Below are positions 1-64,000 of a DNA stretch of 64,000 bases, piece by piece (the stretch's first letter is position 1; every line of letters begins with the position of its first letter). The notes beneath the pieces are model-generated. The model had not been told where the DNA came from, did not search any database, and saw nothing but the letters and a program-made list of their open reading frames with translations. Source of the DNA: Vallitaleaceae bacterium 9-2 (GTDB lineage: Bacteria > Bacillota > Clostridia > Lachnospirales > Vallitaleaceae). The stretch lies in the NCBI GenBank assembly GCA_038396585.1, contig CP121691.1:1860001-1924000 (forward strand). The letters run 5' to 3'. Both the position numbers and the translations under genes were made by a program.

Positions 1-703
1 CTGCAATCGAATCTATCCCCACCTGACCAAATACTTTTTTCTTGGCGAGCGCGACATATATATTGCCAGGACCCACAATCTTATCTACCTTTTGGATTGT
101 TTGAGTCCCATAGGCTAAGGCGCCAATGGCTTGGGCACCGCCAACTTTAAGAATTTTTTTTATGCCACAGATGTCTGCTGCAACGAGTGTTGTCGGATTG
201 ATTTGTCCGTTTTTTAGCATAGGCGTCGTCATGGTAATATCCGCCACTCCTGCCACAAGTGCAGGAATAACATTCATCAAGACGCTGGATGGGTATACTG
301 CTGTTCCGCCCGGAACATAGACACCAACCCGCTCAATCGGTGATATTTTTTGACCGAGCATTGTGCCAAAAGCATCTGTATCAAACCAGGAATATTTTTT
401 TTGCTTCATATGATAACTATAGATTTTTTCATAGGCACGCTTGATGACACGAATAAGGTCGGTATCGACTTGCTTATATGCCTCTTTGATTTCGGCTTCT
501 GAAACAAAAAGCGTCTCTTGGGTAAGTTTTACTTGATCAAACTGCTCGCTGTATTTGATTAAAGCAGCATTCCCTTTGTTTTTGACCGTATCTAAAATTT
601 GACTTACACTTTGTTCATACTCTTCATAGGAAGTCTGTTCACGTGTTTTTAAAAAATCATCAATAATCAATTTTTTGTTGTTGCGTAAATCATATCTTTT
701 CAT
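1..703 (-). CDS. hisD: Histidinol dehydrogenase, C-terminal part outside window
   Basis: HisD oxidises L-histidinol to L-histidine in two NAD-dependent steps, the end of histidine synthesis. The 234 residues visible here are the N-terminal half. They include the family signatures GVYVPGG (near residue 122) and, at the cut end, GPGNIYVALAKKKVFG followed by VGIDSIA. The start ATG at 703 has a GAGGAG site six bases upstream, and hisG ends 15 bases before it, so the gene is third in the hisZ-hisG-hisD operon. The zinc and catalytic residues of the C-terminal half cannot be checked. Identity is secure from the motifs and the operon. Confidence 0.95.
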   Translation of the reverse strand, partial: MKRYDLRNNKKLIIDDFLKTREQTSYEEYEQSVSQILDTVKNKGNAALIKYSEQFDQVKLTQETLFVSEAEIKEAYKQVDTDLIRVIKRAYEKIYSYHMKQKKYSWFDTDAFGTMLGQKISPIERVGVYVPGGTAVYPSSVLMNVIPALVAGVADITMTTPMLKNGQINPTTLVAADICGIKKILKVGGAQAIGALAYGTQTIQKVDKIVGPGNIYVALAKKKVFGQVGIDSIA

Positions 704-717
704 TGGCTACTCCTCAT

Positions 718-1353
718 CTATTGCAAAGTATCTCGCAATTGTGTAATCATCGCATTAATCCGCTCACTTTCCATTTTCATACTCACACGATTAACAATCA
801 TACGTGCTGATAATGGACAAATCGTCTCTAAAACAACAAGACCATTTTCCTTAAGTGTTGTACCTGTTTCAACAATATCGACAATAACTTCAGACAATCC
901 AACAAGAGGTGCAAGCTCAATCGAACCATTGAGTTTAATGATTTCTACTTTTTGATTTTTTTTATTATAAAAATAATCTTTGGCAATATTAGGATATTTG
1001 GTTGCAACACGAATGGAGTTATTGTATTTAAGTTGTTCTTTCATCTTTTGTGGACCGGCAACCACCATATTGCACTTACCAAATCCAAGGTCAACCACTT
1101 CATAAAGATTACGTCGTTCTTCTAGAATCGTATCTTTTCCGACAACACCTATGTCAGCCGCACCATATTCAACATAGGTTGGTACGTCGCTTGCTTTTGC
1201 CAAAAAAAACTTTAATTTTAGTTCTTCATTTACAAAAATAAGTTTACGTGTATCCGTATACATCTCTTCACAGGTGATTCCTTGTTCTTCCAGTAATTTT
1301 AAAGCTTTCTTGGCTAAACGGCCCTTTGCAAGAGCAAATGTTAAGTAGCGCAT
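718..1353 (-). CDS. hisG: ATP phosphoribosyltransferase, short form catalytic subunit
   Basis: HisG condenses ATP with PRPP, the first committed step of histidine synthesis. At 211 residues it is the short form, which lacks the C-terminal regulatory domain and needs HisZ for activity and feedback inhibition. The N-terminus ([17 protein letters not shown]) and the later segment [16 protein letters not shown] are typical; the latter is the PRPP-binding region. Its ATG overlaps the hisZ stop by one base (TAATG) and is preceded by AAGGAGG, so the two subunits are probably translationally coupled. Confidence 0.96.
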
Positions 1354-2615
1354 TATAGGCCTCCTTTTGATAAGTCACTTAAGTTTACCGTATTGGTTTC
1401 ATCCGTTGACAAATTAATGAGTTCAACTGTATCTGCAGCATTAATATACATAATCCCGCCAATATTTTTATTCTTTCCATATTCTTTAGCTATATCCAAC
1501 GCTTGGTTTTTGGTATCCAATTCCACGGTCATTTTCTGGCGTCGAAGAACTTGAGCGAGCTCAATAGCTGTTTTTCTATAGGCTTTATTATAAACAATCA
1601 GCGTATTGGTGGATGGAACATCAATTGCTATCATTTGACGCATAATAGCGCTTAACAACTCGTCTATACGTATGGCAAAGCCAACCGCCGGCATATCATA
1701 GGCAAAAGTGCTTAGTAGCGCATCGTATCGACCACCATCAACAACACTTACACCTGTTCCATAGGTAAAACCCTTAAAAATAATCCCGGTATAGTATTGT
1801 AACTGTGAGACCATTCCTAAATCAAAAGATACATAAGAGCTTAATTTATATTCCTTAAGAATGTTATACACCTCTTTGATTCGCTCGATGGCTTCAAGGG
1901 CAGTAGTGTTGGTCGTTAGTTCCTTTGCCCGTGCTAATACTTCTTCTTGACCAAAGAGCTTTGGAAGCTCAAGCAACCCGTTTTTTGCAGCACTTTCTAT
2001 TTTTAAATCTTCCAAAAGCTCCTCAAGAGCAATGTAATTTTTTGCATCAATAAGGCTGCGTACTTCCTCTCGCAGTTCATCACTTAACCCTGCTTCAGCA
2101 GCTAAACCTTTAAAAAAACCTGCATGGCCTATATCAAGTTGAAATTCTTGTAAGCCTGTAGCAAGTAAAGCGTTAATGGCTAATGCAATGCTTTCGGCAT
2201 CGGCATCGGCATTGCCAATACCAATACACTCAACTCCTGCTTGCGTATATTCTCTTAACTTTCCTTGATAGTTTTCATTATTGTAAAAAACATTTCCCAA
2301 ATATGAAAAACGTTTGGGTGAACGTTCATGATTATAAAATGTGGCTGTATACCTAGCAATACTTGGCGTCACATCTGGTCGTAGCGACAAGATATCCCCT
2401 TCCCGATTAAAAAATTTATAGAGATTTTTGCTATCTTGTGTCCCTCGCTCATAATGATAGATATCAAAATATTCAAACATCGGCGTTTGAACTTGTTCAT
2501 ATCCATATTGATTAAAGACATTGAGGATCTGTTGTTCAATATGTTGTTTTTTACGAGTATCTAATGGATGAATATCTCTTAGTCCTTCTACCGTGTGTAA
2601 AATTTGCTTGGTCAT
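1353..2615 (-). CDS. hisZ: ATP phosphoribosyltransferase regulatory subunit (HisRS-like)
   Basis: HisZ is a paralogue of histidyl-tRNA synthetase that has lost aminoacylation. It assembles with short HisG as a histidine-sensing regulatory subunit. The class II synthetase-like core is visible: GLRDIHP near the N-terminus, [11 protein letters not shown] near residue 95, and GGRYDALL near residue 290. I chose the ATG at 2615 (420 residues) because AAGGAG lies seven bases upstream; an in-frame ATG at 2639 has no such site. It is the first gene of the his operon, behind the promoter at 2680-2708. Confidence 0.95.
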
Positions 2616-2679
2616 AACGTCACTCCTTAACTTTATCATGGCGCAGTGCTAATTTGCTAATTTATTAAACTTGCTATTT

Positions 2680-2708
2680 ATTATATGGGATGAACAAGAC
2701 CTTGTCAA
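2680..2708 (-). promoter_or_regulatory. Consensus sigma-A promoter of the his operon
   Basis: On the minus strand TTGACA (2703-2708) and TATAAT (2680-2685) are separated by 17 bases, a perfect vegetative promoter. The leader to the hisZ start is about 58 bases. It is too short for a T-box and shows no terminator-like hairpin, so histidine-specific attenuation is not evident here. Confidence 0.85.
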
Positions 2709-2724
2709 TTGTTTTCTCACATTT

Positions 2725-3255
2725 TTATGAATCATGAAGGTATTGATCTAGCGCATCGATATAGTGAACGATATATCCATCTTTATTATGGACTTCAATA
2801 CACTCTTTAAATGCTTCAAAAGGTATGGACTTGGGTCCGCCGTTATTGGCAAGTGTAATTTTTTCAACAATGAATGAAAAAGGAACAAAATATATCTTTT
2901 CTTGAGAACTAAAATAAATCAGAAAAAAAGACGTCCCCTCGTGTTTTTCAAAGTCTTTCATAAAATCAATCTGGTGATGGTGAATGTTTTTTAACGGGAA
3001 GCGTTTAAGTTTTGTTTCTTTTGCATCAAAGCAAATAGGATAACCCTGTACAAGGCCAATATAATCAACCGTGGAGCGTTCTTCAAAAAAAGCCTTTTTG
3101 ATATTTCCATGTGCCGGGTCCAGTTCTACCGGTTTAATGGGTGTTGGTATTTTTTGTATTAACCCCAGTTGGTGCTCGCGATATTTTGTGTTGGTCAAAT
3201 TAATATATTCTTCCAAGGCACTTCCTCGAAGTCCTCGACTACGATAATAAGCCAT
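2725..3255 (-). CDS. recU: Holliday junction resolvase RecU
   Basis: RecU is the Firmicute Holliday-junction resolvase, a dimeric PD-(D/E)xK nuclease acting in recombinational repair and chromosome segregation. The 176-residue length fits. Family features are the N-terminal RGSALEEYINLTN, the KIPTPI segment, STVDYIG (the active-site Asp), and CFDAKET, which carries the E and K of the nuclease motif. In many Firmicutes recU lies beside a penicillin-binding protein gene. Here it sits between queG and the his promoter. AAGG precedes the ATG. Confidence 0.93.
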   Translation of the reverse strand: MAYYRSRGLRGSALEEYINLTNTKYREHQLGLIQKIPTPIKPVELDPAHGNIKKAFFEERSTVDYIGLVQGYPICFDAKETKLKRFPLKNIHHHQIDFMKDFEKHEGTSFFLIYFSSQEKIYFVPFSFIVEKITLANNGGPKSIPFEAFKECIEVHNKDGYIVHYIDALDQYLHDS

Positions 3256-3256
3256 C

Positions 3257-4228
3257 TTACTTGCCTTCTCTTTCTTTTAGTATTTGTTGTATGTTACGCT
3301 TAAAGCGTTTATTACCAATCCACCCTGCAGATGTTTGTCCGAATTTATTTTTAAAGGAACGATTCGATAGTTGCATGAGTTCATCAACAGATTGAATCGG
3401 TTCCACGAGCATAGGACGCCGATAGTCCTCTAAGGATATACCGTTAAGTGGACATACACGCTGACATGTGTCACAACCATAGACATAGCCATCTAATGTT
3501 AATGTCGGATCGATTTCGTCTAAAAAAGTGTCCCAATGCTTTGATTGGGTTAAATACGAAATACATCGATGGGAGGTTAGTTGTCCAAAGTTTACAATTG
3601 CCTGATTGGGACAGCTTTTAGCGCAGCGACCACAGGTCTGACAGTAAGGGTGAAAAAAACTACTGTAGTCTAAAGGACTTTGTAGCGGTGGAACCATCGG
3701 AAGTTCCAGTGGTAAATCGGTGAGAATATAGCCGATATAAAAACGTGTTCCAAACTTTGGATGAATTAACAAACTGCTGCGTCCGATTTTCACTAATCCT
3801 GTTTGAAGTAGAATTGATTTATCATTTAGTGGTCCCATATCAGCATAAGCTTTCGTTTTTGCATTATAATTTGTTTGAAGATAGGCTTCTAAATGGCTGC
3901 ATTGTTCGAGTATTTGCGCATGGTAATCTCTAGATATAGATGCCTTAGAGATTCGCACTTGGTCGTGGGTTAAATTATCTTGTCTTGAAAACTCCATGGC
4001 ATAGGGATAGATGATGACCAAAATAGTCTTTGCCCCTTGGACATAATGGGAAGGATCATAGACTTTAGATGATGTTGTCGAAAAGTCCGTATCCAGATAG
4101 CATTTGGATTCTGTTTTTCTTTGTTGAATAAAATTGGCATAACCAATGTTGGGTTCTGCGGTGCAAAACCCAAGATCAGCTATACCAATTGATTGTGCGT
4201 ATGCTTGTATTTTTTTTATTTGTGTCAT
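3257..4228 (-). CDS. queG: Epoxyqueuosine reductase
   Basis: QueG reduces epoxyqueuosine to queuosine in the tRNA anticodon wobble position, using cobalamin and two [4Fe-4S] clusters. The ferredoxin-like module is clear: CQTCGRCAKSCP (about residues 191-204), then CDTCQRVCP (about 250-258). The 323-residue length and the C-terminal FGQTSAGWIGNKRFKRN helix match the short QueG form without extra HEAT repeats. Its start overlaps the upstream pseudouridine synthase by four bases (ATGA) and its end abuts recU. No other queuosine genes are in the window. Confidence 0.95.
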   Translation of the reverse strand: MTQIKKIQAYAQSIGIADLGFCTAEPNIGYANFIQQRKTESKCYLDTDFSTTSSKVYDPSHYVQGAKTILVIIYPYAMEFSRQDNLTHDQVRISKASISRDYHAQILEQCSHLEAYLQTNYNAKTKAYADMGPLNDKSILLQTGLVKIGRSSLLIHPKFGTRFYIGYILTDLPLELPMVPPLQSPLDYSSFFHPYCQTCGRCAKSCPNQAIVNFGQLTSHRCISYLTQSKHWDTFLDEIDPTLTLDGYVYGCDTCQRVCPLNGISLEDYRRPMLVEPIQSVDELMQLSNRSFKNKFGQTSAGWIGNKRFKRNIQQILKEREGK

Positions 4229-5202
4229 AAAGCCTCACCTTTTCCTAGAAACGCATTAAATATTTTGGGATAAGGAGCTATAAATTGTTGCTTATTCAAA
4301 TAAGCGAGAGGTTCTTCGATATGTAAAAAAGTATAGGAATAACTATGCAAAAGTTGGTTTTGAACACCGTATTTTTTATAAAAATATGTATTCTTATCTT
4401 CAACACCATACTTTAGATCACCAATGATTGGATGATGAATACTCGATAGATGGTGGCGAATTTGATGGGTTTTCCCCGTCATTAGTTCGACTTCAACTAA
4501 CGTCCAATCTTCATCCGAATCATATGCCATCGGATGGATAATAGTATGGATATAATCTCCAGATGCGTTAGAAACCATACGCACCTGGTTATCCCTACCC
4601 TTTTTTTGATATCCTTTTAGCTCAATGGTTGCATCAAGTCGCCCAAGCACAATCGCTCGGTAGCGCTTATCGACTTGGTGGGACTTAATGCTTTGATTTA
4701 TAGTACGTAGTGCCAATGCATTCTTACCAATCAGTATTAATCCCGTTGTATTACGATCAAGACGGTTGCATACGCCGTATCGGTCCAACACGTCTTGATA
4801 GACAATGTTGTTCTTTTTAGCATAAGCGCTATATTGCTCTACAATGTTATCATCTTTACCATTAGGTTGTGATAAGATTGCCTTAGGTTTATTATACACT
4901 AAGATATGTTCATCTTCATAGATAATATTTTCCTGAAGTAACGGCGATTGATTTTTTATTACTTCTGATTCGGATGTATCACCTGCACTAAACTTTTGAA
5001 AGGTTTCTTTTGAAAAATAAAATTGAATTTCGTCGTTAAGTGCACACCGTTCATCCCCTTTGATTTTTTTTCCGTTAAGCACAATATTCTTCTTGCGAAA
5101 CATTTTAAAAACAAAAGATTTTTTGGCATTTTTTAAAACCTTAAAACAAATTTTATCGATACGTTCTCCTGCATATTGGTTTGTGATTTTTATTGATTCC
5201 AT
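4225..5202 (-). CDS. RluA-family pseudouridine synthase with S4 domain
   Basis: This protein should isomerise uridine to pseudouridine in rRNA or tRNA. The first ~75 residues form an S4-like RNA-binding domain. The catalytic motif is seen as CNRLDRNTTGL near residue 145, with Asp as the nucleophile; the family's usual initial His is replaced by Asn, a known variation. GKTHQIRHHL later in the protein is the conserved RluA C-terminal motif. The exact target base cannot be read from sequence. The gene is coupled to queG by an ATGA overlap, suggesting joint expression of RNA-modification genes. Confidence 0.9.
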   Translation of the reverse strand: MESIKITNQYAGERIDKICFKVLKNAKKSFVFKMFRKKNIVLNGKKIKGDERCALNDEIQFYFSKETFQKFSAGDTSESEVIKNQSPLLQENIIYEDEHILVYNKPKAILSQPNGKDDNIVEQYSAYAKKNNIVYQDVLDRYGVCNRLDRNTTGLILIGKNALALRTINQSIKSHQVDKRYRAIVLGRLDATIELKGYQKKGRDNQVRMVSNASGDYIHTIIHPMAYDSDEDWTLVEVELMTGKTHQIRHHLSSIHHPIIGDLKYGVEDKNTYFYKKYGVQNQLLHSYSYTFLHIEEPLAYLNKQQFIAPYPKIFNAFLGKGEAL

Positions 5203-5218
5203 ATATGTTATCCAATCA

Positions 5219-5821
5219 TTAATGTGCTTTGATAATTAATGCTTCAGCTATACGTTCCATTTTTTCTGAATCCATCTTTTGAGCCTGAGACTTAACATTT
5301 GTTTTTAATTGTTTATAGAGGCTATCAAAATCATTGTAGATTTTTACAGGCTCATGATGTCCTTTTGGACGAATAATACTTTCAATAATTTGCTTGGTAT
5401 CTTTAGTATTTTTTTTCGGTGGGATAAGGACAAATACTCCGACACAGGTAATAACAATGGCTTCACAAAAATACGTTGTCTTTCCACGGATGATGGGAAG
5501 TTCTCCAAGTACAAGAAATTGTGGACTCAGTTTTTCTAACAATATAAACTGTTCTTCCTCGAGTGGTTTATATCTTGAAAAACTGATAGCTTTTGCAAGA
5601 TATTGAGCAAAGGGAAGAATAAGTAACGCACTGACAACCATGAATAATGGTTCAATTTCATAAAAGAGTGTTTTTCCAACACTAAACACAGCCAGGCAAA
5701 AACCTAACATAATAAATGTCCACTTATAATTGTGTCTTTTTATATATTGGGTATACCCATATTCTCCTCTTAAACGTTGCTTATTTTCCCGTGTGTCCAA
5801 ATCCACCTTCACCTCGCACAC
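5219..5821 (-). CDS. Unrecognised small membrane protein
   Basis: I do not recognise this 200-residue protein. Two hydrophobic segments lie near residues 32-50 and 56-78, followed by a soluble region with a beta-rich stretch ([16 protein letters not shown], then [15 protein letters not shown]) and a charged C-terminus. The strand pattern loosely recalls nuclease-related NERD domains, but no catalytic residues could be assigned. The first ATG (5821) lies 41 bases inside dut in another frame. A TTG at codon 8 is an alternative start, and no strong ribosome site decides between them. It is tightly packed between dut and an RluA-type gene. Confidence 0.65.
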
Positions 5822-6230
5822 TCTCTTCTAATTGGTTAGTTTCAACGAAAACACCATGAACAATGGGGTTAAATACCATCTGCGCAATACGCTCTCCATG
5901 TTGAATGACAAACCCCTCACTTCCATGATTAATCATAATAATTTTAATTTCCCCACGATAATCCGCATCAATTGTACCTGGAGAATTGACCAAGGATATC
6001 CCATGTTTTAATGCAAGGCCACTTCTAGGGCGTATTTGTGCTTCATAACCATCCGGAATAGCTATTTTTATTCCTGTTGGAACTAAGGTAATCTCTCCTG
6101 GTTCAAGTACTTTTTCCTTGTCTAAGCAAGCATATAAATCCATTCCTGCGGACTGCTCCGTTTGATATTGGGGTAATCCCAGTGTTTTTCCAGCTTCGGT
6201 CCGTTCGATAAATACATTAATTTTTTCCAT
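5781..6230 (-). CDS. dut: dUTP diphosphatase
   Basis: Dut hydrolyses dUTP to dUMP and pyrophosphate, keeping uracil out of DNA and feeding thymidylate synthesis. All five motifs of the trimeric family are present in order: [29 protein letters not shown] (catalytic Asp), RIAQMVF, and the C-terminal [11 protein letters not shown] arm. The 149-residue length is normal. AAAGGAG precedes the ATG. It follows the M16 peptidase gene, a pairing often seen in Clostridia, and its 3' end overlaps the next gene. Confidence 0.97.
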
Positions 6231-6251
6231 GTGTTCTCCTTTGTATGTGTC

Positions 6252-7496
6252 TTAGCCTAATTTATCAATATCAACCTCATTAGGTGTCGCCAATGTAATA
6301 CTTTCTTTATTTAGATTAAAGGTTTCATGTATCAGTCGATTTACATCGTCTAAGGATACATTATTAATCCCTTCAATTAGATCATCCATTGATTTGATGT
6401 GTTTTTTTAATAATGAACCTTTTCCATAATGGGACATACGTGCTCCCATATTTTCCATACCAATAATAGTATTGCTTTTTAATTGTTCTTTTGTCTCTAA
6501 TAGTTCCTGTGCAGTAATGCCTTCAGCTAGTAAAAGCTCCGTCTCTCCACGAATTGCTTCATATAAACGTGGGATTTGGGATGCACTAGTTGCAGCATAG
6601 GTCGTAAATAAACCGGTTTGATAGAAGGTTTCAATATAGCTATATATCGAGTATGCCAAACCTTGTTCTTCTCGAATGCTTTGAAACAAACGGCTATTTA
6701 ATCCGCCACCGACAATTGCGCTCAAAATATTCATTCCATAGACATCCTCATGGAAATAATTAATTGATGGGTAGCTGATGGCTAAATGCCCCTGTTCGAT
6801 ATCTTTTTTAAACGCTTTTTTTCCAGGAACATATACAATAGGTGCCACACGATGTGTTGGCTCTCCTGAGACAATATCCGAAAAAGCTTTTTCTATTTTT
6901 TGTGATGCTTGTTCAAAATCTATTTTACCGACAATGGATATTACAATATTATCCCCGACATAGCGAGATTGAATATAATCTTGCAGCATCGTAGGGTTCA
7001 TGCTTTTTATCGTATCTTTTGTTCCGATGATATTATATCCAATGGCATGATCTGGCCAAACGGTTGAATGCATTTCATCTAAAACAATCTCTTCAGGACT
7101 GTCTTCATACATTGAATACTCTTCCAGGATAATTCCTTTTTCCTTTTCAATATCTTCTTCATAAAAATTCGAATGTTGAATCATATCGGATAAGATGTCA
7201 ATGACTTCATCAAGATGTTCATCCAGTACATGTGCATAAAAACACACATATTCCTTTGAAGTATATGCGTTAATTCTTCCTCCGATGCGACTCATGGTAT
7301 CCGCCAATTGTCTAGCTGTATAGTTTGGCGTTCCTTTAAAAAACATATGCTCGATAAAATGTGTAATTCCATTATTGATCAATGTTTCATCAACAGAGCC
7401 GACTTTAATATAGATTCCGATCGATACGGAACGGACAAATGGCACTTCTTCGCCAATAACACGTATATGGTTTGAAAGTTCTTTGTTGTATAGCAA
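6252..7496 (-). CDS. M16 family zinc peptidase (pitrilysin-like)
   Basis: This is a 414-residue member of the M16 metalloprotease family, the single-unit type resembling mitochondrial processing peptidase beta and Bacillus MlpA. The inverted zinc motif HxxEH is seen as HFIEHMFF near residue 45, with the third ligand Glu expected in the EEYSMYEDSPEE stretch. GGGLNSRLFQSIREEQGLAYS is the conserved C-terminal domain signature. I place the start at TTG 7496 because AGGAGG lies six bases upstream; the longer reading frame to 7550 has no site. The physiological substrate is unknown. It lies between pnp and dut. Confidence 0.92.
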   Translation of the reverse strand: MLYNKELSNHIRVIGEEVPFVRSVSIGIYIKVGSVDETLINNGITHFIEHMFFKGTPNYTARQLADTMSRIGGRINAYTSKEYVCFYAHVLDEHLDEVIDILSDMIQHSNFYEEDIEKEKGIILEEYSMYEDSPEEIVLDEMHSTVWPDHAIGYNIIGTKDTIKSMNPTMLQDYIQSRYVGDNIVISIVGKIDFEQASQKIEKAFSDIVSGEPTHRVAPIVYVPGKKAFKKDIEQGHLAISYPSINYFHEDVYGMNILSAIVGGGLNSRLFQSIREEQGLAYSIYSYIETFYQTGLFTTYAATSASQIPRLYEAIRGETELLLAEGITAQELLETKEQLKSNTIIGMENMGARMSHYGKGSLLKKHIKSMDDLIEGINNVSLDDVNRLIHETFNLNKESITLATPNEVDIDKLG

Positions 7497-7527
7497 GTAT
7501 TTCCTCCTATAGCTAAACATAAATTTC

Positions 7528-7559
7528 AGGGAAAACACAAACAATGTCATGTTTTCCCT
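7528..7559 (-). repeat. Inverted repeat between pnp and the M16 peptidase gene
   Basis: A perfect 10-base stem, AGGGAAAACA with TGTTTTCCCT, encloses a 12-base loop. No U-run follows on the minus strand, so it is not a standard intrinsic terminator. It could act as an RNA processing or stability element between pnp and the downstream gene. Confidence 0.6.
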
Positions 7560-7594
7560 AAGATTAGCTATTTATTCAATGTTGTCTTTTATGC

Positions 7595-9685
7595 TTAATC
7601 TTCTAATAAAGCTTTTCTTGAAAGATTAATTCGTCCTTGACTATCAATTTCCATAACTTTGACAGAAATGACGTCTCCTACTTGAACGACATCTTCAACT
7701 TTGTTGACACGTTCTTTTGCAAGTTTACTAATATGTACAAGTCCATCTTTACCTGGAGCTAATTCGACAAAAGCACCAAAGTTTGTGATGCGAACAACAG
7801 TTCCGTTATAGATTGCTCCCACTTCAATGTCTTTACCAATGGTTTCGATAATATTAAGGGCTTTTTGAACCATTTCATGATCTTCACCACAAATAAATAC
7901 ACGTCCATCATCTTCAATATCAATTTTAACACCTGTTTCATCAATAATTCGGTTGATTGTTTTTCCGCGTGGTCCAACAACTTCTCCAATTTTTTCAGGA
8001 TCAATTAATGTTTGAATGATTTTTGGTGCATACGGTGATAATTCTTTTCTTGCTTCGCTGATACACACATTCATAACATCATCTAAGATAATCATACGAG
8101 ATTTTTGTGTGTTGTAGATGGCTTTTTCTACGATTTCATTGGTAAGTCCTTGAACTTTCATGTCCAATTGGATTGCAGTAATACCATCTTTTGTTCCGGC
8201 TACTTTAAAGTCCATATCGCCAAAGAAATCTTCTAATCCTTGAATATCTGTTAACAATACAAAGTCATCATCTGTCTCACCGGTTACAAGACCACACGTG
8301 ATTCCAGCGACTGGCTTTTTAATTGGAACACCTGCTGCCATTAAGGATAATGAGCTGGCACAAATACTACCTTGTGATGTCGACCCATTGGAGCTTAAAA
8401 CTTCAGACACTGTACGTATTGCATAGGGGAACTCTTCTTCTGATGGTAATACAGGAACCAATGCTCGCTCCGCCAAAGCTCCATGTCCAATCTCACGTCG
8501 ACCTGGACCTCTTGATGGTCGGCATTCACCTACTGAATAGGATGGGAAATTGTAATGATGCATATAACGCTTTCCAGTCACCAAATCATCAAGACCTTCA
8601 ATACGTTGTGTATCGCCTAGCGCTCCTAAAGTGGTGATATTTAACACTTGTGTCTCACCACGTGAGAACAGTCCACTACCATGAGTTCTTGGTAATATAT
8701 CAATTTCTGCACTAAGTGCACGGATTTCGTCTAATGCTCGACCGTCTGGACGTTTATGGTCTTTAAGAATCATTTTGCGTACAGTTTTCTTTTGATATTG
8801 GTATAAACCTTCATCAACAAGTGCCAACCAGTCTTCATTTTCAGCATAAGCTTCTTCTAAGCGCTCTTGAAATACACCCAGACGCTCTTGGCGTTGCTGT
8901 TTATCATCGGTAAATACCGCTGCTTCCATTTCTTCTGTTGGAATAAGCTCTTTCATTGATGCAAACATTGCTTCTGGGATACCGACAACTTCATATTGTT
9001 GTTTTGGTTTTCCTTCTTTTTCGACAATTGAATTAATAAATGCAACCAATTCTTTATTTAACTCATGTGCCTTAAAAATAGCTTCTATCATAAGCGCTTC
9101 AGGAATTTCATTTCCATCGGCTTCAATCATTGTGATTTTTTCGGCTGTTGAAAATACAATCAAATTCATGTCGCTTTTTTCGCGCTCTTCTGCGGTTGGA
9201 TTAAAGACAAGCTCTCCATCAACCAAACCAACAATAGTCGCACCTGTAGGACCCATAAATGGAATATCTGATATTGCAAGTGCAATGGATGTACCGTTCA
9301 TAGCAACAAGTTCGGGTTGATTATCTTGATCAACACATAATACGGTATTAACAACCGCACAATCGTTTCTGTAATCTTTTGGGAATAATGGACGAATCGG
9401 TCGGTCAATCACACGTGACGTTAATATTGAATTTTCACTTGGACGTCCTTCACGTTTGATAAATCCTCCTGGAATTTTACCGATGGCATAAAACTTTTCT
9501 TCATAATCAACACTTAATGGGAAAAAATCAATTCCCGGTCTTGGTTTTTCAGAAGCAGTTGCTGTAGATAAAACAACGGTTTCTCCATAGGTAACAATAC
9601 ATGCTCCGTTTGCTAATCCTGCTACTTTGCCGATTTCAACACTAAGGGTTCTTCCGGCTAGTTCTGTTGAATATACTCTTGACAT
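7595..9685 (-). CDS. pnp: Polyribonucleotide nucleotidyltransferase (PNPase)
   Basis: PNPase is the trimeric 3'-5' phosphorolytic exoribonuclease that degrades mRNA and processes small RNAs. At 696 residues it has the full domain set: a first RNase PH domain, an alpha-helical linker, a second RNase PH domain (GETQVLNITTLG, then the ECRPSRGPGRREIGHGALAERAL region), a KH domain with VVGPRGKTINRI, and a C-terminal S1 domain (GTVVRITNFGAFVEL). AAAGGAG precedes the ATG. It lies downstream of rpsO, as in most bacteria, but behind its own promoter-like site and a long leader hairpin. Confidence 0.98.
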   Translation of the reverse strand: MSRVYSTELAGRTLSVEIGKVAGLANGACIVTYGETVVLSTATASEKPRPGIDFFPLSVDYEEKFYAIGKIPGGFIKREGRPSENSILTSRVIDRPIRPLFPKDYRNDCAVVNTVLCVDQDNQPELVAMNGTSIALAISDIPFMGPTGATIVGLVDGELVFNPTAEEREKSDMNLIVFSTAEKITMIEADGNEIPEALMIEAIFKAHELNKELVAFINSIVEKEGKPKQQYEVVGIPEAMFASMKELIPTEEMEAAVFTDDKQQRQERLGVFQERLEEAYAENEDWLALVDEGLYQYQKKTVRKMILKDHKRPDGRALDEIRALSAEIDILPRTHGSGLFSRGETQVLNITTLGALGDTQRIEGLDDLVTGKRYMHHYNFPSYSVGECRPSRGPGRREIGHGALAERALVPVLPSEEEFPYAIRTVSEVLSSNGSTSQGSICASSLSLMAAGVPIKKPVAGITCGLVTGETDDDFVLLTDIQGLEDFFGDMDFKVAGTKDGITAIQLDMKVQGLTNEIVEKAIYNTQKSRMIILDDVMNVCISEARKELSPYAPKIIQTLIDPEKIGEVVGPRGKTINRIIDETGVKIDIEDDGRVFICGEDHEMVQKALNIIETIGKDIEVGAIYNGTVVRITNFGAFVELAPGKDGLVHISKLAKERVNKVEDVVQVGDVISVKVMEIDSQGRINLSRKALLED

Positions 9686-9705
9686 AAAATGTCTCCTTTC
9701 TTTAT

Positions 9706-9793
9706 GCCCTGAGTTCTTAGTCTTTAGTGTCTATTCTCCACGTCTTTATTTGGAGAACAAAAACTAAAAACTAATAAAATAAAACTTCAGGGC
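9706..9793 (-). promoter_or_regulatory. Long leader hairpin of pnp mRNA
   Basis: The minus-strand leader can fold into a long imperfect stem: GCCCTGA pairs with TCAGGGC, TTAGTTTTTAGT with ACTAAAGACTAA (one G-U pair), and TTCTCC with GGAGAA at the tip. It begins about five bases after the predicted transcription start and ends before the ribosome site. Enterobacterial pnp leaders carry a comparable hairpin that is cut by RNase III and used by PNPase for autocontrol. A similar role here is inference. Confidence 0.65.
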
Positions 9794-9804
9794 GTGTTGT
9801 ATTA

Positions 9805-9833
9805 ATTATACTCGATATACGACTATTTGTATA
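9805..9833 (-). promoter_or_regulatory. Putative pnp promoter
   Basis: The minus strand shows TATACA (9828-9833), 17 bases, then TATAAT (9805-9810). The -10 is perfect and the -35 matches four of six bases. It sits between the rpsO terminator and the pnp leader hairpin, which fits independent transcription of pnp. Confidence 0.6.
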
Positions 9834-9841
9834 GGTTTGAC

Positions 9842-9875
9842 CCAAAAAATATAGAGCGGAAAAAATCCGCTCTAT
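9842..9875 (-). terminator. Intrinsic terminator of rpsO
   Basis: A perfect 10-base stem (ATAGAGCGGA with TCCGCTCTAT, loop of five) is followed on the minus strand by a run of six T. It lies immediately after the rpsO stop codon. Confidence 0.9.
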
Positions 9876-9880
9876 AAAAT

Positions 9881-10144
9881 TTACTTTCTAAGACCTAATC
9901 GAGCAATCAATTCACGGTATGCTTCAATATCTGTATCTTGTAAGTATCTTAATAAGTTTCTTCTGTGACCAACCATTTTAAGAAGACCACGTCTTGAATG
10001 ATGATCTTTTTTATGCATTTTTAAATGCTCGTTAAGTTCGTTGATACGTGTTGTTAATAATGCGATTTGAACTTCTGGAGAACCTGTATCGTTTGGTGTT
10101 CTACCATAGTCTTTCATGATTTGTTGTTTTGTTTCTTTGTTCAT
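9881..10144 (-). CDS. rpsO: 30S ribosomal protein S15
   Basis: S15 is a primary 16S rRNA-binding protein that nucleates assembly of the 30S platform. The 87-residue length and the segments [29 protein letters not shown] and RRNLLRYL are diagnostic; the last two contact rRNA. AAGGAGG stands upstream of the ATG. The gene has its own promoter, an 84-base leader that may bind S15 for autocontrol, and a strong terminator, so it looks monocistronic with pnp following. Confidence 0.98.
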
Positions 10145-10229
10145 AATATGAACCTCCTTTTGTTTTATAACGCTATTGCCAAGAAATCGGACGGAGATTC
10201 CAAACCCCTAGCATTAGCTTAACTTCCAA
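10145..10229 (-). promoter_or_regulatory. Candidate S15-binding leader of rpsO
   Basis: The leader has an outer imperfect pairing between AAGCTAATG and CAATAGCGTT that encloses an inner element (TTTGGAATCTCC to GTCCGATTTC). It ends just before the Shine-Dalgarno sequence. S15 represses its own translation through leader structures in several phyla, but these differ widely and I could not match this one to a named class. Confidence 0.4.
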
Positions 10230-10235
10230 TTTAAA

Positions 10236-10264
10236 ATAATAGCATACTTCCTCTTGCTTGTAAA
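10236..10264 (-). promoter_or_regulatory. rpsO promoter
   Basis: The minus strand shows TTTACA (10259-10264), 17 bases, then TATTAT (10236-10241), between the small Cys/Lys-rich gene and the rpsO leader. Each box differs from consensus at one position. Confidence 0.7.
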
Positions 10265-10273
10265 GGAGAAAGC

Positions 10274-10435
10274 TTATTTCTTCTTGTTTTTTTTCTTGTT
10301 CTTCTTGTCTTTTTTGTCTTTTTTCTTTTTAGCTTTTTTCTTTTTTGAGGGTTTGTCAAGATCTTTGGTTTCAAGTAATGGACAGTGACTACAATATTTT
10401 CCTTTTTTCTTCCATTTTCCGCAGCATTTAGCCAT
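10274..10435 (-). CDS. Small Cys-rich, lysine-tailed protein (53 residues)
   Basis: This short gene encodes MAKCCGKWKKKGKYCSHCP followed by a tail made mostly of Lys with a few Asp and Asn. The cysteines at 4, 5, 15 and 18 and His17 could form a single zinc site. The tail is so basic that RNA or ribosome binding is a fair guess, but that is inference. AAGGAT stands about eight bases before the ATG, and the start lies 13 bases after the ribF stop, so it is probably the last gene of the rimP-infB-ribF operon. I recall similar unnamed CC-K-rich proteins in other bacteria but cannot assign a function. Confidence 0.75.
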   Translation of the reverse strand: MAKCCGKWKKKGKYCSHCPLLETKDLDKPSKKKKAKKKKDKKDKKNKKKNKKK

Positions 10436-10448
10436 AGGCTTCATCCTT

Positions 10449-11372
10449 TCAAAGGTTGTAATATGCTCTGAGATCTTTTTCGTCTTCTTTCATTTGAGTG
10501 ACAAGTTCTTCAAGTGAATCATACTTTTCCTCGGTGCGTAAAAACTTATGAAATTTTACAAGAATACGTTCGCCGTATATCTCTTGATCAAAATCGATGA
10601 TGTATGTTTCCACTAATATTTCATAGATATTTTCGTCAATTGTGGGTTTGGTTCCGACATAGGTCAACCCATAGTAGGTTTGTCCAAGGACATCAACTTC
10701 GGTTGCATAGATTCCATTGCGCGGAAGCTGTTTATGTCCATCCGGCTTAACGTTAGCTGTTGGATACCCTATCGTACGTCCGAGTTTAGCACCTTCAATC
10801 ACAATGCCGGTTACAAAATATGGCCGTCCCATTAAGGTCTCGGCTAAGTCCATATCTGCTTCTTGTATCGCTTCCCGTATCCATGTACTGCTAATAATAC
10901 GATTATTATATGAGATTTTTTTCATAGCATGTAGACTATAGCCATACTCATGTGAATACTGTTCTAGCATTTCAATATTCCCTTTGCGCATTTTTCCAAA
11001 AGCATAATCTTCGCCAACGACGACTGCTTTGGCGCCTAAGTGTTCATGTAGAATACTTCGAATAAACTCTTCTGGCTCCATACCTGCAGTTTCTTTGGTA
11101 AAAGGAAACTGAATATAATAATCCATACCTTCGTTTTCAGCCACATGTTGTTTTTCCATATCCGTATTGATAAGTGCAACTTCATGTTTTGATAACACAT
11201 GGGTTGGATGTGGATAGAATGTAAAAAAAGCAGTTTTAAGCTGTTGCTCTTTTGCAATTTCTTTTGCTTTAGCTAAAAGTGTTAAATGTCCTTTATGCAA
11301 GCCGTCAAAATTTCCAAGGACAACAACGGTGTTTTTTAAAGTACTTTGTTGAATATTATTAATAAATTTCAT
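10449..11372 (-). CDS. ribF: Bifunctional riboflavin kinase / FAD synthetase
   Basis: RibF makes FMN from riboflavin and FAD from FMN. The N-terminal nucleotidyltransferase domain shows LGNFDGLHKGH (HxGH-type motif, about residues 19-29) and a later ISSTWIREAI. The C-terminal flavokinase domain shows GRTIGYPTANV and NGIYAT. I chose the ATG at 11372 (307 residues), which has GAGG upstream. A GTG at 11384 overlapping the truB stop by one base is an alternative. No FMN riboswitch is present, as expected for an internal operon gene. Confidence 0.95.
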   Translation of the reverse strand: MKFINNIQQSTLKNTVVVLGNFDGLHKGHLTLLAKAKEIAKEQQLKTAFFTFYPHPTHVLSKHEVALINTDMEKQHVAENEGMDYYIQFPFTKETAGMEPEEFIRSILHEHLGAKAVVVGEDYAFGKMRKGNIEMLEQYSHEYGYSLHAMKKISYNNRIISSTWIREAIQEADMDLAETLMGRPYFVTGIVIEGAKLGRTIGYPTANVKPDGHKQLPRNGIYATEVDVLGQTYYGLTYVGTKPTIDENIYEILVETYIIDFDQEIYGERILVKFHKFLRTEEKYDSLEELVTQMKEDEKDLRAYYNL

Positions 11373-11383
11373 CCCATACCTCA

Positions 11384-12307
11384 CTAGTAAAACATTTTTT
11401 CAACTCTTAATATTGGAGTGTCATTCTGTTCATCTATAACATAAAGACCGACAAAACGTTCATTTGAATCATAAAGTCGATACCTTTTATTCTTGGTTAT
11501 ATCAATCGTGTTGAGTGCTACTTGTTGATTGACGAACACGTTTGAAAGTTTGTTTCCGTTATGAATGCACGCATCATATTCTGATGATACAATAATCTTA
11601 GGGCATTCGTCAAATAAGGATTCAATGGAATAAAGCTTTGTCGTTAACTGTTGCTCAAGCATGGCTTGCTTAATCGCCTCTATATGTAATGCATCGTTAA
11701 TGTTAAACTCGCCAACACGGGTTCTAATCAGCTCAGTCATACATGCTCCATAACCTAGTTTTTGTCCGAGGTCGTGGATTAACGTTCGAATGTACGTTCC
11801 TTTTGAACATGTCACATCAAAACGATAGCAATGGTTCCCTAAGGAAGTAAACTGTTCAATCTGGAAGATGTGTACTAAACGAGGTTCACGTTCAACTTCA
11901 ATTCCTTGTCGTGCCAATTCATATAAGCGTTTACCATCTTTTTTTATGGCAGAATACATCGGAGGTACTTGCATATACTCTCCTAAAAAAGTCATCAAAA
12001 CTTCGTGTACTTTTGCATCATCAACAGATATCTCTCCATGATACTGATGAAGAACTGTTCCGCTTATATCTTGAGTGTCTGTTTCTATGCCTAGCTCTAA
12101 TGTTGCGCGATAGGTCTTATTCATATTTGTTAGTAAATCAACGACTTTTGTTGCTTTACCTACACAAATAGGTAAAACACCCGTCGCATCCGGATCAAGT
12201 GTTCCTGTGTGACCGATGCGACGAATATTTAAGATACGTCGTAGTTGTGCAACAACATCAAAAGAGGTCATGCCTTTATCTTTGTATACATTAAGAATTC
12301 CGTTCAT
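11384..12307 (-). CDS. truB: tRNA pseudouridine-55 synthase
   Basis: TruB makes pseudouridine 55 in the T-loop of nearly all tRNAs. The catalytic motif is GHTGTLDPDATGVLP near residues 32-46, with Asp39 as nucleophile. KGTYIRTLIHDLG later is the conserved TruB motif, and a PUA-like C-terminus is expected. The ATG at 12307 gives MNGILNVYK, the usual family start, and lies 17 bases inside nrnA. Upstream in-frame starts inside nrnA are less likely. Length is 307 residues. Confidence 0.95.
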   Translation of the reverse strand: MNGILNVYKDKGMTSFDVVAQLRRILNIRRIGHTGTLDPDATGVLPICVGKATKVVDLLTNMNKTYRATLELGIETDTQDISGTVLHQYHGEISVDDAKVHEVLMTFLGEYMQVPPMYSAIKKDGKRLYELARQGIEVEREPRLVHIFQIEQFTSLGNHCYRFDVTCSKGTYIRTLIHDLGQKLGYGACMTELIRTRVGEFNINDALHIEAIKQAMLEQQLTTKLYSIESLFDECPKIIVSSEYDACIHNGNKLSNVFVNQQVALNTIDITKNKRYRLYDSNERFVGLYVIDEQNDTPILRVEKMFY

Positions 12308-13283
12308 ATGCATCAACCAACTCTCTTGTAAATAACTTGATAATATCATCTAATTGTCCGTCTATTGAACATCCGGCGGCTTTCACATGCCCACCACCTT
12401 GATATTTTTGTGCAATTTCACACACATTAATGCTTGAATTCGAACGAAAGCTAATCTTATATTTATTATAATCTAATCCTAAAATAAAGCAACTAACCTT
12501 AGCGGTATCAACTTCAATAAGCTGATTTACAATCGACTCTGTATCACTTTTTTCAAGAGCATGTTCACACATCTGTTCATGGGAGATGTATGTTAAGACA
12601 ATATGTCCTTGTTGTATAGCTTGAATATTAGAGAGTGCTATTTCAAGTGCCTTTAAAGATTTTAGGGTTTTGGTAAAATATAGCTTATTGATCAAAAATG
12701 TTTGATCGACGCCACCATCAACTAGTTTAGCCGCTATAAGATGGGTTTCTTTACGGGTACAGTCATGTTTAAAAAGTCCTGTATCGTAGATAATCCCTGT
12801 GTACAGTGCTGTTGCTACGTTCAAATCTTGAATGGTGCCATTTTTATCTAGATTAAGCATCATTCCGATGACTTCGCAAGTAGAACTTGCATCGACATCG
12901 ACATGTTGATAATCACCAAAATGTGTGTTGCTGCTATGATGATCAATGTTAAACGTACATGTTGCTTTATTAAAAAGCTCAAGGAAAGGTTCAATTCGAC
13001 TTAAGTCTCCTGAATCAACAACAATAAGTTGATATGGAGCATTAAGGAGACTTTCTTTGTTCTGCTGATATTCCTCTTGAGTGATAATATCAGCATAGCC
13101 CTTTAAAAAATCATAGCCTCGCGGCCTATTTTCAAGCACAACGCTTACACGATATCCTGTATGATCTAAGAGATGATACATTGCCAAAGCAGCTCCAATA
13201 CAATCGCCATCAGGATGAATATGCCCTGTAATATAGACATGCTCATCCATTGACAAGTGCGTAGTTAAATCAACGTAGTTCAT
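12291..13283 (-). CDS. nrnA: DHH-family oligoribonuclease / pAp phosphatase
   Basis: NrnA degrades nanoRNAs from the 5' end and dephosphorylates 3'-phosphoadenosine 5'-phosphate. The DHH domain motifs are HPDGDCIGAALA, VVDSGD, and the signature IDHHSSN near residue 117. The DHHA1 domain ends with the substrate motif GGGHVKAAGC. Length 330 is typical. AGGTGAT precedes the ATG. The position between rbfA and truB is the standard Firmicute order. Confidence 0.94.
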   Translation of the reverse strand: MNYVDLTTHLSMDEHVYITGHIHPDGDCIGAALAMYHLLDHTGYRVSVVLENRPRGYDFLKGYADIITQEEYQQNKESLLNAPYQLIVVDSGDLSRIEPFLELFNKATCTFNIDHHSSNTHFGDYQHVDVDASSTCEVIGMMLNLDKNGTIQDLNVATALYTGIIYDTGLFKHDCTRKETHLIAAKLVDGGVDQTFLINKLYFTKTLKSLKALEIALSNIQAIQQGHIVLTYISHEQMCEHALEKSDTESIVNQLIEVDTAKVSCFILGLDYNKYKISFRSNSSINVCEIAQKYQGGGHVKAAGCSIDGQLDDIIKLFTRELVDAYERNS

Positions 13284-13297
13284 TTTATCACCTGCTC

Positions 13298-13660
13298 TTA
13301 GTCTTCATCGTGATGATTGACTTCATCAATTAATTTGCTCATCTTAACGCCATATTCAATTGAATGGTCAATGACAAAAATCAATTCCGGAGTATTCCTT
13401 AAGTTGACTTTTTGTGCCAACTGACGACGAATAAATCCAGCTGAATTTTTCAAGCCTTCCAAAGTCTCTTGATGTTTTGTTTCATCACCAAGCGTACTAA
13501 AATGCACTTTGCAAAACTTTAAATCAGGTGTAGTATCCACATGGACAATACTCGTTAGTGTGTCAACCCGCGGGTCTTTTAATCCGTTACGGATAATCGC
13601 ACTGATTTCATGCTTAATTTCTTCATTGATTCGTATAATTCGGTTGCTGTTTTTTTTCAT
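13298..13660 (-). CDS. rbfA: Ribosome-binding factor A
   Basis: RbfA binds the 30S precursor and supports late 16S rRNA maturation and cold adaptation. The 120-residue KH-like protein contains LKDPRVD and the strand VHVDTTPDLKFCKVHFS, both characteristic. I use the ATG at 13660, six bases after AAGGTG. A GTG nine bases further upstream overlaps that site and is unlikely. It lies between infB and nrnA in the usual order. Confidence 0.95.
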   Translation of the reverse strand: MKKNSNRIIRINEEIKHEISAIIRNGLKDPRVDTLTSIVHVDTTPDLKFCKVHFSTLGDETKHQETLEGLKNSAGFIRRQLAQKVNLRNTPELIFVIDHSIEYGVKMSKLIDEVNHHDED

Positions 13661-13687
13661 AATTATCACCTTCTTAACTTCAAATCG

Positions 13688-15793
13688 TTATCTTGGTATT
13701 TCTTCCATGATAAAGGCTTCGATGACATCACCTGTTTTTATATCATTGTATTTTTCTAGCATGATACCACATTCATAGCCTGTCGCTACTTCTTTTGCAT
13801 CATCTTTAAAACGTTTTAATGACGCTAGGGCACCTTCAAATAATACAATTCCATCACGTACAAGACGTACTTGACAGTTTCGTTGGATTTTCCCGTCCGT
13901 TACATAGGAACCAGCTATTGTACCGACATTGGATACTTTAAAGGTATCACGAACTTCTGCATGTCCAATAACTTTTTCTTCATAAATCGGGTCAAGCATT
14001 CCCTTCATTGCAAGTTCAATGTCTTCAATTGCATTGTATATAACGCGGTATAGACGAACATCAATTTTTTCACGGTCTGCAGTAATTTTTGCATTTGACT
14101 CCGGTCGGACATTAAATCCTATTATGATGGCGTTGGATGCACTCGCTAACATTACATCCGATTCATTAATGGCACCTACTCCACCATGGATAATATTTAT
14201 TATTACTTCCTCGTTTGAAAGCTTCATTAAACTTTGTTTTACGGCTTCAACAGAACCTTGAACATCCGCTTTTACAATTAATTTAAGTTCTTTCATTTCA
14301 CCTTCATGAATTTGATGGAACAAATCATCTAAAGTTACTTTTTGAGGTGTGTTTTGTATCATTTTTTCACGAACATTTGATTGGAGACGCTCAGATAACT
14401 GTCGTGCTTCACGTTCGTTATTGGTTTGATAGAAAGCTTCTCCTGCAGAAGGAACTTCGCTAAGACCTAGAATCTCAACCGGAGTTGAAGGTCCTGCAGT
14501 TCGTACACGCTTACCTTGATCGTTAATCATCGCTCGTACTCTACCATGTGTTGTACCAGCTAAAATTGAATCACCAATTTTTAAGGTTCCGTTTTGTACC
14601 AAGACTGTAGCAACAGGTCCTCGTCCTTTATCAAGTTGAGCTTCTACAATCGTTCCACGAGCCGCACGTTTTGGATTAGCTTTGAGTTCACCCAATTCTG
14701 CAACGAGAAGAATCATTTCCAGAAGTTGATCAATTCCAGTATGCTGAATCGCAGATACATGAACACAAATTGTATCTCCTCCCCAATCTTCTGTTACAAG
14801 ACCATATTCAATAAGCTCTTGTTTTACTCGATCTGGATTTGCGCCTTCTTTGTCAATTTTATTAATGGCAACAATAATTTGTACACCGGCTGCTTTTGCA
14901 TGGTTAATCGCTTCAACCGTTTGTGGCATAACACCATCATCAGCTGCAACAACTAAAATAGCGATATCCGTAGCCATTGCACCACGTAGACGCATGGCTG
15001 TAAAAGCTTCATGTCCTGGTGTATCTAAAAATGTAATCTTTTCATTATTTAATTCAACAGAATATGCACCGATATGTTGTGTAATACCACCATGCTCGCC
15101 TTCGGTAACGCGTGCTTTTCGGATGGCATCTAGAAGAGAAGTCTTCCCATGGTCAACATGTCCCATAACGACAACAACCGGAGGACGTTTCACTAAATCT
15201 TTTTCGTCATCGATATCATCTTCAGCGAAAAATTCTTCAATAAAATCCTTCTCTTGTTCTTTTTCAATCAGAACTTCATACTCTAGTCCGATTTCAACGG
15301 CTAAATCAAAATTAATCTCTTGATTGGCAGTCGCCATAATTCCTTTTAACATAAGATATTTTACAATCTCTGATATGGGGCACTCGATTTTTTCAGCCAA
15401 TGCTTTTACAGAAATTTCTTCTCCGATGTAGATAACGTCTTCTTTTTCTTCAACTTCAACTTCTTTACGATGTTTTTTTGATGTCTTTTGTTTTTTGTTT
15501 GGCGCTTCATCGGCTGAGGTATTTTGCTTTACTTGTTTGCCTGTTGTTTTAGTTGTAGTTTGTGTGTTTTTTGTCGAAACTTCTTTTTTAGGTTCTATAT
15601 TTTGACCCACCTTATTCGATTCATTTTTTGTTTCATCTTCATTATAATATTCGATAACAATTTTTTGATCTTCTTCTTTTATCGAACTCATATGATTTTT
15701 TACGGGTATATCAAAGTCTTTTAGCGTGTTGATTAGATCTTTTGAATCTATTCCCAGATCTTTTGCTATCTCGTGTACACGTCTTTTTGACAT
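13688..15793 (-). CDS. infB: Translation initiation factor IF-2
   Basis: IF-2 is the GTPase that places fMet-tRNA on the 30S subunit and promotes 50S joining. The 701-residue protein has an N-terminal IF2_N helix domain, a Lys/Glu-rich linker, a second IF2_N domain, then the G domain with [20 protein letters not shown] and NKID, followed by domains II-IV. The start at 15793 ([14 protein letters not shown]) is supported by GGAGGTGAAAGG directly upstream. It lies four bases after ylxQ within the nusA operon. Confidence 0.98.
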
Positions 15794-15797
15794 CCTT

Positions 15798-16094
15798 TCA
15801 CCTCCATGTTTTTTCAATGCTCATTGCAAATTGTTCATCTGTAACACAAATCGTCGCACGAAACTGCTTTCCGATTGCATGACCTAATTCCTCTTTATCA
15901 AATGCTATGATATAGGGGATTTGTCTATAGTTACACATATTCACAAATTTCTTTTTTGTATTATCTGATGCATTATCGGCAATAACAACCAGGTGAGCAT
16001 GACCTGCTTTTATTGCTGTCTCAACAGAAAATTCTCCAGAAGCGATTTTTCCTGCTTTTTGACATAATCCAATCATATTTAAGGTCTTATTCAA
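15798..16094 (-). CDS. L7Ae/YlxQ-type ribosomal protein-like K-turn binder
   Basis: This 98-residue protein belongs to the L7Ae/L30e/S12e/Gadd45 family, matching Bacillus YlxQ. The core [15 protein letters not shown] and the [15 protein letters not shown] segment define the RNA-binding loop that typically recognises kink-turns. Its place between ylxR and infB is conserved in Firmicutes. The start at 16094 is a TTG overlapping ylxR by eight bases, with AAGGAGG 12 bases upstream. An ATG at 16076 has no site. Confidence 0.9.
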
Positions 16095-16353
16095 GTTTAT
16101 CTAGCGCCTCCTTTAGATTTTCACCAATCTCTTGAGGGATTTTACACTTAAATGAACGTTCCAGTCCTTTGTTTTTCAAAGATTTTTCCAAACATTCTTT
16201 GGACTTACAGATATATGCGCCTCGACCATTCGCTTTGCCGGAAACATCGATTAAAAAATCGCCCTCGGACGTTCGAACGACACGTAGCATCTCGCGCTTA
16301 TCTTTTAACTCTTGACATCCTGTACATTTACGTAATGGCTTCTTCTTGGTCAT
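16087..16353 (-). CDS. rnpM: YlxR/RnpM, RNase P modulator
   Basis: This 88-residue DUF448 protein matches YlxR, which binds RNA and has been described in Bacillus as a modulator of RNase P activity (RnpM). The conserved opening RKCTGC, the KREMLRVVR strand and GRGAYICKSKECLEK, with CxxC-type cysteines, are present. It starts two bases downstream of the nusA stop. The role rests on family knowledge. Confidence 0.92.
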   Translation of the reverse strand: MTKKKPLRKCTGCQELKDKREMLRVVRTSEGDFLIDVSGKANGRGAYICKSKECLEKSLKNKGLERSFKCKIPQEIGENLKEALDKLE

Positions 16354-16355
16354 AA

Positions 16356-17510
16356 TTACTCCTCAAATAATGATTCATCAAATGGATTGATTTCTACTTC
16401 AACGTCTTGTCTGCTATTCGCACTCAAAAATAATATTTCTGGATTATCTAAATCTTCTTCTGTGATAAATCCGATTTCTTTTGCCTGCGTTTCACTTTTT
16501 ATATCAATACGATATCCGGTCAACTTTGCCGCCAGACGAGCATTTTGACCTTCCTTACCGATGGCAAGGGATAATTGATAATCCGGAACGATGACTTTCG
16601 CACTTTTTTCCGCCTTATTAACCGCAACTTGAACGACTTTAGAAGGACTAAGGGATGCGGCGATAAATTCAGCCATATTATCATTCCAAGGAATAATATC
16701 AATTTTTTCACCATTTAATTCATCAACAATTATACTGACTCTTGAACCATTATGCCCAACACATGAACCGACAGGATCGACTTCATCCTTTGTAGAATAC
16801 ACTGCAATTTTTGTTCGTGAACCTGCTTCTCTAGATATTGACTTGATTTCAACAGTTCCATCATGAACTTCCGGAACTTCGCTTTCAAAAAGGCGTTTGA
16901 CTAAATCCGGGTGAGTTCTTGATACATATATTTTAGGTCCTTTTGTCCCTGACTTTACTTCAATTACATAGACTTTAATTCGTTCATTAATTGAATAAGT
17001 CTCACCTGGAACTTGCTCTTTGTCAGCAAGGATTGCATCAATTTTCCCAAGATTTACGATAACACTGTCTTTGACGCTGCGTTGGATAATTCCAGTCACC
17101 ACTTCTTTTTCTTTTTCTTGATAAGAATTTAATAGCAAATCACGTTCAGCTTCACGAATTTTTTGCACGACAACTTGTTTTGCCTTTTGTGCCGCAATTC
17201 TTCCAAAATCCTTAGGTGTTACCTCAATTTGGACATGGTCTTCGACATCAAGATTTGCATCAATTTCTCTTGCCTCGGCTAAAGAAATTTGCAATTCTTT
17301 ATGTTCTACATTTTCGACAACTTCTTTTTCAGCAAGAACAATAACATTGCCCTTTTCTTTGTCAATAGTCACTTGAATATTTTGGGACGTCCCAAAATGG
17401 TTCTTACAAGCTGTTAGCAAAGAGTTTTCAATTGCTTCCAGCAAAACCTCTTTGCTAATATTTTTTTCTTTTTCAATTTGTTCCAATGCTTGAATGAATT
17501 CAGCATTCAT
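16356..17510 (-). CDS. nusA: Transcription termination/antitermination factor NusA
   Basis: NusA binds RNA polymerase and nascent RNA to control pausing, termination and antitermination. The 384-residue protein has the N-terminal polymerase-binding domain, an S1 domain, and two KH domains containing DPVGSCVGHNGSRVS and AIGKEGQNARLAAKLTGY. It lacks the acidic C-terminal repeats of enterobacterial NusA, as is normal for Firmicutes. AAGGAGG precedes the ATG. It follows rimP in the operon, and its own leader hairpin upstream of rimP may be a feedback target. Confidence 0.97.
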   Translation of the reverse strand: MNAEFIQALEQIEKEKNISKEVLLEAIENSLLTACKNHFGTSQNIQVTIDKEKGNVIVLAEKEVVENVEHKELQISLAEAREIDANLDVEDHVQIEVTPKDFGRIAAQKAKQVVVQKIREAERDLLLNSYQEKEKEVVTGIIQRSVKDSVIVNLGKIDAILADKEQVPGETYSINERIKVYVIEVKSGTKGPKIYVSRTHPDLVKRLFESEVPEVHDGTVEIKSISREAGSRTKIAVYSTKDEVDPVGSCVGHNGSRVSIIVDELNGEKIDIIPWNDNMAEFIAASLSPSKVVQVAVNKAEKSAKVIVPDYQLSLAIGKEGQNARLAAKLTGYRIDIKSETQAKEIGFITEEDLDNPEILFLSANSRQDVEVEINPFDESLFEE

Positions 17511-17534
17511 TGTTTTATCCTCCTTAAACCTACC

Positions 17535-17999
17535 TTAAAAGATGATTGCTAGGCGTATGATTGCAATATCTTTTCTTGGGAAAGCTTGTGCATTTCCTTC
17601 GATATCAATCGTTACTGTTTCGTCATCATAAGCTATGAGTTCACCTGAAAATTCTTTGTTTTTGTCGATCGCTTTATAAAGTTTGAGCTCTACCATATCT
17701 CCTAGATGCCTTTCAAAATCTTTGTCTTTTTTTAAAGGGCGATCTAGTCCTGGAGAACTCACCTCCAAAATATAAGGGTCTTTGATTGGATCTTTTACAT
17801 CCAGCTTCTTTTCTAATGCTCGGCTAACGAGCTCACAGTCATTTACTGTGATACCTTCAGGTTTGTCCAGGTATACTCTCAAATACCATTGATTCGCTTC
17901 TTTGATATACTCAACATCTACACATTCAAATCCGTTCTCTTGTAGAATAGGCTCAAGAAGTTTATACGTTATCTTTTCGACTGAATCCTTCGATGCCAT
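17535..17999 (-). CDS. rimP: Ribosome maturation factor RimP
   Basis: RimP assists 30S maturation. The 154-residue protein shows the N-terminal LLEPILQENGFECVDVEYI, the dinucleotide-binding-like segment CELVSRALEKKLD, and the signature YILEVSSPGLDRPLK. The start at 17999 (MASKDSVEK) is supported by AAAGGAT nine bases upstream. A longer frame to 18059 would run through the leader hairpin and is rejected. It is the first gene of the nusA-infB operon. Confidence 0.95.
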   Translation of the reverse strand: MASKDSVEKITYKLLEPILQENGFECVDVEYIKEANQWYLRVYLDKPEGITVNDCELVSRALEKKLDVKDPIKDPYILEVSSPGLDRPLKKDKDFERHLGDMVELKLYKAIDKNKEFSGELIAYDDETVTIDIEGNAQAFPRKDIAIIRLAIIF

Positions 18000-18022
18000 A
18001 GCAACACATCCTTTCCTTCTGC

Positions 18023-18050
18023 AAATAAAAGAGTGGACATATGTCCACTC
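18023..18050 (-). promoter_or_regulatory. Terminator-like hairpin in the rimP-nusA leader
   Basis: A perfect inverted repeat GAGTGGAC-ATAT-GTCCACTC (18031-18050) is followed on the minus strand by TTTTATTT. It lies downstream of a strong promoter (18078-18106) and about 30 bases before the rimP ATG, so transcripts of the operon must read through it. It may be an attenuator, or a terminator for gpsA mRNA. An AAAGGAG lies at its 5' edge. Confidence 0.65.
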
Positions 18051-18077
18051 CTTTCGCATTAATCACTTATCTGCTAC

Positions 18078-18106
18078 ATTATATCATAATTCATATGATA
18101 TTACAA
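18078..18106 (-). promoter_or_regulatory. Promoter of the rimP-nusA-infB operon
   Basis: The minus strand shows TTGTAA (18101-18106), 17 bases, then TATAAT (18078-18083). The -35 overlaps the gpsA stop codon. The predicted leader is about 70 bases. Confidence 0.8.
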
Positions 18107-19093
18107 GTTTTCAAATTTCTTTTCCCGGTTCATTAGCTCAGAGACGGCAATCTTAGGATTGCTTTGCTCAAACAAGACTTCATTCACCTTTTCGATAATC
18201 GGCATATCCACATCGTATTTTTTGGCTAATCCTAATGCTGCTTTTGCTGAATACACCCCTTCTACAACCATTTTCACTTCTTCAAGTGCTTCATCAAGGG
18301 TTTTGCCTTGACCAATAAGAATTCCCGCCCGTCGATTTCGACTGTGCATGGAGGTACAGGTAACAATCAAATCTCCGATACCCGACAGACCATTAAAGGT
18401 CATTGGATCGGCACCCATTTTTTCACCCAAGCGACTGATTTCAGAAATACCACGAGTCATGAGTGCTGCTTTTGTATTATCACCATAGCCCAAACCATCT
18501 GAAATACCTGCCGCTAGCGCTATGACATTTTTCAATGCGCCGCCAAGCTCTATTCCTAGTAAGTCAGAACTTCCATAAACACGAAAATTCTCATTCATGA
18601 AGGTATCTTGAACTTTTTTTACTACCGCATCGCTTTTTGATCCAACGACAACAGAGGTCGGAATCCCGCGGGCAACCTCTTCTGCATGAGAGGGTCCAGA
18701 TAAAACAGCAACTTCAGTATGAGGAATTTCATCTAAGATGACGTCTTCTAATGTTTTGAAACTTATATCTTCAATACCTTTAGCAACGTTGACAATAATT
18801 TGATCTGATGTTACAAATGGACACATTGCTTTTGCGGTCACACGTACAAAGCTTGAGGGAACAGCCATCACCAAAATCTCTTGCCCTTTGATGGCTTCTT
18901 CTAGATTCGATGTATAACGTAGTGTCTCTGGCAAAACAATTCCTGGAAGTTTTGCTGTATTTTCGTTATTTTTTTGTATTGCTTGAACTTCTTCCTCAAA
19001 TTTTGACCAAACGGTCACTGTATGTTGATTATCATCAAGCACCTTTGCTAAGGCACATCCCCAGCCTCCGGCACCGATTATACTTACGTTCAT
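18101..19093 (-). CDS. gpsA: Glycerol-3-phosphate dehydrogenase [NAD(P)+]
   Basis: GpsA reduces dihydroxyacetone phosphate to sn-glycerol 3-phosphate for phospholipid synthesis. The 330-residue protein has the Rossmann motif IGAGGWGCALA at residues 6-16, the catalytic ELGGALKNVIALAAGI region, and NTKAALMTRGI. The ATG is preceded by GAGGTGAG. It directly follows plsY, the acyltransferase that uses its product, so the two likely share a transcript. Confidence 0.96.
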   Translation of the reverse strand: MNVSIIGAGGWGCALAKVLDDNQHTVTVWSKFEEEVQAIQKNNENTAKLPGIVLPETLRYTSNLEEAIKGQEILVMAVPSSFVRVTAKAMCPFVTSDQIIVNVAKGIEDISFKTLEDVILDEIPHTEVAVLSGPSHAEEVARGIPTSVVVGSKSDAVVKKVQDTFMNENFRVYGSSDLLGIELGGALKNVIALAAGISDGLGYGDNTKAALMTRGISEISRLGEKMGADPMTFNGLSGIGDLIVTCTSMHSRNRRAGILIGQGKTLDEALEEVKMVVEGVYSAKAALGLAKKYDVDMPIIEKVNEVLFEQSNPKIAVSELMNREKKFENL

Positions 19094-19105
19094 ATTCTCA
19101 CCTCG

Positions 19106-19711
19106 TTATTCTTTACTTTTACTTCGTCCAATTTTATTTTCATTCCCATTAAGTAAGCGTTTGATGTTGGCGCGATGCTGATAAATCGCCAGAAGCATGA
19201 GGGTCAAACTTACGCCGAAAACTTCTATATTCATTCCTTTAAACAAATAGAATAATACGGGCATCAGAATGGCCATCAACAAAGAACCTACAGATACATA
19301 TCTTGTAATAAAGATAACTAAAGCCATCAACAGCATCATGATCAATCCGGCGCGATAATCAACAGCATAGATAAGCCCAAGGGTTGAAGCAATACCTTTA
19401 CCCCCTTTGAATTTCAAAAATACCGGCCAATTATGACCAAGGATAACCCCTAAACCAGCATAAATCGCTATGGATATATCTCCGTCTGCCCATTGATAAA
19501 TAATATAGTAAGCTACAATCGCTTTTAATAAATCACCGATAAAGGTTAATCCACCAAGTTTCCACCCCATAACGCGAATGGCATTTGTCGTACCTGAATT
19601 TTTACTTCCATACTCTCGAATATCAATATGTTCTTTAAAGTGACCAATTAAATAAGCAAAATTAATACAACCGATAAAATATCCAAGGATTACGGCAACT
19701 ATTCGCAGCAT
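19106..19711 (-). CDS. plsY: Glycerol-3-phosphate acyltransferase PlsY
   Basis: PlsY is an integral membrane enzyme that acylates glycerol 3-phosphate with acyl phosphate, the first step of phospholipid synthesis in most Gram-positive bacteria. The 201-residue protein has about five membrane segments and three conserved motifs: GSKNSGTTNAIRVMG, GHNWPVFLKFKGGKGIAS, and a later loop near the C-terminus. The start at 19711 follows AAAGGAG; an upstream frame is ignored. It sits between der and gpsA, the usual Firmicute order. Confidence 0.96.
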   Translation of the reverse strand: MLRIVAVILGYFIGCINFAYLIGHFKEHIDIREYGSKNSGTTNAIRVMGWKLGGLTFIGDLLKAIVAYYIIYQWADGDISIAIYAGLGVILGHNWPVFLKFKGGKGIASTLGLIYAVDYRAGLIMMLLMALVIFITRYVSVGSLLMAILMPVLFYLFKGMNIEVFGVSLTLMLLAIYQHRANIKRLLNGNENKIGRSKSKE

Positions 19712-19712
19712 A

Positions 19713-21041
19713 TTACTTCTCCTTTCGTTCCCTTGCAATTAAGCGAATTGGAGTTCCTTTAAAGCCAAAAGCTTCACGAATTTGGTTTTCAATATAGCGT
19801 GTATATGAAAAATGCATTAATTCCTTGTCATTGATAAATAAAATAAATGTTGGCGGCTTAATGGATACTTGTGTCATATAGTATATTTTAAGGCGCTTTC
19901 CTTTGTCAGAAGGCGGTTGATTCATTGCCATGGCATCATAAAGAATCTCATTCATAACCCCGGTTTGAACACGCATGGATTGATTTTGAATGACCATATC
20001 AATTGTCTCAAAGAGTTTATTAATACGAAGACCTGTCACTGCTGATATAAAAACAATCGGTGCATAGGTCATATACGCAAGGGTTGTTTGAATGGAATCT
20101 AAGAAACGATACATTGTCTTGTCATCCTTTTCAAGTGCATCCCATTTGTTTACAACAATAACGGCTCCTTTGCCTCGGTCATGGGCAATTCCAGCTATTT
20201 TTGCATCTTGTTCTGTAATGCCTTCTGTTGCATCAATCATAATAAGTACTAAATCCGACTTTTCTACGCTAGCTACAGTTCGAACAATTGAATAGCGCTC
20301 CAAATCTTCTTTGATCTTATTTTTTCGACGAAGTCCCGCTGTATCAATAAGGCGATACTGTTTGTCATCGTAGGTAATCAAAGTATCTATGGCATCCCGT
20401 GTTGTTCCTGCGATATCACTGACAATCAATCGATTTTCGCCTAAGATCTTATTAATTAACGAAGATTTTCCTACATTGGGTTTTCCCACAATAGCGATGC
20501 TTGGGATTTCATCTTCTTCATCATCTTGCGCACTAGCATCAATGATAAAGTGCTCTACAACTGCATCCAACATATCGCCAAGTCCTTGTGCATTGGATGC
20601 GGCAACCGGATGCGGTTCGCCTAAACCAAGATTATAAAACTCAAAAACATCATATTGATATTTTTTAAAGGAGTCTACTTTGTTAACACATAAAACAATA
20701 GGTTTATTTGAGCGTCTAAGCATGTCAGCAACTTTTGCATCGGAATCAGTAAGTCCTGTCTGAACATCCACCATAAAGATAATTACATCGGCAGTTTCAA
20801 TGGCAATCTCAGCTTGAGTACGCATATGGCTCAAAATCAAATCTTGACTATCAGGTTCTATTCCTCCGGTATCAATTAATGTAAAATCATAGTTTAACCA
20901 TGATACATCTGCATATATACGGTCACGTGTTACACCTGGTGTATCTTTTACTATGGAAATATTCTCTCCTGCCAATCGGTTAAATAGCGTTGACTTTCCA
21001 ACGTTTGGTCTACCAACCACAGCAACTATCGGTTTACTCAT
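19713..21041 (-). CDS. der: GTPase Der (EngA), 50S assembly
   Basis: Der is an essential double GTPase required for 50S subunit biogenesis. Two G domains are visible: [12 protein letters not shown] with DTGGIE and NKVD, then [13 protein letters not shown] with DTAGLR and NKWD. A C-terminal KH-like domain follows. I use the ATG at 21041 (442 residues), after AAGGAG. The preceding in-frame TTG is less likely. The start overlaps the DUF512 gene by eight bases. Confidence 0.97.
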
Positions 21042-22374
21042 ATTCAATCTCCTTACCCGTCATTACATTAAATAATAGAGTACCATCAATACGTATGGGA
21101 ACAACTTTTGTATTTAATGCTTCACTTAATTCTTCTAAAGTAATATCATCTAAAAAAATCTCTTCATCTGATTTTAACATATTATCAGGGATATATACAC
21201 ATTCACCTAAATCAAATGTAGCGCATTGTTTAATAATATCTTGTCCTGTCACAAGTCCGGACACTGTAATTCTTGGTCCGAAAAAATTGTTTTCAATTCC
21301 AAAAACTTGTGTTTGAGTTGTAATCGCCTCTATATCTCGAACCTGCATACTAAATTGTTCCATAACTGGCTGAAACAATTTTCCTGAGATCATACTGATT
21401 TTTTTATAACGATTGTTTTTTTCTGCATCAAAGCTATAGCCCTTGATTGCTTCTTGAAATTCATTTTTTAATAGACGTGTCATTCCTACGCCATTTTCAT
21501 ATTGCAGATATCCATCATACGTCTTTTCACTTGGAACATCTTGACCTGCCAAAAAATAAAACTCATCGGCAGCATGAATAAAATGTGAACCACTTTGTTC
21601 ATAAAATTGACGTTGATACTTTTCAACCAGTTCAACCACTTGCTTGGCATCTTCAGACGTAAATGGCTCCAACTTTTCCAGATGGTCTCTATATTTGGAC
21701 AAACCAACGGGTACAATGGATACACTCTGAAGATGTGGTGCATATTGATACATTTTACGGATGGAATAATCCAACTCCTCTTGATCATTGATTCCTTTGC
21801 ACAGAACGATTTGACCATTCATGGTAATTCCGGCTGCATATAGCTGGTCCATATAATCAATAAGCTTGTCTGCAAACCGATTATGCAACATGGCTTTACG
21901 CAGCTCCATATTCATTGTATGAATCGAAATATTAATCGGAGAGAGTTTATATTCAATAATGCGTCGAAAATCTTTGTCTTTCATATTTGTCATGGTAATA
22001 TAGTTACCTTGTAAAAACGACAGACGTGCATCATCATCTTTAAAATACATTGTCTCACGCATACCCGGAGGCAATTGATCAATAAAACAAAAAACACATT
22101 TATTGTGGCAGGATTTATAGTCATCCATCAGACCAGACTCAAATTCAATACCTAATGTATCATAGGCTTCTTTTTCGATAAATAATTCCCATTCTTCGTT
22201 TGTTGAGGATCGATACACAATAAGTTCTATTTCTTCATCGTTTTCAATATAACGATAATCAAGAACATCCTCTATTTCTTGACCATTGATTGAAATCAAT
22301 TCATCACCTGGCATAAGTTCTAATTCCTCAGCAATGCTGTCTTTTTCAATGGATTTGATAATATGTTTGCTCAT
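21034..22374 (-). CDS. DUF512 protein: PDZ plus radical SAM-like domain
   Basis: The 446-residue protein starts with a PDZ-like segment ([18 protein letters not shown]) followed by a radical SAM-type cysteine cluster CHNKCVFC near residue 92. A C-terminal DUF512 domain contains GLVTGQDII. This architecture is widespread in Clostridia and nearly always lies next to der, but its function is not established to my knowledge. The cysteine spacing is C-x3-C-x2-C, and the motif GNYITMTNM follows. AGAGGTG precedes the ATG. The gene overlaps der, suggesting coupled translation and perhaps a link to ribosome assembly, which is inference. Confidence 0.88.
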
Positions 22375-22384
22375 AGTACACCTC

Positions 22385-23182
22385 TTATCTTAGAGCGAAT
22401 ATTGCAACGTGACTTCCTCTTGATGCACCCATGCGTCGATGTGAGAAAAATAATTCATCATGGCAAGATGTACATAATGAACTCACTTCAATATTTGACG
22501 CCTTAACACCTGCTTCTTTAAACATCAATTGATTGGCTAATTTTAAATTCAGCATATATTTTTCCGAGTTCTTAGGTGTGGGAGACATAATCTTTGCTAT
22601 TATATCATCATTAAAGGATAAATCAAACTCTTTTTTTACATCTTTGGATACTTCATAACAACATTGACCAATGGCAGGACCAATACCTATTAGCACTTCT
22701 TCTGGATTTGTCCCATAATGTTGTCGCATTTGATCCAAGGTTTTTAATCCAATCTTTTTTACGGTACCTCGCCATCCACTATGGCTTAGAGCGATGGCCT
22801 GATGTATCGGATCATAAAAAAATAAAGGAACACAGTCTGCATAAAATGTCGTAAGCCCAACCCCCGGCTTATCTGTCATCAGTCCATCAACGCCCTTTAT
22901 CTGACTTTTTTTGGTGATTCCCATACCTAAATGACGTTCATCTACAGCCATAACTACATCTGAATGTATTTGATCAGATAAAACCAGTTGTTGTGTAGAT
23001 AATCCTAATGTTTTTGTGACACGGCGGTAGTTTTCGATGACATTTTCCTCTGCATCACCTCGGTTAAACCCCATATTAAGGGAAGCAAAAGCTCCTTGAC
23101 TTGCCCCCTCTAGTCGTGTTGTATATCCATGGGTTATATGTTTATGTTGTTTAAAAAGTTCAAATTCAATCAAGTTATTCAT
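22385..23182 (-). CDS. pgeF: Peptidoglycan editing factor / purine nucleoside phosphorylase, YfiH family
   Basis: This 265-residue protein belongs to the multicopper-oxidase-like YfiH/LACC1 family. Members have been reported as purine nucleoside phosphorylases and, in E. coli, as an editing factor for peptidoglycan precursors. Conserved pieces are HGYTTR, ADCVPLFFYDP, LSHSGWRGT (metal-binding His) and the SLCTSCH motif near the C-terminus. The start at 23182 (MNNLIEFELF) overlaps yraN by eight bases. Upstream in-frame codons lie inside yraN and are not used. Which activity dominates here is unknown. Confidence 0.9.
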   Translation of the reverse strand: MNNLIEFELFKQHKHITHGYTTRLEGASQGAFASLNMGFNRGDAEENVIENYRRVTKTLGLSTQQLVLSDQIHSDVVMAVDERHLGMGITKKSQIKGVDGLMTDKPGVGLTTFYADCVPLFFYDPIHQAIALSHSGWRGTVKKIGLKTLDQMRQHYGTNPEEVLIGIGPAIGQCCYEVSKDVKKEFDLSFNDDIIAKIMSPTPKNSEKYMLNLKLANQLMFKEAGVKASNIEVSSLCTSCHDELFFSHRRMGASRGSHVAIFALR

Positions 23183-23525
23183 GATAATCAAATGCTCCTT
23201 TATGGTATTCCAATGTATCGCCAATCCAACAGGCAACGTCAAATCGAATAGGACAATCAAACTTTTGTGTGTTTTTAATATACCAAATGGCCGTTTGAAT
23301 GATTTTATGTTGCTTACGATAATCAACCGCTTGAGAAGGGTGTCCATAATTTAGTGATGTTCGATATTTAACTTCAATAAAAACCAGATAGTTTTTATCT
23401 TGTGCAATAATATCGACTTCTCCACATTTACAGCGATAATTCATTTCAAGAATCTTCATAGAATGGTTTTTAATATAGTCGCTTGTTTTCTCTTCATAGA
23501 TTGTCCCTAATTCACGTTTGTTCAT
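23175..23525 (-). CDS. YraN/UPF0102 nuclease-like protein
   Basis: This 116-residue member of UPF0102 has an endonuclease-like fold resembling Holliday-junction resolvases. It shows GTIYEEKTSDYI, the acidic EVDIIAQD, and FIEVKYRTSLNYGHPSQAV, where D, E and K match a PD-(D/E)xK arrangement. The biological role is not established. It lies downstream of the flhB-like gene and upstream of pgeF, in the rnhB cluster common to Clostridia. Confidence 0.88.
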   Translation of the reverse strand: MNKRELGTIYEEKTSDYIKNHSMKILEMNYRCKCGEVDIIAQDKNYLVFIEVKYRTSLNYGHPSQAVDYRKQHKIIQTAIWYIKNTQKFDCPIRFDVACWIGDTLEYHKGAFDYHE

Positions 23526-23526
23526 T

Positions 23527-23796
23527 TTACACCATCTTATCTTTCAGTTTATCTAAATCCGAAACAAAAATCATGATCTGTGCAACAATCTGATATAGTT
23601 CTTCCGGTATTTGGTCACCAAGGTCTAACCGACTTAATTCCTCAGCAAGTTCGGGGTCTTTATAAATGGGCACATCCGATTCAATCGCTTTTTCCAAAAT
23701 GTTTTGTGCAACAATCCCCTTGCCGCTAGCAAGTATATTCGGTGCTTGATCGCCTGGAGTGTATCCAATGGCTGTTGCTTTTTTTCGTTGTTTCAT
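23527..23796 (-). CDS. FlhB C-terminal-like protein (YlqH/FlhX type)
   Basis: The 89-residue protein matches the cytoplasmic C-terminal domain of the flagellar export switch FlhB, as in Bacillus YlqH. AIGYTPGDQAPNILASGKG aligns with the region just after the cleavage site, and GDQIPEELYQIVAQIM is the conserved end. The NPTH autocleavage motif and the membrane domain are absent, so it resembles the pre-cleaved fragment. Beside it lies a FliK-like protein. In FlhB the corresponding fragment contacts FliK, so the two genes may act together, which is inference. Confidence 0.9.
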   Translation of the reverse strand: MKQRKKATAIGYTPGDQAPNILASGKGIVAQNILEKAIESDVPIYKDPELAEELSRLDLGDQIPEELYQIVAQIMIFVSDLDKLKDKMV

Positions 23797-23800
23797 TTTA

Positions 23801-25330
23801 TCACGCCCTTACATCAAAAGTAAATCGCTTTGGCTCTGTTTTGGTTTTTTGGGGGTCAAAATATTCACGGATTTCCTGTACATCTGCATCGTGTAAACGT
23901 ATTCCCAGCCCAACGATATTAAAGGATTGGTTAATCAGTTGTTTATACAGTTGCGTTGTATTTTCTTGCAATAACGTCTCCGTATCTTGTCCATCAACAT
24001 AAAATGTTATATCGACATTTTTCATGTGTTTTGCAATATATATATCCATATGCCCAAGATTTCTAAAATCTAGGCGTAACAAAGCAGTGATTCTTTCATC
24101 TGAATTTTTTCGCGTTCCTTTTTTATTCATTATATAAAGTTGACTATTAATAAATTGTTGATTTAGCATAATCGGCAAATGAATGAATTGATAATTTTGC
24201 TGTAGCTGATTCATAACATCCATTCCCGTCTTTAATTGTTGTGCCTGTTTTAAGACCTTTTCACCAGAGCTGTTGAGCTCTTGTTGACTTGCCGTCTCAA
24301 TCAAATCACTTAAACGTTCATACACTTTATTAAAATGCTTTGAAATACGTTCATGCTGTTCCAAATCTTTTCGACCAAGAAGGAGGTTTTGGTTTAACAC
24401 CTGTTCTGTTAGACGTTGGGCTAATGTTTCCTTTATATGTTCTTTTTCTATAGGAAGTGCTTCAAAAAAATCTAGTAATCCTTGAAGCGTTTTTACATTC
24501 TTCAACTGAGTTAAAGCGTCAGAAAGCACAGTTTGGTCTTTGGCGGATAGTTGAGGAAGAACCTGTTGTCTAAGGGTCGTCTCAACCTGTTCAAGCTGTT
24601 GTGGATGAATGGGTTCGTTTTGGTGAACCTCTTGTCCTTCTACAAGCGCTAAAGCGCTCTTAAGCATTAAGTGCGATGAAGGATTGTCTCGAACAAGTGC
24701 TTCCAAGAGCATAAAAACCTGGGGTTCTTTTATTGCCTGAGAAGCCATTTGACTAAAGGAAGCTAATGCTTTTGACATATTTTGTTGATCCGCTAGCAAA
24801 GAATCTATATGTTGTATGGATTCTTTAGAAATTATGACATCGTTTTTTTCCATAAAAATCAGGGTTTCTAATTTTGCTTCAGGAAACCGTTTGACAAATC
24901 GATGCATTTGCAGAACACTTTCTTTATTGACTGGCATACTGTTTTCTAATAACGCTTTCACAATATCCATATTTTCAGACGTTTGGTCAAGACCTGCATT
25001 AGAAAGAATTTGGGCGCTATTAAGTTCAAGCGTTTGCTCTTGAATGATTGGCTTTAAGGTCAATTGGTCCTGCGTAGAATCTTTTACTTCAAACAATAAA
25101 TTGTCACCTATTTTAAATGGCATTGCTTCTAACATTTTTGCACTCATCTGTTGACCGTTTAATAATTGAATCGTTACTCTACTTTGTAGAATATCTAAAA
25201 TTTTCCCTTCAAGTATCTGCCCTTTTTCAGGTAATATATATTTTCCTGTCATTGCCATTGTCTTTGATGTTTTTGCTGAAGTATTCGATTTATCCGATGG
25301 GTTTAATATATTTGAAATATCAATACGCAA
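23801..25330 (-). CDS. FliK-like hook-length-control domain protein (YlqG-like)
   Basis: This 509-residue protein has no confident named function. The first ~80 residues suggest a small beta domain (GQILEGKILDILQ, then VTIQLLNGQQMSAK), the middle is helical and Gln-rich, and the C-terminal ~100 residues resemble the FliK C-terminal domain (LDFRNLGHMDIYIAK, then TFYVDGQDTETLLQ). The start is TTG 25330, seven bases after AAGGAG; the longer frame to 25387 lacks a site. It is followed four bases later by the FlhB-like gene. Confidence 0.72.
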   Translation of the reverse strand: MRIDISNILNPSDKSNTSAKTSKTMAMTGKYILPEKGQILEGKILDILQSRVTIQLLNGQQMSAKMLEAMPFKIGDNLLFEVKDSTQDQLTLKPIIQEQTLELNSAQILSNAGLDQTSENMDIVKALLENSMPVNKESVLQMHRFVKRFPEAKLETLIFMEKNDVIISKESIQHIDSLLADQQNMSKALASFSQMASQAIKEPQVFMLLEALVRDNPSSHLMLKSALALVEGQEVHQNEPIHPQQLEQVETTLRQQVLPQLSAKDQTVLSDALTQLKNVKTLQGLLDFFEALPIEKEHIKETLAQRLTEQVLNQNLLLGRKDLEQHERISKHFNKVYERLSDLIETASQQELNSSGEKVLKQAQQLKTGMDVMNQLQQNYQFIHLPIMLNQQFINSQLYIMNKKGTRKNSDERITALLRLDFRNLGHMDIYIAKHMKNVDITFYVDGQDTETLLQENTTQLYKQLINQSFNIVGLGIRLHDADVQEIREYFDPQKTKTEPKRFTFDVRA

Positions 25331-25341
25331 TAGATCACTCC

Positions 25342-26106
25342 TTAATGAACAAAATTTTTGATGAAGCTCTTTCGATGAATAGGGCATGGGCCTATGTTCT
25401 TCAATTGTTTAATATGCTCTGCTGAACCGTACCCTTTGTTACTCTTAAACCCATACTCTGGATAGAGTTCATCGTACGCAAGCATCAAACGATCTCGTGT
25501 CACTTTTGCTAAAATACTCGCCGCCGCAATCGATAAGCTTTTGGAATCCCCTTGAATTATTTTAGTCTGTGGAATAGAGACATCAGGGATGATAACCGCA
25601 TCGTTAAGCAAATGATCCGGTGCGACCTGACACTGATTAATCGCATGTTGCATTGCTTTATAGGTTGCTTGCAAAATGTTGATTGAATCAATATCTTCTT
25701 CTGATACAACGCCGATTCCATACGCCGTTGCCCGCTGGATGATTTCTTCGTATAATGCATCTCTTTTTTGGGAAGTTAATTTTTTAGAATCATCTATATA
25801 TAATATCGGATCTTTTGGATTTAAAATAACTACTGCCGCGACAACGGGTCCTGCTAAAGGCCCACGACCTGCTTCATCAATCCCGCCAACACAATAGTCT
25901 AAAGGCAATTGACGTTCATATTCAAGCATACTCTCTACACGCGCCACTTCATCTATGTATGCCTGCTTATCTTTTTGGGCGCGCTTTACCAAATGAATAA
26001 CACCCTTTCTTGTATCCTCTCGGTAAGTCTGAATAAACTGATCAAGTTCTTCTGTCGAAGTCCTTGCTAAAATTTCTTTGATTGATGTAATGGATTCTGG
26101 CTTCAA
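25342..26106 (-). CDS. rnhB: Ribonuclease HII
   Basis: RNase HII removes ribonucleotides and RNA primers from DNA. The catalytic carboxylates are visible in GGIDEAGRGPLAGPVVAA (Asp and Glu), IDDSKKL, and the later ILAKVTRD region. A ~75-residue N-terminal extension is helical, as in many Firmicute RnhB. I place the start at TTG 26106 (254 residues), five bases after AAAGGAG. A GTG at 26127 inside pheA is the alternative. It follows pheA with a slight gap. Confidence 0.95.
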   Translation of the reverse strand: MKPESITSIKEILARTSTEELDQFIQTYREDTRKGVIHLVKRAQKDKQAYIDEVARVESMLEYERQLPLDYCVGGIDEAGRGPLAGPVVAAVVILNPKDPILYIDDSKKLTSQKRDALYEEIIQRATAYGIGVVSEEDIDSINILQATYKAMQHAINQCQVAPDHLLNDAVIIPDVSIPQTKIIQGDSKSLSIAAASILAKVTRDRLMLAYDELYPEYGFKSNKGYGSAEHIKQLKNIGPCPIHRKSFIKNFVH

Positions 26107-26116
26107 AATATCTCCT

Positions 26117-26947
26117 TTATTTGACACGATAATATGATCCTAGGACAACAACATTATATTCATTCATTACTTTAATAACAGCTGCCCTAACTTTTTCATT
26201 GCGCTGATAACACCCTTCTACATCAATAAAAAAGTTATAGTTTCCGAGTCCTTTTTTTGTTGGACGTGATATAATGGATACTAAGTTTATTTGTTCTTTG
26301 GCAAAGACATTCAAAATGTCTACAAGTAGACCCGGTCGATCTTGGTCGTCATGAATAACCAACAGTGTTTTCCATTCTTTGCTTGGGTTGATTTCTTCAT
26401 TATGGTGTGTTGCCAAAACAATAAATCGCGTCTCATTTTCAAGGGAATCTGCAACATCATCCAACTCTAACATAAACGATTGATCTTGGTGTAAAAAATG
26501 CATTGGAACAATTGCACCGTCTGTACGCATTCCTTCATTAAGTTTTTGGTAAGATGCAGAGTTACTTTGCGTTGTAATGATTTGATCTTCTCGAAAATTT
26601 TCCAAAAAATCCAGACATTGATTTTGCGTCTTAAATTGTGTAAAGACTCGGTCTACGTCAGAAAGTTTTTCCGTATTCGCAATAAATCCAAAACGTATAG
26701 GAAGTACAATCTCATGAATAATTTTAAGTTTTGAATGTGTGAGTAAATCTAGGATAATTTGAACAAATCCATCCAGTGTATTTTCAATTGGAATAACTCC
26801 ATATGTACATTCTGTTCCTATTGCATCTAATGTTTTACGCATTGAAGAGTAATAATTTAATTCACCGCTTAACCCTTGACAGTGCATATATTCTTTGGCC
26901 GCTTTTTCTGTATATGTACCCTTTGGCCCAAGGACTGCTATATTCAT
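26117..26947 (-). CDS. pheA: Prephenate dehydratase
   Basis: PheA converts prephenate to phenylpyruvate in phenylalanine synthesis. The 276-residue monofunctional form starts with LGPKGTYTEKAA, contains GVIPIENTLDGFVQ, and has a C-terminal ACT domain (LLVIHDDQDRPGLLVDIL) with the Phe-binding ESRP-like SIISRPTKKGLGNYNFFID. No mutase domain is attached. The chorismate mutase in this window is fused to cytidylate kinase at 30991-32025. The start has AGTAGGT upstream and faces yprB divergently. Confidence 0.95.
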   Translation of the reverse strand: MNIAVLGPKGTYTEKAAKEYMHCQGLSGELNYYSSMRKTLDAIGTECTYGVIPIENTLDGFVQIILDLLTHSKLKIIHEIVLPIRFGFIANTEKLSDVDRVFTQFKTQNQCLDFLENFREDQIITTQSNSASYQKLNEGMRTDGAIVPMHFLHQDQSFMLELDDVADSLENETRFIVLATHHNEEINPSKEWKTLLVIHDDQDRPGLLVDILNVFAKEQINLVSIISRPTKKGLGNYNFFIDVEGCYQRNEKVRAAVIKVMNEYNVVVLGSYYRVK

Positions 26948-26998
26948 AGTTTACCTACTTTCATTAATGTTCTGCTTTGTTCTATTGTTTATTATACA

Positions 26999-27027
26999 TT
27001 GAAATCTTTTATCATACAACGTATAAT
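26999..27027 (+). promoter_or_regulatory. yprB promoter, overlapping a divergent -10
   Basis: The plus strand shows TTGAAA (26999-27004), 17 bases, then TATAAT (27022-27027). On the opposite strand TATAAT (26991-26996) could serve pheA, though its -35 is weak. The two promoters would overlap. Confidence 0.75.
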
Positions 27028-27064
27028 AGATAAGATGTTATTCGTTGTTTTGAAAGGATATGTC

Positions 27065-28159
27065 ATGCAAATCATTCATAAAAAAATACATGAAACTGAG
27101 TATAAATCTATTTTAGAGATCCCATCTTTTTTTGATAATAGCTGTTATATTGATATAGAAACCACTGGGTTTGATCGAAAACGACATATGATTTACTTGG
27201 TCGGATTGATCTATAAGCTTGATGGAATATTTTATTTGGAGCAATACCTTTGTGATAAATCATCCGATGAATACGAACTTTTATATCGATTGAACGAAAA
27301 ACTAAGCCAATATGACTACTTGGTTCACTTTAACGGGCAAAGTTTTGACCTACCTTTTATCCACGCACGACTTAAACTATATAATATTCCAACTCAAATG
27401 GATGCATGTACATCAATTGATTATTACCACGCTTTAAAGCCCTATAAGCATTTGCTAAAAACAGATAACCTAAAGCTTAAAACCCTTGAACGCCTTTTGG
27501 GATTTCAGCGGTCGGACCCTTTTGATGGCGGACAATTGATTGAATTATTTAATAGTTATGTCCAAGGGGACGTTCAGCTACGCCCGGCATTATTGTTACA
27601 TAATGAACAAGACATGATTGGACTATATCTTTTAAATGCTTTTTATCCATTGTATGTATTGACATATACAAAGGAACTCCCCACGAAATGTGCAACATTA
27701 AACACAGATAAAATCATCCTTACAAAATCGTTGCCTGATAGTCACGGATACTATTTGTTTGAGCATTTTTCCCCTTATGGCAAGGTAAATGTAAATATGG
27801 ATAGGATCGAATGTTCTCTTATGTTATATGAAGGTGTTTTAAAATATTTTTATTCGGATTATACCCAATATTATTATTTGCCTGTAGAAGATTATGCCAT
27901 TCACAAATCAGTTGCTAATTATGTCAATCAGCAATACAAAAAGAAAGCTACCAAAGCTACTGCCTACGTAAAGAAAAAAGACATCTACGTACGATGTCCT
28001 TTGAGCGAAAAAGAAATTATTCAATTACAAACAACGGAAAATCCTATAACTGTTTTTCATATGGATTATGATGAAACACACACCTATATTCAAATCGATA
28101 CGTTTAAAAAAATATATCCTCATGTGTTTACTCCGTTGTTAAAAGCTTTACTTTCTTAA
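27065..28159 (+). CDS. yprB: YprB-like RNase H-fold exonuclease
   Basis: This is the only plus-strand protein gene. The 364-residue protein has a DEDD-type exonuclease domain: CYIDIETTGFD near residue 32 and VHFNGQSFDLPFI near residue 95, which carry the first acidic motifs, then a further helical domain. It matches Bacillus YprB, usually paired with the helicase YprA, which is not seen here. I start at ATG 27065, after GAAAGGAT and the promoter at 26999-27027; the longer frame runs antisense through pheA. Its stop overlaps the cheR stop by three bases, convergently. Confidence 0.88.
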   Translation: MQIIHKKIHETEYKSILEIPSFFDNSCYIDIETTGFDRKRHMIYLVGLIYKLDGIFYLEQYLCDKSSDEYELLYRLNEKLSQYDYLVHFNGQSFDLPFIHARLKLYNIPTQMDACTSIDYYHALKPYKHLLKTDNLKLKTLERLLGFQRSDPFDGGQLIELFNSYVQGDVQLRPALLLHNEQDMIGLYLLNAFYPLYVLTYTKELPTKCATLNTDKIILTKSLPDSHGYYLFEHFSPYGKVNVNMDRIECSLMLYEGVLKYFYSDYTQYYYLPVEDYAIHKSVANYVNQQYKKKATKATAYVKKKDIYVRCPLSEKEIIQLQTTENPITVFHMDYDETHTYIQIDTFKKIYPHVFTPLLKALLS

Positions 28160-28947
28160 CGGTTGACTTCACCATCTTTTTTATAAAAAAATGTGTAGTC
28201 CGAAGAAAAATTATATCGATGGGATTGAATGATTTGTTCTGTACTACCGACAAATAATATCCCGTCTTTTTTTAACGACTGATTAAAGCGTGTATAAATC
28301 TTGTCTTTTGCCTCTTCCGTAAAATAAATCAAGACATTTCGACAAACAATCAAATCACACTGCTTTGGATAAGAATCTTTTAATAAGTCATGTTGTCTAA
28401 ACTCAATGCAACGCTTTAAATTATCGTTTATTTTATAGGACCGACCGACTTGGGTAAAATACTCTTTTTTAAATTCTTCAGGTACGCCGGCAATGGATTT
28501 TTCGTTATACAATCCGACTTTAGCTTTGGAAAGAATTTGTTGATCAATGTCGGTTGCAATAATCTTAATATTGCTTAACGGCATAAATTTACTCAAAACC
28601 ATCGCTAGAGAATATGGCTCATCACCTGTTGAACATGCAGCAGACCATATTGTGATTTTTTTTCCGAAGCGTTCAAACAAATAAGGCAAAATTTGTTTTT
28701 CCAATACATCCCATTGCGTTTTATTTCGAAAAAACTCTGAAACATTGATGGTCATATAGGTAATAAATTCTTCATAAACTTCTTTATTTGATTTTAACGC
28801 AGCTACATAGTCGTCATATCCCTTAAACCCATTTTTTCGGATTAGGGAGTCGAGTCGACGCTTCATTTGCCTTTCTTTGTATGCATTTAAATCAATCGTT
28901 GAAAGCTTAAAAACCGCTTCTTTAAATTGTTCATAGTCTTTTATCAT
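28156..28947 (-). CDS. cheR: Chemotaxis protein methyltransferase CheR
   Basis: CheR methylates glutamates on chemoreceptors, using SAM, during adaptation. The 263-residue protein has the helical N-terminal domain and a methyltransferase domain with WSAACSTGDEPYSLA, IATDIDQQIL and VCRNVLIYF, plus the late FVGSTEQI. No CheB, receptor or kinase gene is nearby, so it is detached from its system. AGGAGCG precedes the ATG. Convergent overlap with yprB leaves no room for a terminator. Confidence 0.96.
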   Translation of the reverse strand: MIKDYEQFKEAVFKLSTIDLNAYKERQMKRRLDSLIRKNGFKGYDDYVAALKSNKEVYEEFITYMTINVSEFFRNKTQWDVLEKQILPYLFERFGKKITIWSAACSTGDEPYSLAMVLSKFMPLSNIKIIATDIDQQILSKAKVGLYNEKSIAGVPEEFKKEYFTQVGRSYKINDNLKRCIEFRQHDLLKDSYPKQCDLIVCRNVLIYFTEEAKDKIYTRFNQSLKKDGILFVGSTEQIIQSHRYNFSSDYTFFYKKDGEVNR

Positions 28948-28965
28948 TATTCCGCTCCTAATTCT

Positions 28966-28999
28966 AAAAAATATGCCACTATCTTAAGATAATGACATA
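28966..28999 (-). terminator. Intrinsic terminator after rpsA
   Basis: On the minus strand, TATGTCATTATCTT pairs with AAGATAGTGGCATA (two G-U pairs), followed by TTTTTT. It separates the ispH-rpsA transcript from cheR. Confidence 0.85.
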
Positions 29000-29024
29000 C
29001 TTAATATATATTTAATTCTATAAA

Positions 29025-30146
29025 TTACTCTTCTGTATCTACTGCTTCTTCAGCTTCTACGACTTCTTCAGCACCATCTTCATCAACTTTTTCAAGTTCT
29101 TTAACAGACAAGCTGATTTTCTTTTCGTCTAAGTTTAAATCTGTTACTTTTGCAGTAACTTGCTCACCTACAGATAATACGTCTGAAGGTTTTTCAACAT
29201 GCTTAACAGAGATTTGAGATACATGTAATAATGCATCAACACCTGTTTCAAGTTCAATAAATGCACCGAAATCTGTCATACGAGCCACACGACCAGTAAC
29301 AACATTGCCTACAGCATATTTTTCTTCAGCATCATTCCAAGGATTTTCATCTTTGAATTTCATTGAAAGAGAAATTTTCTTTTTGTCTTTATTGATATCT
29401 AAGATACGTACTTTAACTTCGTCACCAACTTTAACAACATCTTTAGGTGAACGAATACGTCCCCATGATAATTCAGAAATGTGAACAAGACCATCAACGC
29501 CGCCTACATTAACAAAAGCGCCATAATCTGTAATGTTTTTAACAACACCGTCCATAACATCGCCTACTTGAATGGTTTCAAATATTTCATCCATTTTTAA
29601 GTTCTTTTCTTTTTCAATTAAGATACGTCGATTACCGATAATACGATTTTTCTTCAAGTTAAACTCAGTAATAACAAAAGATAGTTCTTCATTCTTAAAT
29701 TGTTCAAGGTCTGATACATATTCATCGGACACAAGAGACGCAGGAATAAATACACGTACTTCTTTAATGATGACAACTAAGCCACCTTTAAGTACAAGAT
29801 TCACCTTCGCTGTAACAACTTCTTTTGAATTAAATAGTTCTTCTACATAATTCAATCCTTCTTCTGCTTTAAGACGCTTGTACGTTAATAATACTTGTCC
29901 TTCTCCGTCATTAACTCTTAAAACTTTAGAGCGAATTTTTTGACCTACTTCAACTTCTTTTCGCAGATCGACTGTTGGAAAATTAGAAAATTCACTTTTA
30001 GGAATGATACCATCGGATTTATAACCGATGTTAACATAAATCTCATCAGCATTGACACCAATTATAGTACCCTCTACTATCTCTCCTCTATGAATTTGGA
30101 TTATTGAATCTTCCAACATTTGTTCAAAATTTTGCATTTCTGACAT
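29025..30146 (-). CDS. rpsA: Ribosomal protein S1-like, four S1 domains
   Basis: This 373-residue protein carries four S1 RNA-binding repeats (about residues 15-85, 100-170, 190-258 and 275-345), for example GDVMDGVVKNITDYGAFVNVGGVDGLVHISELSW split over repeat three. The C-terminus is acidic. It probably helps mRNA binding to the 30S subunit, although S1 is not essential in all Firmicutes. AGGAGG lies nine bases before the ATG. The first 23 bases overlap the end of ispH in another frame; in several Clostridia the two are one fused protein. Confidence 0.95.
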   Translation of the reverse strand: MSEMQNFEQMLEDSIIQIHRGEIVEGTIIGVNADEIYVNIGYKSDGIIPKSEFSNFPTVDLRKEVEVGQKIRSKVLRVNDGEGQVLLTYKRLKAEEGLNYVEELFNSKEVVTAKVNLVLKGGLVVIIKEVRVFIPASLVSDEYVSDLEQFKNEELSFVITEFNLKKNRIIGNRRILIEKEKNLKMDEIFETIQVGDVMDGVVKNITDYGAFVNVGGVDGLVHISELSWGRIRSPKDVVKVGDEVKVRILDINKDKKKISLSMKFKDENPWNDAEEKYAVGNVVTGRVARMTDFGAFIELETGVDALLHVSQISVKHVEKPSDVLSVGEQVTAKVTDLNLDEKKISLSVKELEKVDEDGAEEVVEAEEAVDTEE

Positions 30147-30987
30147 TTGAAATGACCTCCTCGATTATGTTCTTCGGAGTTGAAGCTCCCGCTGTAATAC
30201 CTATAATATCATTATCTTTGAAAACATTCAACTCTAATTCTTCTATAGTTTCAACGTAATATGTATCCTTACATTGACTCTTACAAATTTCATACAACTT
30301 TTGTGTATTTGAACTATTTTTGCCACCAATTACAATCATTTTTGTGACTTTTTCCGAAAGTTCTAAGGCTTCTCTTTGCCGCATAACAGTGGCTTGGCAA
30401 ACAGTCTCGTTAATAATAACACGAATAGATTTTTTTTGCAATTTTTTTAATATAAGTTTATATTTTTCTACGTTAAACGTTGTCTGTGCGACAACTGTAT
30501 ATGTCTTGTTCTTATCCCATTGTATTTGGTCAATCTCATCCACGTCTTTGATGATAATAACCTCTCCTTTTGCCCATCCTGCAATGCCGATGACCTCTGG
30601 GTGATTTTCATCACCAATGATGAGGATTGCATCCCCTGAAAGGCTGGCTTTTTCAACAATTCGATGGATTTTTTTTACGTATGGGCAGGTACTGTCAACA
30701 ATGGTGAATCCCCGTTCTTGGATTTTCTTTATCGTTTCTTCCGATACACCGTGACTTCGGATTAATAGCTCTCCTGGCGGATACGTATCCAACTCGTCAA
30801 GAGTATGGATTATGGTAACGCCTTGATTATTAAAATGTTCTACAACCTGAGGGTTATGAATAACCGGGCCGTATGAATATATATGTGTATTTTGCGATGT
30901 ATGCTCATCAAGCATTTTTTCAAGATGTTGAACGGCTCGATTGACACCAAAGCAAAACCCTGCTGTTTTGGCAACAATAATTTCCAT
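30124..30987 (-). CDS. ispH: 4-hydroxy-3-methylbut-2-enyl diphosphate reductase
   Basis: IspH makes IPP and DMAPP in the last step of the MEP isoprenoid pathway, using an iron-sulfur cluster. The three cluster cysteines are in GFCFGVNRAV (residue 12), DSTCPYVKKIH (near 95) and NETVCQATVMRQ (near 190). The segment GGKNSSNTQKLYEIC and the C-terminal ITAGASTP are also diagnostic. Length is 287 residues. It lies four bases after the AroH-Cmk gene and overlaps rpsA. Confidence 0.97.
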   Translation of the reverse strand: MEIIVAKTAGFCFGVNRAVQHLEKMLDEHTSQNTHIYSYGPVIHNPQVVEHFNNQGVTIIHTLDELDTYPPGELLIRSHGVSEETIKKIQERGFTIVDSTCPYVKKIHRIVEKASLSGDAILIIGDENHPEVIGIAGWAKGEVIIIKDVDEIDQIQWDKNKTYTVVAQTTFNVEKYKLILKKLQKKSIRVIINETVCQATVMRQREALELSEKVTKMIVIGGKNSSNTQKLYEICKSQCKDTYYVETIEELELNVFKDNDIIGITAGASTPKNIIEEVISNVRNAKF

Positions 30988-30990
30988 AGT

Positions 30991-32025
30991 TTACATTCCT
31001 AACTTTTTTGCTTGTTCATATATGGTATTAACAACTTCATTGATTCCCATATTCGACGTGTCAATAACAACCGCGTCCTGTGCTTGTTTAAGCGGTGCAT
31101 ACTCTCGATGCATATCCCTATAATCACGGGCTTCAATTTCTTGTTGGATTTGTTCTAAGTTGGGACTTTCGCCCTTCTCTTCAAGTTCTTTATATCGACG
31201 TAATGCACGAACGTCTACACTTGCCGTTAAAAAAATCTTAAGCGGCGCATCGGGCAGTACATGTGTACCTATATCACGTCCATCCATAACAACAGATTTT
31301 CGCTTTGCTAATTTTTGTTGTTCTTTGACTAAAAACAGTCTAACATATTTGTTCGTAGAAATAATAGAGGCAATATGTCCTATTTCTTGAGTACGAATTT
31401 TTGATGTTACATTTTCGTCTTGTAAAAAAATCTGTTGCATCCCATTTTCATACCCAATATTTACGTTGATTTTTTCGATATGCGTATCAATGAATTGATT
31501 GCGCTTTTCTTCATCATGTATATCTTCGCCCATATGTGTATATATATAGTATCCTATCGCTCGGTACATAGCTCCTGTATCTACATAAATGTAGGACATT
31601 TTTTTTGCAAGGGCCTTGGCAATAGTGCTTTTACCTGCGCCAGCCGGACCATCAATGGCGATATTTAAAGGTGTTGCAATATCCGGTCTTAGTTTAACCG
31701 CTTCCCCCAAATAGATATGTCGTACGCTGTTTTGCTCTATTTCACTGTTTACATGAAAAAGAACACGAATACATTGGCTTAAACTTCCTTCAACATACAT
31801 TTCTTGACAACAAATCAATGAAGCTTCTGTCAACCCTAATTCTCTTGCAGCTACAGCAGGATATACTTGAGTCAAATCCTTTGTTGCTGTAAAAATAATT
31901 GAAACGATTTGGGAAGGGTCCAACTGATTTTGTTCTATAATTTGTTGCAGTAATTGTTTTGTACTTTCAAGAATTGCTTCTTTTGTATTTTCTTTTACTG
32001 TATTGGCACCACGAATGCTAATCAT
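30991..32025 (-). CDS. cmk: Fusion of AroH-type chorismate mutase and cytidylate kinase
   Basis: A single uninterrupted 344-residue frame joins two enzymes. Residues 1-115 match monofunctional AroH chorismate mutase: Arg5, Arg61, Glu75, Arg87, Tyr105 and Arg113 correspond to the known active-site positions, with RHIYLGEAVKLRPD at the end. Residues 119-344 are (d)CMP kinase: AIDGPAGAGKST Walker A at 123-134, DTGAMYRA, VMDGRDIGT and a C-terminal DTSNM. Both halves look intact. Chorismate to prephenate would feed PheA, while Cmk makes CDP/dCDP; no metabolic link is obvious. AAAGGAAG precedes the ATG. The gene sits before ispH, where cmk alone is usual. Confidence 0.94.
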   Translation of the reverse strand: MISIRGANTVKENTKEAILESTKQLLQQIIEQNQLDPSQIVSIIFTATKDLTQVYPAVAARELGLTEASLICCQEMYVEGSLSQCIRVLFHVNSEIEQNSVRHIYLGEAVKLRPDIATPLNIAIDGPAGAGKSTIAKALAKKMSYIYVDTGAMYRAIGYYIYTHMGEDIHDEEKRNQFIDTHIEKINVNIGYENGMQQIFLQDENVTSKIRTQEIGHIASIISTNKYVRLFLVKEQQKLAKRKSVVMDGRDIGTHVLPDAPLKIFLTASVDVRALRRYKELEEKGESPNLEQIQQEIEARDYRDMHREYAPLKQAQDAVVIDTSNMGINEVVNTIYEQAKKLGM

Positions 32026-32042
32026 TTTTTTGTTCTTCCTTT

Positions 32043-33275
32043 CTAGTCGAGTGTACTCATGCCTGCTAAGGCACCTGTAGAAAATGCGATTTGCAGATTA
32101 AATCCTCCCGTTAACGCATCCAAATCTAAAACTTCACCTACAAAATATAAACCTTTGATATGCATTGACTCCATGGTATGAGGATTAATATCTTGAACAT
32201 CAACTCCGCCTCGGGTAATGATGGCTTCATTAAACTTTCGAAACGCTTTAACATGTAACGTAAAGTTCTTCATCTGTTGACCAAGCATCATACGTTCTTC
32301 ACGGGTAATTTGATCAATCGATTTCATAGGGTCAATCTGGCAACGTTTTAAAAGGACAGGAATCATTTTTTGTGGTAACAAGCCTTTTAAAACGTTTTGA
32401 ATAGCTTTTTTTTGATGTTCATTAAAATCACGTAATATACGCTTGTCTAATTTTTCGTTATCCAGTCCAGGTTTTAAGTCAATAACGACTTCAACTGTTT
32501 TAAGCGCTATATTGCGTGCTATATAACTACTTGCAGATAAAACAAGTGGGCCGCTAACGCCAAAGTGGGTAAACAGCATTTCTCCAATTTCACTATAATA
32601 TTCTCTTTGGCTATCTTTTGCTGTTAAACGCACATTTTTAAGCGATAACCCTTGCAATTCATAGATATCTTCTTCAACAGTCTCTATCGGAACAAGCCCT
32701 TGTAACAAAGGAACAATCTTATGTCCTAATGTTTTGGCAAAGGTATGTCCATCACCTGTTGATCCGGTCATACTGTAGGATACTCCGCCTGTAGCTATGA
32801 TAACATGTTGAGCATTCAGTGTCTCTTTTGTGGACAATTTTACCCCTTCAATCTGGTTATGTGACGTCATAAGTTCTTGAACCGTGCTATGAAGCATCAC
32901 TTTGACACCTCTTTTTCGCATCGCATTTTCTAATGCTTTTATAACATCAGACGATTTATCACTTGCCGGAAAAACGCGCTGTCCACGTTCAACTTTTAAA
33001 GCTAATCCCTCTTCTTCCAAAAAAGACATGACCATAGCACTGTCAAAAGAGTAAAAGGCACTATATAAAAACTTTGCATTACATGTTTGTTGCTTTAAGT
33101 GATATTCTACATCACTTGCGTTTGTTACATTACAACGTCCTTTTCCTGTGATATATAATTTTTTTCCGAGTTTTTCATTTTTTTCGATGAGCAAAACCGA
33201 TTTTCCGGCATCACACGCCTTGATTGCCGCCATCATGCCAGCCGGTCCACCACCAACTACGATTGTATGATACAT
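32043..33275 (-). CDS. HI0933/BaiN-family flavoprotein
   Basis: This 410-residue protein is an FAD-dependent oxidoreductase of the HI0933 (YhiN/YtfP-like) family. The FAD motif GGGPAGMMAA opens the protein, GKGRCNVTN follows near residue 45, and GGVDVQDINPHTMES and the C-terminal GGFNLQIAFSTGALAG are family signatures. The substrate is not established for most members; BaiN in bile acid metabolism is one annotated case and should not be assumed. The start at 33275 has GGAG six bases upstream; a TTG at 33287 is rejected. It is transcribed with the AroH-Cmk gene. Confidence 0.9.
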   Translation of the reverse strand: MYHTIVVGGGPAGMMAAIKACDAGKSVLLIEKNEKLGKKLYITGKGRCNVTNASDVEYHLKQQTCNAKFLYSAFYSFDSAMVMSFLEEEGLALKVERGQRVFPASDKSSDVIKALENAMRKRGVKVMLHSTVQELMTSHNQIEGVKLSTKETLNAQHVIIATGGVSYSMTGSTGDGHTFAKTLGHKIVPLLQGLVPIETVEEDIYELQGLSLKNVRLTAKDSQREYYSEIGEMLFTHFGVSGPLVLSASSYIARNIALKTVEVVIDLKPGLDNEKLDKRILRDFNEHQKKAIQNVLKGLLPQKMIPVLLKRCQIDPMKSIDQITREERMMLGQQMKNFTLHVKAFRKFNEAIITRGGVDVQDINPHTMESMHIKGLYFVGEVLDLDALTGGFNLQIAFSTGALAGMSTLD

Positions 33276-33291
33276 GTTTTTCTCCAAACTT

Positions 33292-34194
33292 TTATTGTTC
33301 TCGTCTTAGACTATAATTTATATTAATGTCATCATCATTTTCATACACTTGATATTCGTTCCATATATTTTCTAATCGTTCCAAACTTTCCACAATTGTA
33401 TCTTTTTTACGCATAGATAAGGCTACAATGATAGCATTAATGACGCTTAACGGCGCAACTAAAGAATCCACAAACGAGACCATTTCACTTCGTGCCACTA
33501 AACTAACATCTGAAAATTGAACCATAGGAGAAATAGGACTATCAGTAATAGTAATAACACTACTTTTTCTTGATTGTGCATATTCCATGGCTTTTAGCGT
33601 TCGCTTGGAGTATCTTGGAAAGCTAATGCCAATCATAACGTCCTCATCGGATATACGATGAATCTGTTCAAACATTTCACTGACACTATTGGTATGGATC
33701 AACTTTACATTATCAAACATAAGATTAAAATAGAAGCCTAAGAAGCCAGCTAATGACGCACTGCTTCGAACGCCAACGATATATATAGTCTTGGCATCCA
33801 TTATATAGTCGATTGCTTTATTAAATTGATCATTATCTATTTCTTCTAAAGTAACCTTTATCTTTTCCATATCTGCATGCAAGACATGTTTTAATATTTG
33901 ATCTTGATCTATGCGATCTGAGGTTACATTGACACGCTGAATTGAAGTTAGTTTGTTTTTAACCAGCTCTTCCAATGCCCGCTGTAATTTTGGATATCCG
34001 TCATACCCCAATTCATTTGCAAAGCGTACCACTGTAGACTCACTGACACCAACAATAGTACCTAATTTTGCAGCAGTTAAAAAAACCGCTTTTTCATAAT
34101 GGTTCGATATATAATCTGCAAGCAGCTTTTGACCTTTACTTAATTGGTTGTAATGGGAATTTATCCGTTTAATTAAATCATTTTGTCGTGACAT
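33292..34194 (-). CDS. RpiR/MurR-family transcriptional regulator
   Basis: The 300-residue protein has an N-terminal RpiR-type helix-turn-helix (residues 1-75, including KLGTIVGVSESTVVRFANELGY) and a C-terminal SIS sugar-isomerase-like domain (TIYIVGVRSSASLAGFL). Such regulators respond to phosphosugars or related ligands. No sugar genes are adjacent; the nearest unit upstream is the Na+ decarboxylase operon, which ends at a terminator before this gene. AGGAGG precedes the ATG at 34194. It has its own promoter at 34277-34305. Confidence 0.92.
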   Translation of the reverse strand: MSRQNDLIKRINSHYNQLSKGQKLLADYISNHYEKAVFLTAAKLGTIVGVSESTVVRFANELGYDGYPKLQRALEELVKNKLTSIQRVNVTSDRIDQDQILKHVLHADMEKIKVTLEEIDNDQFNKAIDYIMDAKTIYIVGVRSSASLAGFLGFYFNLMFDNVKLIHTNSVSEMFEQIHRISDEDVMIGISFPRYSKRTLKAMEYAQSRKSSVITITDSPISPMVQFSDVSLVARSEMVSFVDSLVAPLSVINAIIVALSMRKKDTIVESLERLENIWNEYQVYENDDDININYSLRREQ

Positions 34195-34276
34195 AATTTC
34201 CTCCTGCACAATGCACGTTTTCCTTCAATTATATGAAAAATGAATGAAAGACCTTTTCATCTTTCAATATTTTTCT

Positions 34277-34305
34277 ATTATAGCCTACAAATTATGAATT
34301 TACAA
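34277..34305 (-). promoter_or_regulatory. Promoter of the RpiR-family gene
   Basis: The minus strand shows TTGTAA (34300-34305), 17 bases, then TATAAT (34277-34282). It lies between the oadA terminator and the regulator, in a gap of about 210 bases that otherwise holds only AT-rich leader. Confidence 0.75.
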
Positions 34306-34348
34306 GGCTATATTTTCAAAAAAATGAATACTTTTTTTGGGTTTACGT

Positions 34349-34381
34349 CAAAAAATAGCACCTCAAATGTGAGATGCTATT
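34349..34381 (-). terminator. Intrinsic terminator of the oadA operon
   Basis: On the minus strand AATAGCATCTCA pairs with TGAGGTGCTATT (one G-U pair, loop of four), followed by TTTT. It lies about 20 bases past the oadA stop. Confidence 0.85.
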
Positions 34382-34403
34382 CGTAGATTATTGAATCCGC
34401 AAT

Positions 34404-35816
34404 TTATACCGGATACGCCTTATGTTGTATACCTGGTTGTTTAGGGTCAACTTTCGACTGTTGCGCTTCACGATACTCAAAATATTCTTTGGCAACTTGT
34501 GGGAAAAGCGCATAGGATAAAACATCTTCATCTTGTTGCGCCCATCGCATCGTTTCTTTTCGCAATGGCTCTAGTTCTGGCGCAAGCAAATCTGCCGGTC
34601 TACACGTTATGGTTTCTTCATCACCGATAATTTTATTTTTTATCTCTGTAGAAATCTCCATAGGTGTTCTTCCGTACTCCCCGCGAACTAACGCTTTGGA
34701 TTCTTTGGAAATCATCTTGTAACGTTCACCACCAAGGACATTAAGAACCGCTTGGGTTCCAACAATCTGACTCGAAGGCGTAACTAACGGCGGATAACCA
34801 AAATCTGAACGTACACGCGGTATTTCTTCCAAGACATCATAAAATTTATCGCTGGCCCCTTGCTCATTTAGCTGGCTAACAAGATTAGACAACATACCAC
34901 CTGGAACTTGGTATAACAACGTTTTTATGTTAACGCCAAGTATTTTAGAGCTTAACAAGCCACTTTCTAATGCGTTTTCACGAATCGGTCTAAAGTAATC
35001 TGCAATCTCTGCAAGAAGTGTTTCATCAAGCCCTGTGTCATAAGGTGTTCCCTTAAATGTTTCGACCATTACTTCCGTTGCTGGTTGTGCAGTTCCCATC
35101 GAAAAAGGACTCACTGCACAATCAATAATATCTGCTCCCGCTTCAACTGCTTTTAGGTAAGCCATACTCGCAACTCCTGAAGTATAGTGGGAATGTACTT
35201 GAAGTTCCAAATCCGTCACTTCTTTTATTTTTGTTACAAGCTTTGTTGCTTCATAGGGTACAAGTAATCCTGCCATATCTTTAATACAAATTGAATCTGC
35301 ACCCATATCTTCAATACGCTTTGCCAATTCAGCATAATAGTCGATTGTATGAAAGTCAGATAACGTGTATGCAATGGCCACTTGTGCATGTCCACCTTCA
35401 CGTTTGGTTGCATCAAGTGCTGTTTTAACATTTCGCATGTCATTAAGTGCATCAAAGATTCGAACAATATCAATACCATTTGCAATAGCTTTTTGGACAA
35501 AATACTCAACCACATCATCGGCATAATGACGATATCCTAATAAGTTTTGCCCCCGTAAAAGCATTTGCATTTTTGTGTTTTTAAAACCACCTCGTAGTAA
35601 TCGTAAGCGTTCCCATGGATCTTCTTTTAAAAAACGAAGACATGAATCAAAGGTCGCTCCGCCCCACATTTCAACGGAATGATATCCAACACGATCTAAT
35701 TTTTCAACAATAGGTAGCATATCTTCTGTACGCATACGTGTCGCAATTAGAGATTGATGGGCGTCGCGTAATATTGTATCTGTTATTTTAACAGGTTTTT
35801 TAATGAGTTCTGACAT
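34404..35816 (-). CDS. oadA: Oxaloacetate decarboxylase alpha-type carboxyltransferase (5S-like), no biotin domain
   Basis: This 470-residue protein is the pyruvate/oxaloacetate carboxyltransferase subunit. The TIM-barrel active site shows TILRDAHQS (metal Asp), the catalytic Lys in CIKDMAGLL, and VHSHYTSG with the metal-binding His pair. It stops after the PYC_OADA helical domain; the biotinyl domain is encoded separately at 37189-37557, as in transcarboxylase 5S or pyruvate carboxylase subunit B. GGAGG precedes the ATG. It is the last gene of the five-gene operon. Direction and partner substrate cannot be read from sequence. Confidence 0.94.
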   Translation of the reverse strand: MSELIKKPVKITDTILRDAHQSLIATRMRTEDMLPIVEKLDRVGYHSVEMWGGATFDSCLRFLKEDPWERLRLLRGGFKNTKMQMLLRGQNLLGYRHYADDVVEYFVQKAIANGIDIVRIFDALNDMRNVKTALDATKREGGHAQVAIAYTLSDFHTIDYYAELAKRIEDMGADSICIKDMAGLLVPYEATKLVTKIKEVTDLELQVHSHYTSGVASMAYLKAVEAGADIIDCAVSPFSMGTAQPATEVMVETFKGTPYDTGLDETLLAEIADYFRPIRENALESGLLSSKILGVNIKTLLYQVPGGMLSNLVSQLNEQGASDKFYDVLEEIPRVRSDFGYPPLVTPSSQIVGTQAVLNVLGGERYKMISKESKALVRGEYGRTPMEISTEIKNKIIGDEETITCRPADLLAPELEPLRKETMRWAQQDEDVLSYALFPQVAKEYFEYREAQQSKVDPKQPGIQHKAYPV

Positions 35817-35849
35817 ATTGACCTCCTTCTATAAGTCGTTTTTGTAACA

Positions 35850-37169
35850 TTATAAGTATAAGGATAAGAATACACCTGCAGCAACTGCAGAGCCTATAAC
35901 TCCTGCAACATTAGGGCCCATCGCATGCATAAGCAAGAAGTTCGAAGAATTTTCTTTTTGTCCTACTTTTTGCACAACACGCGCTGCCATTGGAACAGCA
36001 GATACACCGGCCGCACCAATCAATGGATTAATCTTTCCGCCAGATAATTTACACATAACCTTACCTAACAATACACCGGCCGCAGTCCCAAATGCAAAAG
36101 CCAAAAGACCTAAAATCAAGATAAAGAGCGTAGATGTGTTTAAAAAATCTGCAGCTCGAGTTGTTGCCCCAACTGTAATACCTAAGAAAATAGTAATCGT
36201 ATACATTAGTGGTCCAGAGGCTACTTCTGCTAATTTTTCCGTCACCCCAGATACCTTAATCAAGTTTCCAAACATTAACATTCCAATAAGTGCTGTTGTT
36301 GAAGGTAAAATCAAAATAACGAGCAACGTAACAATAATAGGAAAGAGTATTTTTTCAAGCTGTGATACCGGTCGTAATTGCTGCATTTTGATCATTCGCT
36401 CTTCCTTCGTTGTCAACGCACGCATGATCGGCGGTTGTATAATGGGAACCAAGGACATGTATGAATATGCAGCCACTGCAATAGGTGCCAGCAAATGTGG
36501 CGCTAGCTTAATCGCTGTATATATTGCTGTCGGTCCATCTGCACCTCCAATAATTGCAATGGATGCGGATTCGCCATTGTTAAATCCAAATGCCAACGCT
36601 CCAAAAAATGCTAAAAATATACCAAACTGCGCTGCTGCTCCTAATAAGAAGCTTTTAGGGTTTGCTAATAATGGCGCAAAATCTGTCATAACACCCACAC
36701 CCATAAAAATTAACGGTGGGAAAATTCCTAATTTATTTCCATAATAAATATAATACAATAGCCCACCAGGAATTTCTTTTGCGTGATCATAAAAATTCGC
36801 CCCGGTTTGGGATTCAAAGACAAGCGCAACTCGTGAAGCTACTTGTGTTAGACTTCCTTGAAATTCTTGGGTCACGCCCTCAAATGTCAATTGCGTAATA
36901 GGTCCATCCATAATCCCTGAAATAGGTAGATTAACTAAAAACATACCAAAAGCAATGGGCAATAAAAGTAATGGTTCAAATTCTTTTTTTATTGCTAAAT
37001 ACATAAGTATAAAAGCAATAATAATCATCAATAAGTTTCCAAGACTTCCGGAAAAAATATAGTTAAAATCAAACCCTCGATCCAAGTTCATATTTTGAAC
37101 AAACCAATTTATTCCTGAAGAATCTATAAACCTTCCAAAAGCCTCGGCGAGTCTTTCTAACATGTTCAT
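35850..37169 (-). CDS. oadB: Sodium-translocating decarboxylase beta subunit
   Basis: OadB/MmdB/GcdB is the membrane subunit that decarboxylates carboxybiotin and exports Na+. The 439-residue protein has about nine to eleven membrane segments. IGGADGPTAIYTAIKLAPHL carries the Asp of the ion path, and GAAGVSAVPMAARV is the second conserved half-helix. GGAGG lies eight bases before the ATG. It is the only clear ion pump in the operon and could serve both carboxyltransferases encoded beside it. Confidence 0.95.
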   Translation of the reverse strand: MNMLERLAEAFGRFIDSSGINWFVQNMNLDRGFDFNYIFSGSLGNLLMIIIAFILMYLAIKKEFEPLLLLPIAFGMFLVNLPISGIMDGPITQLTFEGVTQEFQGSLTQVASRVALVFESQTGANFYDHAKEIPGGLLYYIYYGNKLGIFPPLIFMGVGVMTDFAPLLANPKSFLLGAAAQFGIFLAFFGALAFGFNNGESASIAIIGGADGPTAIYTAIKLAPHLLAPIAVAAYSYMSLVPIIQPPIMRALTTKEERMIKMQQLRPVSQLEKILFPIIVTLLVILILPSTTALIGMLMFGNLIKVSGVTEKLAEVASGPLMYTITIFLGITVGATTRAADFLNTSTLFILILGLLAFAFGTAAGVLLGKVMCKLSGGKINPLIGAAGVSAVPMAARVVQKVGQKENSSNFLLMHAMGPNVAGVIGSAVAAGVFLSLYL

Positions 37170-37188
37170 GAATAAATCCTCCCTATGC

Positions 37189-37557
37189 TTAGTTTAGAGA
37201 AGCGATTAAATCTCCTGCTTCTACTGCTTGGCCTGATGTCACATTAATACTTGCAACTGTTCCTGCACTCGGTGCAACAATTTCATTTTCCATTTTCATT
37301 GCTTCGAGCACAGCAACAACATCGCCCTCATTAACTGCATCACCAACAGCAACTTTAACAGAAACGATTTTTCCTTGCATCGGAGCTTCTAAAAGGGTGT
37401 CTCCATTACCGGTAGATGGGCTTGCTTGAGCAACAGGGTTTGACGGCGCTACACTTTTTGTCGGTTGACTAACAGGAGCTATACTTGCTCCGCCGCTTAG
37501 TTCCTCAACATCCACCTCATATGTATTTCCATTTACTGTAACTTGAAATCTTCTCAT
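37189..37557 (-). CDS. Biotin carboxyl carrier protein of the Na+ decarboxylase
   Basis: The 122-residue protein has a short N-terminal strand domain, a Ser/Pro/Ala-rich flexible linker (residues 30-50), and a biotinyl domain with the attachment motif EAMKMENEI, Lys near residue 90. It would shuttle the carboxyl group from the carboxyltransferase to OadB. It is equivalent to MmdC/GcdC or transcarboxylase 1.3S. GGAGG precedes the ATG. Confidence 0.95.
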   Translation of the reverse strand: MRRFQVTVNGNTYEVDVEELSGGASIAPVSQPTKSVAPSNPVAQASPSTGNGDTLLEAPMQGKIVSVKVAVGDAVNEGDVVAVLEAMKMENEIVAPSAGTVASINVTSGQAVEAGDLIASLN

Positions 37558-37568
37558 GGTAGTTCCTC

Positions 37569-37919
37569 CTATCGACTATATTGATTTTTGGTCGTAATAC
37601 GTCTAAATGATTTTACATGCAACTGATCCGTTGTTGTCTCTAATGAAGCAGCTATAGCTGCAGTAATAACAGCAACAAGTACTTCCTCCTCGTGTTTATC
37701 GGTAACTTCATGAGGTTTTTTTTCGACAACGGCTGTAATTTTTGATTGTTCGTGGGGATGAACAATTTCTCCACGCTTAATGTATTTGAATAAGGTAATG
37801 ATTAAGGAGATAAGGATTAAAATAGCAAATACAGTAGCCATACCGCTAATAAGTGCGATAAGACCTTCTTGTAAACGCTCTGATGTTGATGTTAAAAAAA
37901 ATAAATTATTAAAAACCAT
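37569..37919 (-). CDS. OadG/MmdD-type small membrane subunit
   Basis: The 116-residue protein has one N-terminal membrane helix (GLIALISGMATVFAILILIS, near residues 19-38), a charged middle, and a short basic C-terminus. This matches the gamma/delta subunits that assemble the carboxyltransferase with the membrane pump. AVITAAIAASLE is typical of the family. Sequence conservation is low, so the call leans on operon position as well as topology. Confidence 0.85.
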   Translation of the reverse strand: MVFNNLFFLTSTSERLQEGLIALISGMATVFAILILISLIITLFKYIKRGEIVHPHEQSKITAVVEKKPHEVTDKHEEEVLVAVITAAIAASLETTTDQLHVKSFRRITTKNQYSR

Positions 37920-37935
37920 GCTATCCTCGCTTTCC

Positions 37936-39459
37936 TTATATCGTACTATGTTTTCGATCTATATGAGGTACCCGTTTAGTATATAGCATTTCTAGCGCTA
38001 CTATAACACGCTTGCGTGTTGCGGCCGGTTCAATAATATCATCAATATATCCTCGACTTGCCGCAGCATAAGGAGAAGATTGCATATGTTCAAACTCTTC
38101 TTGTTTTGCATTTTTTTCTGTGCTTGTAAGCATTCCTTCTGAAATCTCATCGTTAAACATAATACGAACTGCACTCTTTGCTTCCATCATGCCTACCTGG
38201 GCACTTGGCCATGCAAGTACAACATCAGCCCCTACATGCTTTGAATTAAAGCTTACATATGCCGATCCATATCCACGATATAATATCAGATTGATTTTAG
38301 GAACACTCGCATGAATAAATGCATGGGTCATTTTTGCTGCCATTTTTGCTAATCCTTGACTTTCATCAGCACCTTTTGTAGCAAATCCTACAATATCTGT
38401 TAATGTAACCAACGGAATATTAAATCCATCGCAAAAAGACACAAAGTTCGTTACTTTTGACAATCCTTGTGCACTTAGTCGACCATCACCATCTTGCGTT
38501 TGATTTCCAATAAACCCAATGGTCATTCCATTCATTTTTCCAAATGCAACGATCACTTCTGTTGCATAATTTTGTTTTACTTCAATAATATGATTGTGGT
38601 CACTAATAGAAAGGAGGGCTGCTCTGCAATCAACTCCTTGACTAGATACTATAGAATTAAGCTCAGGAGAAACCCGGTTCAAATCATCGGACACTTGTTC
38701 AAATGGCGCTTCTTCTGTATTGTTGGCCGGTAAGAATTCAACAAGTTGACGCATATCTTGAATTAAACCCTGTTCATCTTGGCAAATAAAATCAACTAAA
38801 CCTGAAACCTCTAAATTATATTGTGCAGAACCAAAAGCTGTCGTATCTTTTGTATCATCATAGGTATTTGGACTATTGACAAACAATTGACCATTTTTAT
38901 CCGTTATAAATGTAAAGTCACTTAATCCGGCAATGATCGCTGCTCCACCGCCACATGTTCCCACAACACCTGTTATTTGAGGAATGACGCCTGAAGCCAT
39001 GGATTGCTTCATATAGATTTGCCCAATAGCATCTAAAGCATCAGTAGATTCTTGTAGCCTTAAGCCAGCGCTATCTAGAAGTCCAATGATAGGCGCTCCC
39101 ATTTTTATAGCCAAATCATATAGTGTAACTATTTTTTTTGCGTGCATTTCGCCAATGGCACCACCGACTAATGTAGCATCTTGACTATATGCATAAACCA
39201 ATCGTCCATTAATGGTTCCGTAACCTGTAACTACGCCATCAGCAGGAACGGTTTTTACATTCAAATTAAAATCTGTTGCCCGTTGCTGTACAAATGCACC
39301 GACTTCAACGAAACTATTTTCATCAAAAAGCTGCTGCATACGTTCACGTGCAGTTTTTTTGTTCATTGCATGTAATTGATCAACCGCTTCTTGTCCGCCT
39401 TGAAGTTCGATGTGCTTTCTACGAGTATGTAAATCATTTAACTTCTCTTGGAAACTCAT
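37936..39459 (-). CDS. mmdA: Acyl-CoA carboxyltransferase subunit (MmdA/12S-like)
   Basis: This 507-residue protein belongs to the crotonase-fold carboxyltransferases acting on CoA esters: methylmalonyl-CoA decarboxylase alpha, transcarboxylase 12S and PCC beta. Both half-domains are present; GTCGGGAAIIAGLSDF and AKMTHAFIHASVPKINLILYRGYGSAYV contribute the oxyanion holes. Methylmalonyl-CoA is the likeliest substrate by length and operon, but other CoA esters are possible. GGAGGG precedes the ATG. It opens the five-gene operon behind the promoter at 39508-39536. Confidence 0.9.
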   Translation of the reverse strand: MSFQEKLNDLHTRRKHIELQGGQEAVDQLHAMNKKTARERMQQLFDENSFVEVGAFVQQRATDFNLNVKTVPADGVVTGYGTINGRLVYAYSQDATLVGGAIGEMHAKKIVTLYDLAIKMGAPIIGLLDSAGLRLQESTDALDAIGQIYMKQSMASGVIPQITGVVGTCGGGAAIIAGLSDFTFITDKNGQLFVNSPNTYDDTKDTTAFGSAQYNLEVSGLVDFICQDEQGLIQDMRQLVEFLPANNTEEAPFEQVSDDLNRVSPELNSIVSSQGVDCRAALLSISDHNHIIEVKQNYATEVIVAFGKMNGMTIGFIGNQTQDGDGRLSAQGLSKVTNFVSFCDGFNIPLVTLTDIVGFATKGADESQGLAKMAAKMTHAFIHASVPKINLILYRGYGSAYVSFNSKHVGADVVLAWPSAQVGMMEAKSAVRIMFNDEISEGMLTSTEKNAKQEEFEHMQSSPYAAASRGYIDDIIEPAATRKRVIVALEMLYTKRVPHIDRKHSTI

Positions 39460-39507
39460 ATTAACCCTCCATAGATTTATTTTAACAGTGCACTTTTCTC
39501 AAGCTTC

Positions 39508-39536
39508 ATTCTACATAAGAAACTAACAAAAATCAA
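39508..39536 (-). promoter_or_regulatory. Promoter of the Na+ decarboxylase operon
   Basis: The minus strand shows TTGATT (39531-39536), 17 bases, then TAGAAT (39508-39513), in the 98-base gap between cls and mmdA. The boxes differ from consensus at two and one positions. Confidence 0.6.
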
Positions 39537-39557
39537 GTTAACTGTTAATAGTTTTTG

Positions 39558-41093
39558 TTACATTAATGGTGCGAAGACACGTAAAAAATCCTGTGCCAAA
39601 CGCGACAAAACATTTCCTTTGTAATCATCCTCCTTAATTAACCTTGACTTATCAAGTGTTTTCATAAAATCATTATATATATCATGAATAGCAGAATTAT
39701 CAAAGAGCACTACGCCACATTCAAAGTGCAGGTATAGACTACGAAAATCTAGATTCGTTGTTCCAACCGTAGCAATGCTATTATCTGAGACAAACGTCTT
39801 TCCATGATTGAATCCATTCGTATATTCATATATTTTTACGCCAGCTTTAATAAGCTCACGATAATATGAACGTGTTGTTACATGTACAATCCACTTATCA
39901 TATTTATCCGGTGTAATAATGCGTACATCAATTCCGCTTTTTGCTGCAAGGCACAAAGCCGATACCATACTATCATCAATAATTAAATACGGAGTATTGA
40001 TATACACATATTCCTTTGCATTATTGATAATTTGTAAGTATACATGTTCTCCTACATTTTCATCATCTAACGGACTATCTGAATACGGTTGCACCAACCC
40101 ATCCGTCTCTATGTTGCATGGATCATATTTCCATGGATAAAACGCTTCATAATCTTCTTCAACATTCGAAGCCAAATACCACATCTCTAAAAAAATCAAC
40201 GTAAAACTCCATGCGCCATGTCCATCCAATTGAATAGCAGCATCTTTCCAATGTCCATACTTTTCAATATGATTGATATATTCATCTGCAAGATTTACGC
40301 CGCCGGTAAAGGCGACTTTTCCGTCAATTACTAAAATTTTTCTATGGTCCCGATTATTTTGTGTTGCTGATAAGATAGGATTAAACCGGTTAAACGCAAT
40401 GCACTTTATTCCAAAAGCTTCCAATTGTTCAGGGTAATCCTTAGGTAATAAAAAAAGACATCCGACATCATCATAGATTAATCGTACATCAATTCCTTGC
40501 GCCGCCTTTTCTTTAAGGATTTCTAATATACTATCCCACATCAGTCCAGACTCTATTATAAAATACTCTAAAAAAATGTATTTTTCTGCTTTTTTTAATT
40601 CAACGAGCATAGCCTTGAACTTAGCTTCTCCTGACGGAAGATATTGTGTCTTTGTATGATTGTATATCGGAAAACCTGCAAAATTTTGCAAATAATTTAC
40701 TTGCGGCAGATATTTTCTTTGAATAACATCTTTGGCCTTATATAAGTTTCCCGTAAGTAAGTATAAAGGTTCAGTAATATATTTATAATGATTAATACGT
40801 TTGTTATACTTCATCCGTGACATTTGGAATTTAAATAACACATAAAATAATCCTCCAAAAATCGGAAAAAGTAAAATCTGAAAAACCCAAGTCAGCTTAT
40901 AAGCACCTTTTGTGCGATTGGCAATGATTTTTACAGCTACAATAACACTCACCGTTGTCATTAAACCGTTAAATATCCATGAGTTTTTACTTCGATATAA
41001 CAATAGCACCACAATAACGGCTATTTGAAGAAGTAATAAAAAAGTAACTGCCACGCGACGCCTAAATAAAACTCTAAACCATTTTTTCTTCAT
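39558..41093 (-). CDS. cls: Cardiolipin synthase
   Basis: Cls joins phosphatidylglycerol molecules to make cardiolipin. The 511-residue membrane protein has two N-terminal membrane helices (residues 13-60), then two phospholipase D motifs: HRKILVIDGKVAFTGG and HGKTFVSDNSIATVGTTN. The start at 41093 follows GAGGTGG; codons further upstream lack a site. It has its own promoter-like sequence and stands between mnmM and mmdA without operon partners. Confidence 0.95.
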   Translation of the reverse strand: MKKKWFRVLFRRRVAVTFLLLLQIAVIVVLLLYRSKNSWIFNGLMTTVSVIVAVKIIANRTKGAYKLTWVFQILLFPIFGGLFYVLFKFQMSRMKYNKRINHYKYITEPLYLLTGNLYKAKDVIQRKYLPQVNYLQNFAGFPIYNHTKTQYLPSGEAKFKAMLVELKKAEKYIFLEYFIIESGLMWDSILEILKEKAAQGIDVRLIYDDVGCLFLLPKDYPEQLEAFGIKCIAFNRFNPILSATQNNRDHRKILVIDGKVAFTGGVNLADEYINHIEKYGHWKDAAIQLDGHGAWSFTLIFLEMWYLASNVEEDYEAFYPWKYDPCNIETDGLVQPYSDSPLDDENVGEHVYLQIINNAKEYVYINTPYLIIDDSMVSALCLAAKSGIDVRIITPDKYDKWIVHVTTRSYYRELIKAGVKIYEYTNGFNHGKTFVSDNSIATVGTTNLDFRSLYLHFECGVVLFDNSAIHDIYNDFMKTLDKSRLIKEDDYKGNVLSRLAQDFLRVFAPLM

Positions 41094-41111
41094 GCCAACC
41101 ACCTCGTAACT

Positions 41112-41139
41112 AGTATACACTAATCATCCAAAAATTCAA
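41112..41139 (-). promoter_or_regulatory. Putative cls promoter
   Basis: The minus strand shows TTGAAT (41134-41139), 16 bases, then TATACT (41112-41117), close upstream of the cls ribosome site. Confidence 0.55.
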
Positions 41140-41185
41140 ATGATTATTCAAATTCTTAAGAACATTTTACCAAGGCACTTTTGTA

Positions 41186-41839
41186 TTATAACTCATTGTC
41201 AGTTGTCTGACAACACCTTTTGTAAATTAAATATTGTTTCGGTGCTCTTTCACTACGATTGACATATTGCATTTTTAAAACTTCAAATTCTTTTGCCGGC
41301 AATTGTTGCAATAGTCGCTCAATTTCACAATCTTCATACGCCCCTTCTTCGTGTCCCGGATAGGTTACCAAAGAGATAACACCATGGGGCTTGATGAGCT
41401 GAAGACTTTTTTTGACTGCACGTAGTGAAGATTGCATTTGGGTAGTCACCTGTTTATCCGCACCGGGTAAATACCCAAAATTAAACATGATACAAGCAAT
41501 CCGATTGGCTTTGGCTGCACTTTTAATCTGCATAAAATCAATATTTTCATGGGATAGATGCATCAAGTAAATCCCCGAATGTACAACAAGCTGCTCATCG
41601 GCTATATCATCAACGATAATGACCGAGTGGTCAAGTTCTTCATGAATTCGCAAACAGGTCGCTTCTAACGCCTTTTTTTGAATATCAAAGCCAATAACGG
41701 TCCCTTGGGAGCCAACATGCTTTGCAAGAAAAAGGGTATCATTTCCATTGCCGCTTGTCCCATCAATGACTACATCTCCTTTATGTATATAAGGGGCGAG
41801 CATTTGATGGACACGGTCTGTAATACGAATGTCAAACAT
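41186..41839 (-). CDS. mnmM: MnmM/YtqB tRNA 2-thiouridine methyltransferase
   Basis: The 217-residue class I SAM methyltransferase matches Bacillus YtqB, assigned as MnmM, which methylates the 5-aminomethyl group of wobble 2-thiouridine in tRNA. The SAM motif is VIDGTSGNGNDTLFLA, and the family signature MFNFGYLPGADKQV is present near residue 125. The late YVNRSERAPKQYLIYKR is also conserved. AAGGAGG precedes the ATG. It ends the scpA-scpB-rluB-mnmM run. Function is inferred from the family. Confidence 0.88.
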   Translation of the reverse strand: MFDIRITDRVHQMLAPYIHKGDVVIDGTSGNGNDTLFLAKHVGSQGTVIGFDIQKKALEATCLRIHEELDHSVIIVDDIADEQLVVHSGIYLMHLSHENIDFMQIKSAAKANRIACIMFNFGYLPGADKQVTTQMQSSLRAVKKSLQLIKPHGVISLVTYPGHEEGAYEDCEIERLLQQLPAKEFEVLKMQYVNRSERAPKQYLIYKRCCQTTDNEL

Positions 41840-41848
41840 AAGTCCTCC

Positions 41849-42571
41849 TTATAAACCGGCTAGTTTCTTTATATATGCGACCTCATCGGCTGTTAATCTT
41901 CTGGATTTTCCAAGGCGCAATCCTTGCAAGGTCAATTCTCCAATAGCGATTCTCTTTAAGGTAACAACCTCGCATCCGATAAACTCGAACATATTACGTA
42001 CTTGTCGATTTTTCCCTTCACTGATAACGACTTCATATGTTCCGGTATTTTCTTCTTCATCTAACCGACGCAAACGAATTTCACAGGGAGCTATAGAATA
42101 AACACCAATATCGCCACCTTTTCTAAGTTGGCTTAACTTTTCTTTTGTCGGAATTGGTTTTACTTTGATCACATATTTTTTTGTAACTTCATGTTTAGGA
42201 TGTGTTAAGCGATATGTCACATCTCCATCATTGGTTAGCAAAAGAATCCCCGATGTATTTTGATCAAGTCGTCCAATCGGATACAAACGCTCCTGGTCCG
42301 GAACCAGATCCATAACTGTTTTTCTATTTTTTTCATCACTAACCGTACTGACATATCCACGAGGCTTGTTTAACATATAGTATGCATTTTCTTCCGTCAT
42401 GAAAATACGTTTCCCACGTACATGAACTGTATCTCTTTTTTCGTCAATCTTTACGCCCATTTCTTTGACCACATGTCCATTGACTTTGACTTTGCCTTCT
42501 TCAATTAATTTTTCGCTTTGTCGTCTTGACGCCACTCCGGCCATTGCCATAAATTTTTGTAATCGCATCAT
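41849..42571 (-). CDS. rluB: rRNA pseudouridine synthase RluB
   Basis: RluB-type enzymes form pseudouridine 2605 (E. coli numbering) in 23S rRNA. The 240-residue protein has an N-terminal S4 domain (RLQKFMAMAGVASRRQSEKLI) and a catalytic domain with GRLDQNTSGILLLTNDGD, the Asp being catalytic, and EGKNRQVRNMFE. Two consecutive ATG codons (42571 and 42568) overlap the scpB stop, so it is coupled to scpB, the standard Firmicute order. Confidence 0.94.
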   Translation of the reverse strand: MMRLQKFMAMAGVASRRQSEKLIEEGKVKVNGHVVKEMGVKIDEKRDTVHVRGKRIFMTEENAYYMLNKPRGYVSTVSDEKNRKTVMDLVPDQERLYPIGRLDQNTSGILLLTNDGDVTYRLTHPKHEVTKKYVIKVKPIPTKEKLSQLRKGGDIGVYSIAPCEIRLRRLDEEENTGTYEVVISEGKNRQVRNMFEFIGCEVVTLKRIAIGELTLQGLRLGKSRRLTADEVAYIKKLAGL

Positions 42572-43194
42572 TCTTCTTCACCTTCTTCGTCATTAAAACG
42601 ACTTTCTTTTTTCTGTTCATCAAGATGATCATGAAAACTCATCTGTAGCTCTTGTTCTACTTCACCACGTATTTTTTTTAGCTGCTGCTCATCAATATCC
42701 GGTAACTCTTCGACAGAAGCCAGTCCAAAACCACGTAAAAAAGCCTCCGTTGTTCCAAATAAAATCGGACGTCCCGGACTGTCCAAACGGCCCTTTTCTT
42801 CAATCAATCCATATTCGATGAGTTTATTAACCGCGTGGTCTGTTTTTACGCCGCGTATTTTTTCAATATGCATTTTTGTCAACGGTTGTTTGTATGCAAT
42901 AATTGACAGCGTCTCAATCAAAACTTCTGTCAATTCATGTTTGACAACCTTATTCGTTGCTTTTTTTATGTATTCATAATATTCTTTTTTTGTGCACAAC
43001 TGAAATGCACCTTCTAATTCAATCAAGCGAATCCCACGATGCTTATTTTGGTAAGCGTCCATCATTTGATGAAGAATTTTTTTTGTTGTTTCTTCATCCA
43101 ATTCAATCACCGTAGCAATTTTATCTAAAGAGACGGCTTCACCTAACGTAAATAAAATAGCTTCGATGATTGCTTCATATTCATATATTTCCAT
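42568..43194 (-). CDS. scpB: Segregation and condensation protein B
   Basis: ScpB binds ScpA and the SMC condensin to organise the chromosome. The 208-residue protein has two winged-helix domains: EAILFTLGEAVSLDKIA in the first, and TLSIIAYKQPLTKMHIEKIRGVKTDHAV with GRPILFGTTEAFLRGFGL in the second. The C-terminus is acidic. AAGGGAT precedes the ATG, 11 bases after scpA. Confidence 0.96.
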   Translation of the reverse strand: MEIYEYEAIIEAILFTLGEAVSLDKIATVIELDEETTKKILHQMMDAYQNKHRGIRLIELEGAFQLCTKKEYYEYIKKATNKVVKHELTEVLIETLSIIAYKQPLTKMHIEKIRGVKTDHAVNKLIEYGLIEEKGRLDSPGRPILFGTTEAFLRGFGLASVEELPDIDEQQLKKIRGEVEQELQMSFHDHLDEQKKESRFNDEEGEEE

Positions 43195-43205
43195 AACTAT
43201 CCCTT

Positions 43206-43946
43206 CTAGATAAATTCAATATCAATATCATGAAAAACATTAACTTGAACCACTTTAATCTTACTAACTTTCATGAGTTCAAGAACAGCCAAAAAAGTGG
43301 CAATTACTTCAGATTTTGTTATTTGTTGAGTAAGCAATTGACGAAAACTTAACTTTGGCATGAGCTTTTTCTTTTGTAAAATTTCTTCCATCTTATCATG
43401 TACTGTGAATGTTTCTTTTTTTATTGTTCCAAACTTGCTTCGAATGGGGTCAATCTTATTTTTATTTTTTTTGATGACCTCATTAAATATTTTATACATC
43501 ATAGAAAAATCTAAGCCTTCTAACAAGGCGTGCGGATCTGCTTTTGGAACAAAGCTACTGACTTCTTGTGGAATTGTCGGCACTTTAAAAAACACCTGTT
43601 GCGCTTCTATTTGTTTATCCTTAAGATGTTCTGCCATTAATTTGTATTTTTTATACTCAAGAAGCTGCTCCATAAGTTCTTGTCTTGGATCGATTTCTTC
43701 ATCATTTTCATCCTTTTTCTTTGGCAACAGCATTTTTGTCTTGATCTGAATAAGCGTAGCAGCCATTTCAATAAACTCGCTCATGGTTTCCATTTTGTTT
43801 TGTTCCATTGCTTCAATATAGGCAATATATTGATCTGTAATGATTGCAATAGGAATATCTGTAATAGAGACTTTGTTTTTATCGATTAGATGTAGCAGCA
43901 AATCGAGCGGACCCTCAAACGTCTCTAAACGAATTGATAATTTCAT
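43206..43946 (-). CDS. scpA: Segregation and condensation protein A (kleisin)
   Basis: ScpA is the kleisin that bridges SMC heads. The 246-residue protein starts with the family pattern TFEGPLDLLLHLIDKNKVSI and has EFIEMAATLIQIKTKMLLP. The C-terminal winged helix ends with VIATFLAVLELMKVSKIKVVQ. AGGTGTGAGGT precedes the ATG. It is preceded by a degenerate site-2 protease gene, and followed by scpB. Confidence 0.96.
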   Translation of the reverse strand: MKLSIRLETFEGPLDLLLHLIDKNKVSITDIPIAIITDQYIAYIEAMEQNKMETMSEFIEMAATLIQIKTKMLLPKKKDENDEEIDPRQELMEQLLEYKKYKLMAEHLKDKQIEAQQVFFKVPTIPQEVSSFVPKADPHALLEGLDFSMMYKIFNEVIKKNKNKIDPIRSKFGTIKKETFTVHDKMEEILQKKKLMPKLSFRQLLTQQITKSEVIATFLAVLELMKVSKIKVVQVNVFHDIDIEFI

Positions 43947-43959
43947 ACCTCACACCTAC

Positions 43960-44562
43960 TTATATTAATAATTTTTGAATAGGAAGAAATAGTGAATGCA
44001 CAAATGCATTTAATATGTTAAATGCAATAAGCAAAATAAAGACTGCATGAATAATACGTTCGTTTTGAATCATCTTAAAATAAAAGTTTGGATTAAGGGA
44101 ATAGATCATTTTAGTCATATCAAGAGGCGGAACCGGCAATAAATTCACAACAATTAATGCAAAGCTATACTGAATTAATCGAAAAACAAACGTTATCGCA
44201 TAGCTTCCTACCACCGTTGTCGTTGTCCCATAAAAACGTATAAAAATAGGAATAAGTGCTAAAATCAACAACACATTGGCAGCCATTCCAACTAACATCA
44301 AAAACACGAATCCTTTTTCCTTATCTTTAAACTGAACCGGATTAAATTCTCCTGGTTTTTGCCATCCTACACTTGTAAATACAAAAAGAATTAACCCTAT
44401 AGGATCAATGTATTTTAAGGCATTTACTTTTATATCTTTTCTTTTTCGATAAATAGGATGTAACATCGACAAAGAAAAATAATACTTTGACAATTCATGC
44501 ACAAGCATAACTATACTTGCAGCTATAATAGAAATAATAATATCAATCGTTAAATTTAACAT
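43960..44562 (-). CDS. Site-2 protease-like membrane protein with altered zinc motif
   Basis: This 200-residue protein has about five membrane segments and the layout of the compact M50 site-2 proteases that often precede scpA. The first motif, however, reads HELSK at residues 22-26 instead of HExxH, so the second zinc ligand is Lys. The second motif is NLLPVPPLDM (140-149), which keeps the Asp but not the usual following Gly. It may be a non-proteolytic homologue, although the remaining ligands leave room for doubt. The start at 44562 follows AGAGGTGA. Substrate and role are unknown. Confidence 0.82.
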   Translation of the reverse strand: MLNLTIDIIISIIAASIVMLVHELSKYYFSLSMLHPIYRKRKDIKVNALKYIDPIGLILFVFTSVGWQKPGEFNPVQFKDKEKGFVFLMLVGMAANVLLILALIPIFIRFYGTTTTVVGSYAITFVFRLIQYSFALIVVNLLPVPPLDMTKMIYSLNPNFYFKMIQNERIIHAVFILLIAFNILNAFVHSLFLPIQKLLI

Positions 44563-44588
44563 GCTGTCACCTCTTATTCTTATTGAAT

Positions 44589-44625
44589 ACGGCAAGTGAA
44601 TTAACACCTGCCGTTCTATATTATA
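44589..44625 (-). promoter_or_regulatory. Putative promoter -10 and 5' hairpin ahead of the scpAB operon
   Basis: On the minus strand TATAAT (44620-44625) has no good -35. It is followed by ACGGCAGGTG-TTAATT-CACTTGCCGT (44589-44614, one G-U pair), which would lie at the very 5' end of the mRNA. No U-run follows, so it is not a terminator. It may stabilise the mRNA. Confidence 0.45.
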
Positions 44626-44663
44626 ACACAGAATTCCTTGTTATACATATGAAATTATAAAAC

Positions 44664-45968
44664 TTATGAGATCACTTTTTTTATTATTGGTTGGGGATGA
44701 ATCACTGTATCTGAGATAACATAGGCACTTTCAATGATTTTTCTTGCATTTTCCATCTTAGTTTTATCATTTCCATGAAGCACTGCTAAAGTATCACCTT
44801 TTTCAACATAATCGCCTATTTTCTTTTCAACAAGAATACCGACGCTTAAATCGATGACACTTTCTTTTGTTTCGCGTCCGCCGCCAAGTACAAGTGCTGA
44901 ATAACCGATTTGCTCCGCTTCAATAGATGCAATGTATCCTGAACTACTCGCTGTAATCGGTTCTACAAATTTAGCTTTTTCAAATTTTTCTGTATCTTGG
45001 ACATAACTTGAATCGCCGCCTTGAGCCGCAATAAACTCTTTGAACTTCTCAAGCGCCTTCCCATTGTCAAGGACCTCTTGCAACATGTGACGCGCTTCAT
45101 CAATGGATGCCGCTTTTTTTGCGTGATAAACCATATGACTTCCAAGTTCAAGCGATACCTCAAGTAAATCTTTTGGTCCATTACCTTTTAGTGTATTAAT
45201 CGCTTCAATCACTTCCAGATTATTGCCCACAGCAAAACCTAAAGGTTGATTCATGTCAGAAATAATTGCCGTTGTATCTCGGTCCAACTGTTTTCCAATA
45301 GTTACCATGATTTGTGCAAGTTCAATAGCATCTTTTTCATTTTTCATAAATGCTCCACTGCCAACTTTAACATCTAAAACTATGGCGTCCGCACCAGAAG
45401 CTATTTTTTTACTCATAATTGAACTCGCTATAAGTGAGCGTTGATTAACGGTGGCTGTTACATCACGAAGTGCATAGAGTTTTTTATCGGCTGGCGCAAG
45501 ATTTGCCGTTTGCCCTGCAATGGCAATTTTTATTGAGTTCACATTCTCAATAAATTGTTCGATCGGAATGGAGGTCTTAAATCCAGGAATCGATTCAAGC
45601 TTATCAATTGTACCTCCTGTATGCCCAAGGCCTCGACCACTCATTTTAGCCACTGGAACGCCTAGGCTTGCTACCATTGGCGCTACTACTAATGTTGTCT
45701 TATCTCCCACACCACCGGTTGAATGCTTATCCACAATGATGCCGTCAATGGCAGACAGCGATAGCATCTCGCCACTTTCTGCCATACTAAGAGTAAGCCA
45801 AGACGTTTCTTCATCATTCATTCCATTAAAAAATATAGCCATCATAAATGCCGAAACTTGATAATCGGGTATTGCATCTTTACTATATTCTTGAATAAAC
45901 CACTGTATTTCTTCTTTGGTTAATGCTTTGTTTTGCTTTTTTTTCTCAATCAAATCATACATTCGCAT
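44664..45968 (-). CDS. pdp: Pyrimidine-nucleoside phosphorylase
   Basis: Pdp splits uridine, thymidine and deoxyuridine by phosphate into base and (deoxy)ribose 1-phosphate. The 434-residue protein has the glycosyltransferase helical domain (GMNDEETSWLTLSMAESGE) and the signature KMSGRGLGHTGGTIDKLESIPGF near residue 110, plus VDKHSTGGVGDKTTL in the phosphate site. The start at 45968 follows GAGGTGA. It follows deoB, whose enzyme uses its product, making a nucleoside salvage operon. Confidence 0.95.
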   Translation of the reverse strand: MRMYDLIEKKKQNKALTKEEIQWFIQEYSKDAIPDYQVSAFMMAIFFNGMNDEETSWLTLSMAESGEMLSLSAIDGIIVDKHSTGGVGDKTTLVVAPMVASLGVPVAKMSGRGLGHTGGTIDKLESIPGFKTSIPIEQFIENVNSIKIAIAGQTANLAPADKKLYALRDVTATVNQRSLIASSIMSKKIASGADAIVLDVKVGSGAFMKNEKDAIELAQIMVTIGKQLDRDTTAIISDMNQPLGFAVGNNLEVIEAINTLKGNGPKDLLEVSLELGSHMVYHAKKAASIDEARHMLQEVLDNGKALEKFKEFIAAQGGDSSYVQDTEKFEKAKFVEPITASSSGYIASIEAEQIGYSALVLGGGRETKESVIDLSVGILVEKKIGDYVEKGDTLAVLHGNDKTKMENARKIIESAYVISDTVIHPQPIIKKVIS

Positions 45969-45978
45969 TATAATCACC

Positions 45979-47145
45979 TCACATAAGCTCTTTTTTAAAA
46001 CTAATCCCTTCAGTAATCGGATCAACGCCAATTAAATCAGCAATAGACTGTCCGATATCTGCAAAGGTCTCACGTGTACCAAGATCAATGCCGGCTTTAA
46101 TTTGTTTTCCATAAACCAAAAGCGGAATATATTCTCGTGAATGATCTGTTGAAGGCGTTGTCGGATCACAACCATGATCTGCATTAATCACTAAGATATC
46201 CTCATCATGCATTGAGTGTATAATTTCTGGTAGTCGATTATCAAATTCAACCAATCCATTCGCATAGCCAATCACATCATTACGATGTCCCCAATGGGAA
46301 TCAAATTGTACGAGGTTTGTATAAATCAAGCCTTCCTCGACACTCTTCATATAATGTAGTGTCTGGTCCACTCCATCCATATTATCTTTCGTATGTATTG
46401 CTTCTGTGACCCCTTTGCCATTGAAAATATCTTCAATTTTTCCTACAGCGACCATGGATAGACCGGCTTTTTTTACTTGATCTAGAACCGTAACACCTGG
46501 AGGTGATAAGGAAAAATCACGTCGATTAGCTGTACGTTCAAATGCTCCTGGCTTTCCAATAAAAGGTCGTGCAATAACACGAGCAACACCATGTTCTCCT
46601 GCCAAAAGTTCACGCGCAATTTGACAATATCTATAGAGTTCATCAATTGGAACCACCTCTTCGTGTGCCGCAATTTGGAACACACTATCTGCAGAAGTAT
46701 ATACAATTAAAGCCCCTGTTTTCATGTGTTCTTCACCAAGTTCATCTAATATATCGGTTCCAGATGCCGGCTTATTGGCCAACCACTTGCGTCCCGTTTT
46801 TTCCGAAAATGGAATCATGATTTCATCTGGGAAACCATTAGGATATGTAGGCAATGGATTTGGTGAATGTACACCTGCCATCTCCCAATGTCCAACTGTT
46901 GTATCTTTTCCATTTGACTTTTCATTGCATCGTCCAAAACTTCCTATTGGATTTTGAACCTTGTGCAGGCAGTTAACGCCTTCAATATGACCTATTCCCA
47001 ATTTTTCCAAGTTAGGCAATGTAATACTTGTGGCATTAACGGTGTTGCATAATGTATGACTACCTACATCACCAAATTTATCTGCGTCTGGAAGTTCACC
47101 GATTCCAACACTATCTAGAATAATCCAAATAACTCTTTTTCCCAT
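45979..47145 (-). CDS. deoB: Phosphopentomutase
   Basis: DeoB interconverts (deoxy)ribose 1-phosphate and 5-phosphate, linking nucleoside catabolism to central metabolism. The 388-residue protein is of the alkaline phosphatase superfamily: the metal Asp in WIILDSVGIGELPDA, the active Thr in KDTTVGHWEMAG, and NADHGCDPTTPSTDHSREY carry metal-binding residues. GGAGG precedes the ATG. It opens the deoB-pdp operon, behind the promoter at 47194-47221. Confidence 0.97.
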   Translation of the reverse strand: MGKRVIWIILDSVGIGELPDADKFGDVGSHTLCNTVNATSITLPNLEKLGIGHIEGVNCLHKVQNPIGSFGRCNEKSNGKDTTVGHWEMAGVHSPNPLPTYPNGFPDEIMIPFSEKTGRKWLANKPASGTDILDELGEEHMKTGALIVYTSADSVFQIAAHEEVVPIDELYRYCQIARELLAGEHGVARVIARPFIGKPGAFERTANRRDFSLSPPGVTVLDQVKKAGLSMVAVGKIEDIFNGKGVTEAIHTKDNMDGVDQTLHYMKSVEEGLIYTNLVQFDSHWGHRNDVIGYANGLVEFDNRLPEIIHSMHDEDILVINADHGCDPTTPSTDHSREYIPLLVYGKQIKAGIDLGTRETFADIGQSIADLIGVDPITEGISFKKELM

Positions 47146-47193
47146 CTTTTATCCTCCTATGACCGTCAAATTTATTTCTATACTTACCTTCTT

Positions 47194-47221
47194 ATTATAT
47201 CATGTAATTACATAATTACAA
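47194..47221 (-). promoter_or_regulatory. deoB promoter with palindromic spacer
   Basis: The minus strand shows TTGTAA (47216-47221), 16 bases, then TATAAT (47194-47199). The spacer holds a perfect 12-base palindrome ATGTAATTACAT (47202-47213), a candidate repressor site. Confidence 0.7.
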
Positions 47222-47232
47222 ATCGATTTATT

Positions 47233-47261
47233 AAAAAAAAGCAATCGATATATCGATTGCT
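47233..47261 (-). terminator. Intrinsic terminator of xerD
   Basis: The minus strand holds an inverted repeat, AGCAATCGATA with TATCGATTGCT (47240-47261), followed by eight T. It overlaps the xerD stop codon. Confidence 0.88.
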
Positions 47262-48144
47262 ATGCTCTTGGATGCGCTTTTAAATATTCTTCTTTAATTT
47301 TATGATTTTTTTGATTCAAATATAGCTGTGTCGAAGCAATATCCGAATGTCCCATCATTTCCTTCACTGCATTTAAATCCGCACCATTTTGAACCATATG
47401 GCTAGCAAATGAGTGGCGTAGCATATGTGGTGTAATGGTTTTTTCGATATTCGCTCGGCGGGCATAGGCCTTAACTATTTTCCAAAAACCCTGACGTGTT
47501 AATTTTTTCCCTTGATAGTTTAAAAACACTTCATTCACTTGCTCTTCTTGGCGAAGAAACTGATGCCTTGAATCTTTAAGATATTTTTTTATAGAATGGC
47601 TACAGGTTTTACCTATCGGAATAATCCGCGCTTTTTTTTGAGTTTGACACCGAATATATCCCAACGGGATGTTAATATCTGCCATCGTCAAATTAATCAA
47701 TTCACTCACACGAATGCCTGTTGCATAAAGTACTTCAAGCATGGCCTTATCACGTAAACCTTTTGCCGAATCATCCGGTTGGTTTAAAAAAAGTTCAACC
47801 TCTTCAAGTGTCATCACACTTGGTAATTGCATCTGTTTTTTAGGTGTTGTGATTCGCTTGCACGGATTATATTCAAGCACACGTTCCTGTTCTAAATAAC
47901 GAAAAAACCCTCTAAATGCTGCCAAATGACGTGAAAGTGTTGAATTGGCTTTTCCTTCATGTCGTAAGTGCATCATATAGTCATTTAAATGTGTATATTG
48001 AATTTCTGCAAGGTCACCAACATCGGATTCGATAAGATATGTAATCAAACGATTCAAATCTCTTTCATACGATTGTCGTGTATTAGCAGAAATATTTTTT
48101 TCCATTTCCAATTCATCTAAATAGTATATAATATACTTACGCAT
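47260..48144 (-). CDS. xerD: Tyrosine recombinase XerD
   Basis: XerD resolves chromosome dimers at dif with its partner XerC. The 294-residue protein has the core-binding domain (residues 1-85) and the catalytic domain with ATGIRVSEL (Arg), HMLRHSFASHM (His and Arg), and LGHSDIASTQLYL (Tyr). No other phage-like gene is near, and the Nudix-xerD-deoB-pdp context is the chromosomal housekeeping arrangement, so this is not an integrase of a mobile element. AAGGAGA precedes the ATG. Confidence 0.93.
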   Translation of the reverse strand: MRKYIIYYLDELEMEKNISANTRQSYERDLNRLITYLIESDVGDLAEIQYTHLNDYMMHLRHEGKANSTLSRHLAAFRGFFRYLEQERVLEYNPCKRITTPKKQMQLPSVMTLEEVELFLNQPDDSAKGLRDKAMLEVLYATGIRVSELINLTMADINIPLGYIRCQTQKKARIIPIGKTCSHSIKKYLKDSRHQFLRQEEQVNEVFLNYQGKKLTRQGFWKIVKAYARRANIEKTITPHMLRHSFASHMVQNGADLNAVKEMMGHSDIASTQLYLNQKNHKIKEEYLKAHPRA

Positions 48145-48155
48145 GGTTGTTCTCC

Positions 48156-48701
48156 TTAATCATTCCCTCGCTGCAGTTGATGTTTATATGCCAATAACGC
48201 GGAAATGGTTTTATTATCTAAGATTTCTCCATCAAATATCATTTGTATGAGTTGATCTAAAGGATAGCTTTTTATCTCAACAAACTCATCGTCGTCTAAA
48301 TTCTGCTCGGTTTTTACTAATCCCTTAGCAACATAAATATGAATAACTTCATCGCAAATTCCAATTGAAGAATAAAATTTAAATAAAAAGTCCATATGCT
48401 CACACTGGTAACCCGTTTCTTCTTCGAGTTCACGTAAAGCACATGCACGCGGATCTTCATGTTTGGCATCTAATACTCCCGCAGGTATTTCAAGAGTAAT
48501 TGAATCCGAGGCTAATCGATATTGTTTAACCATTAGAATATCACCATTTGCATCAACAGGTATTACTGCTGCTGCTCCAATATGCTTGATCAATTCCCAA
48601 GTAACTTCGTCTCCATCCGGAGTCAATAATTGTTCAGTCACAAGGTGTACACGATTTCCTATATATATATCTTGATGCTTTAAACGCTTAAATTTTTCCA
48701 T
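48156..48701 (-). CDS. nudF: Nudix hydrolase, ADP-ribose pyrophosphatase type
   Basis: The 181-residue protein most resembles ADP-ribose pyrophosphatase, which hydrolyses ADP-ribose to AMP and ribose 5-phosphate. The Nudix box is GVLDAKHEDPRACALRELEE plus ETGY, near residues 74-97, and its Glu residues bind metal. The preceding VMVKQYRLASDSITLEIPAG is the family's substrate-side segment. AAAGGGT precedes the ATG. It is likely co-transcribed with xerD. The precise substrate is inferred from the family. Confidence 0.9.
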   Translation of the reverse strand: MEKFKRLKHQDIYIGNRVHLVTEQLLTPDGDEVTWELIKHIGAAAVIPVDANGDILMVKQYRLASDSITLEIPAGVLDAKHEDPRACALRELEEETGYQCEHMDFLFKFYSSIGICDEVIHIYVAKGLVKTEQNLDDDEFVEIKSYPLDQLIQMIFDGEILDNKTISALLAYKHQLQRGND

Positions 48702-48722
48702 AGTACCCTTTCTTACATAACA

Positions 48723-49520
48723 CTAATTTTCTTTTTTCTTAAAACTTAATACTTTTTCATGACACCGCATCATGGCTTCAATAATTGAAGAGCGAAATCC
48801 TGTCTTTTCAAGGCTCTGTACAGCTGCTATGGTTGTACCTCCAGGAGAACATACACGATCTTTTAGCACTCCTGGATGCTCGCCAGTTTTTAAAACCATT
48901 TTTGCGGCACCTACAACACTTTGAGCTGCCATATCATATGCTAACTGTCTTGGCATTCCTTGAATAACTGCTGCATCTGCCATAGCTTCAATAAACATAT
49001 ACACATAGGCCGGCGAACTGCCTGACACAGGAACGACAGCATCCATTAATTGCTCAGGAACTTCTTTTGCCATTCCAAACGAGGAGAACAGCTCCATGAT
49101 AAGATCTTTTTCCTCTTGGGAAAATCCATTATCACCAAAGGCTATTCCACTCACACCTTCACCAATAAGCGCCGGTGTATTTGGCATTGCACGAACAAGT
49201 TTAGGCGTTCCATTTATAAAGGCATTTACAAATTCAATGGTCATACCAGGGGCAATGGATACAACAATCCTATCAGATGGTATGGTTACCTCCATTAAGA
49301 CCTCTGTATAGTATTGAGGCTTAATGGCAAGCACAATCACATCGGACTGATCAATCAGATCTTGATTGGATTCTAAGTAGTCAAGATTTGTCTGCTCTTT
49401 TACATACGCACATCGTTCAAGTGATACATCTGTATACACAATATTATCTTGAAAAACGGTCTGTGCCCCTTTAATCATGGCATATCCCATATTTCCCGCA
49501 CCGATAAATCCAATCTTCAT
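48723..49520 (-). CDS. proC: Pyrroline-5-carboxylate reductase
   Basis: ProC reduces pyrroline-5-carboxylate to proline. The 265-residue protein has the Rossmann motif GFIGAGNMGYAMIKG at residues 3-17, the ALVRAMPNTPAL-type segment (KLVRAMPNTPALIGEG), and the C-terminal signature DRVCSPGGTTIAAVQSLE. AAGGAGG precedes the ATG. It lies between purB and nudF. Confidence 0.97.
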   Translation of the reverse strand: MKIGFIGAGNMGYAMIKGAQTVFQDNIVYTDVSLERCAYVKEQTNLDYLESNQDLIDQSDVIVLAIKPQYYTEVLMEVTIPSDRIVVSIAPGMTIEFVNAFINGTPKLVRAMPNTPALIGEGVSGIAFGDNGFSQEEKDLIMELFSSFGMAKEVPEQLMDAVVPVSGSSPAYVYMFIEAMADAAVIQGMPRQLAYDMAAQSVVGAAKMVLKTGEHPGVLKDRVCSPGGTTIAAVQSLEKTGFRSSIIEAMMRCHEKVLSFKKKEN

Positions 49521-49537
49521 AATTGCCTCCTTAATAT

Positions 49538-50968
49538 TTATACATGTAATTCTACTTTTTGTCCTAAGATTCCTTTATTCTCATCAAGTATCGGTTGAAT
49601 ATGGGATTGAATAAACTCTTGGACTTGTTCTGGCGCTCTTCCTACAAAACTTTCTGGTTTTAGCATATCTCTAATCTCATGTTCACTCATATCAAATGCT
49701 GAATCTTTAAGAATACGTTCTATAAGATCATTACTTTTTCCTTCTATCTTTACGACTTTTCCGGCTTCCATTGAATGTACTCGGATGAGTTCATGAAGCT
49801 CCTGGCGATCGCCTCCACGTTTAACCCCTTCCATAAGGATGGTTTCTGTTGCCATAAAAGGTAACTCTTCCATAATGCGTTTACGTATAACTTTTTCATA
49901 AACGACAAGTCCATCAACAACATTTCCATAAATATCAAGGAGTGCATCTGTTGCTAAAAAGGCTTCTGAGACAGATAAGCGTTTATTGGCGCTATCATCC
50001 AAAGTACGTTCAAACCATTGTGTACTTGCTGTAATTGCCGGATTAAGCGCATTGACAATAACGTGTCTTGCTAGGGATGAGATACGTTCACTACGCATTG
50101 GATTGCGCTTATATGCCATCGCACTTGACCCTATTTGACTTTTGGCAAAGGGCTCTTCGATTTCTTTAAGATTCTGAAGCAAACGTAAATCATTGCTAAA
50201 CTTATAGGCTGATTGGGCAACCGCACTTAGAACGTTTAACATTTGACTATCTAATTTTCTAGGATATGTTTGTCCGGTGACAGGAAACGTCATACTATAT
50301 CCCATCTTATCGGCCACACGTGTTTCTAGTTGCTTTACTTTGTCATGGTCTCCATTAAAAAGGCTTAAAAAGCTTGCTTGGGTACCGGTTGTCCCTTTGA
50401 CTCCTCGCAATGCTTTTTTGTTCAATTGATGAACAATGTCTTCATAATCCATATATAAGTCTTCTAGCCAAAGGCAAGCTCTTTTACCTACAGTTGTTAA
50501 TTGCGCCGGCTGAAAATGGGTAAAACCTAAAGTTGGCATATCCTTATATTCCATAGCAAATCCAGCTAATTTATCCATAATATTAATGACTTTTGTTCGA
50601 ATCAATTCGAGTGCTTCTGTCATAATAATTATATCCGTATTATCGCCTACATAACAGCTTGTAGCGCCTAAATGAATAATCGGTTTTGCAAGCTTCGCCT
50701 GCTCCCCATATGCAAATACATGGCTCATAACATCATGGCGCACTTCTTTTTCACGCGCTATTGCAACTTCATAGTTTATATCATCTGCATATTTTTTTAA
50801 TTCAGCAATCTGTTCATCTGAAATATCAATGCCTAACTCTTTTTCTCCTTCTGCCAAAGCAATCCATAATTTTCTCCACGTTTTGAATTTCTTATCTGGC
50901 GAAAACAGATACAGCATTTCTTTACTTGAATATCTTGAAACTAAAGGGTTATCAAACGTTTGGTACAT
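49538..50968 (-). CDS. purB: Adenylosuccinate lyase
   Basis: PurB catalyses two eliminations in purine synthesis, releasing fumarate from SAICAR and adenylosuccinate. At 476 residues it has the conserved THFQPAQLTT, the catalytic Ser loop GSSAMAYKRNPMRSERISSLAR, and HLGATSCYVGDNTD. This longer form is found in many Clostridia. GGAGGATATG precedes the ATG. It has its own upstream region with an inverted repeat over the promoter. Confidence 0.97.
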   Translation of the reverse strand: MYQTFDNPLVSRYSSKEMLYLFSPDKKFKTWRKLWIALAEGEKELGIDISDEQIAELKKYADDINYEVAIAREKEVRHDVMSHVFAYGEQAKLAKPIIHLGATSCYVGDNTDIIIMTEALELIRTKVINIMDKLAGFAMEYKDMPTLGFTHFQPAQLTTVGKRACLWLEDLYMDYEDIVHQLNKKALRGVKGTTGTQASFLSLFNGDHDKVKQLETRVADKMGYSMTFPVTGQTYPRKLDSQMLNVLSAVAQSAYKFSNDLRLLQNLKEIEEPFAKSQIGSSAMAYKRNPMRSERISSLARHVIVNALNPAITASTQWFERTLDDSANKRLSVSEAFLATDALLDIYGNVVDGLVVYEKVIRKRIMEELPFMATETILMEGVKRGGDRQELHELIRVHSMEAGKVVKIEGKSNDLIERILKDSAFDMSEHEIRDMLKPESFVGRAPEQVQEFIQSHIQPILDENKGILGQKVELHV

Positions 50969-51028
50969 ATCATATCCTCCAATTAACTCTGTTCACTTTT
51001 ATCGTACACACGTGTTAAAATCGTAATT

Positions 51029-51060
51029 ATTATAACATAGAATGCTGATTAATTCTATGT
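51029..51060 (-). promoter_or_regulatory. purB promoter -10 and adjacent inverted repeat
   Basis: On the minus strand TATAAT lies at 51029-51034. Next to it, over the spacer and -35 region, is a perfect inverted repeat ACATAGAAT-GCTGATTA-ATTCTATGT (51035-51060). No good -35 hexamer is seen. The repeat could be an operator, but it does not match the Bacillus PurR box as I know it. Confidence 0.5.
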
Positions 51061-51066
51061 AGAAAC

Positions 51067-51096
51067 TAAAAAGGCTGTAGATTTTCATCTACAGCC
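51067..51096 (-). terminator. Intrinsic terminator of rny
   Basis: On the minus strand GGCTGTAGAT pairs perfectly with ATCTACAGCC (loop of four), followed by TTTTT. It lies about 30 bases after the rny stop. Confidence 0.92.
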
Positions 51097-51126
51097 CTAA
51101 TTTCATCATTCATTGTATATAAGATA

Positions 51127-52686
51127 TTATTTCGCATATTCAATCGAACGCGTCTCTCTTATAACATTTACTTTGATTTGTCCTGGATATTCCAGTTGTC
51201 CTTCAATTTCTTTAGCAACATCCCTAGATAATATTACCATATCATCATCACTGACTTGATCTGGTATTACCATCACTCTGATTTCTCTACCCGCTTGGAT
51301 CGCAAAAGATTTTTCTACCCCTTTGAAATTATCTGCTATTTCTTCAAGTTGTTCTAAACGATTAATATACAATTCGAGTGTTTCTCGTCGTGCACCTGGT
51401 CTAGCTGCACTAATGGTATCCGCCGCCTGTACGATAACAGCAATCAAAGATTCAGGTTCCACATCTCCGTGATGCGCTTCAACAGCATTGATAATAATTG
51501 GGCTCTCTTTATATTTCTTACAAAGATTGGCTCCAATTGTTATATGCGAACCTTCGACTTCATGGTCTACAGCTTTTCCGATATCATGAAGTAATCCTGC
51601 TCTTTTTGCTACACGTACATCAATTCCGATCTCTCCGGCAATAATCCCAGCTAATTGTGAAACTTCAATAGAATGTTTAAGTACATTTTGTCCATAACTC
51701 GTTCTATACTTCATTTTACCCAATAACTTGACTAATTCCGGATGAACACCATGAACGCCCGCATCAAAGGTTGCATTTTCCCCTTCTTCACGGATGATGT
51801 TCTCAACTTCACGTTTTGCTTTTTCAACCATTTCTTCGATTCTTGCCGGATGAATTCGACCATCCACAATCAATTTTTCTAGTGCCACTCGAGCTATTTC
51901 ACGACGGATTGGATCAAATCCAGATAAAATTACAGCCTCTGGAGTATCATCTATAATTAGATCAATACCTGTTAGAGTTTCCAAAGTACGTATATTACGT
52001 CCTTCTCTACCGATAATTCTTCCTTTCATCTCATCGTTCGGCAAACTAACAACAGACACTGTTGATTCTGCCACATGATCAGCAGCACATCGCTGAATAG
52101 CATGGGCTAACAAATGTCTTGCATTTTTGTCGATTTCTTCTTTGGCTCTTGCTTCATTTTCCTTGATTAATACAGCAGTTTCATGTTTTACATCTTCTTC
52201 TACAGATTTCAATAGGTATTCTTTCGCTTGATCGAGGGTGAGCCCGGAAATTTTTTCCAGCTCAGATAGGTGTTGTTGCTTGATTATTTCCACACGTTCT
52301 TTTTCTTTTTTAAGTGCATTATCTCTGTCACTAAGTGATTGTTCACGTTTTTCAAACGTTTCACTTTTTCTATCCAAAGTTTCCTCTTTTTGGAGAACTC
52401 TTTTTTCAAGACGTTGCAACTCATTACGTCGTTCCTTAACTTCTTTGTCTAAATCACTTTTGATTTTATATATTTCTTCTTTGACTTCTAGCTTTGCTTC
52501 ACGTTTAATGCCTTCTGCATCTTTAATTGCATCATCAACTATTCGACGCGCTTTTGCTTCTGCACTTCCATATTGGGCTTCTGCAACTCGCTTACGATAG
52601 TTAACTCCAAGCATGAACGCAACAACAGCTATTGCAACAAATACTAAACCAATTGCTACGACAACGAAAATTGGAATTTGAATCAT
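51127..52686 (-). CDS. rny: Ribonuclease Y
   Basis: RNase Y is the membrane-anchored endoribonuclease that starts bulk mRNA decay in Firmicutes. The 519-residue protein has an N-terminal membrane helix (residues 2-24), a long charged coiled coil to about residue 200, a KH domain with [11 protein letters not shown], and an HD domain with [26 protein letters not shown] precedes the ATG at 52686. It forms a single-gene unit between a consensus promoter and a strong terminator. Confidence 0.97.
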
Positions 52687-52723
52687 GCGTAACACCTCCT
52701 CTATATGTAATTGTCATAGTCCA

Positions 52724-52776
52724 TGTTGTACTAACTACAACAAATAAATTCTATATCTTTTTGGAGATATTGTCAA
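52724..52776 (-). promoter_or_regulatory. rny promoter and leader hairpin
   Basis: The minus strand shows TTGACA (52771-52776), 17 bases, then TAGAAT (52748-52753). The -35 overlaps the recX stop codon. Close to the 5' end of the transcript, TGTTGTA and TACAACA (52724-52742, loop of five) can form a perfect 7-base stem. Confidence 0.75.
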
Positions 52777-53411
52777 GTTTTACTGATGGTTTCATGAAAG
52801 CTTTCATATGCTTTTAGGCAAATATCCATAGAATATCCTTTGCGACTTAAAAAAGCCAGCGCTTTTTGCTTTAACATCTTTTCATCCATCTTAAACTGCT
52901 TTAAAAAAAACTTTTTATTCAAAAGGTTCGTTGCGCTTGCAAGTTCATCATCCCATGTCACACTCTCTTGGAGTATGTGTTGTATCTCATCCTTCGAAAA
53001 CCCCTTTTTTTGTAGGTTAGCCTGAATTTCCATACGACTTTTATACGATTTATATCCATTGACCCTTCGCTTGATCAGTTGCGGATCATTAATAATTTTT
53101 TTTTCTAAAAAGGGTTCAAGGATTTTATCAATATGATGAAGGACATATCCTTCTCGAAGTAATTTGTCTTGTAATTGCTTTCTAGGATAGTCTTGTCTTC
53201 CCAGTAAATACATGATTCTCTTTTTACCGCGATCAATCACATGCTTATTTAACAGCATATATTCATCATCCGTAAGGGCATACCCTTGTTCAAGCATTTT
53301 AAATCGCTGTTTTTTTAAATCTCCACTATAAAGAAATAGATGGTATTCACCATCTATTTCAATTTTTATTTTTTTTTCACTTCGATCAATTTTACTAATT
53401 TGATGTGTCAT
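52773..53411 (-). CDS. recX: Regulatory protein RecX
   Basis: RecX modulates RecA filaments, usually as an inhibitor. The 212-residue protein is the longer Firmicute form, with repeated three-helix modules seen in RQDYPRKQLQDKLLREGY, KSRMEIQANLQKKGF and KALAFLSRKGYSMDICLKAY. It starts three bases after recA's stop codon and shares its SOS-controlled transcript. AAAGGATAAAT precedes the ATG. Confidence 0.93.
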   Translation of the reverse strand: MTHQISKIDRSEKKIKIEIDGEYHLFLYSGDLKKQRFKMLEQGYALTDDEYMLLNKHVIDRGKKRIMYLLGRQDYPRKQLQDKLLREGYVLHHIDKILEPFLEKKIINDPQLIKRRVNGYKSYKSRMEIQANLQKKGFSKDEIQHILQESVTWDDELASATNLLNKKFFLKQFKMDEKMLKQKALAFLSRKGYSMDICLKAYESFHETISKT

Positions 53412-53414
53412 GAA

Positions 53415-54467
53415 TTATTTATCCTTTGGTTTATCCTTGGCTTTTTTTGTATCTTCAGTTTCGACAACTTCATCTGTCGGCAGTTCATAATGCTTACGTA
53501 CAAGCGTTTCTATTTCGGCAGCTAGTTCCGGATTGTTTTTTAAATATTCTTTTGAGTTTTCCCGACCTTGACCAATACGGATATCATTATATGAATACCA
53601 TGCACCACTTTTTTTGACAATGTCAACTTCTGCAGCTAAGTCAAGTATGTCACCTTCCCGAGAAATTCCTTGACCAAACATAATATCAAACTCTGCCATT
53701 TTAAATGGTGGTGCAATTTTATTTTTAACAACTTTTATACGTGTTCTGTTCCCAACCATTTCATTATTTTGCTTTAACGTCTCTATTCTACGGACATCTA
53801 ATCGGACAGACGAATAAAACTTCAATGCACGTCCCCCCGTCGTTGTCTCAGGACTTCCAAACATTACCCCAACTTTTTCACGTAGCTGGTTGATAAAAAT
53901 AACGATACAATGGGATTTGTTAATGATTCCTGTAAGTTTTCTCAAGGCTTGACTCATCAATCGTGCTTGTAGCCCCATATGCGAATCTCCCATATCCCCT
54001 TCAATCTCTGCTCGAGGAACCAAAGCTGCAACGGAGTCCACAACAACAATATCAATAGCCCCCGAACGCACCATCGTTTCAGTGATTTCAAGTGCCTGTT
54101 CACCATTATCCGGTTGTGAAATATATAAATTATCAATATCAACGCCGATTTTTCTTGCATATTGTGGGTCAAGAGCATGCTCGGCATCAACAAATCCTGC
54201 AACGCCTCCACGCTTTTGAACTTCTGCCAGCATATGTAACGCCACTGTCGTTTTACCACTGGACTCCGGTCCATAAATTTCAATAATACGTCCTTTTGGA
54301 ACGCCACCTGCACCTAGAGCAATATCTAAACTTAAGGCTCCTGTTGGAACGGTATCAATGTTGCGTCCGCTATCATGCTCACCCAGCTTCATTACGGCAC
54401 CTTTACCATATGCTCTTTCGATTTGACTAATTGCTGCATCCAATGCTTTTTGTTTATCAGTATTCAT
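53415..54467 (-). CDS. recA: Recombinase RecA
   Basis: RecA forms the strand-exchange filament and triggers LexA cleavage. The 350-residue protein has Walker [10 protein letters not shown] at about residues 66-74, [12 protein letters not shown], and [17 protein letters not shown], with a C-terminal acidic/lysine tail. The ATG at 54467 gives the usual [13 protein letters not shown] start. The nearest good Shine-Dalgarno is 22 bases upstream with a hairpin between; removing the hairpin leaves eight bases. A TTG at 54500 is an alternative. SOS box and promoter lie upstream. Confidence 0.97.
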
Positions 54468-54473
54468 GTAGTT

Positions 54474-54497
54474 CCCGGATAACCGGGTACCCCCTTT
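54474..54497 (-). promoter_or_regulatory. Hairpin between recA Shine-Dalgarno and start codon
   Basis: On the minus strand AAAGGGGG (54490-54497) is followed by CCCGG-TTAT-CCGGG (54474-54487). The ATG begins at 54467. When the stem forms, two plus six bases remain between the site and the ATG, a normal spacing. This is inferred from sequence only. Confidence 0.55.
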
Positions 54498-54512
54498 CAA
54501 ATTCTCACACTA

Positions 54513-54526
54513 CGAACGTTTGTTCT
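54513..54526 (-). promoter_or_regulatory. LexA/SOS box of recA
   Basis: The minus strand reads AGAACAAACGTTCG, matching the Gram-positive LexA consensus CGAAC-N4-GTTCG at all but one edge position. It lies about 8-20 bases after the -10 box, where LexA would block transcription. Confidence 0.85.
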
Positions 54527-54533
54527 ATAAAGT

Positions 54534-54562
54534 ATTATAGCATACCTTTTCAAGGGAAACAA
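54534..54562 (-). promoter_or_regulatory. recA promoter
   Basis: The minus strand shows TTGTTT (54557-54562), 17 bases, then TATAAT (54534-54539), between cinA and recA and just upstream of the SOS box. Confidence 0.75.
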
Positions 54563-54603
54563 GCACAAAATTCCTATTTTAGACTAGGGCTTAAGACGGA
54601 TAA

Positions 54604-55833
54604 TTATTTAAGAATATGCCACAAATCAATTAACGCTGATTTTGCACTTTCTTCCCGAACTTTCTGACGCGTTCCCATAAAGTTATATTTTTTTACAGTG
54701 ATTTTCTCTGGTGTTTTTATACCAATATATACCAAGCCCACAGGTTTTTCAGGCGTTGCGCCATCAGGTCCTGCTATTCCAGTAATACTGATAGCGTAAT
54801 CAGTATTTAATGCCTCTGACACGCCTCTAGCCATCGATTCAGCCACTTCTTTACTTACAGCGCCAAATGTATCTATTAGCTCTTTATCCACCTTTAATCG
54901 TTGAATTTTGCTCGCATTCGAGTAACTGATAACCCCTTCTTTAAATACTTGAGATGACCCGGGAATAGAAACGATATAATCGGATAGAAGTCCACCTGTA
55001 CATGATTCAGCAACCGAAAGCGTCTGTTTGTTTGCCGATAATTTGTCTAAAAGAACTTCCACGAGTTCTTGGCTGTCTTTTGTATAAATATATTCCCCTA
55101 ATCGTCGATATATTTCTTCGCATAGAGGAGAAATCGCTTGTACGTTTTCTTCTGGAGTATCTTCTATTGATGTTATTTTGATATGCACTTCGCGTAATTT
55201 GGCATATGGCGCAACAATCAAACGCTCGGTTGAGCACATCAAATCATCAAGGATAGTCACCGCTTTACTTTCGCCTATGTTGACTAAACGTAACGTCACT
55301 GTTTGAATGCTTTTATCTATATTTTTTTGCATTCGACTAAGTACACAATGCTCAAGCATGGGTTTTAACTCACCTTGCGGACCGGGGAGCAAAAAAATGT
55401 GAATACCTTGATGATTATAATACACCCCCGGTGCTGTCCCATTACCGTTTTTTAACGATTCTCCGCCTTGAATCATAAGCGCTTGCTTATAGTTGTTCTG
55501 CGTAGGTGTTTGATTTCTCCCTTGAAACCACGCATCAATCTCTGCTCGCATCTGTACGTCTTCATAAAGAGGCTTGTTTAAGTATTTTGCTACGGCTTCT
55601 TTTGTCAAGTCATCTTTTGTCGGTCCTAAGCCACCACACAACACAATACATTTACTCCGTTTACATGCTCGGTCTAATTGTTCAATAATATCTTGCTCAA
55701 TATCTCCAACGACAGAATGAAACCGACAAAACACACCAATAGTTGAAAGTTGATTGCTTATATATGCTGCGTTGGAGTTAATGACGTCTCCAGATAATAC
55801 TTCTTCACCTACTGCAATGATCTCTCCTAGCAT
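54604..55833 (-). CDS. cinA: Competence/damage-inducible protein CinA
   Basis: CinA-family proteins combine an N-terminal MoaB-like/ADP-ribose pyrophosphatase domain and a C-terminal NMN amidohydrolase (PncC) domain used in pyridine nucleotide recycling. The 409-residue protein shows GEEVLSGDVINSNA at the start, CGGLGPTKDDLTKEAVA, and later AESCTGGLLSDYIVSIPGSS with the PncC serine. AAGGAG precedes the ATG. Its position before recA is conserved, but recA also has its own promoter. Confidence 0.95.
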   Translation of the reverse strand: MLGEIIAVGEEVLSGDVINSNAAYISNQLSTIGVFCRFHSVVGDIEQDIIEQLDRACKRSKCIVLCGGLGPTKDDLTKEAVAKYLNKPLYEDVQMRAEIDAWFQGRNQTPTQNNYKQALMIQGGESLKNGNGTAPGVYYNHQGIHIFLLPGPQGELKPMLEHCVLSRMQKNIDKSIQTVTLRLVNIGESKAVTILDDLMCSTERLIVAPYAKLREVHIKITSIEDTPEENVQAISPLCEEIYRRLGEYIYTKDSQELVEVLLDKLSANKQTLSVAESCTGGLLSDYIVSIPGSSQVFKEGVISYSNASKIQRLKVDKELIDTFGAVSKEVAESMARGVSEALNTDYAISITGIAGPDGATPEKPVGLVYIGIKTPEKITVKKYNFMGTRQKVREESAKSALIDLWHILK

Positions 55834-55844
55834 TCCATCACTCC

Positions 55845-56378
55845 TTATTCATGAAATATGCTGATGTTTTTTATGATATAATCTAATGCTGACACAATGG
55901 TAAAAATGGTTGCAAAAACAACAAGAATCCATTCAATCCCATCTATCATCTTACCTTCAAAGTTAAATAATAGTACAATAATCATAATCATGGTTGAAAA
56001 CGTTTTGATTTTCCCCCAAATACTTGCAGCAATAACTTTGTTATCTAGTGCAGCAACTAAGCGAAATCCACTAATAATAAATTCACGGCTGACGATAATG
56101 ATGACTACAATAGCCGACAGGCGACCAACTTCAACAAAATAAATAAGTGCAGCTGTCACAAGTAATTTATCCGCTAACGGATCCATAAATTTCCCAAAAT
56201 TTGTTACTAAATTACGACTTCTAGCTATATAGCCATCTAAAAAGTCTGTTAGCGATGCAACTATGAAAATAATTGCAGCAACATAATTCGCCGTTTGCGA
56301 GGTGCCAAAATATAAAACCAGTAGAAAAAAAGGAATCATAAATACACGTAAAAGCGTTAGTTTATTTGCTAGATTCAT
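55845..56378 (-). CDS. pgsA: CDP-diacylglycerol-glycerol-3-phosphate 3-phosphatidyltransferase
   Basis: PgsA makes phosphatidylglycerol phosphate, the precursor of phosphatidylglycerol used by Cls. The 177-residue membrane protein has the CDP-alcohol phosphotransferase motif spread through DFLDGYIARSRNLVTNFGKF and MDPLADK, containing the Asp quartet. Four to five membrane segments are visible. It overlaps the rimO stop by four bases (ATGA), so translation is coupled. Confidence 0.95.
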   Translation of the reverse strand: MNLANKLTLLRVFMIPFFLLVLYFGTSQTANYVAAIIFIVASLTDFLDGYIARSRNLVTNFGKFMDPLADKLLVTAALIYFVEVGRLSAIVVIIIVSREFIISGFRLVAALDNKVIAASIWGKIKTFSTMIMIIVLLFNFEGKMIDGIEWILVVFATIFTIVSALDYIIKNISIFHE

Positions 56379-57709
56379 ACAATCTCTCCAATCAAATCAT
56401 ACTCGTTGGCATGAACTATTTTCACGTTGACATATGCACCTGATAAGAGTGGATCATCACTTTCAAAGAAAACGTAACCATCCACATCCGGGGTATCTTT
56501 ATAGGAACGTCCAATATATACGCCGTCTTTAGGTACATATCCGTCAACCATGACTTCCAATGTTTTCCCAATCATCTTTCCATTTTTATTTTTTGATATT
56601 TCTTGTTGTAGAAGCATGATTTTATCTTTTCGCTGTATACTAATGGATTCATCGACTTGATTTTCCATATGATATGCTGGCGTCCCTTCTTCTCTGGAAT
56701 ATGTAAAGACACCTACACGATCAAGCTGCATTGTTTCAACAAACGTATATAAATCTGAAAACGCTTCCTCTGTCTCTCCTGGAAATCCGACAATAAATGT
56801 CGTACGAATACAAATATCCGGAATTTGATCTCTTAAGCGAGCAATCAAATGACGTATGGATTCTTGACGACTTTTTCTTGCCATATGTTTTAGAATCGTA
56901 TCATTAACATGTTGTAATGGCATATCAATATAGTGCAAAAGTTTAGGTTCACTTTTCATCAGTGTAATTAATTCTTCAGTAACATCTTCTGGATATACAT
57001 ACAAAAGACGAATCCAGTGAACGTCTTCAATGGCTGCAATCTTTTCTATTAATTCAGTTAAGGCACGTTTGTTGTAAAGATCCACTCCATATTTTCCAAC
57101 ATCTTGTGCGACAAGAATTATTTCTGTTTTTCCTTGCTCCACTAAATAATGCACTTCTTCAATTAAGCTATCCATCGGACGGCTTCTAAATTTTCCACGT
57201 AGTTTTGGAATAATGCAATATGTACAGTGATTGTCACAACCTTCTGCAATTTTTAAGTATGCGTAATGCTTAGTCGTTTCTGTTGTTCGACGAATAAACG
57301 TCTCAGGTTCATTGTCAATCGAATCAAACCTTGCATATTTATTGCCTGCCAATGCTTGATTAACGGCTTCAAGGATTCGATCATAATTGGCTGCACCTAA
57401 GATGGCATCAATTTCTGGTATCTCTTCCATAACTTCTTCCTTGTACAGTTCTGTTAAGCATCCAACAACAATGAGCGCTTTTAATTGTCCTTGCTGTTTT
57501 AATTTGGCAAATTCAATAATTGTATTAACACTTTCTTCTTTTGCATCATGGATAAAACTACATGTATTTATGATAATAATTTCTGCATTTTCCGGGTCCA
57601 TCGAAAGACCATAGCCTTCATGATTAAGCATTCCTAACATTACTTCTGAATCGACTAGATTTTTATCACAGCCAAGAGACTCAAAATAAATCAACTTCTT
57701 TTTTTCCAA
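56375..57709 (-). CDS. rimO: Ribosomal protein S12 methylthiotransferase RimO
   Basis: RimO adds a methylthio group to an aspartate of ribosomal protein S12. The 444-residue radical SAM protein has the N-terminal UPF0004 domain (SLGCDKNLVDSEVMLG and NTCSFI), the radical SAM cluster CDNHCTYC near residue 157, and a C-terminal TRAM domain. I start at TTG 57709, seven bases after GGAGG; the frame to 57739 overlaps folD and lacks a site. It is followed by pgsA. Confidence 0.95.
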   Translation of the reverse strand: MEKKKLIYFESLGCDKNLVDSEVMLGMLNHEGYGLSMDPENAEIIIINTCSFIHDAKEESVNTIIEFAKLKQQGQLKALIVVGCLTELYKEEVMEEIPEIDAILGAANYDRILEAVNQALAGNKYARFDSIDNEPETFIRRTTETTKHYAYLKIAEGCDNHCTYCIIPKLRGKFRSRPMDSLIEEVHYLVEQGKTEIILVAQDVGKYGVDLYNKRALTELIEKIAAIEDVHWIRLLYVYPEDVTEELITLMKSEPKLLHYIDMPLQHVNDTILKHMARKSRQESIRHLIARLRDQIPDICIRTTFIVGFPGETEEAFSDLYTFVETMQLDRVGVFTYSREEGTPAYHMENQVDESISIQRKDKIMLLQQEISKNKNGKMIGKTLEVMVDGYVPKDGVYIGRSYKDTPDVDGYVFFESDDPLLSGAYVNVKIVHANEYDLIGEIV

Positions 57710-57722
57710 AATATTTCCTCCA

Positions 57723-58559
57723 CTATTCTGCTTCAGCACTTTGAACTACATTTGACATAAGCATTGCAATTGTCATTGGACCAACACCACCTGGCACTGG
57801 CGTAATAAACGATGTATGTGCCGCTACATTGTCATAATCTACATCTCCGCATAGGGTTCCATCTGCCAAGCGGTTCATTCCAACGTCAATCACCACAGCT
57901 CCTTCTTTTACATACTCTTTAGTAATCATTTGTGCTCGACCAATAGCTGCAATAAGAATATCTGCTTGCTTACATTCTTCTTTTAGATTTTTTGTCTTCG
58001 AGTGACAAATTGTCACCGTACCATTTTCTCGAAGCAAAAGCATTGATATTGGTTTTCCTACAATGTTGCTTCGACCGACGACAACACATTTTTTCCCTTC
58101 GATGGAAACATTATAGCGTTTAAGTAACTCCATGATTCCATATGGTGTACAAGAAATAAAACCTTGATTTCCTGTACTTAAATTTCCCACACTTATAGGA
58201 TGAAATCCATCCACATCTTTTTTCGGGTCAATGGCCATAATAACTTTTTCTTCAGATATATGGGATGGCAAGGGTAATTGTACCAAAATACCATTAACAT
58301 CCGAATTATTGTTCAATTCATGAACTAGGTTTAACAATTCCTCTTCGGAGGTTTCGTTAGGAAGTTCATATGCTAAAGACTTAATACCTATGTACTCACA
58401 GGCTCTTTTTTTACTTCGTACATATACATGTGAGGCAGGGTCTTCTCCTAATATTACAACCGCTAGCGTTGGTGTGTTTCCTTTTTGTGATAATACAGCA
58501 ACTCGTTCTTTTAGTTCATCTTTTATACGCTTTGACGTTGCTTTTCCATCTAATAACAT
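57723..58559 (-). CDS. folD: Methylene-THF dehydrogenase / methenyl-THF cyclohydrolase
   Basis: FolD interconverts methylene-, methenyl- and formyl-tetrahydrofolate. The 278-residue protein shows YVRSKKRACEYIGI (catalytic Lys), ILVQLPLPSHI, DVDGFHPISVGNL and the NADP segment VVVGRSNIVGKPISMLLL, with the C-terminal TPVPGGVGPMTIAML. GAGG precedes the ATG. It lies downstream of fhs, giving a formate-to-methylene one-carbon module. Confidence 0.97.
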   Translation of the reverse strand: MLLDGKATSKRIKDELKERVAVLSQKGNTPTLAVVILGEDPASHVYVRSKKRACEYIGIKSLAYELPNETSEEELLNLVHELNNNSDVNGILVQLPLPSHISEEKVIMAIDPKKDVDGFHPISVGNLSTGNQGFISCTPYGIMELLKRYNVSIEGKKCVVVGRSNIVGKPISMLLLRENGTVTICHSKTKNLKEECKQADILIAAIGRAQMITKEYVKEGAVVIDVGMNRLADGTLCGDVDYDNVAAHTSFITPVPGGVGPMTIAMLMSNVVQSAEAE

Positions 58560-58585
58560 TATATTAACCTCGTACTTTCTAAATT

Positions 58586-60256
58586 TTAAAATAAACCTAT
58601 GATTTCACCATCTTCAGTGACATCAATAGCCTGGGCAGCAGGCACTTTTGGTAATCCCGGCATCGTCATTACATTTCCAGTTATAACGACAATAAACTCT
58701 GCTCCTGCTGATACATTGACTTCTCGTACATGTATTTCAAAATCACAAGGACGTCCAAGTTTTTTTGGGTCATCCGAGAGAGAATATTGAGTTTTTGCAA
58801 TACAAACCGGTAAGTTAGCTAACCCCATTTTTTCAATTTTTCGAATCGATTGATTTGCTCCTGCACTATATGCAACTTGGCTTGCTCCATATATATTGGA
58901 CGCAATGGTTTGAATTTTATCTTTAATACTTGATTGCTCATCATAAAGCAGTTTAAAATCACTTTTTTTATTTTCTAGTGTGTGAATTAACGTTTTTGCA
59001 AGTTCCAGTCCACCTTTACCTCCATGTTCCCACACATTTGCAACTGCAAACTCTGCTCCTAGTTTTTCACATCTATCTTTTACATATTGAATCTCTGACG
59101 CTGTATCTGAAACAAATGCATTTAGTGTTACCACAACAGGAACTTGGTATTTTTTCATATTTTCGATATGTTTTTCCAAATTAACGATTCCTTGTTTTAA
59201 TGCCTCTAAATTTTCTTCTGAAAGTTCTTTTTTATCTACACCACCGTTATATTTTAAGGCTCTTATCGTTGCCACCAAAACAATAGCATCCGGCTTTAAA
59301 TTTCCTTTTCGACATTTGATATCTAAAAATTTTTCTGCCCCAAGATCTGCGCCAAATCCGGCTTCTGTAACAACAACATCTGAAAGTTTAAGGGCATATT
59401 TTGTTGCACGTAAGCTATTGCATCCATGAGCAATGTTCGCAAATGGACCTCCATGCATAATACATGGTGTGTTTTCAAGCGTTTGCACTAAGTTAGGTTT
59501 TATAGCATCTTTTAAAAGCGCCGCCATTGCACCTTCTGCCTTTAAATCATGTGCTGTAATCGGATCACGGTCATATGTATAACCAACAACGATTTGTCCT
59601 AACCGTTTTTTTAAGTCCATTAAATCTGAAGCCAAGCATAGGATTGCCATAACTTCAGAAGCTACACTAATCATATAGCCATCTTCACGTGGAACCCCTT
59701 GCATGCGCCCCCCAAGACCAACCGTAATATGGCGAAGCGCTCGATCATTCATATCAACGACACGTTTCCATACAATTTGGCGTGGGTCAAGATTTAATGT
59801 GTTGCCATGTTGTAGATGATTGTCAATCATTGCAGATAATAAATTGTGTGCAATACTTACTGCATGAATATCTCCAGTAAAGTGAAGGTTAATATCTTCC
59901 ATAGGAACGACTTGTGCATATCCACCACCTGCTGCACCGCCTTTTACACCCATACATGGGCCTAAAGAAGGTTCACGAAGAGCGATCATACTACGAACAC
60001 CTAATTGTCCCAACGCTTCTCCCAACCCAACAGTAATTGTAGTCTTTCCTTCACCTGCTGGTGTAGGGTTAATCGCTGTGACAAGAACTAATTTTCCATC
60101 GGTATTATTTTTTACACGATTCCATAAATCATCCGACAACTTCGCTTTATACTTTCCAAATAATTCGAGTTCGTCTTCTTCAATACCTAATTGTCGTGCC
60201 ACTTGTGTAATGGGTTGAAGCGTTGCTTCTTTTGCAATTTGAATATCAGATTTCAT
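58586..60256 (-). CDS. fhs: Formate-tetrahydrofolate ligase
   Basis: Fhs activates formate with ATP and tetrahydrofolate to 10-formyl-THF, used for purine and Met-tRNA formylation, serine interconversion or acetogenesis. The 556-residue protein has the nucleotide site [18 protein letters not shown] near residue 66, [23 protein letters not shown] split over one loop, and the C-terminal [19 protein letters not shown] precedes the ATG. With folD it suggests formate use; a full Wood-Ljungdahl pathway cannot be inferred from this window. Confidence 0.97.
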
Positions 60257-60295
60257 AGGGCCTCCTCATTTATATGGTCATTATATTCATTTTAT

Positions 60296-62848
60296 TTATT
60301 CATTCGTTGGTGATAACATTTCCTCTGTGCTTTTGAGCTGCTCATTCTCTTGTTCCGCATCTGACTCGGGTGCATTTGCTTTGGCTTTTAACGCTTCAAA
60401 CTCAGCTTCACTTAGTAACATCTTACGCGGTTTGCTTCCTTCATCATCTCCTACATATCCGGCTTCATGGAGCTGGTCTAAAATTCGTGCCGCTCGATTA
60501 TAGCCGACTCTAAAGCTTCGCTGAATCATTGAAGCAGATGCTTTTTGCTTTTTAACGCACAATTCCAATGCCTCTTCAAATATTTCATCATAATCATCTG
60601 ATTTTTTAGCCTCTTCCGATACGGCTTTATTAAGTTGATTCATAATTTTTTCATCATAGTCTTCTTTTTTCCGCTCTTTTAAGTAGCTCACTATGTTTTC
60701 TACTTCTTTATCTGAAATAAATGCACCTTGAATACGTACTGGCTTTTGATATCCAACAGGATAAAAAAGCATGTCCCCTTTTCCGAGGAGTTTTTCGGCA
60801 CCATTCATATCGATGATCGTTCGTGAATCGACACCCGAAGAAACATTAAAAGCAATTCGAGATGGAATATTTGCTTTGATGAGTCCCGTAATAACATCCA
60901 CCGATGGGCGTTGTGTTGCAATAATTAAATGCAACCCTGCTGCACGAGCCATTTGTGCCAAGCGACAAATAGCTTCTTCTACATCTCCAGCTGCCGCAAC
61001 CATTAGGTCGGCAAGCTCGTCCACAATAATCACAATCTGAGGAAGCTTTTTCATTTCTTCTTTTTCAAGAACCATCTTATTATAACTTTTTATGTCCCTA
61101 ACATTGGCTGCCGCAAAAAGCTTGTATCGGTCCAACATTTCTTGTACTGCCCAGTTTAATGCTCCCGCAGCTTTTTTTGGATCTGTAACGACAGGGATTA
61201 ACAAATGTGGAATACCATTATAAATCGATAACTCAACCACCTTAGGATCAATCATCAAGAGTTTAACATCCTCTGGTGAGGATTTGTATAAGATACTAGT
61301 AATAAGGGTATTAATACATACGGATTTTCCAGAGCCTGTTGCTCCCGCAATAAGCAAGTGGGGCATTCGTCCAATGTCTGTGATAACAACTTTACCACTA
61401 ATATCTTTTCCAAGTGCAAAAGCTACTTTGGATGGGAATTTTTCAAAAGCGTCGCTATCAATGACTTCTCTAAAAAATACTGCCGCTTGATCCTTATTAG
61501 GTACTTCAATTCCCACAGCTGACTTTCCTGGAATTGGCGCTTCGATTCGAATACCAGATGCTGCAAGGTTTAAAGCAATATCATCAGATAAATTCACTAT
61601 TTTACTTACTTTAACCCCTTGACTTGGCTGCAATTCATAGCGGGTTACCGAAGGTCCTACCGATACATCAATCACTTTGGCATTCACACCAAAGCTTGCT
61701 AATGTTTCTTCTAATTTTGTTGCACTTTCTTGTAAAAACGTAGTATCATTCTGTTTTTTCGCTAAAGGATTGGTCTTAAGAAGTTCAATCGGTGGTTTTA
61801 AATATGTTGCCGGTGTTTTTTTAATTTCCGAAAGAATTTCTTGTTCTATATTAACTTCTTCTGCTGGTAATTCTTCTGTTGGTGACGCTTGCGACGTCTG
61901 TTGAACCGCTTTTGGTTTTTGTGTTTTTTGTGTTGATTCTTCCTGAAGCATAACATCGGAAGATTCTTTTTCAACATAAAGATTCTTATTGGCTTCATCT
62001 TCAAACATCGGTTCTTCTGCGATTGCTTCTGAGTCGATTGGTATATCTTCTACAGATGCAATCGTTGCTTTTAATAAATCAGCAACATTCTTTTTATTTT
62101 CTGGTTTTTTCTCTTTATTTGTAGATGCATCCAAGCCTTGGATTGCTTCTTGTTCTAATGTCTTCATCTCTTTTTGTTTTTCTTTTTGCTTTTCTCGTTG
62201 TGTGCTGATATTTTGTAGCTGTGCGCTGATGAATAAAATAAATCGCTTAATTGCACCTACAAGAAAACGGTATGATTTTTTAATGATAACGATAATGGAT
62301 TTTTCAGTGATTCCTATAAAAATAGACAGAAAAATAACAATCAGGACAAGTATCGTTGCAATTTTTCCAAGCAACTTCAAAAAGAAATCTCCAATAAGCC
62401 CTCCAATAAGTCCACCCGCAATGTGATGACTGGAAGACAATTTAAAATACAGTGTTAATGAAGGAAAAAACGCCGTTGTCGTCTCATCATTAATGCGCAC
62501 AAATAATTGTGGAAACTCAACATAAATGACATGCGCTGTTATTGATATAAATATGATTGCCAAAAATGAAAGCAACAGTATCATATTTAACCGTTTATTT
62601 CCTTTGTTAAATGCTTTCATAAAAGAAGCAACAAAGATACCAATAGGTAAAATATAAGCACCTACTCCAAGAAGTCCAAAGAAAAAACTCCGAAAAAAGG
62701 CACCAATTATTCCACCACCATTAAGATATATGCTTACCATTATAAATAATGCGAAAGCTAAGACCACCATGACAACAATTTCATATTGAACCATACTCAA
62801 CGAAGTTGTTGCGGAGGGATGTTTTTGTTTTTTTGTTGTTCGAGCCAT
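60296..62848 (-). CDS. ftsK: DNA translocase FtsK/SpoIIIE
   Basis: This hexameric ATPase pumps DNA through the closing septum in division or sporulation. The 850-residue protein has four membrane helices in the first ~190 residues, a variable charged linker to ~370, and a RecA-like motor with Walker [13 protein letters not shown] near residue 502, VDELADLM, and [20 protein letters not shown]. The C-terminal gamma winged helix ([20 protein letters not shown]) recognises polar DNA motifs. The start at 62848 follows AAAGGGG. Whether it is vegetative or sporulation-type cannot be decided. Confidence 0.96.
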
Positions 62849-62864
62849 AGTACATTCCCCTTTA

Positions 62865-64000
62865 TTACAAATTAAAAGCCTGGTGTAAAGCCATAATTGC
62901 TTTTTCCATGTCTTTTTCATAAACCAAACATGCAATCGTACTTAATGAGTCTGCTGTTTGTAAAATTTCTATCTGTTCTTGTTTTAGTGCATGAATAATC
63001 TGAGCCATAACCCCTGGAACCCCTGTCATGCGCTCACCAATGACGGTTACTTTAGCGCAGTCACGAATAAGGCTATATGATAAGTCAAAGGATGTGATGA
63101 CCTCAATAGCTGCAGCTTCACTGCTTAGTTCCGTTGTAAACACACTATGATCCGGAAAAATATTTATAATATCAATGGAGATTTTTTTCTGTGCCAATGC
63201 ATTATAAAAAGCATCCGTATCAAATGATCCATTAATTGTAAATTGTATTCGTTCAACACGATGCGCAATTCCTGTGATTACTTTATTTGCATCGATTTCT
63301 CCAGTGTTTAGTGTATCATAGTGGGTAATCTGCGTACCATTATGGTTAGAAAAAGTATTCTTGATAATCAAGGGGATCCCTGAGCGTTTTGCAATTTCTA
63401 CAGCCCCCTTATGTATGACCTTTGCACCAGAATCTGCCATCTGAAACACTTCATCATAGCTAATCATTTGAATAGATTTTGCCTGATTGCAGTATTTAGG
63501 GTCGGCTGTCATAATGCCATTAACATCCGTATATATTTCAACACATTTTGCATTTAATGCCTCCCCAATAACCGAAGCCGTTGTATCTGAGCCTCCTCGG
63601 CCAATTGTTGTCACATTATATTGGGGTGTTCTGCCTTGAAAACCAGCAATTACAGGGACAATCTTTTTCTCCAACAAAGCCTTCAAATATTCAGGGGCAA
63701 TACCTATAATCTCTGCATTGTTATATTGATCCGTTGTAATAATCCCCGCTTCACCACCAGTAACCGCAAGAGATTCTATACCTTCTTGTCTTAATGTATT
63801 GGACATAACCACAGTGGATATGATTTCACCTGTGCTTATTAATAGATCTTTTTCCTTTGGACTAACCATGGCCTGTTGATGACCAATAAGGGACATAAGC
63901 GTATCGGTTGCATAAGGTTCTCCAATTCTTCCCATTGCAGAAACCACCACAACGACCTGTTTTCCTTGATTTATTGTATTTTTAACAATGGATGCAACAC
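62865..64000 (-). CDS. dapG: Aspartokinase, DapG-like, N-terminus outside window
   Basis: Aspartokinase phosphorylates aspartate at the head of the lysine, threonine, methionine and diaminopimelate pathway. About 378 residues are visible; the first few tens lie beyond the right edge. [21 protein letters not shown] and the [19 protein letters not shown] and [10 protein letters not shown] motifs identify the kinase domain. Two C-terminal ACT domains follow, including [19 protein letters not shown]. The VVSAMGR pattern with GEPYATDTL resembles Bacillus DapG, the diaminopimelate-sensitive isozyme. It reads into ftsK with a 16-base gap. Confidence 0.93.

Follow-up and report, generated by a model that had tools for sequence, protein, structure and literature searches.

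A probable Na+-translocating oxaloacetate decarboxylase with a non-canonical 12S-derived subunit in a clostridial five-gene operon

Introduction

Why would one operon hold two carboxyltransferase-family proteins together with a single biotin carrier and a single Na+ pump? This question is raised by a locus of Vallitaleaceae bacterium 9-2, within a window of 64,000 nucleotides (contig CP121691.1, positions 1,860,001 to 1,924,000), the whole stretch of DNA analysed here. An earlier note on this DNA had proposed a transcarboxylase joined to a pump, or a decarboxylase acting on two substrates through shared carboxybiotin; its observation was confirmed, and its interpretation is partly supported.

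Judging from sequence, the operon probably encodes a Na+-translocating oxaloacetate decarboxylase (OAD) with a non-canonical 12S-derived subunit, kin of a pump-coupled transcarboxylase that may replace acetyl-CoA carboxylase (ACC). OadA would load the biotin of the free carrier with the carboxyl group from oxaloacetate, yielding pyruvate, OadB would decarboxylate the carboxybiotin and export Na+, and OadG would tether the soluble part to OadB. A transcarboxylase is predicted, with or without the pump, in many other Clostridia, and the MmdA-like protein would be a relative of its acyl-CoA transferase; in the order of the window, where ACC is usually present, this protein has most likely taken on a structural or regulatory role, a change to an enzyme for another substrate being less likely.

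Gene content and subunit families

All five open reading frames are on the minus strand and run MmdA-like, OadG, biotin carrier, OadB, and OadA/5S, separated by 11–33 bases. The frames, positions, and families of the earlier note, with a pair of transferase-family proteins sharing a single carrier, OadG-type subunit, and pump in one conserved operon, were all borne out. The first gene (37936..39459) encodes a 12S/MmdA-like carboxyltransferase-family subunit of 507 residues with altered active-site motifs (PF01039, 402 bits). It is followed by an OadG/MmdD-type small membrane subunit of 116 residues (37569..37919; PF04277, 59 bits against 27), a separate biotin carrier of 122 residues with the motif EAMKMEN and the biotin lysine K88 (37189..37557; PF00364, 80 bits), an OadB carboxybiotin decarboxylase/Na+ pump of 439 residues (35850..37169; PF03977, 524 bits; TIGR01109, 480 against 190.6), and an OadA/5S carboxyltransferase of 470 residues without a carrier domain (34404..35816; PF02436, 188 bits). 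All five Pfam scores exceed the curated cut-offs.

OadA passes the NCBIfam cut-off of PRK12331, "oxaloacetate decarboxylase subunit alpha" (787 bits against 718), and stays below those of the full-length alpha model TIGR01108 (702.5 against 756.5), the carrier domain being separate in this operon, and of the curated 5S transcarboxylase model NF008984 (571 against 827). The OadG-type subunit falls narrowly under the cut-off of TIGR01195 (35.1 against 36.05), and the MmdA-like protein does not reach that of TIGR01117 (508 bits against 998.8, or 999 rounded). The operon holds 5S and a free carrier, as transcarboxylase does, together with the OadB membrane pump, which sets it apart from a pump-less transcarboxylase.

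Residues of OadA, the carrier, and OadB

The putative metal ligands of OadA (D18, K179, H208, and H210) are invariant in 68 of 68 aligned rows, as are E, M, K, M, and E of the carrier motif EAMKME, with A kept in 63 of 68. Seven residues of OadB (D211, Y237, N381, G385, S390, R397, and N420) are invariant in 63 of 63 rows, and their spacing matches that of D203, Y229, N373, G377, S382, R389, and N412 of StOAD, named as Na+-site residues in PMC7274780. An OAD-alpha-type 5S with an intact metal site, an OadB with the Na+-site residues, a biotin carrier, and an OadG-type subunit are the features expected of a Na+-translocating OAD. The OadABG enzymes of Klebsiella, Salmonella, and Vibrio share with the window the putative metal site of OadA, the seven OadB residues, and the OadG-type subunit; unlike in these enzymes, the biotin carrier of the window is separate, and a fifth, 12S-derived subunit is added.

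The extra subunit of the OAD from Enterococcus faecalis is a small protein that is not known to be 12S-like. By description, the operon of the window resembles that enzyme in encoding one subunit more than the usual OAD; the additional subunit is mentioned in section 12 of PMC8100219.

The altered 12S subunit

Compared with canonical relatives, the MmdA-like protein of the window keeps 23 of 54 motif residues, with 31 changed; the 54 positions lie in stretches chosen on 12 canonical copies with background knowledge of the motifs and a general description of the active-site location (section 8 of PMC5187497), and not from a structure of this protein. Residues 167–174 read GTCGGGAA where the canonical proteins have GPCAGGAV, residues 195–197 NSP for TGP, and residues 398–401 GSAY for GGAY, while 68% of 145 other canonical-invariant positions outside the motifs are retained. 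With intact and altered 12S proteins split at 0.8 of the motif residues, retention is lower in the motifs than elsewhere in 66/66 copies of the order and 35/35 altered copies of the class sample described below, but in only 3/63 intact ones. A contig scan with the 12S protein of the window as query gave just two relatives, and an AlphaFold model from three sequences had a pLDDT of 30.

Neither the acyl-CoA transferase motifs required of the methylmalonyl-CoA decarboxylase MmdA nor the intact acyl-CoA site required of a transcarboxylase 12S are preserved in this protein, which suggests a loss of catalysis. An inactive transferase, the finding that the earlier note had held to speak against its own interpretation, is in this way suggested, rather than proven, by the changed residues. 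The transcarboxylase of Propionibacterium (12S, 5S, and 1.3S) is similar in having both transferase families (matches to PDB 1on3 and 1rqb) and a free carrier; unlike the protein of the window, its 12S keeps the canonical motifs in the alignment, and to our knowledge it has no pump.

The gene of the window is under purifying selection, with a dN/dS of about 0.09, and altered 12S genes range from 0.02 to 0.11 in eight pairs, 12S dS being above 1 in six of them. Since most motif positions are changed yet purifying selection persists, a structural or regulatory role of the MmdA-like protein appears most likely. Some genomes carry copies of only 384–465 residues, part of which lie at the ends of contigs. 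Such copies and the lost motif residues would be compatible with a decaying pseudogene; however, the frame is open in the window, and this reading, which we find scarcely credible, was rejected on the grounds of purifying selection.

Selection of this kind could also be explained if the MmdA-like protein were active on another substrate, whether acyl-CoA or non-CoA, and shared carboxybiotin and the pump with oxaloacetate in a working Na+-coupled transcarboxylase or dual decarboxylase, a modified form of the earlier note's idea. Catalysis may have survived, because the N-domain GG pair (171–172) is retained in the protein of the window, and the 12S proteins of the order have a conserved signature of their own, including S196 and N405 (each in 66 of 68 rows). 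The pump accompanies an intact 12S in 33 of 63 class relatives, and variants without OadB retain both transferases and the carrier, two observations that speak for this explanation. Nevertheless, the 31 changed motif residues count against it, and only 49 of 68 rows keep the second glycine of the N-domain pair, which is replaced in others (e.g., CMGV, CLGM, or CMGT) with the operon persisting. In altered operons, the 12S protein also changes much more quickly than 5S: at a 5S identity of 65–70%, intact operons have a median 12S identity of 0.68 to each other, and altered operons one of 0.41. As no candidate substrate is apparent either, we consider an active MmdA-like protein unlikely. Two fully active transferases on one carboxybiotin, as the earlier note envisaged, are not the best reading for the window and suit the intact-12S relatives better.

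Occurrence in the order of the window and genomic context

The arrangement, pump-less variants included, occurs in 67 of the 146 genomes of the order; 24 short loci (L001–L003 and L006–L026) were left out of the synteny comparison. Altered 12S proteins without OadB are found in L043 and L081–L084, variants that a pure Na+-pump role leaves unexplained. Conversely, among 19 stretches examined, 15 loci (L105, L106, and L108–L120) carry OadG, carrier, OadB, and OadA without an MmdA-like gene, and the other four (L107 and L121–L123) carry OadA alone. The idea that any OAD of the order needs the MmdA-like protein was rejected on the evidence of those 15 loci, and one genome (G116) carries both kinds of operon. 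In the 5S tree, the 16 "classical" rows, among which L107 is counted, do not form one clade, with 12 of them together.

All 66 scored 12S copies of the order are altered, 58 of them in genomes with AccA and eight in genomes without it. One copy (G155, AccA present) falls just under the 0.8 line, with 43 of 54 residues. A second, canonical MmdA is present in 5/8 of the operon genomes without AccA versus 3/58 of those with it (p = 3e-4). In the genome of the window itself, AccC, AccD, and AccA adjoin each other as an ACC cluster, AccD and AccA being open frames. Having ACC genes and an altered 12S, this genome lies outside the proposed ACC-replacing group, defined by a 12S-carrier-5S operon with intact 12S and no AccA, and malonyl-CoA synthesis by its operon was rejected on the same grounds.

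The earlier note had also considered methylmalonyl-CoA as a substrate, and the families of 12S, 5S, and carrier would indeed match a methylmalonyl-CoA decarboxylase or a methylmalonyl-CoA:pyruvate transcarboxylase. The Na+-pumping methylmalonyl-CoA decarboxylase (MmdABCDE) shares the MmdA, OadG/MmdD, carrier, and OadB/MmdB families with the window; unlike it, the window lacks the mutase context and the MmdA motifs, and we know of no 5S partner in the classical enzyme. Methylmalonyl-CoA mutase (PF01642) had no match in the genome of the window and was found in 0/98 of the class genomes with listed 12S-5S pairs; since the CoA-ester transferase motifs are changed as well, methylmalonyl-CoA is an unlikely substrate. 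Within the order, a mutase was detected in 1/67 operon genomes (G066), and the contig that bears it also carries a separate canonical MmdA. Among the mutase genomes of the class sample, 22/25 have the mutase within 8 kb of an MmdA match. With the TIGR01117 and NF008984 scores also below their cut-offs, both methylmalonyl-CoA enzymes are very improbable for the window and were rejected for want of a mutase match and of the motifs.

Pyruvate carboxylase was not detected in the genome of the window, where the sole PYC_OADA match is the OadA of the operon. Full-length pyruvate carboxylase occurs in 1/67 operon genomes of the order versus 18/79 others (Fisher p = 1e-4, relatedness ignored). This rare co-occurrence would fit an operon running mainly in reverse: Na+ entering through OadB would drive the carboxylation of biotin by CO2, and OadA would form oxaloacetate from pyruvate in place of pyruvate carboxylase. 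Such a machine shares its parts list with the decarboxylase favoured here and differs in direction. Dimroth and Hilpert (1984, cited in PMC7274780) reportedly described both pumps, OAD and methylmalonyl-CoA decarboxylase, running backwards. However, the exclusion of pyruvate carboxylase lies mostly between families (f18 and f5) in a comparison that ignores relatedness, and the forward direction is the usual one for OAD, so that reverse operation seems improbable to us.

Class-wide survey and the link with ACC

The recurrence that the earlier note had suggested looking for extends beyond the order: of 245 Clostridia sampled, at least 98 have the gene order 12S-(OadG)-carrier-(OadB)-5S, OadB being present in 56 of the 98. 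This is a lower bound, drawn from the stronger, listed matches (12S in 138 genomes and 5S in 129), and it leaves out the last 12 listed 5S matches, two partial second 12S pieces (G243 and G376), and the eight matching genomes of the window's own order, to which 11 of the sampled genomes belong. Among the listed pairs, 63 have intact 12S motifs, in 24 family groups, and 35 have altered ones; OadB accompanies 33 of the intact operons and is absent from 12 of the altered ones. The transcarboxylase with a pump of the earlier note fits the 33 class genomes with five genes and an intact 12S, and is not supported in the window.

With AccA scored as present at a PF03255 E-value below 1e-60, weaker matches being cross-matches to 12S, AccA was not detected in 61/63 intact-12S genomes versus 14/35 altered ones (Fisher p = 3e-10, relatedness ignored); the two intact genomes with AccA are G277 and G270. 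Biotin carboxylase was not detected in 60/63 intact-12S genomes, and both it and AccA are absent from 8/9 of the intact genomes on a single contig. Many sampled genomes are drafts, one of them (G318) with 11% listed contamination, and some biotin carboxylases may be missed, since seven altered-12S genomes with AccA show none. On well-supported branches of the 5S tree, built by FastTree only, five independent contrasts in 12S state gave a mean of 3.7 in the predicted direction, 0 against, and 1.3 without difference (sign test, p = 0.125, not significant), and when contrasts in ACC were taken as the starting point, 3.7 of 21 were in agreement, 0 in opposition, and 17.3 without difference. Corrected for relatedness, the link with ACC runs one way and is short of significance. 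Against this link, 14/35 altered class operons and 8/66 operons of the order lie in genomes without AccA.

In relatives with intact motifs, where ACC is missing, the complex would interconvert oxaloacetate and acetyl-CoA with pyruvate and malonyl-CoA, acetyl-CoA being the more likely acyl-CoA, and the machine may take the place of the enzyme that normally begins fat synthesis. A wider reading, plausible and put forward tentatively, is that many Clostridia (63 of the 245, spread over 24 family groups, with AccA and biotin carboxylase undetected in almost all) make malonyl-CoA from oxaloacetate by a two-transferase complex, 33 of the 63 being able to exchange the carboxyl group with a Na+ pump, in an ATP-independent, Na+-linked route. 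The operon of the window would descend from such a complex, with ACC now doing that work and the 12S protein kept by selection, probably without catalysis, as one of the five subunits of a Na+-pumping OAD.

In the literature found, the malonyl-CoA route of anaerobes without ACC rests on an assumption of one Clostridium thermocellum model: in iCth446, Clo1313_1523–1526 appears as a putative transcarboxylase forming malonyl-CoA (PMC5414155). In this cluster, 1523 is annotated as a putative OAD and 1525 as the gamma subunit of a sodium pump (PMC5887222), and the cluster resembles, by annotation and not by sequence, the pump-less intact operons found here; unlike it, the window has an altered 12S in a genome with ACC. 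The operons supply a candidate malonyl-CoA enzyme, its optional partner pump, and their distribution, so that cultivated species can be used to test the question. If the proposal for the window is true, a membrane energy converter has recruited a subunit whose enzymatic activity could be spared because another enzyme does the work.

Boundaries and neighborhood of the operon

The operon had been credited with its own promoter and terminator, and the terminator stood. On the minus strand, OadA is followed by a hairpin (34345..34382) with a 13-bp stem, a loop of 4 bases, and a U run, which folds at −16.4 kcal/mol (z −5.8), although it is absent from the list of the consensus scanner. The possible promoter upstream of the MmdA-like gene (TTGATT-17-TAGAAT; 39508..39536, minus strand) matches 9/12 positions and is not above chance, with 23 promoter-like sites in the region versus 24.5 ± 5.5 in shuffles. 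Next downstream of OadA on the same strand lies a gene for an RpiR/MurR-family regulator with HTH_6 and SIS domains (33292..34209), a possible regulator of the operon; a same-strand relative is found within 1.5 kb past OadA in 30 of the 58 loci of the order with at least 2.5 kb of flank.

Operon Layout and Signals

The operon occupies positions 39459-34404 on the minus strand and encodes a MmdA/12S-like protein (12S), an OadG-type subunit, a free biotin carrier, the OadB pump, and an OadA/5S transferase. All five genes of the set described in the earlier note, with its two transferase-family members around one carrier, one OadG-type subunit, and one pump, are therefore present. The same note gave the operon its own promoter and terminator: folding bears out the latter, a strong hairpin 3' of OadA (z −5.8), but the promoter candidate upstream of the operon is not above chance level. 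Downstream of OadA, in the operon's direction, lies a gene for an RpiR-family regulator (33292-34209); in the window's order (146 genomes sampled), such a gene follows OadA within 1.5 kb in 30 of the 58 loci that have at least 2.5 kb after OadA. A weaker second hairpin (z −2.9; 34270-34330) overlaps the promoter region of the RpiR-family gene.

An Altered 12S Subunit Beside Probable Decarboxylase Components

The canonical reference consisted of 12 MmdA loci outside such operons, five of whose genomes hold methylmalonyl-CoA mutase. From these copies, six motif windows with 54 conserved positions were picked by us, so that by construction canonical MmdA keeps 0.89–1.00 of the motif residues. The chosen windows fall roughly within the active-site regions described for this fold, where the active site sits between two monomers (PMC5187497). 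The window 12S keeps 23 of the 54 residues (0.43), and the 66 scored copies of the order keep 0.26–0.56. Because canonical-invariant positions outside the motifs are better kept (mean 0.65) in 66/66 order copies, the motif windows have been preferentially changed. As judged from sequence, the MmdA-like gene is a maintained protein; its dN/dS is 0.02–0.11 across the eight pairs examined (dS above 1 in six of them), and 0.091 between the window and the comparison locus L005. An active transferase for another substrate seems an unlikely reading of this subunit. The altered state would be the derived one, since intact copies have motifs in common with structurally solved non-clostridial proteins of the family (Thermotoga 1vrg and Propionibacterium 1on3).

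In the order set, the four putative metal ligands of OadA, which we take from 5S/OadA structures, are kept in 68/68 rows, and in the carrier motif EAMKME the residues E, M, K, M, and E are kept in all 68 and A in 63. Seven tested OadB residues, kept in 63/63 rows, match the spacing of the pump residues Asp203, Tyr229, Asn373, Gly377, Ser382, Arg389, and Asn412; for Arg389, decarboxylation is described as not severely affected (PMC7274780). Since OadA, the carrier, and OadB keep the residues checked, the components required for a Na+-pumping oxaloacetate decarboxylase (OAD) look intact in the window. Against L005, dN/dS is 0.032 for OadA and 0.023 for OadB. The carrier (37189-37557) has the highest value of the five genes (0.175), above that of the 12S.

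Unlike the intact form of other Clostridia (12S keeping at least 0.80 of the motif residues), the window form combines a retained OAD half and pump with an altered 12S (fewer residues kept). The operon is thus read, with some confidence, as probably encoding a Na+-pumping OAD with a re-used 12S subunit.

The window's genome, a single contig of 3.81 Mb, has no match to methylmalonyl-CoA mutase. Its sole PYC_OADA match is the operon's OadA, so pyruvate carboxylase was not detected; across the order, full-length pyruvate carboxylase occurs in 1/67 operon genomes versus 18/79 others. That the complex works mainly in reverse, in an anaplerotic role, is nonetheless considered doubtful, and an OAD with a re-used 12S is preferred. 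The only biotin carboxylase match adjoins AccD and AccA of acetyl-CoA carboxylase (ACC). The reading frames of these two are open over 303 and 259 aa, and together with the window MmdA-like gene they account for all PF01039 matches of the genome.

Relatives in the Order

Including variants that lack the pump, 67/146 order genomes carry the operon. OadB is absent from five loci (L043 and L081-L084), all of which retain 12S, carrier, and 5S; some of the order's most altered 12S copies are found among L081-L084. OAD operons without the MmdA-like gene also exist (L105, L106, and L108-L120), in some of which OadA comes first, not last, and genome G116 holds both kinds. Mutase was found in 5/146 genomes, all five with canonical MmdA; one of them, G066, carries the operon as well. 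Of the 66 scored operon genomes, 58 have AccA; a second, canonical MmdA accompanies the operon in 5 of the 8 without AccA versus 3 of the 58 with it (p 3e-4, kinship ignored). G048 and G115, from the window's family, combine undetected AccA, an altered operon 12S, and a second canonical MmdA (L058 and L056, respectively), which in G048 lies in a separate operon with OadG, carrier, and OadB.

The Intact Form in Clostridia

The class sample comprised 245 Clostridia genomes, 11 of them from the window's order, and a pair was defined as a 12S match with a 5S match after it on that strand, at a distance of up to 8 kb. Such pairs occur outside the order in at least 98 genomes. All 98 listed were fetched: the five-gene order 12S-OadG-carrier-OadB-5S, which the earlier note had proposed seeking in other Clostridia, is found in 56, and the other 42 keep 12S, carrier, and 5S without the pump. 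Mutase is absent from all 98 listed pair genomes; in the class sample it is present in 25/245, and in 22 of those 25 it lies within 8 kb of a MmdA match.

Motif scores split the listed pairs in two: 63 are intact, spread over 24 family groups, and 35 are altered, G155 being borderline (43/54). Among the intact-12S genomes listed (e.g., L152, L170, L192, and L207), AccA is absent from 61/63 (present in G277 and G270) and biotin carboxylase undetected in 60/63; the matches are in G277, G192, and G315, the last two being frames of pyruvate-carboxylase length. Eight of the nine single-contig intact-12S genomes lack both. AccA is found in 21 of the 35 listed altered-12S genomes and absent from 14. 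The intact 12S-5S operon is accordingly a candidate ACC replacement: this widespread form, which occurs where ACC is missing, resembles a transcarboxylase whose Na+ pump is optional, and we infer malonyl-CoA synthesis as its role. Seven genomes (G149, G155, G172, G196, G250, G316, and G320) hold an altered-12S operon and AccA with biotin carboxylase undetected; here, carboxylases may have been missed, or the operon carrier may supply AccA/AccD with carboxyl groups.

In the alignment with Methylorubrum PccB (6ybq), position 402 of the window 12S pairs with residue 407, and we take this position, via the GGAY(D/I) motif, to be the equivalent of the Streptomyces specificity residue D422/I420. It is Ile in 62/63 intact operon 12S among the listed class pairs; canonical MmdA has Leu in 5/5 copies from mutase genomes, and Ile in six and Leu in one of the other seven, making it a possible marker separating acetyl- from methylmalonyl-CoA enzymes. 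According to PMC7835884, D422/I420 is a specificity residue of Streptomyces carboxylases, Ile there accompanies acceptance of acetyl-CoA besides propionyl- and butyryl-CoA, and a Thermobifida enzyme with Asp is likewise promiscuous. Ile at position 402 would fit malonyl-CoA formation by intact operons, a weak hint because of that Thermobifida enzyme.

In C. thermocellum, such a cluster has been assigned to malonyl-CoA formation in a metabolic model, and wild-type OAD activity is reported as undetected (PMC5414155). In the literature searched, mostly open-access papers, titles and displayed abstracts gave no description of a five-subunit 12S-5S-OadB complex. Gene clusters listed as OAD come from C. 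phytofermentans, C. cellulolyticum, C. thermocellum, and Caldicellulosiruptor (PMC3561251), and OAD is predicted in all 62 Butyrivibrio drafts (PMC4478896); neither is equated with the operon here.

Correction for Relatedness

Over the 180 rows of the 5S tree, 11 changes are needed to explain the altered 12S state and 25 to explain AccA. Well-supported branches give five independent contrasts in 12S state, with AccA as predicted in 3.7 on average and opposite in 0 (p 0.125); of 21 AccA-side contrasts, 3.7 agree, 0 are against, and 17.3 show no difference. The link between altered 12S and AccA is consistent in direction and not significant once relatedness is removed. At 5S identities of 65–70%, intact pairs show a median 12S identity of 0.68, versus 0.41 in altered pairs.
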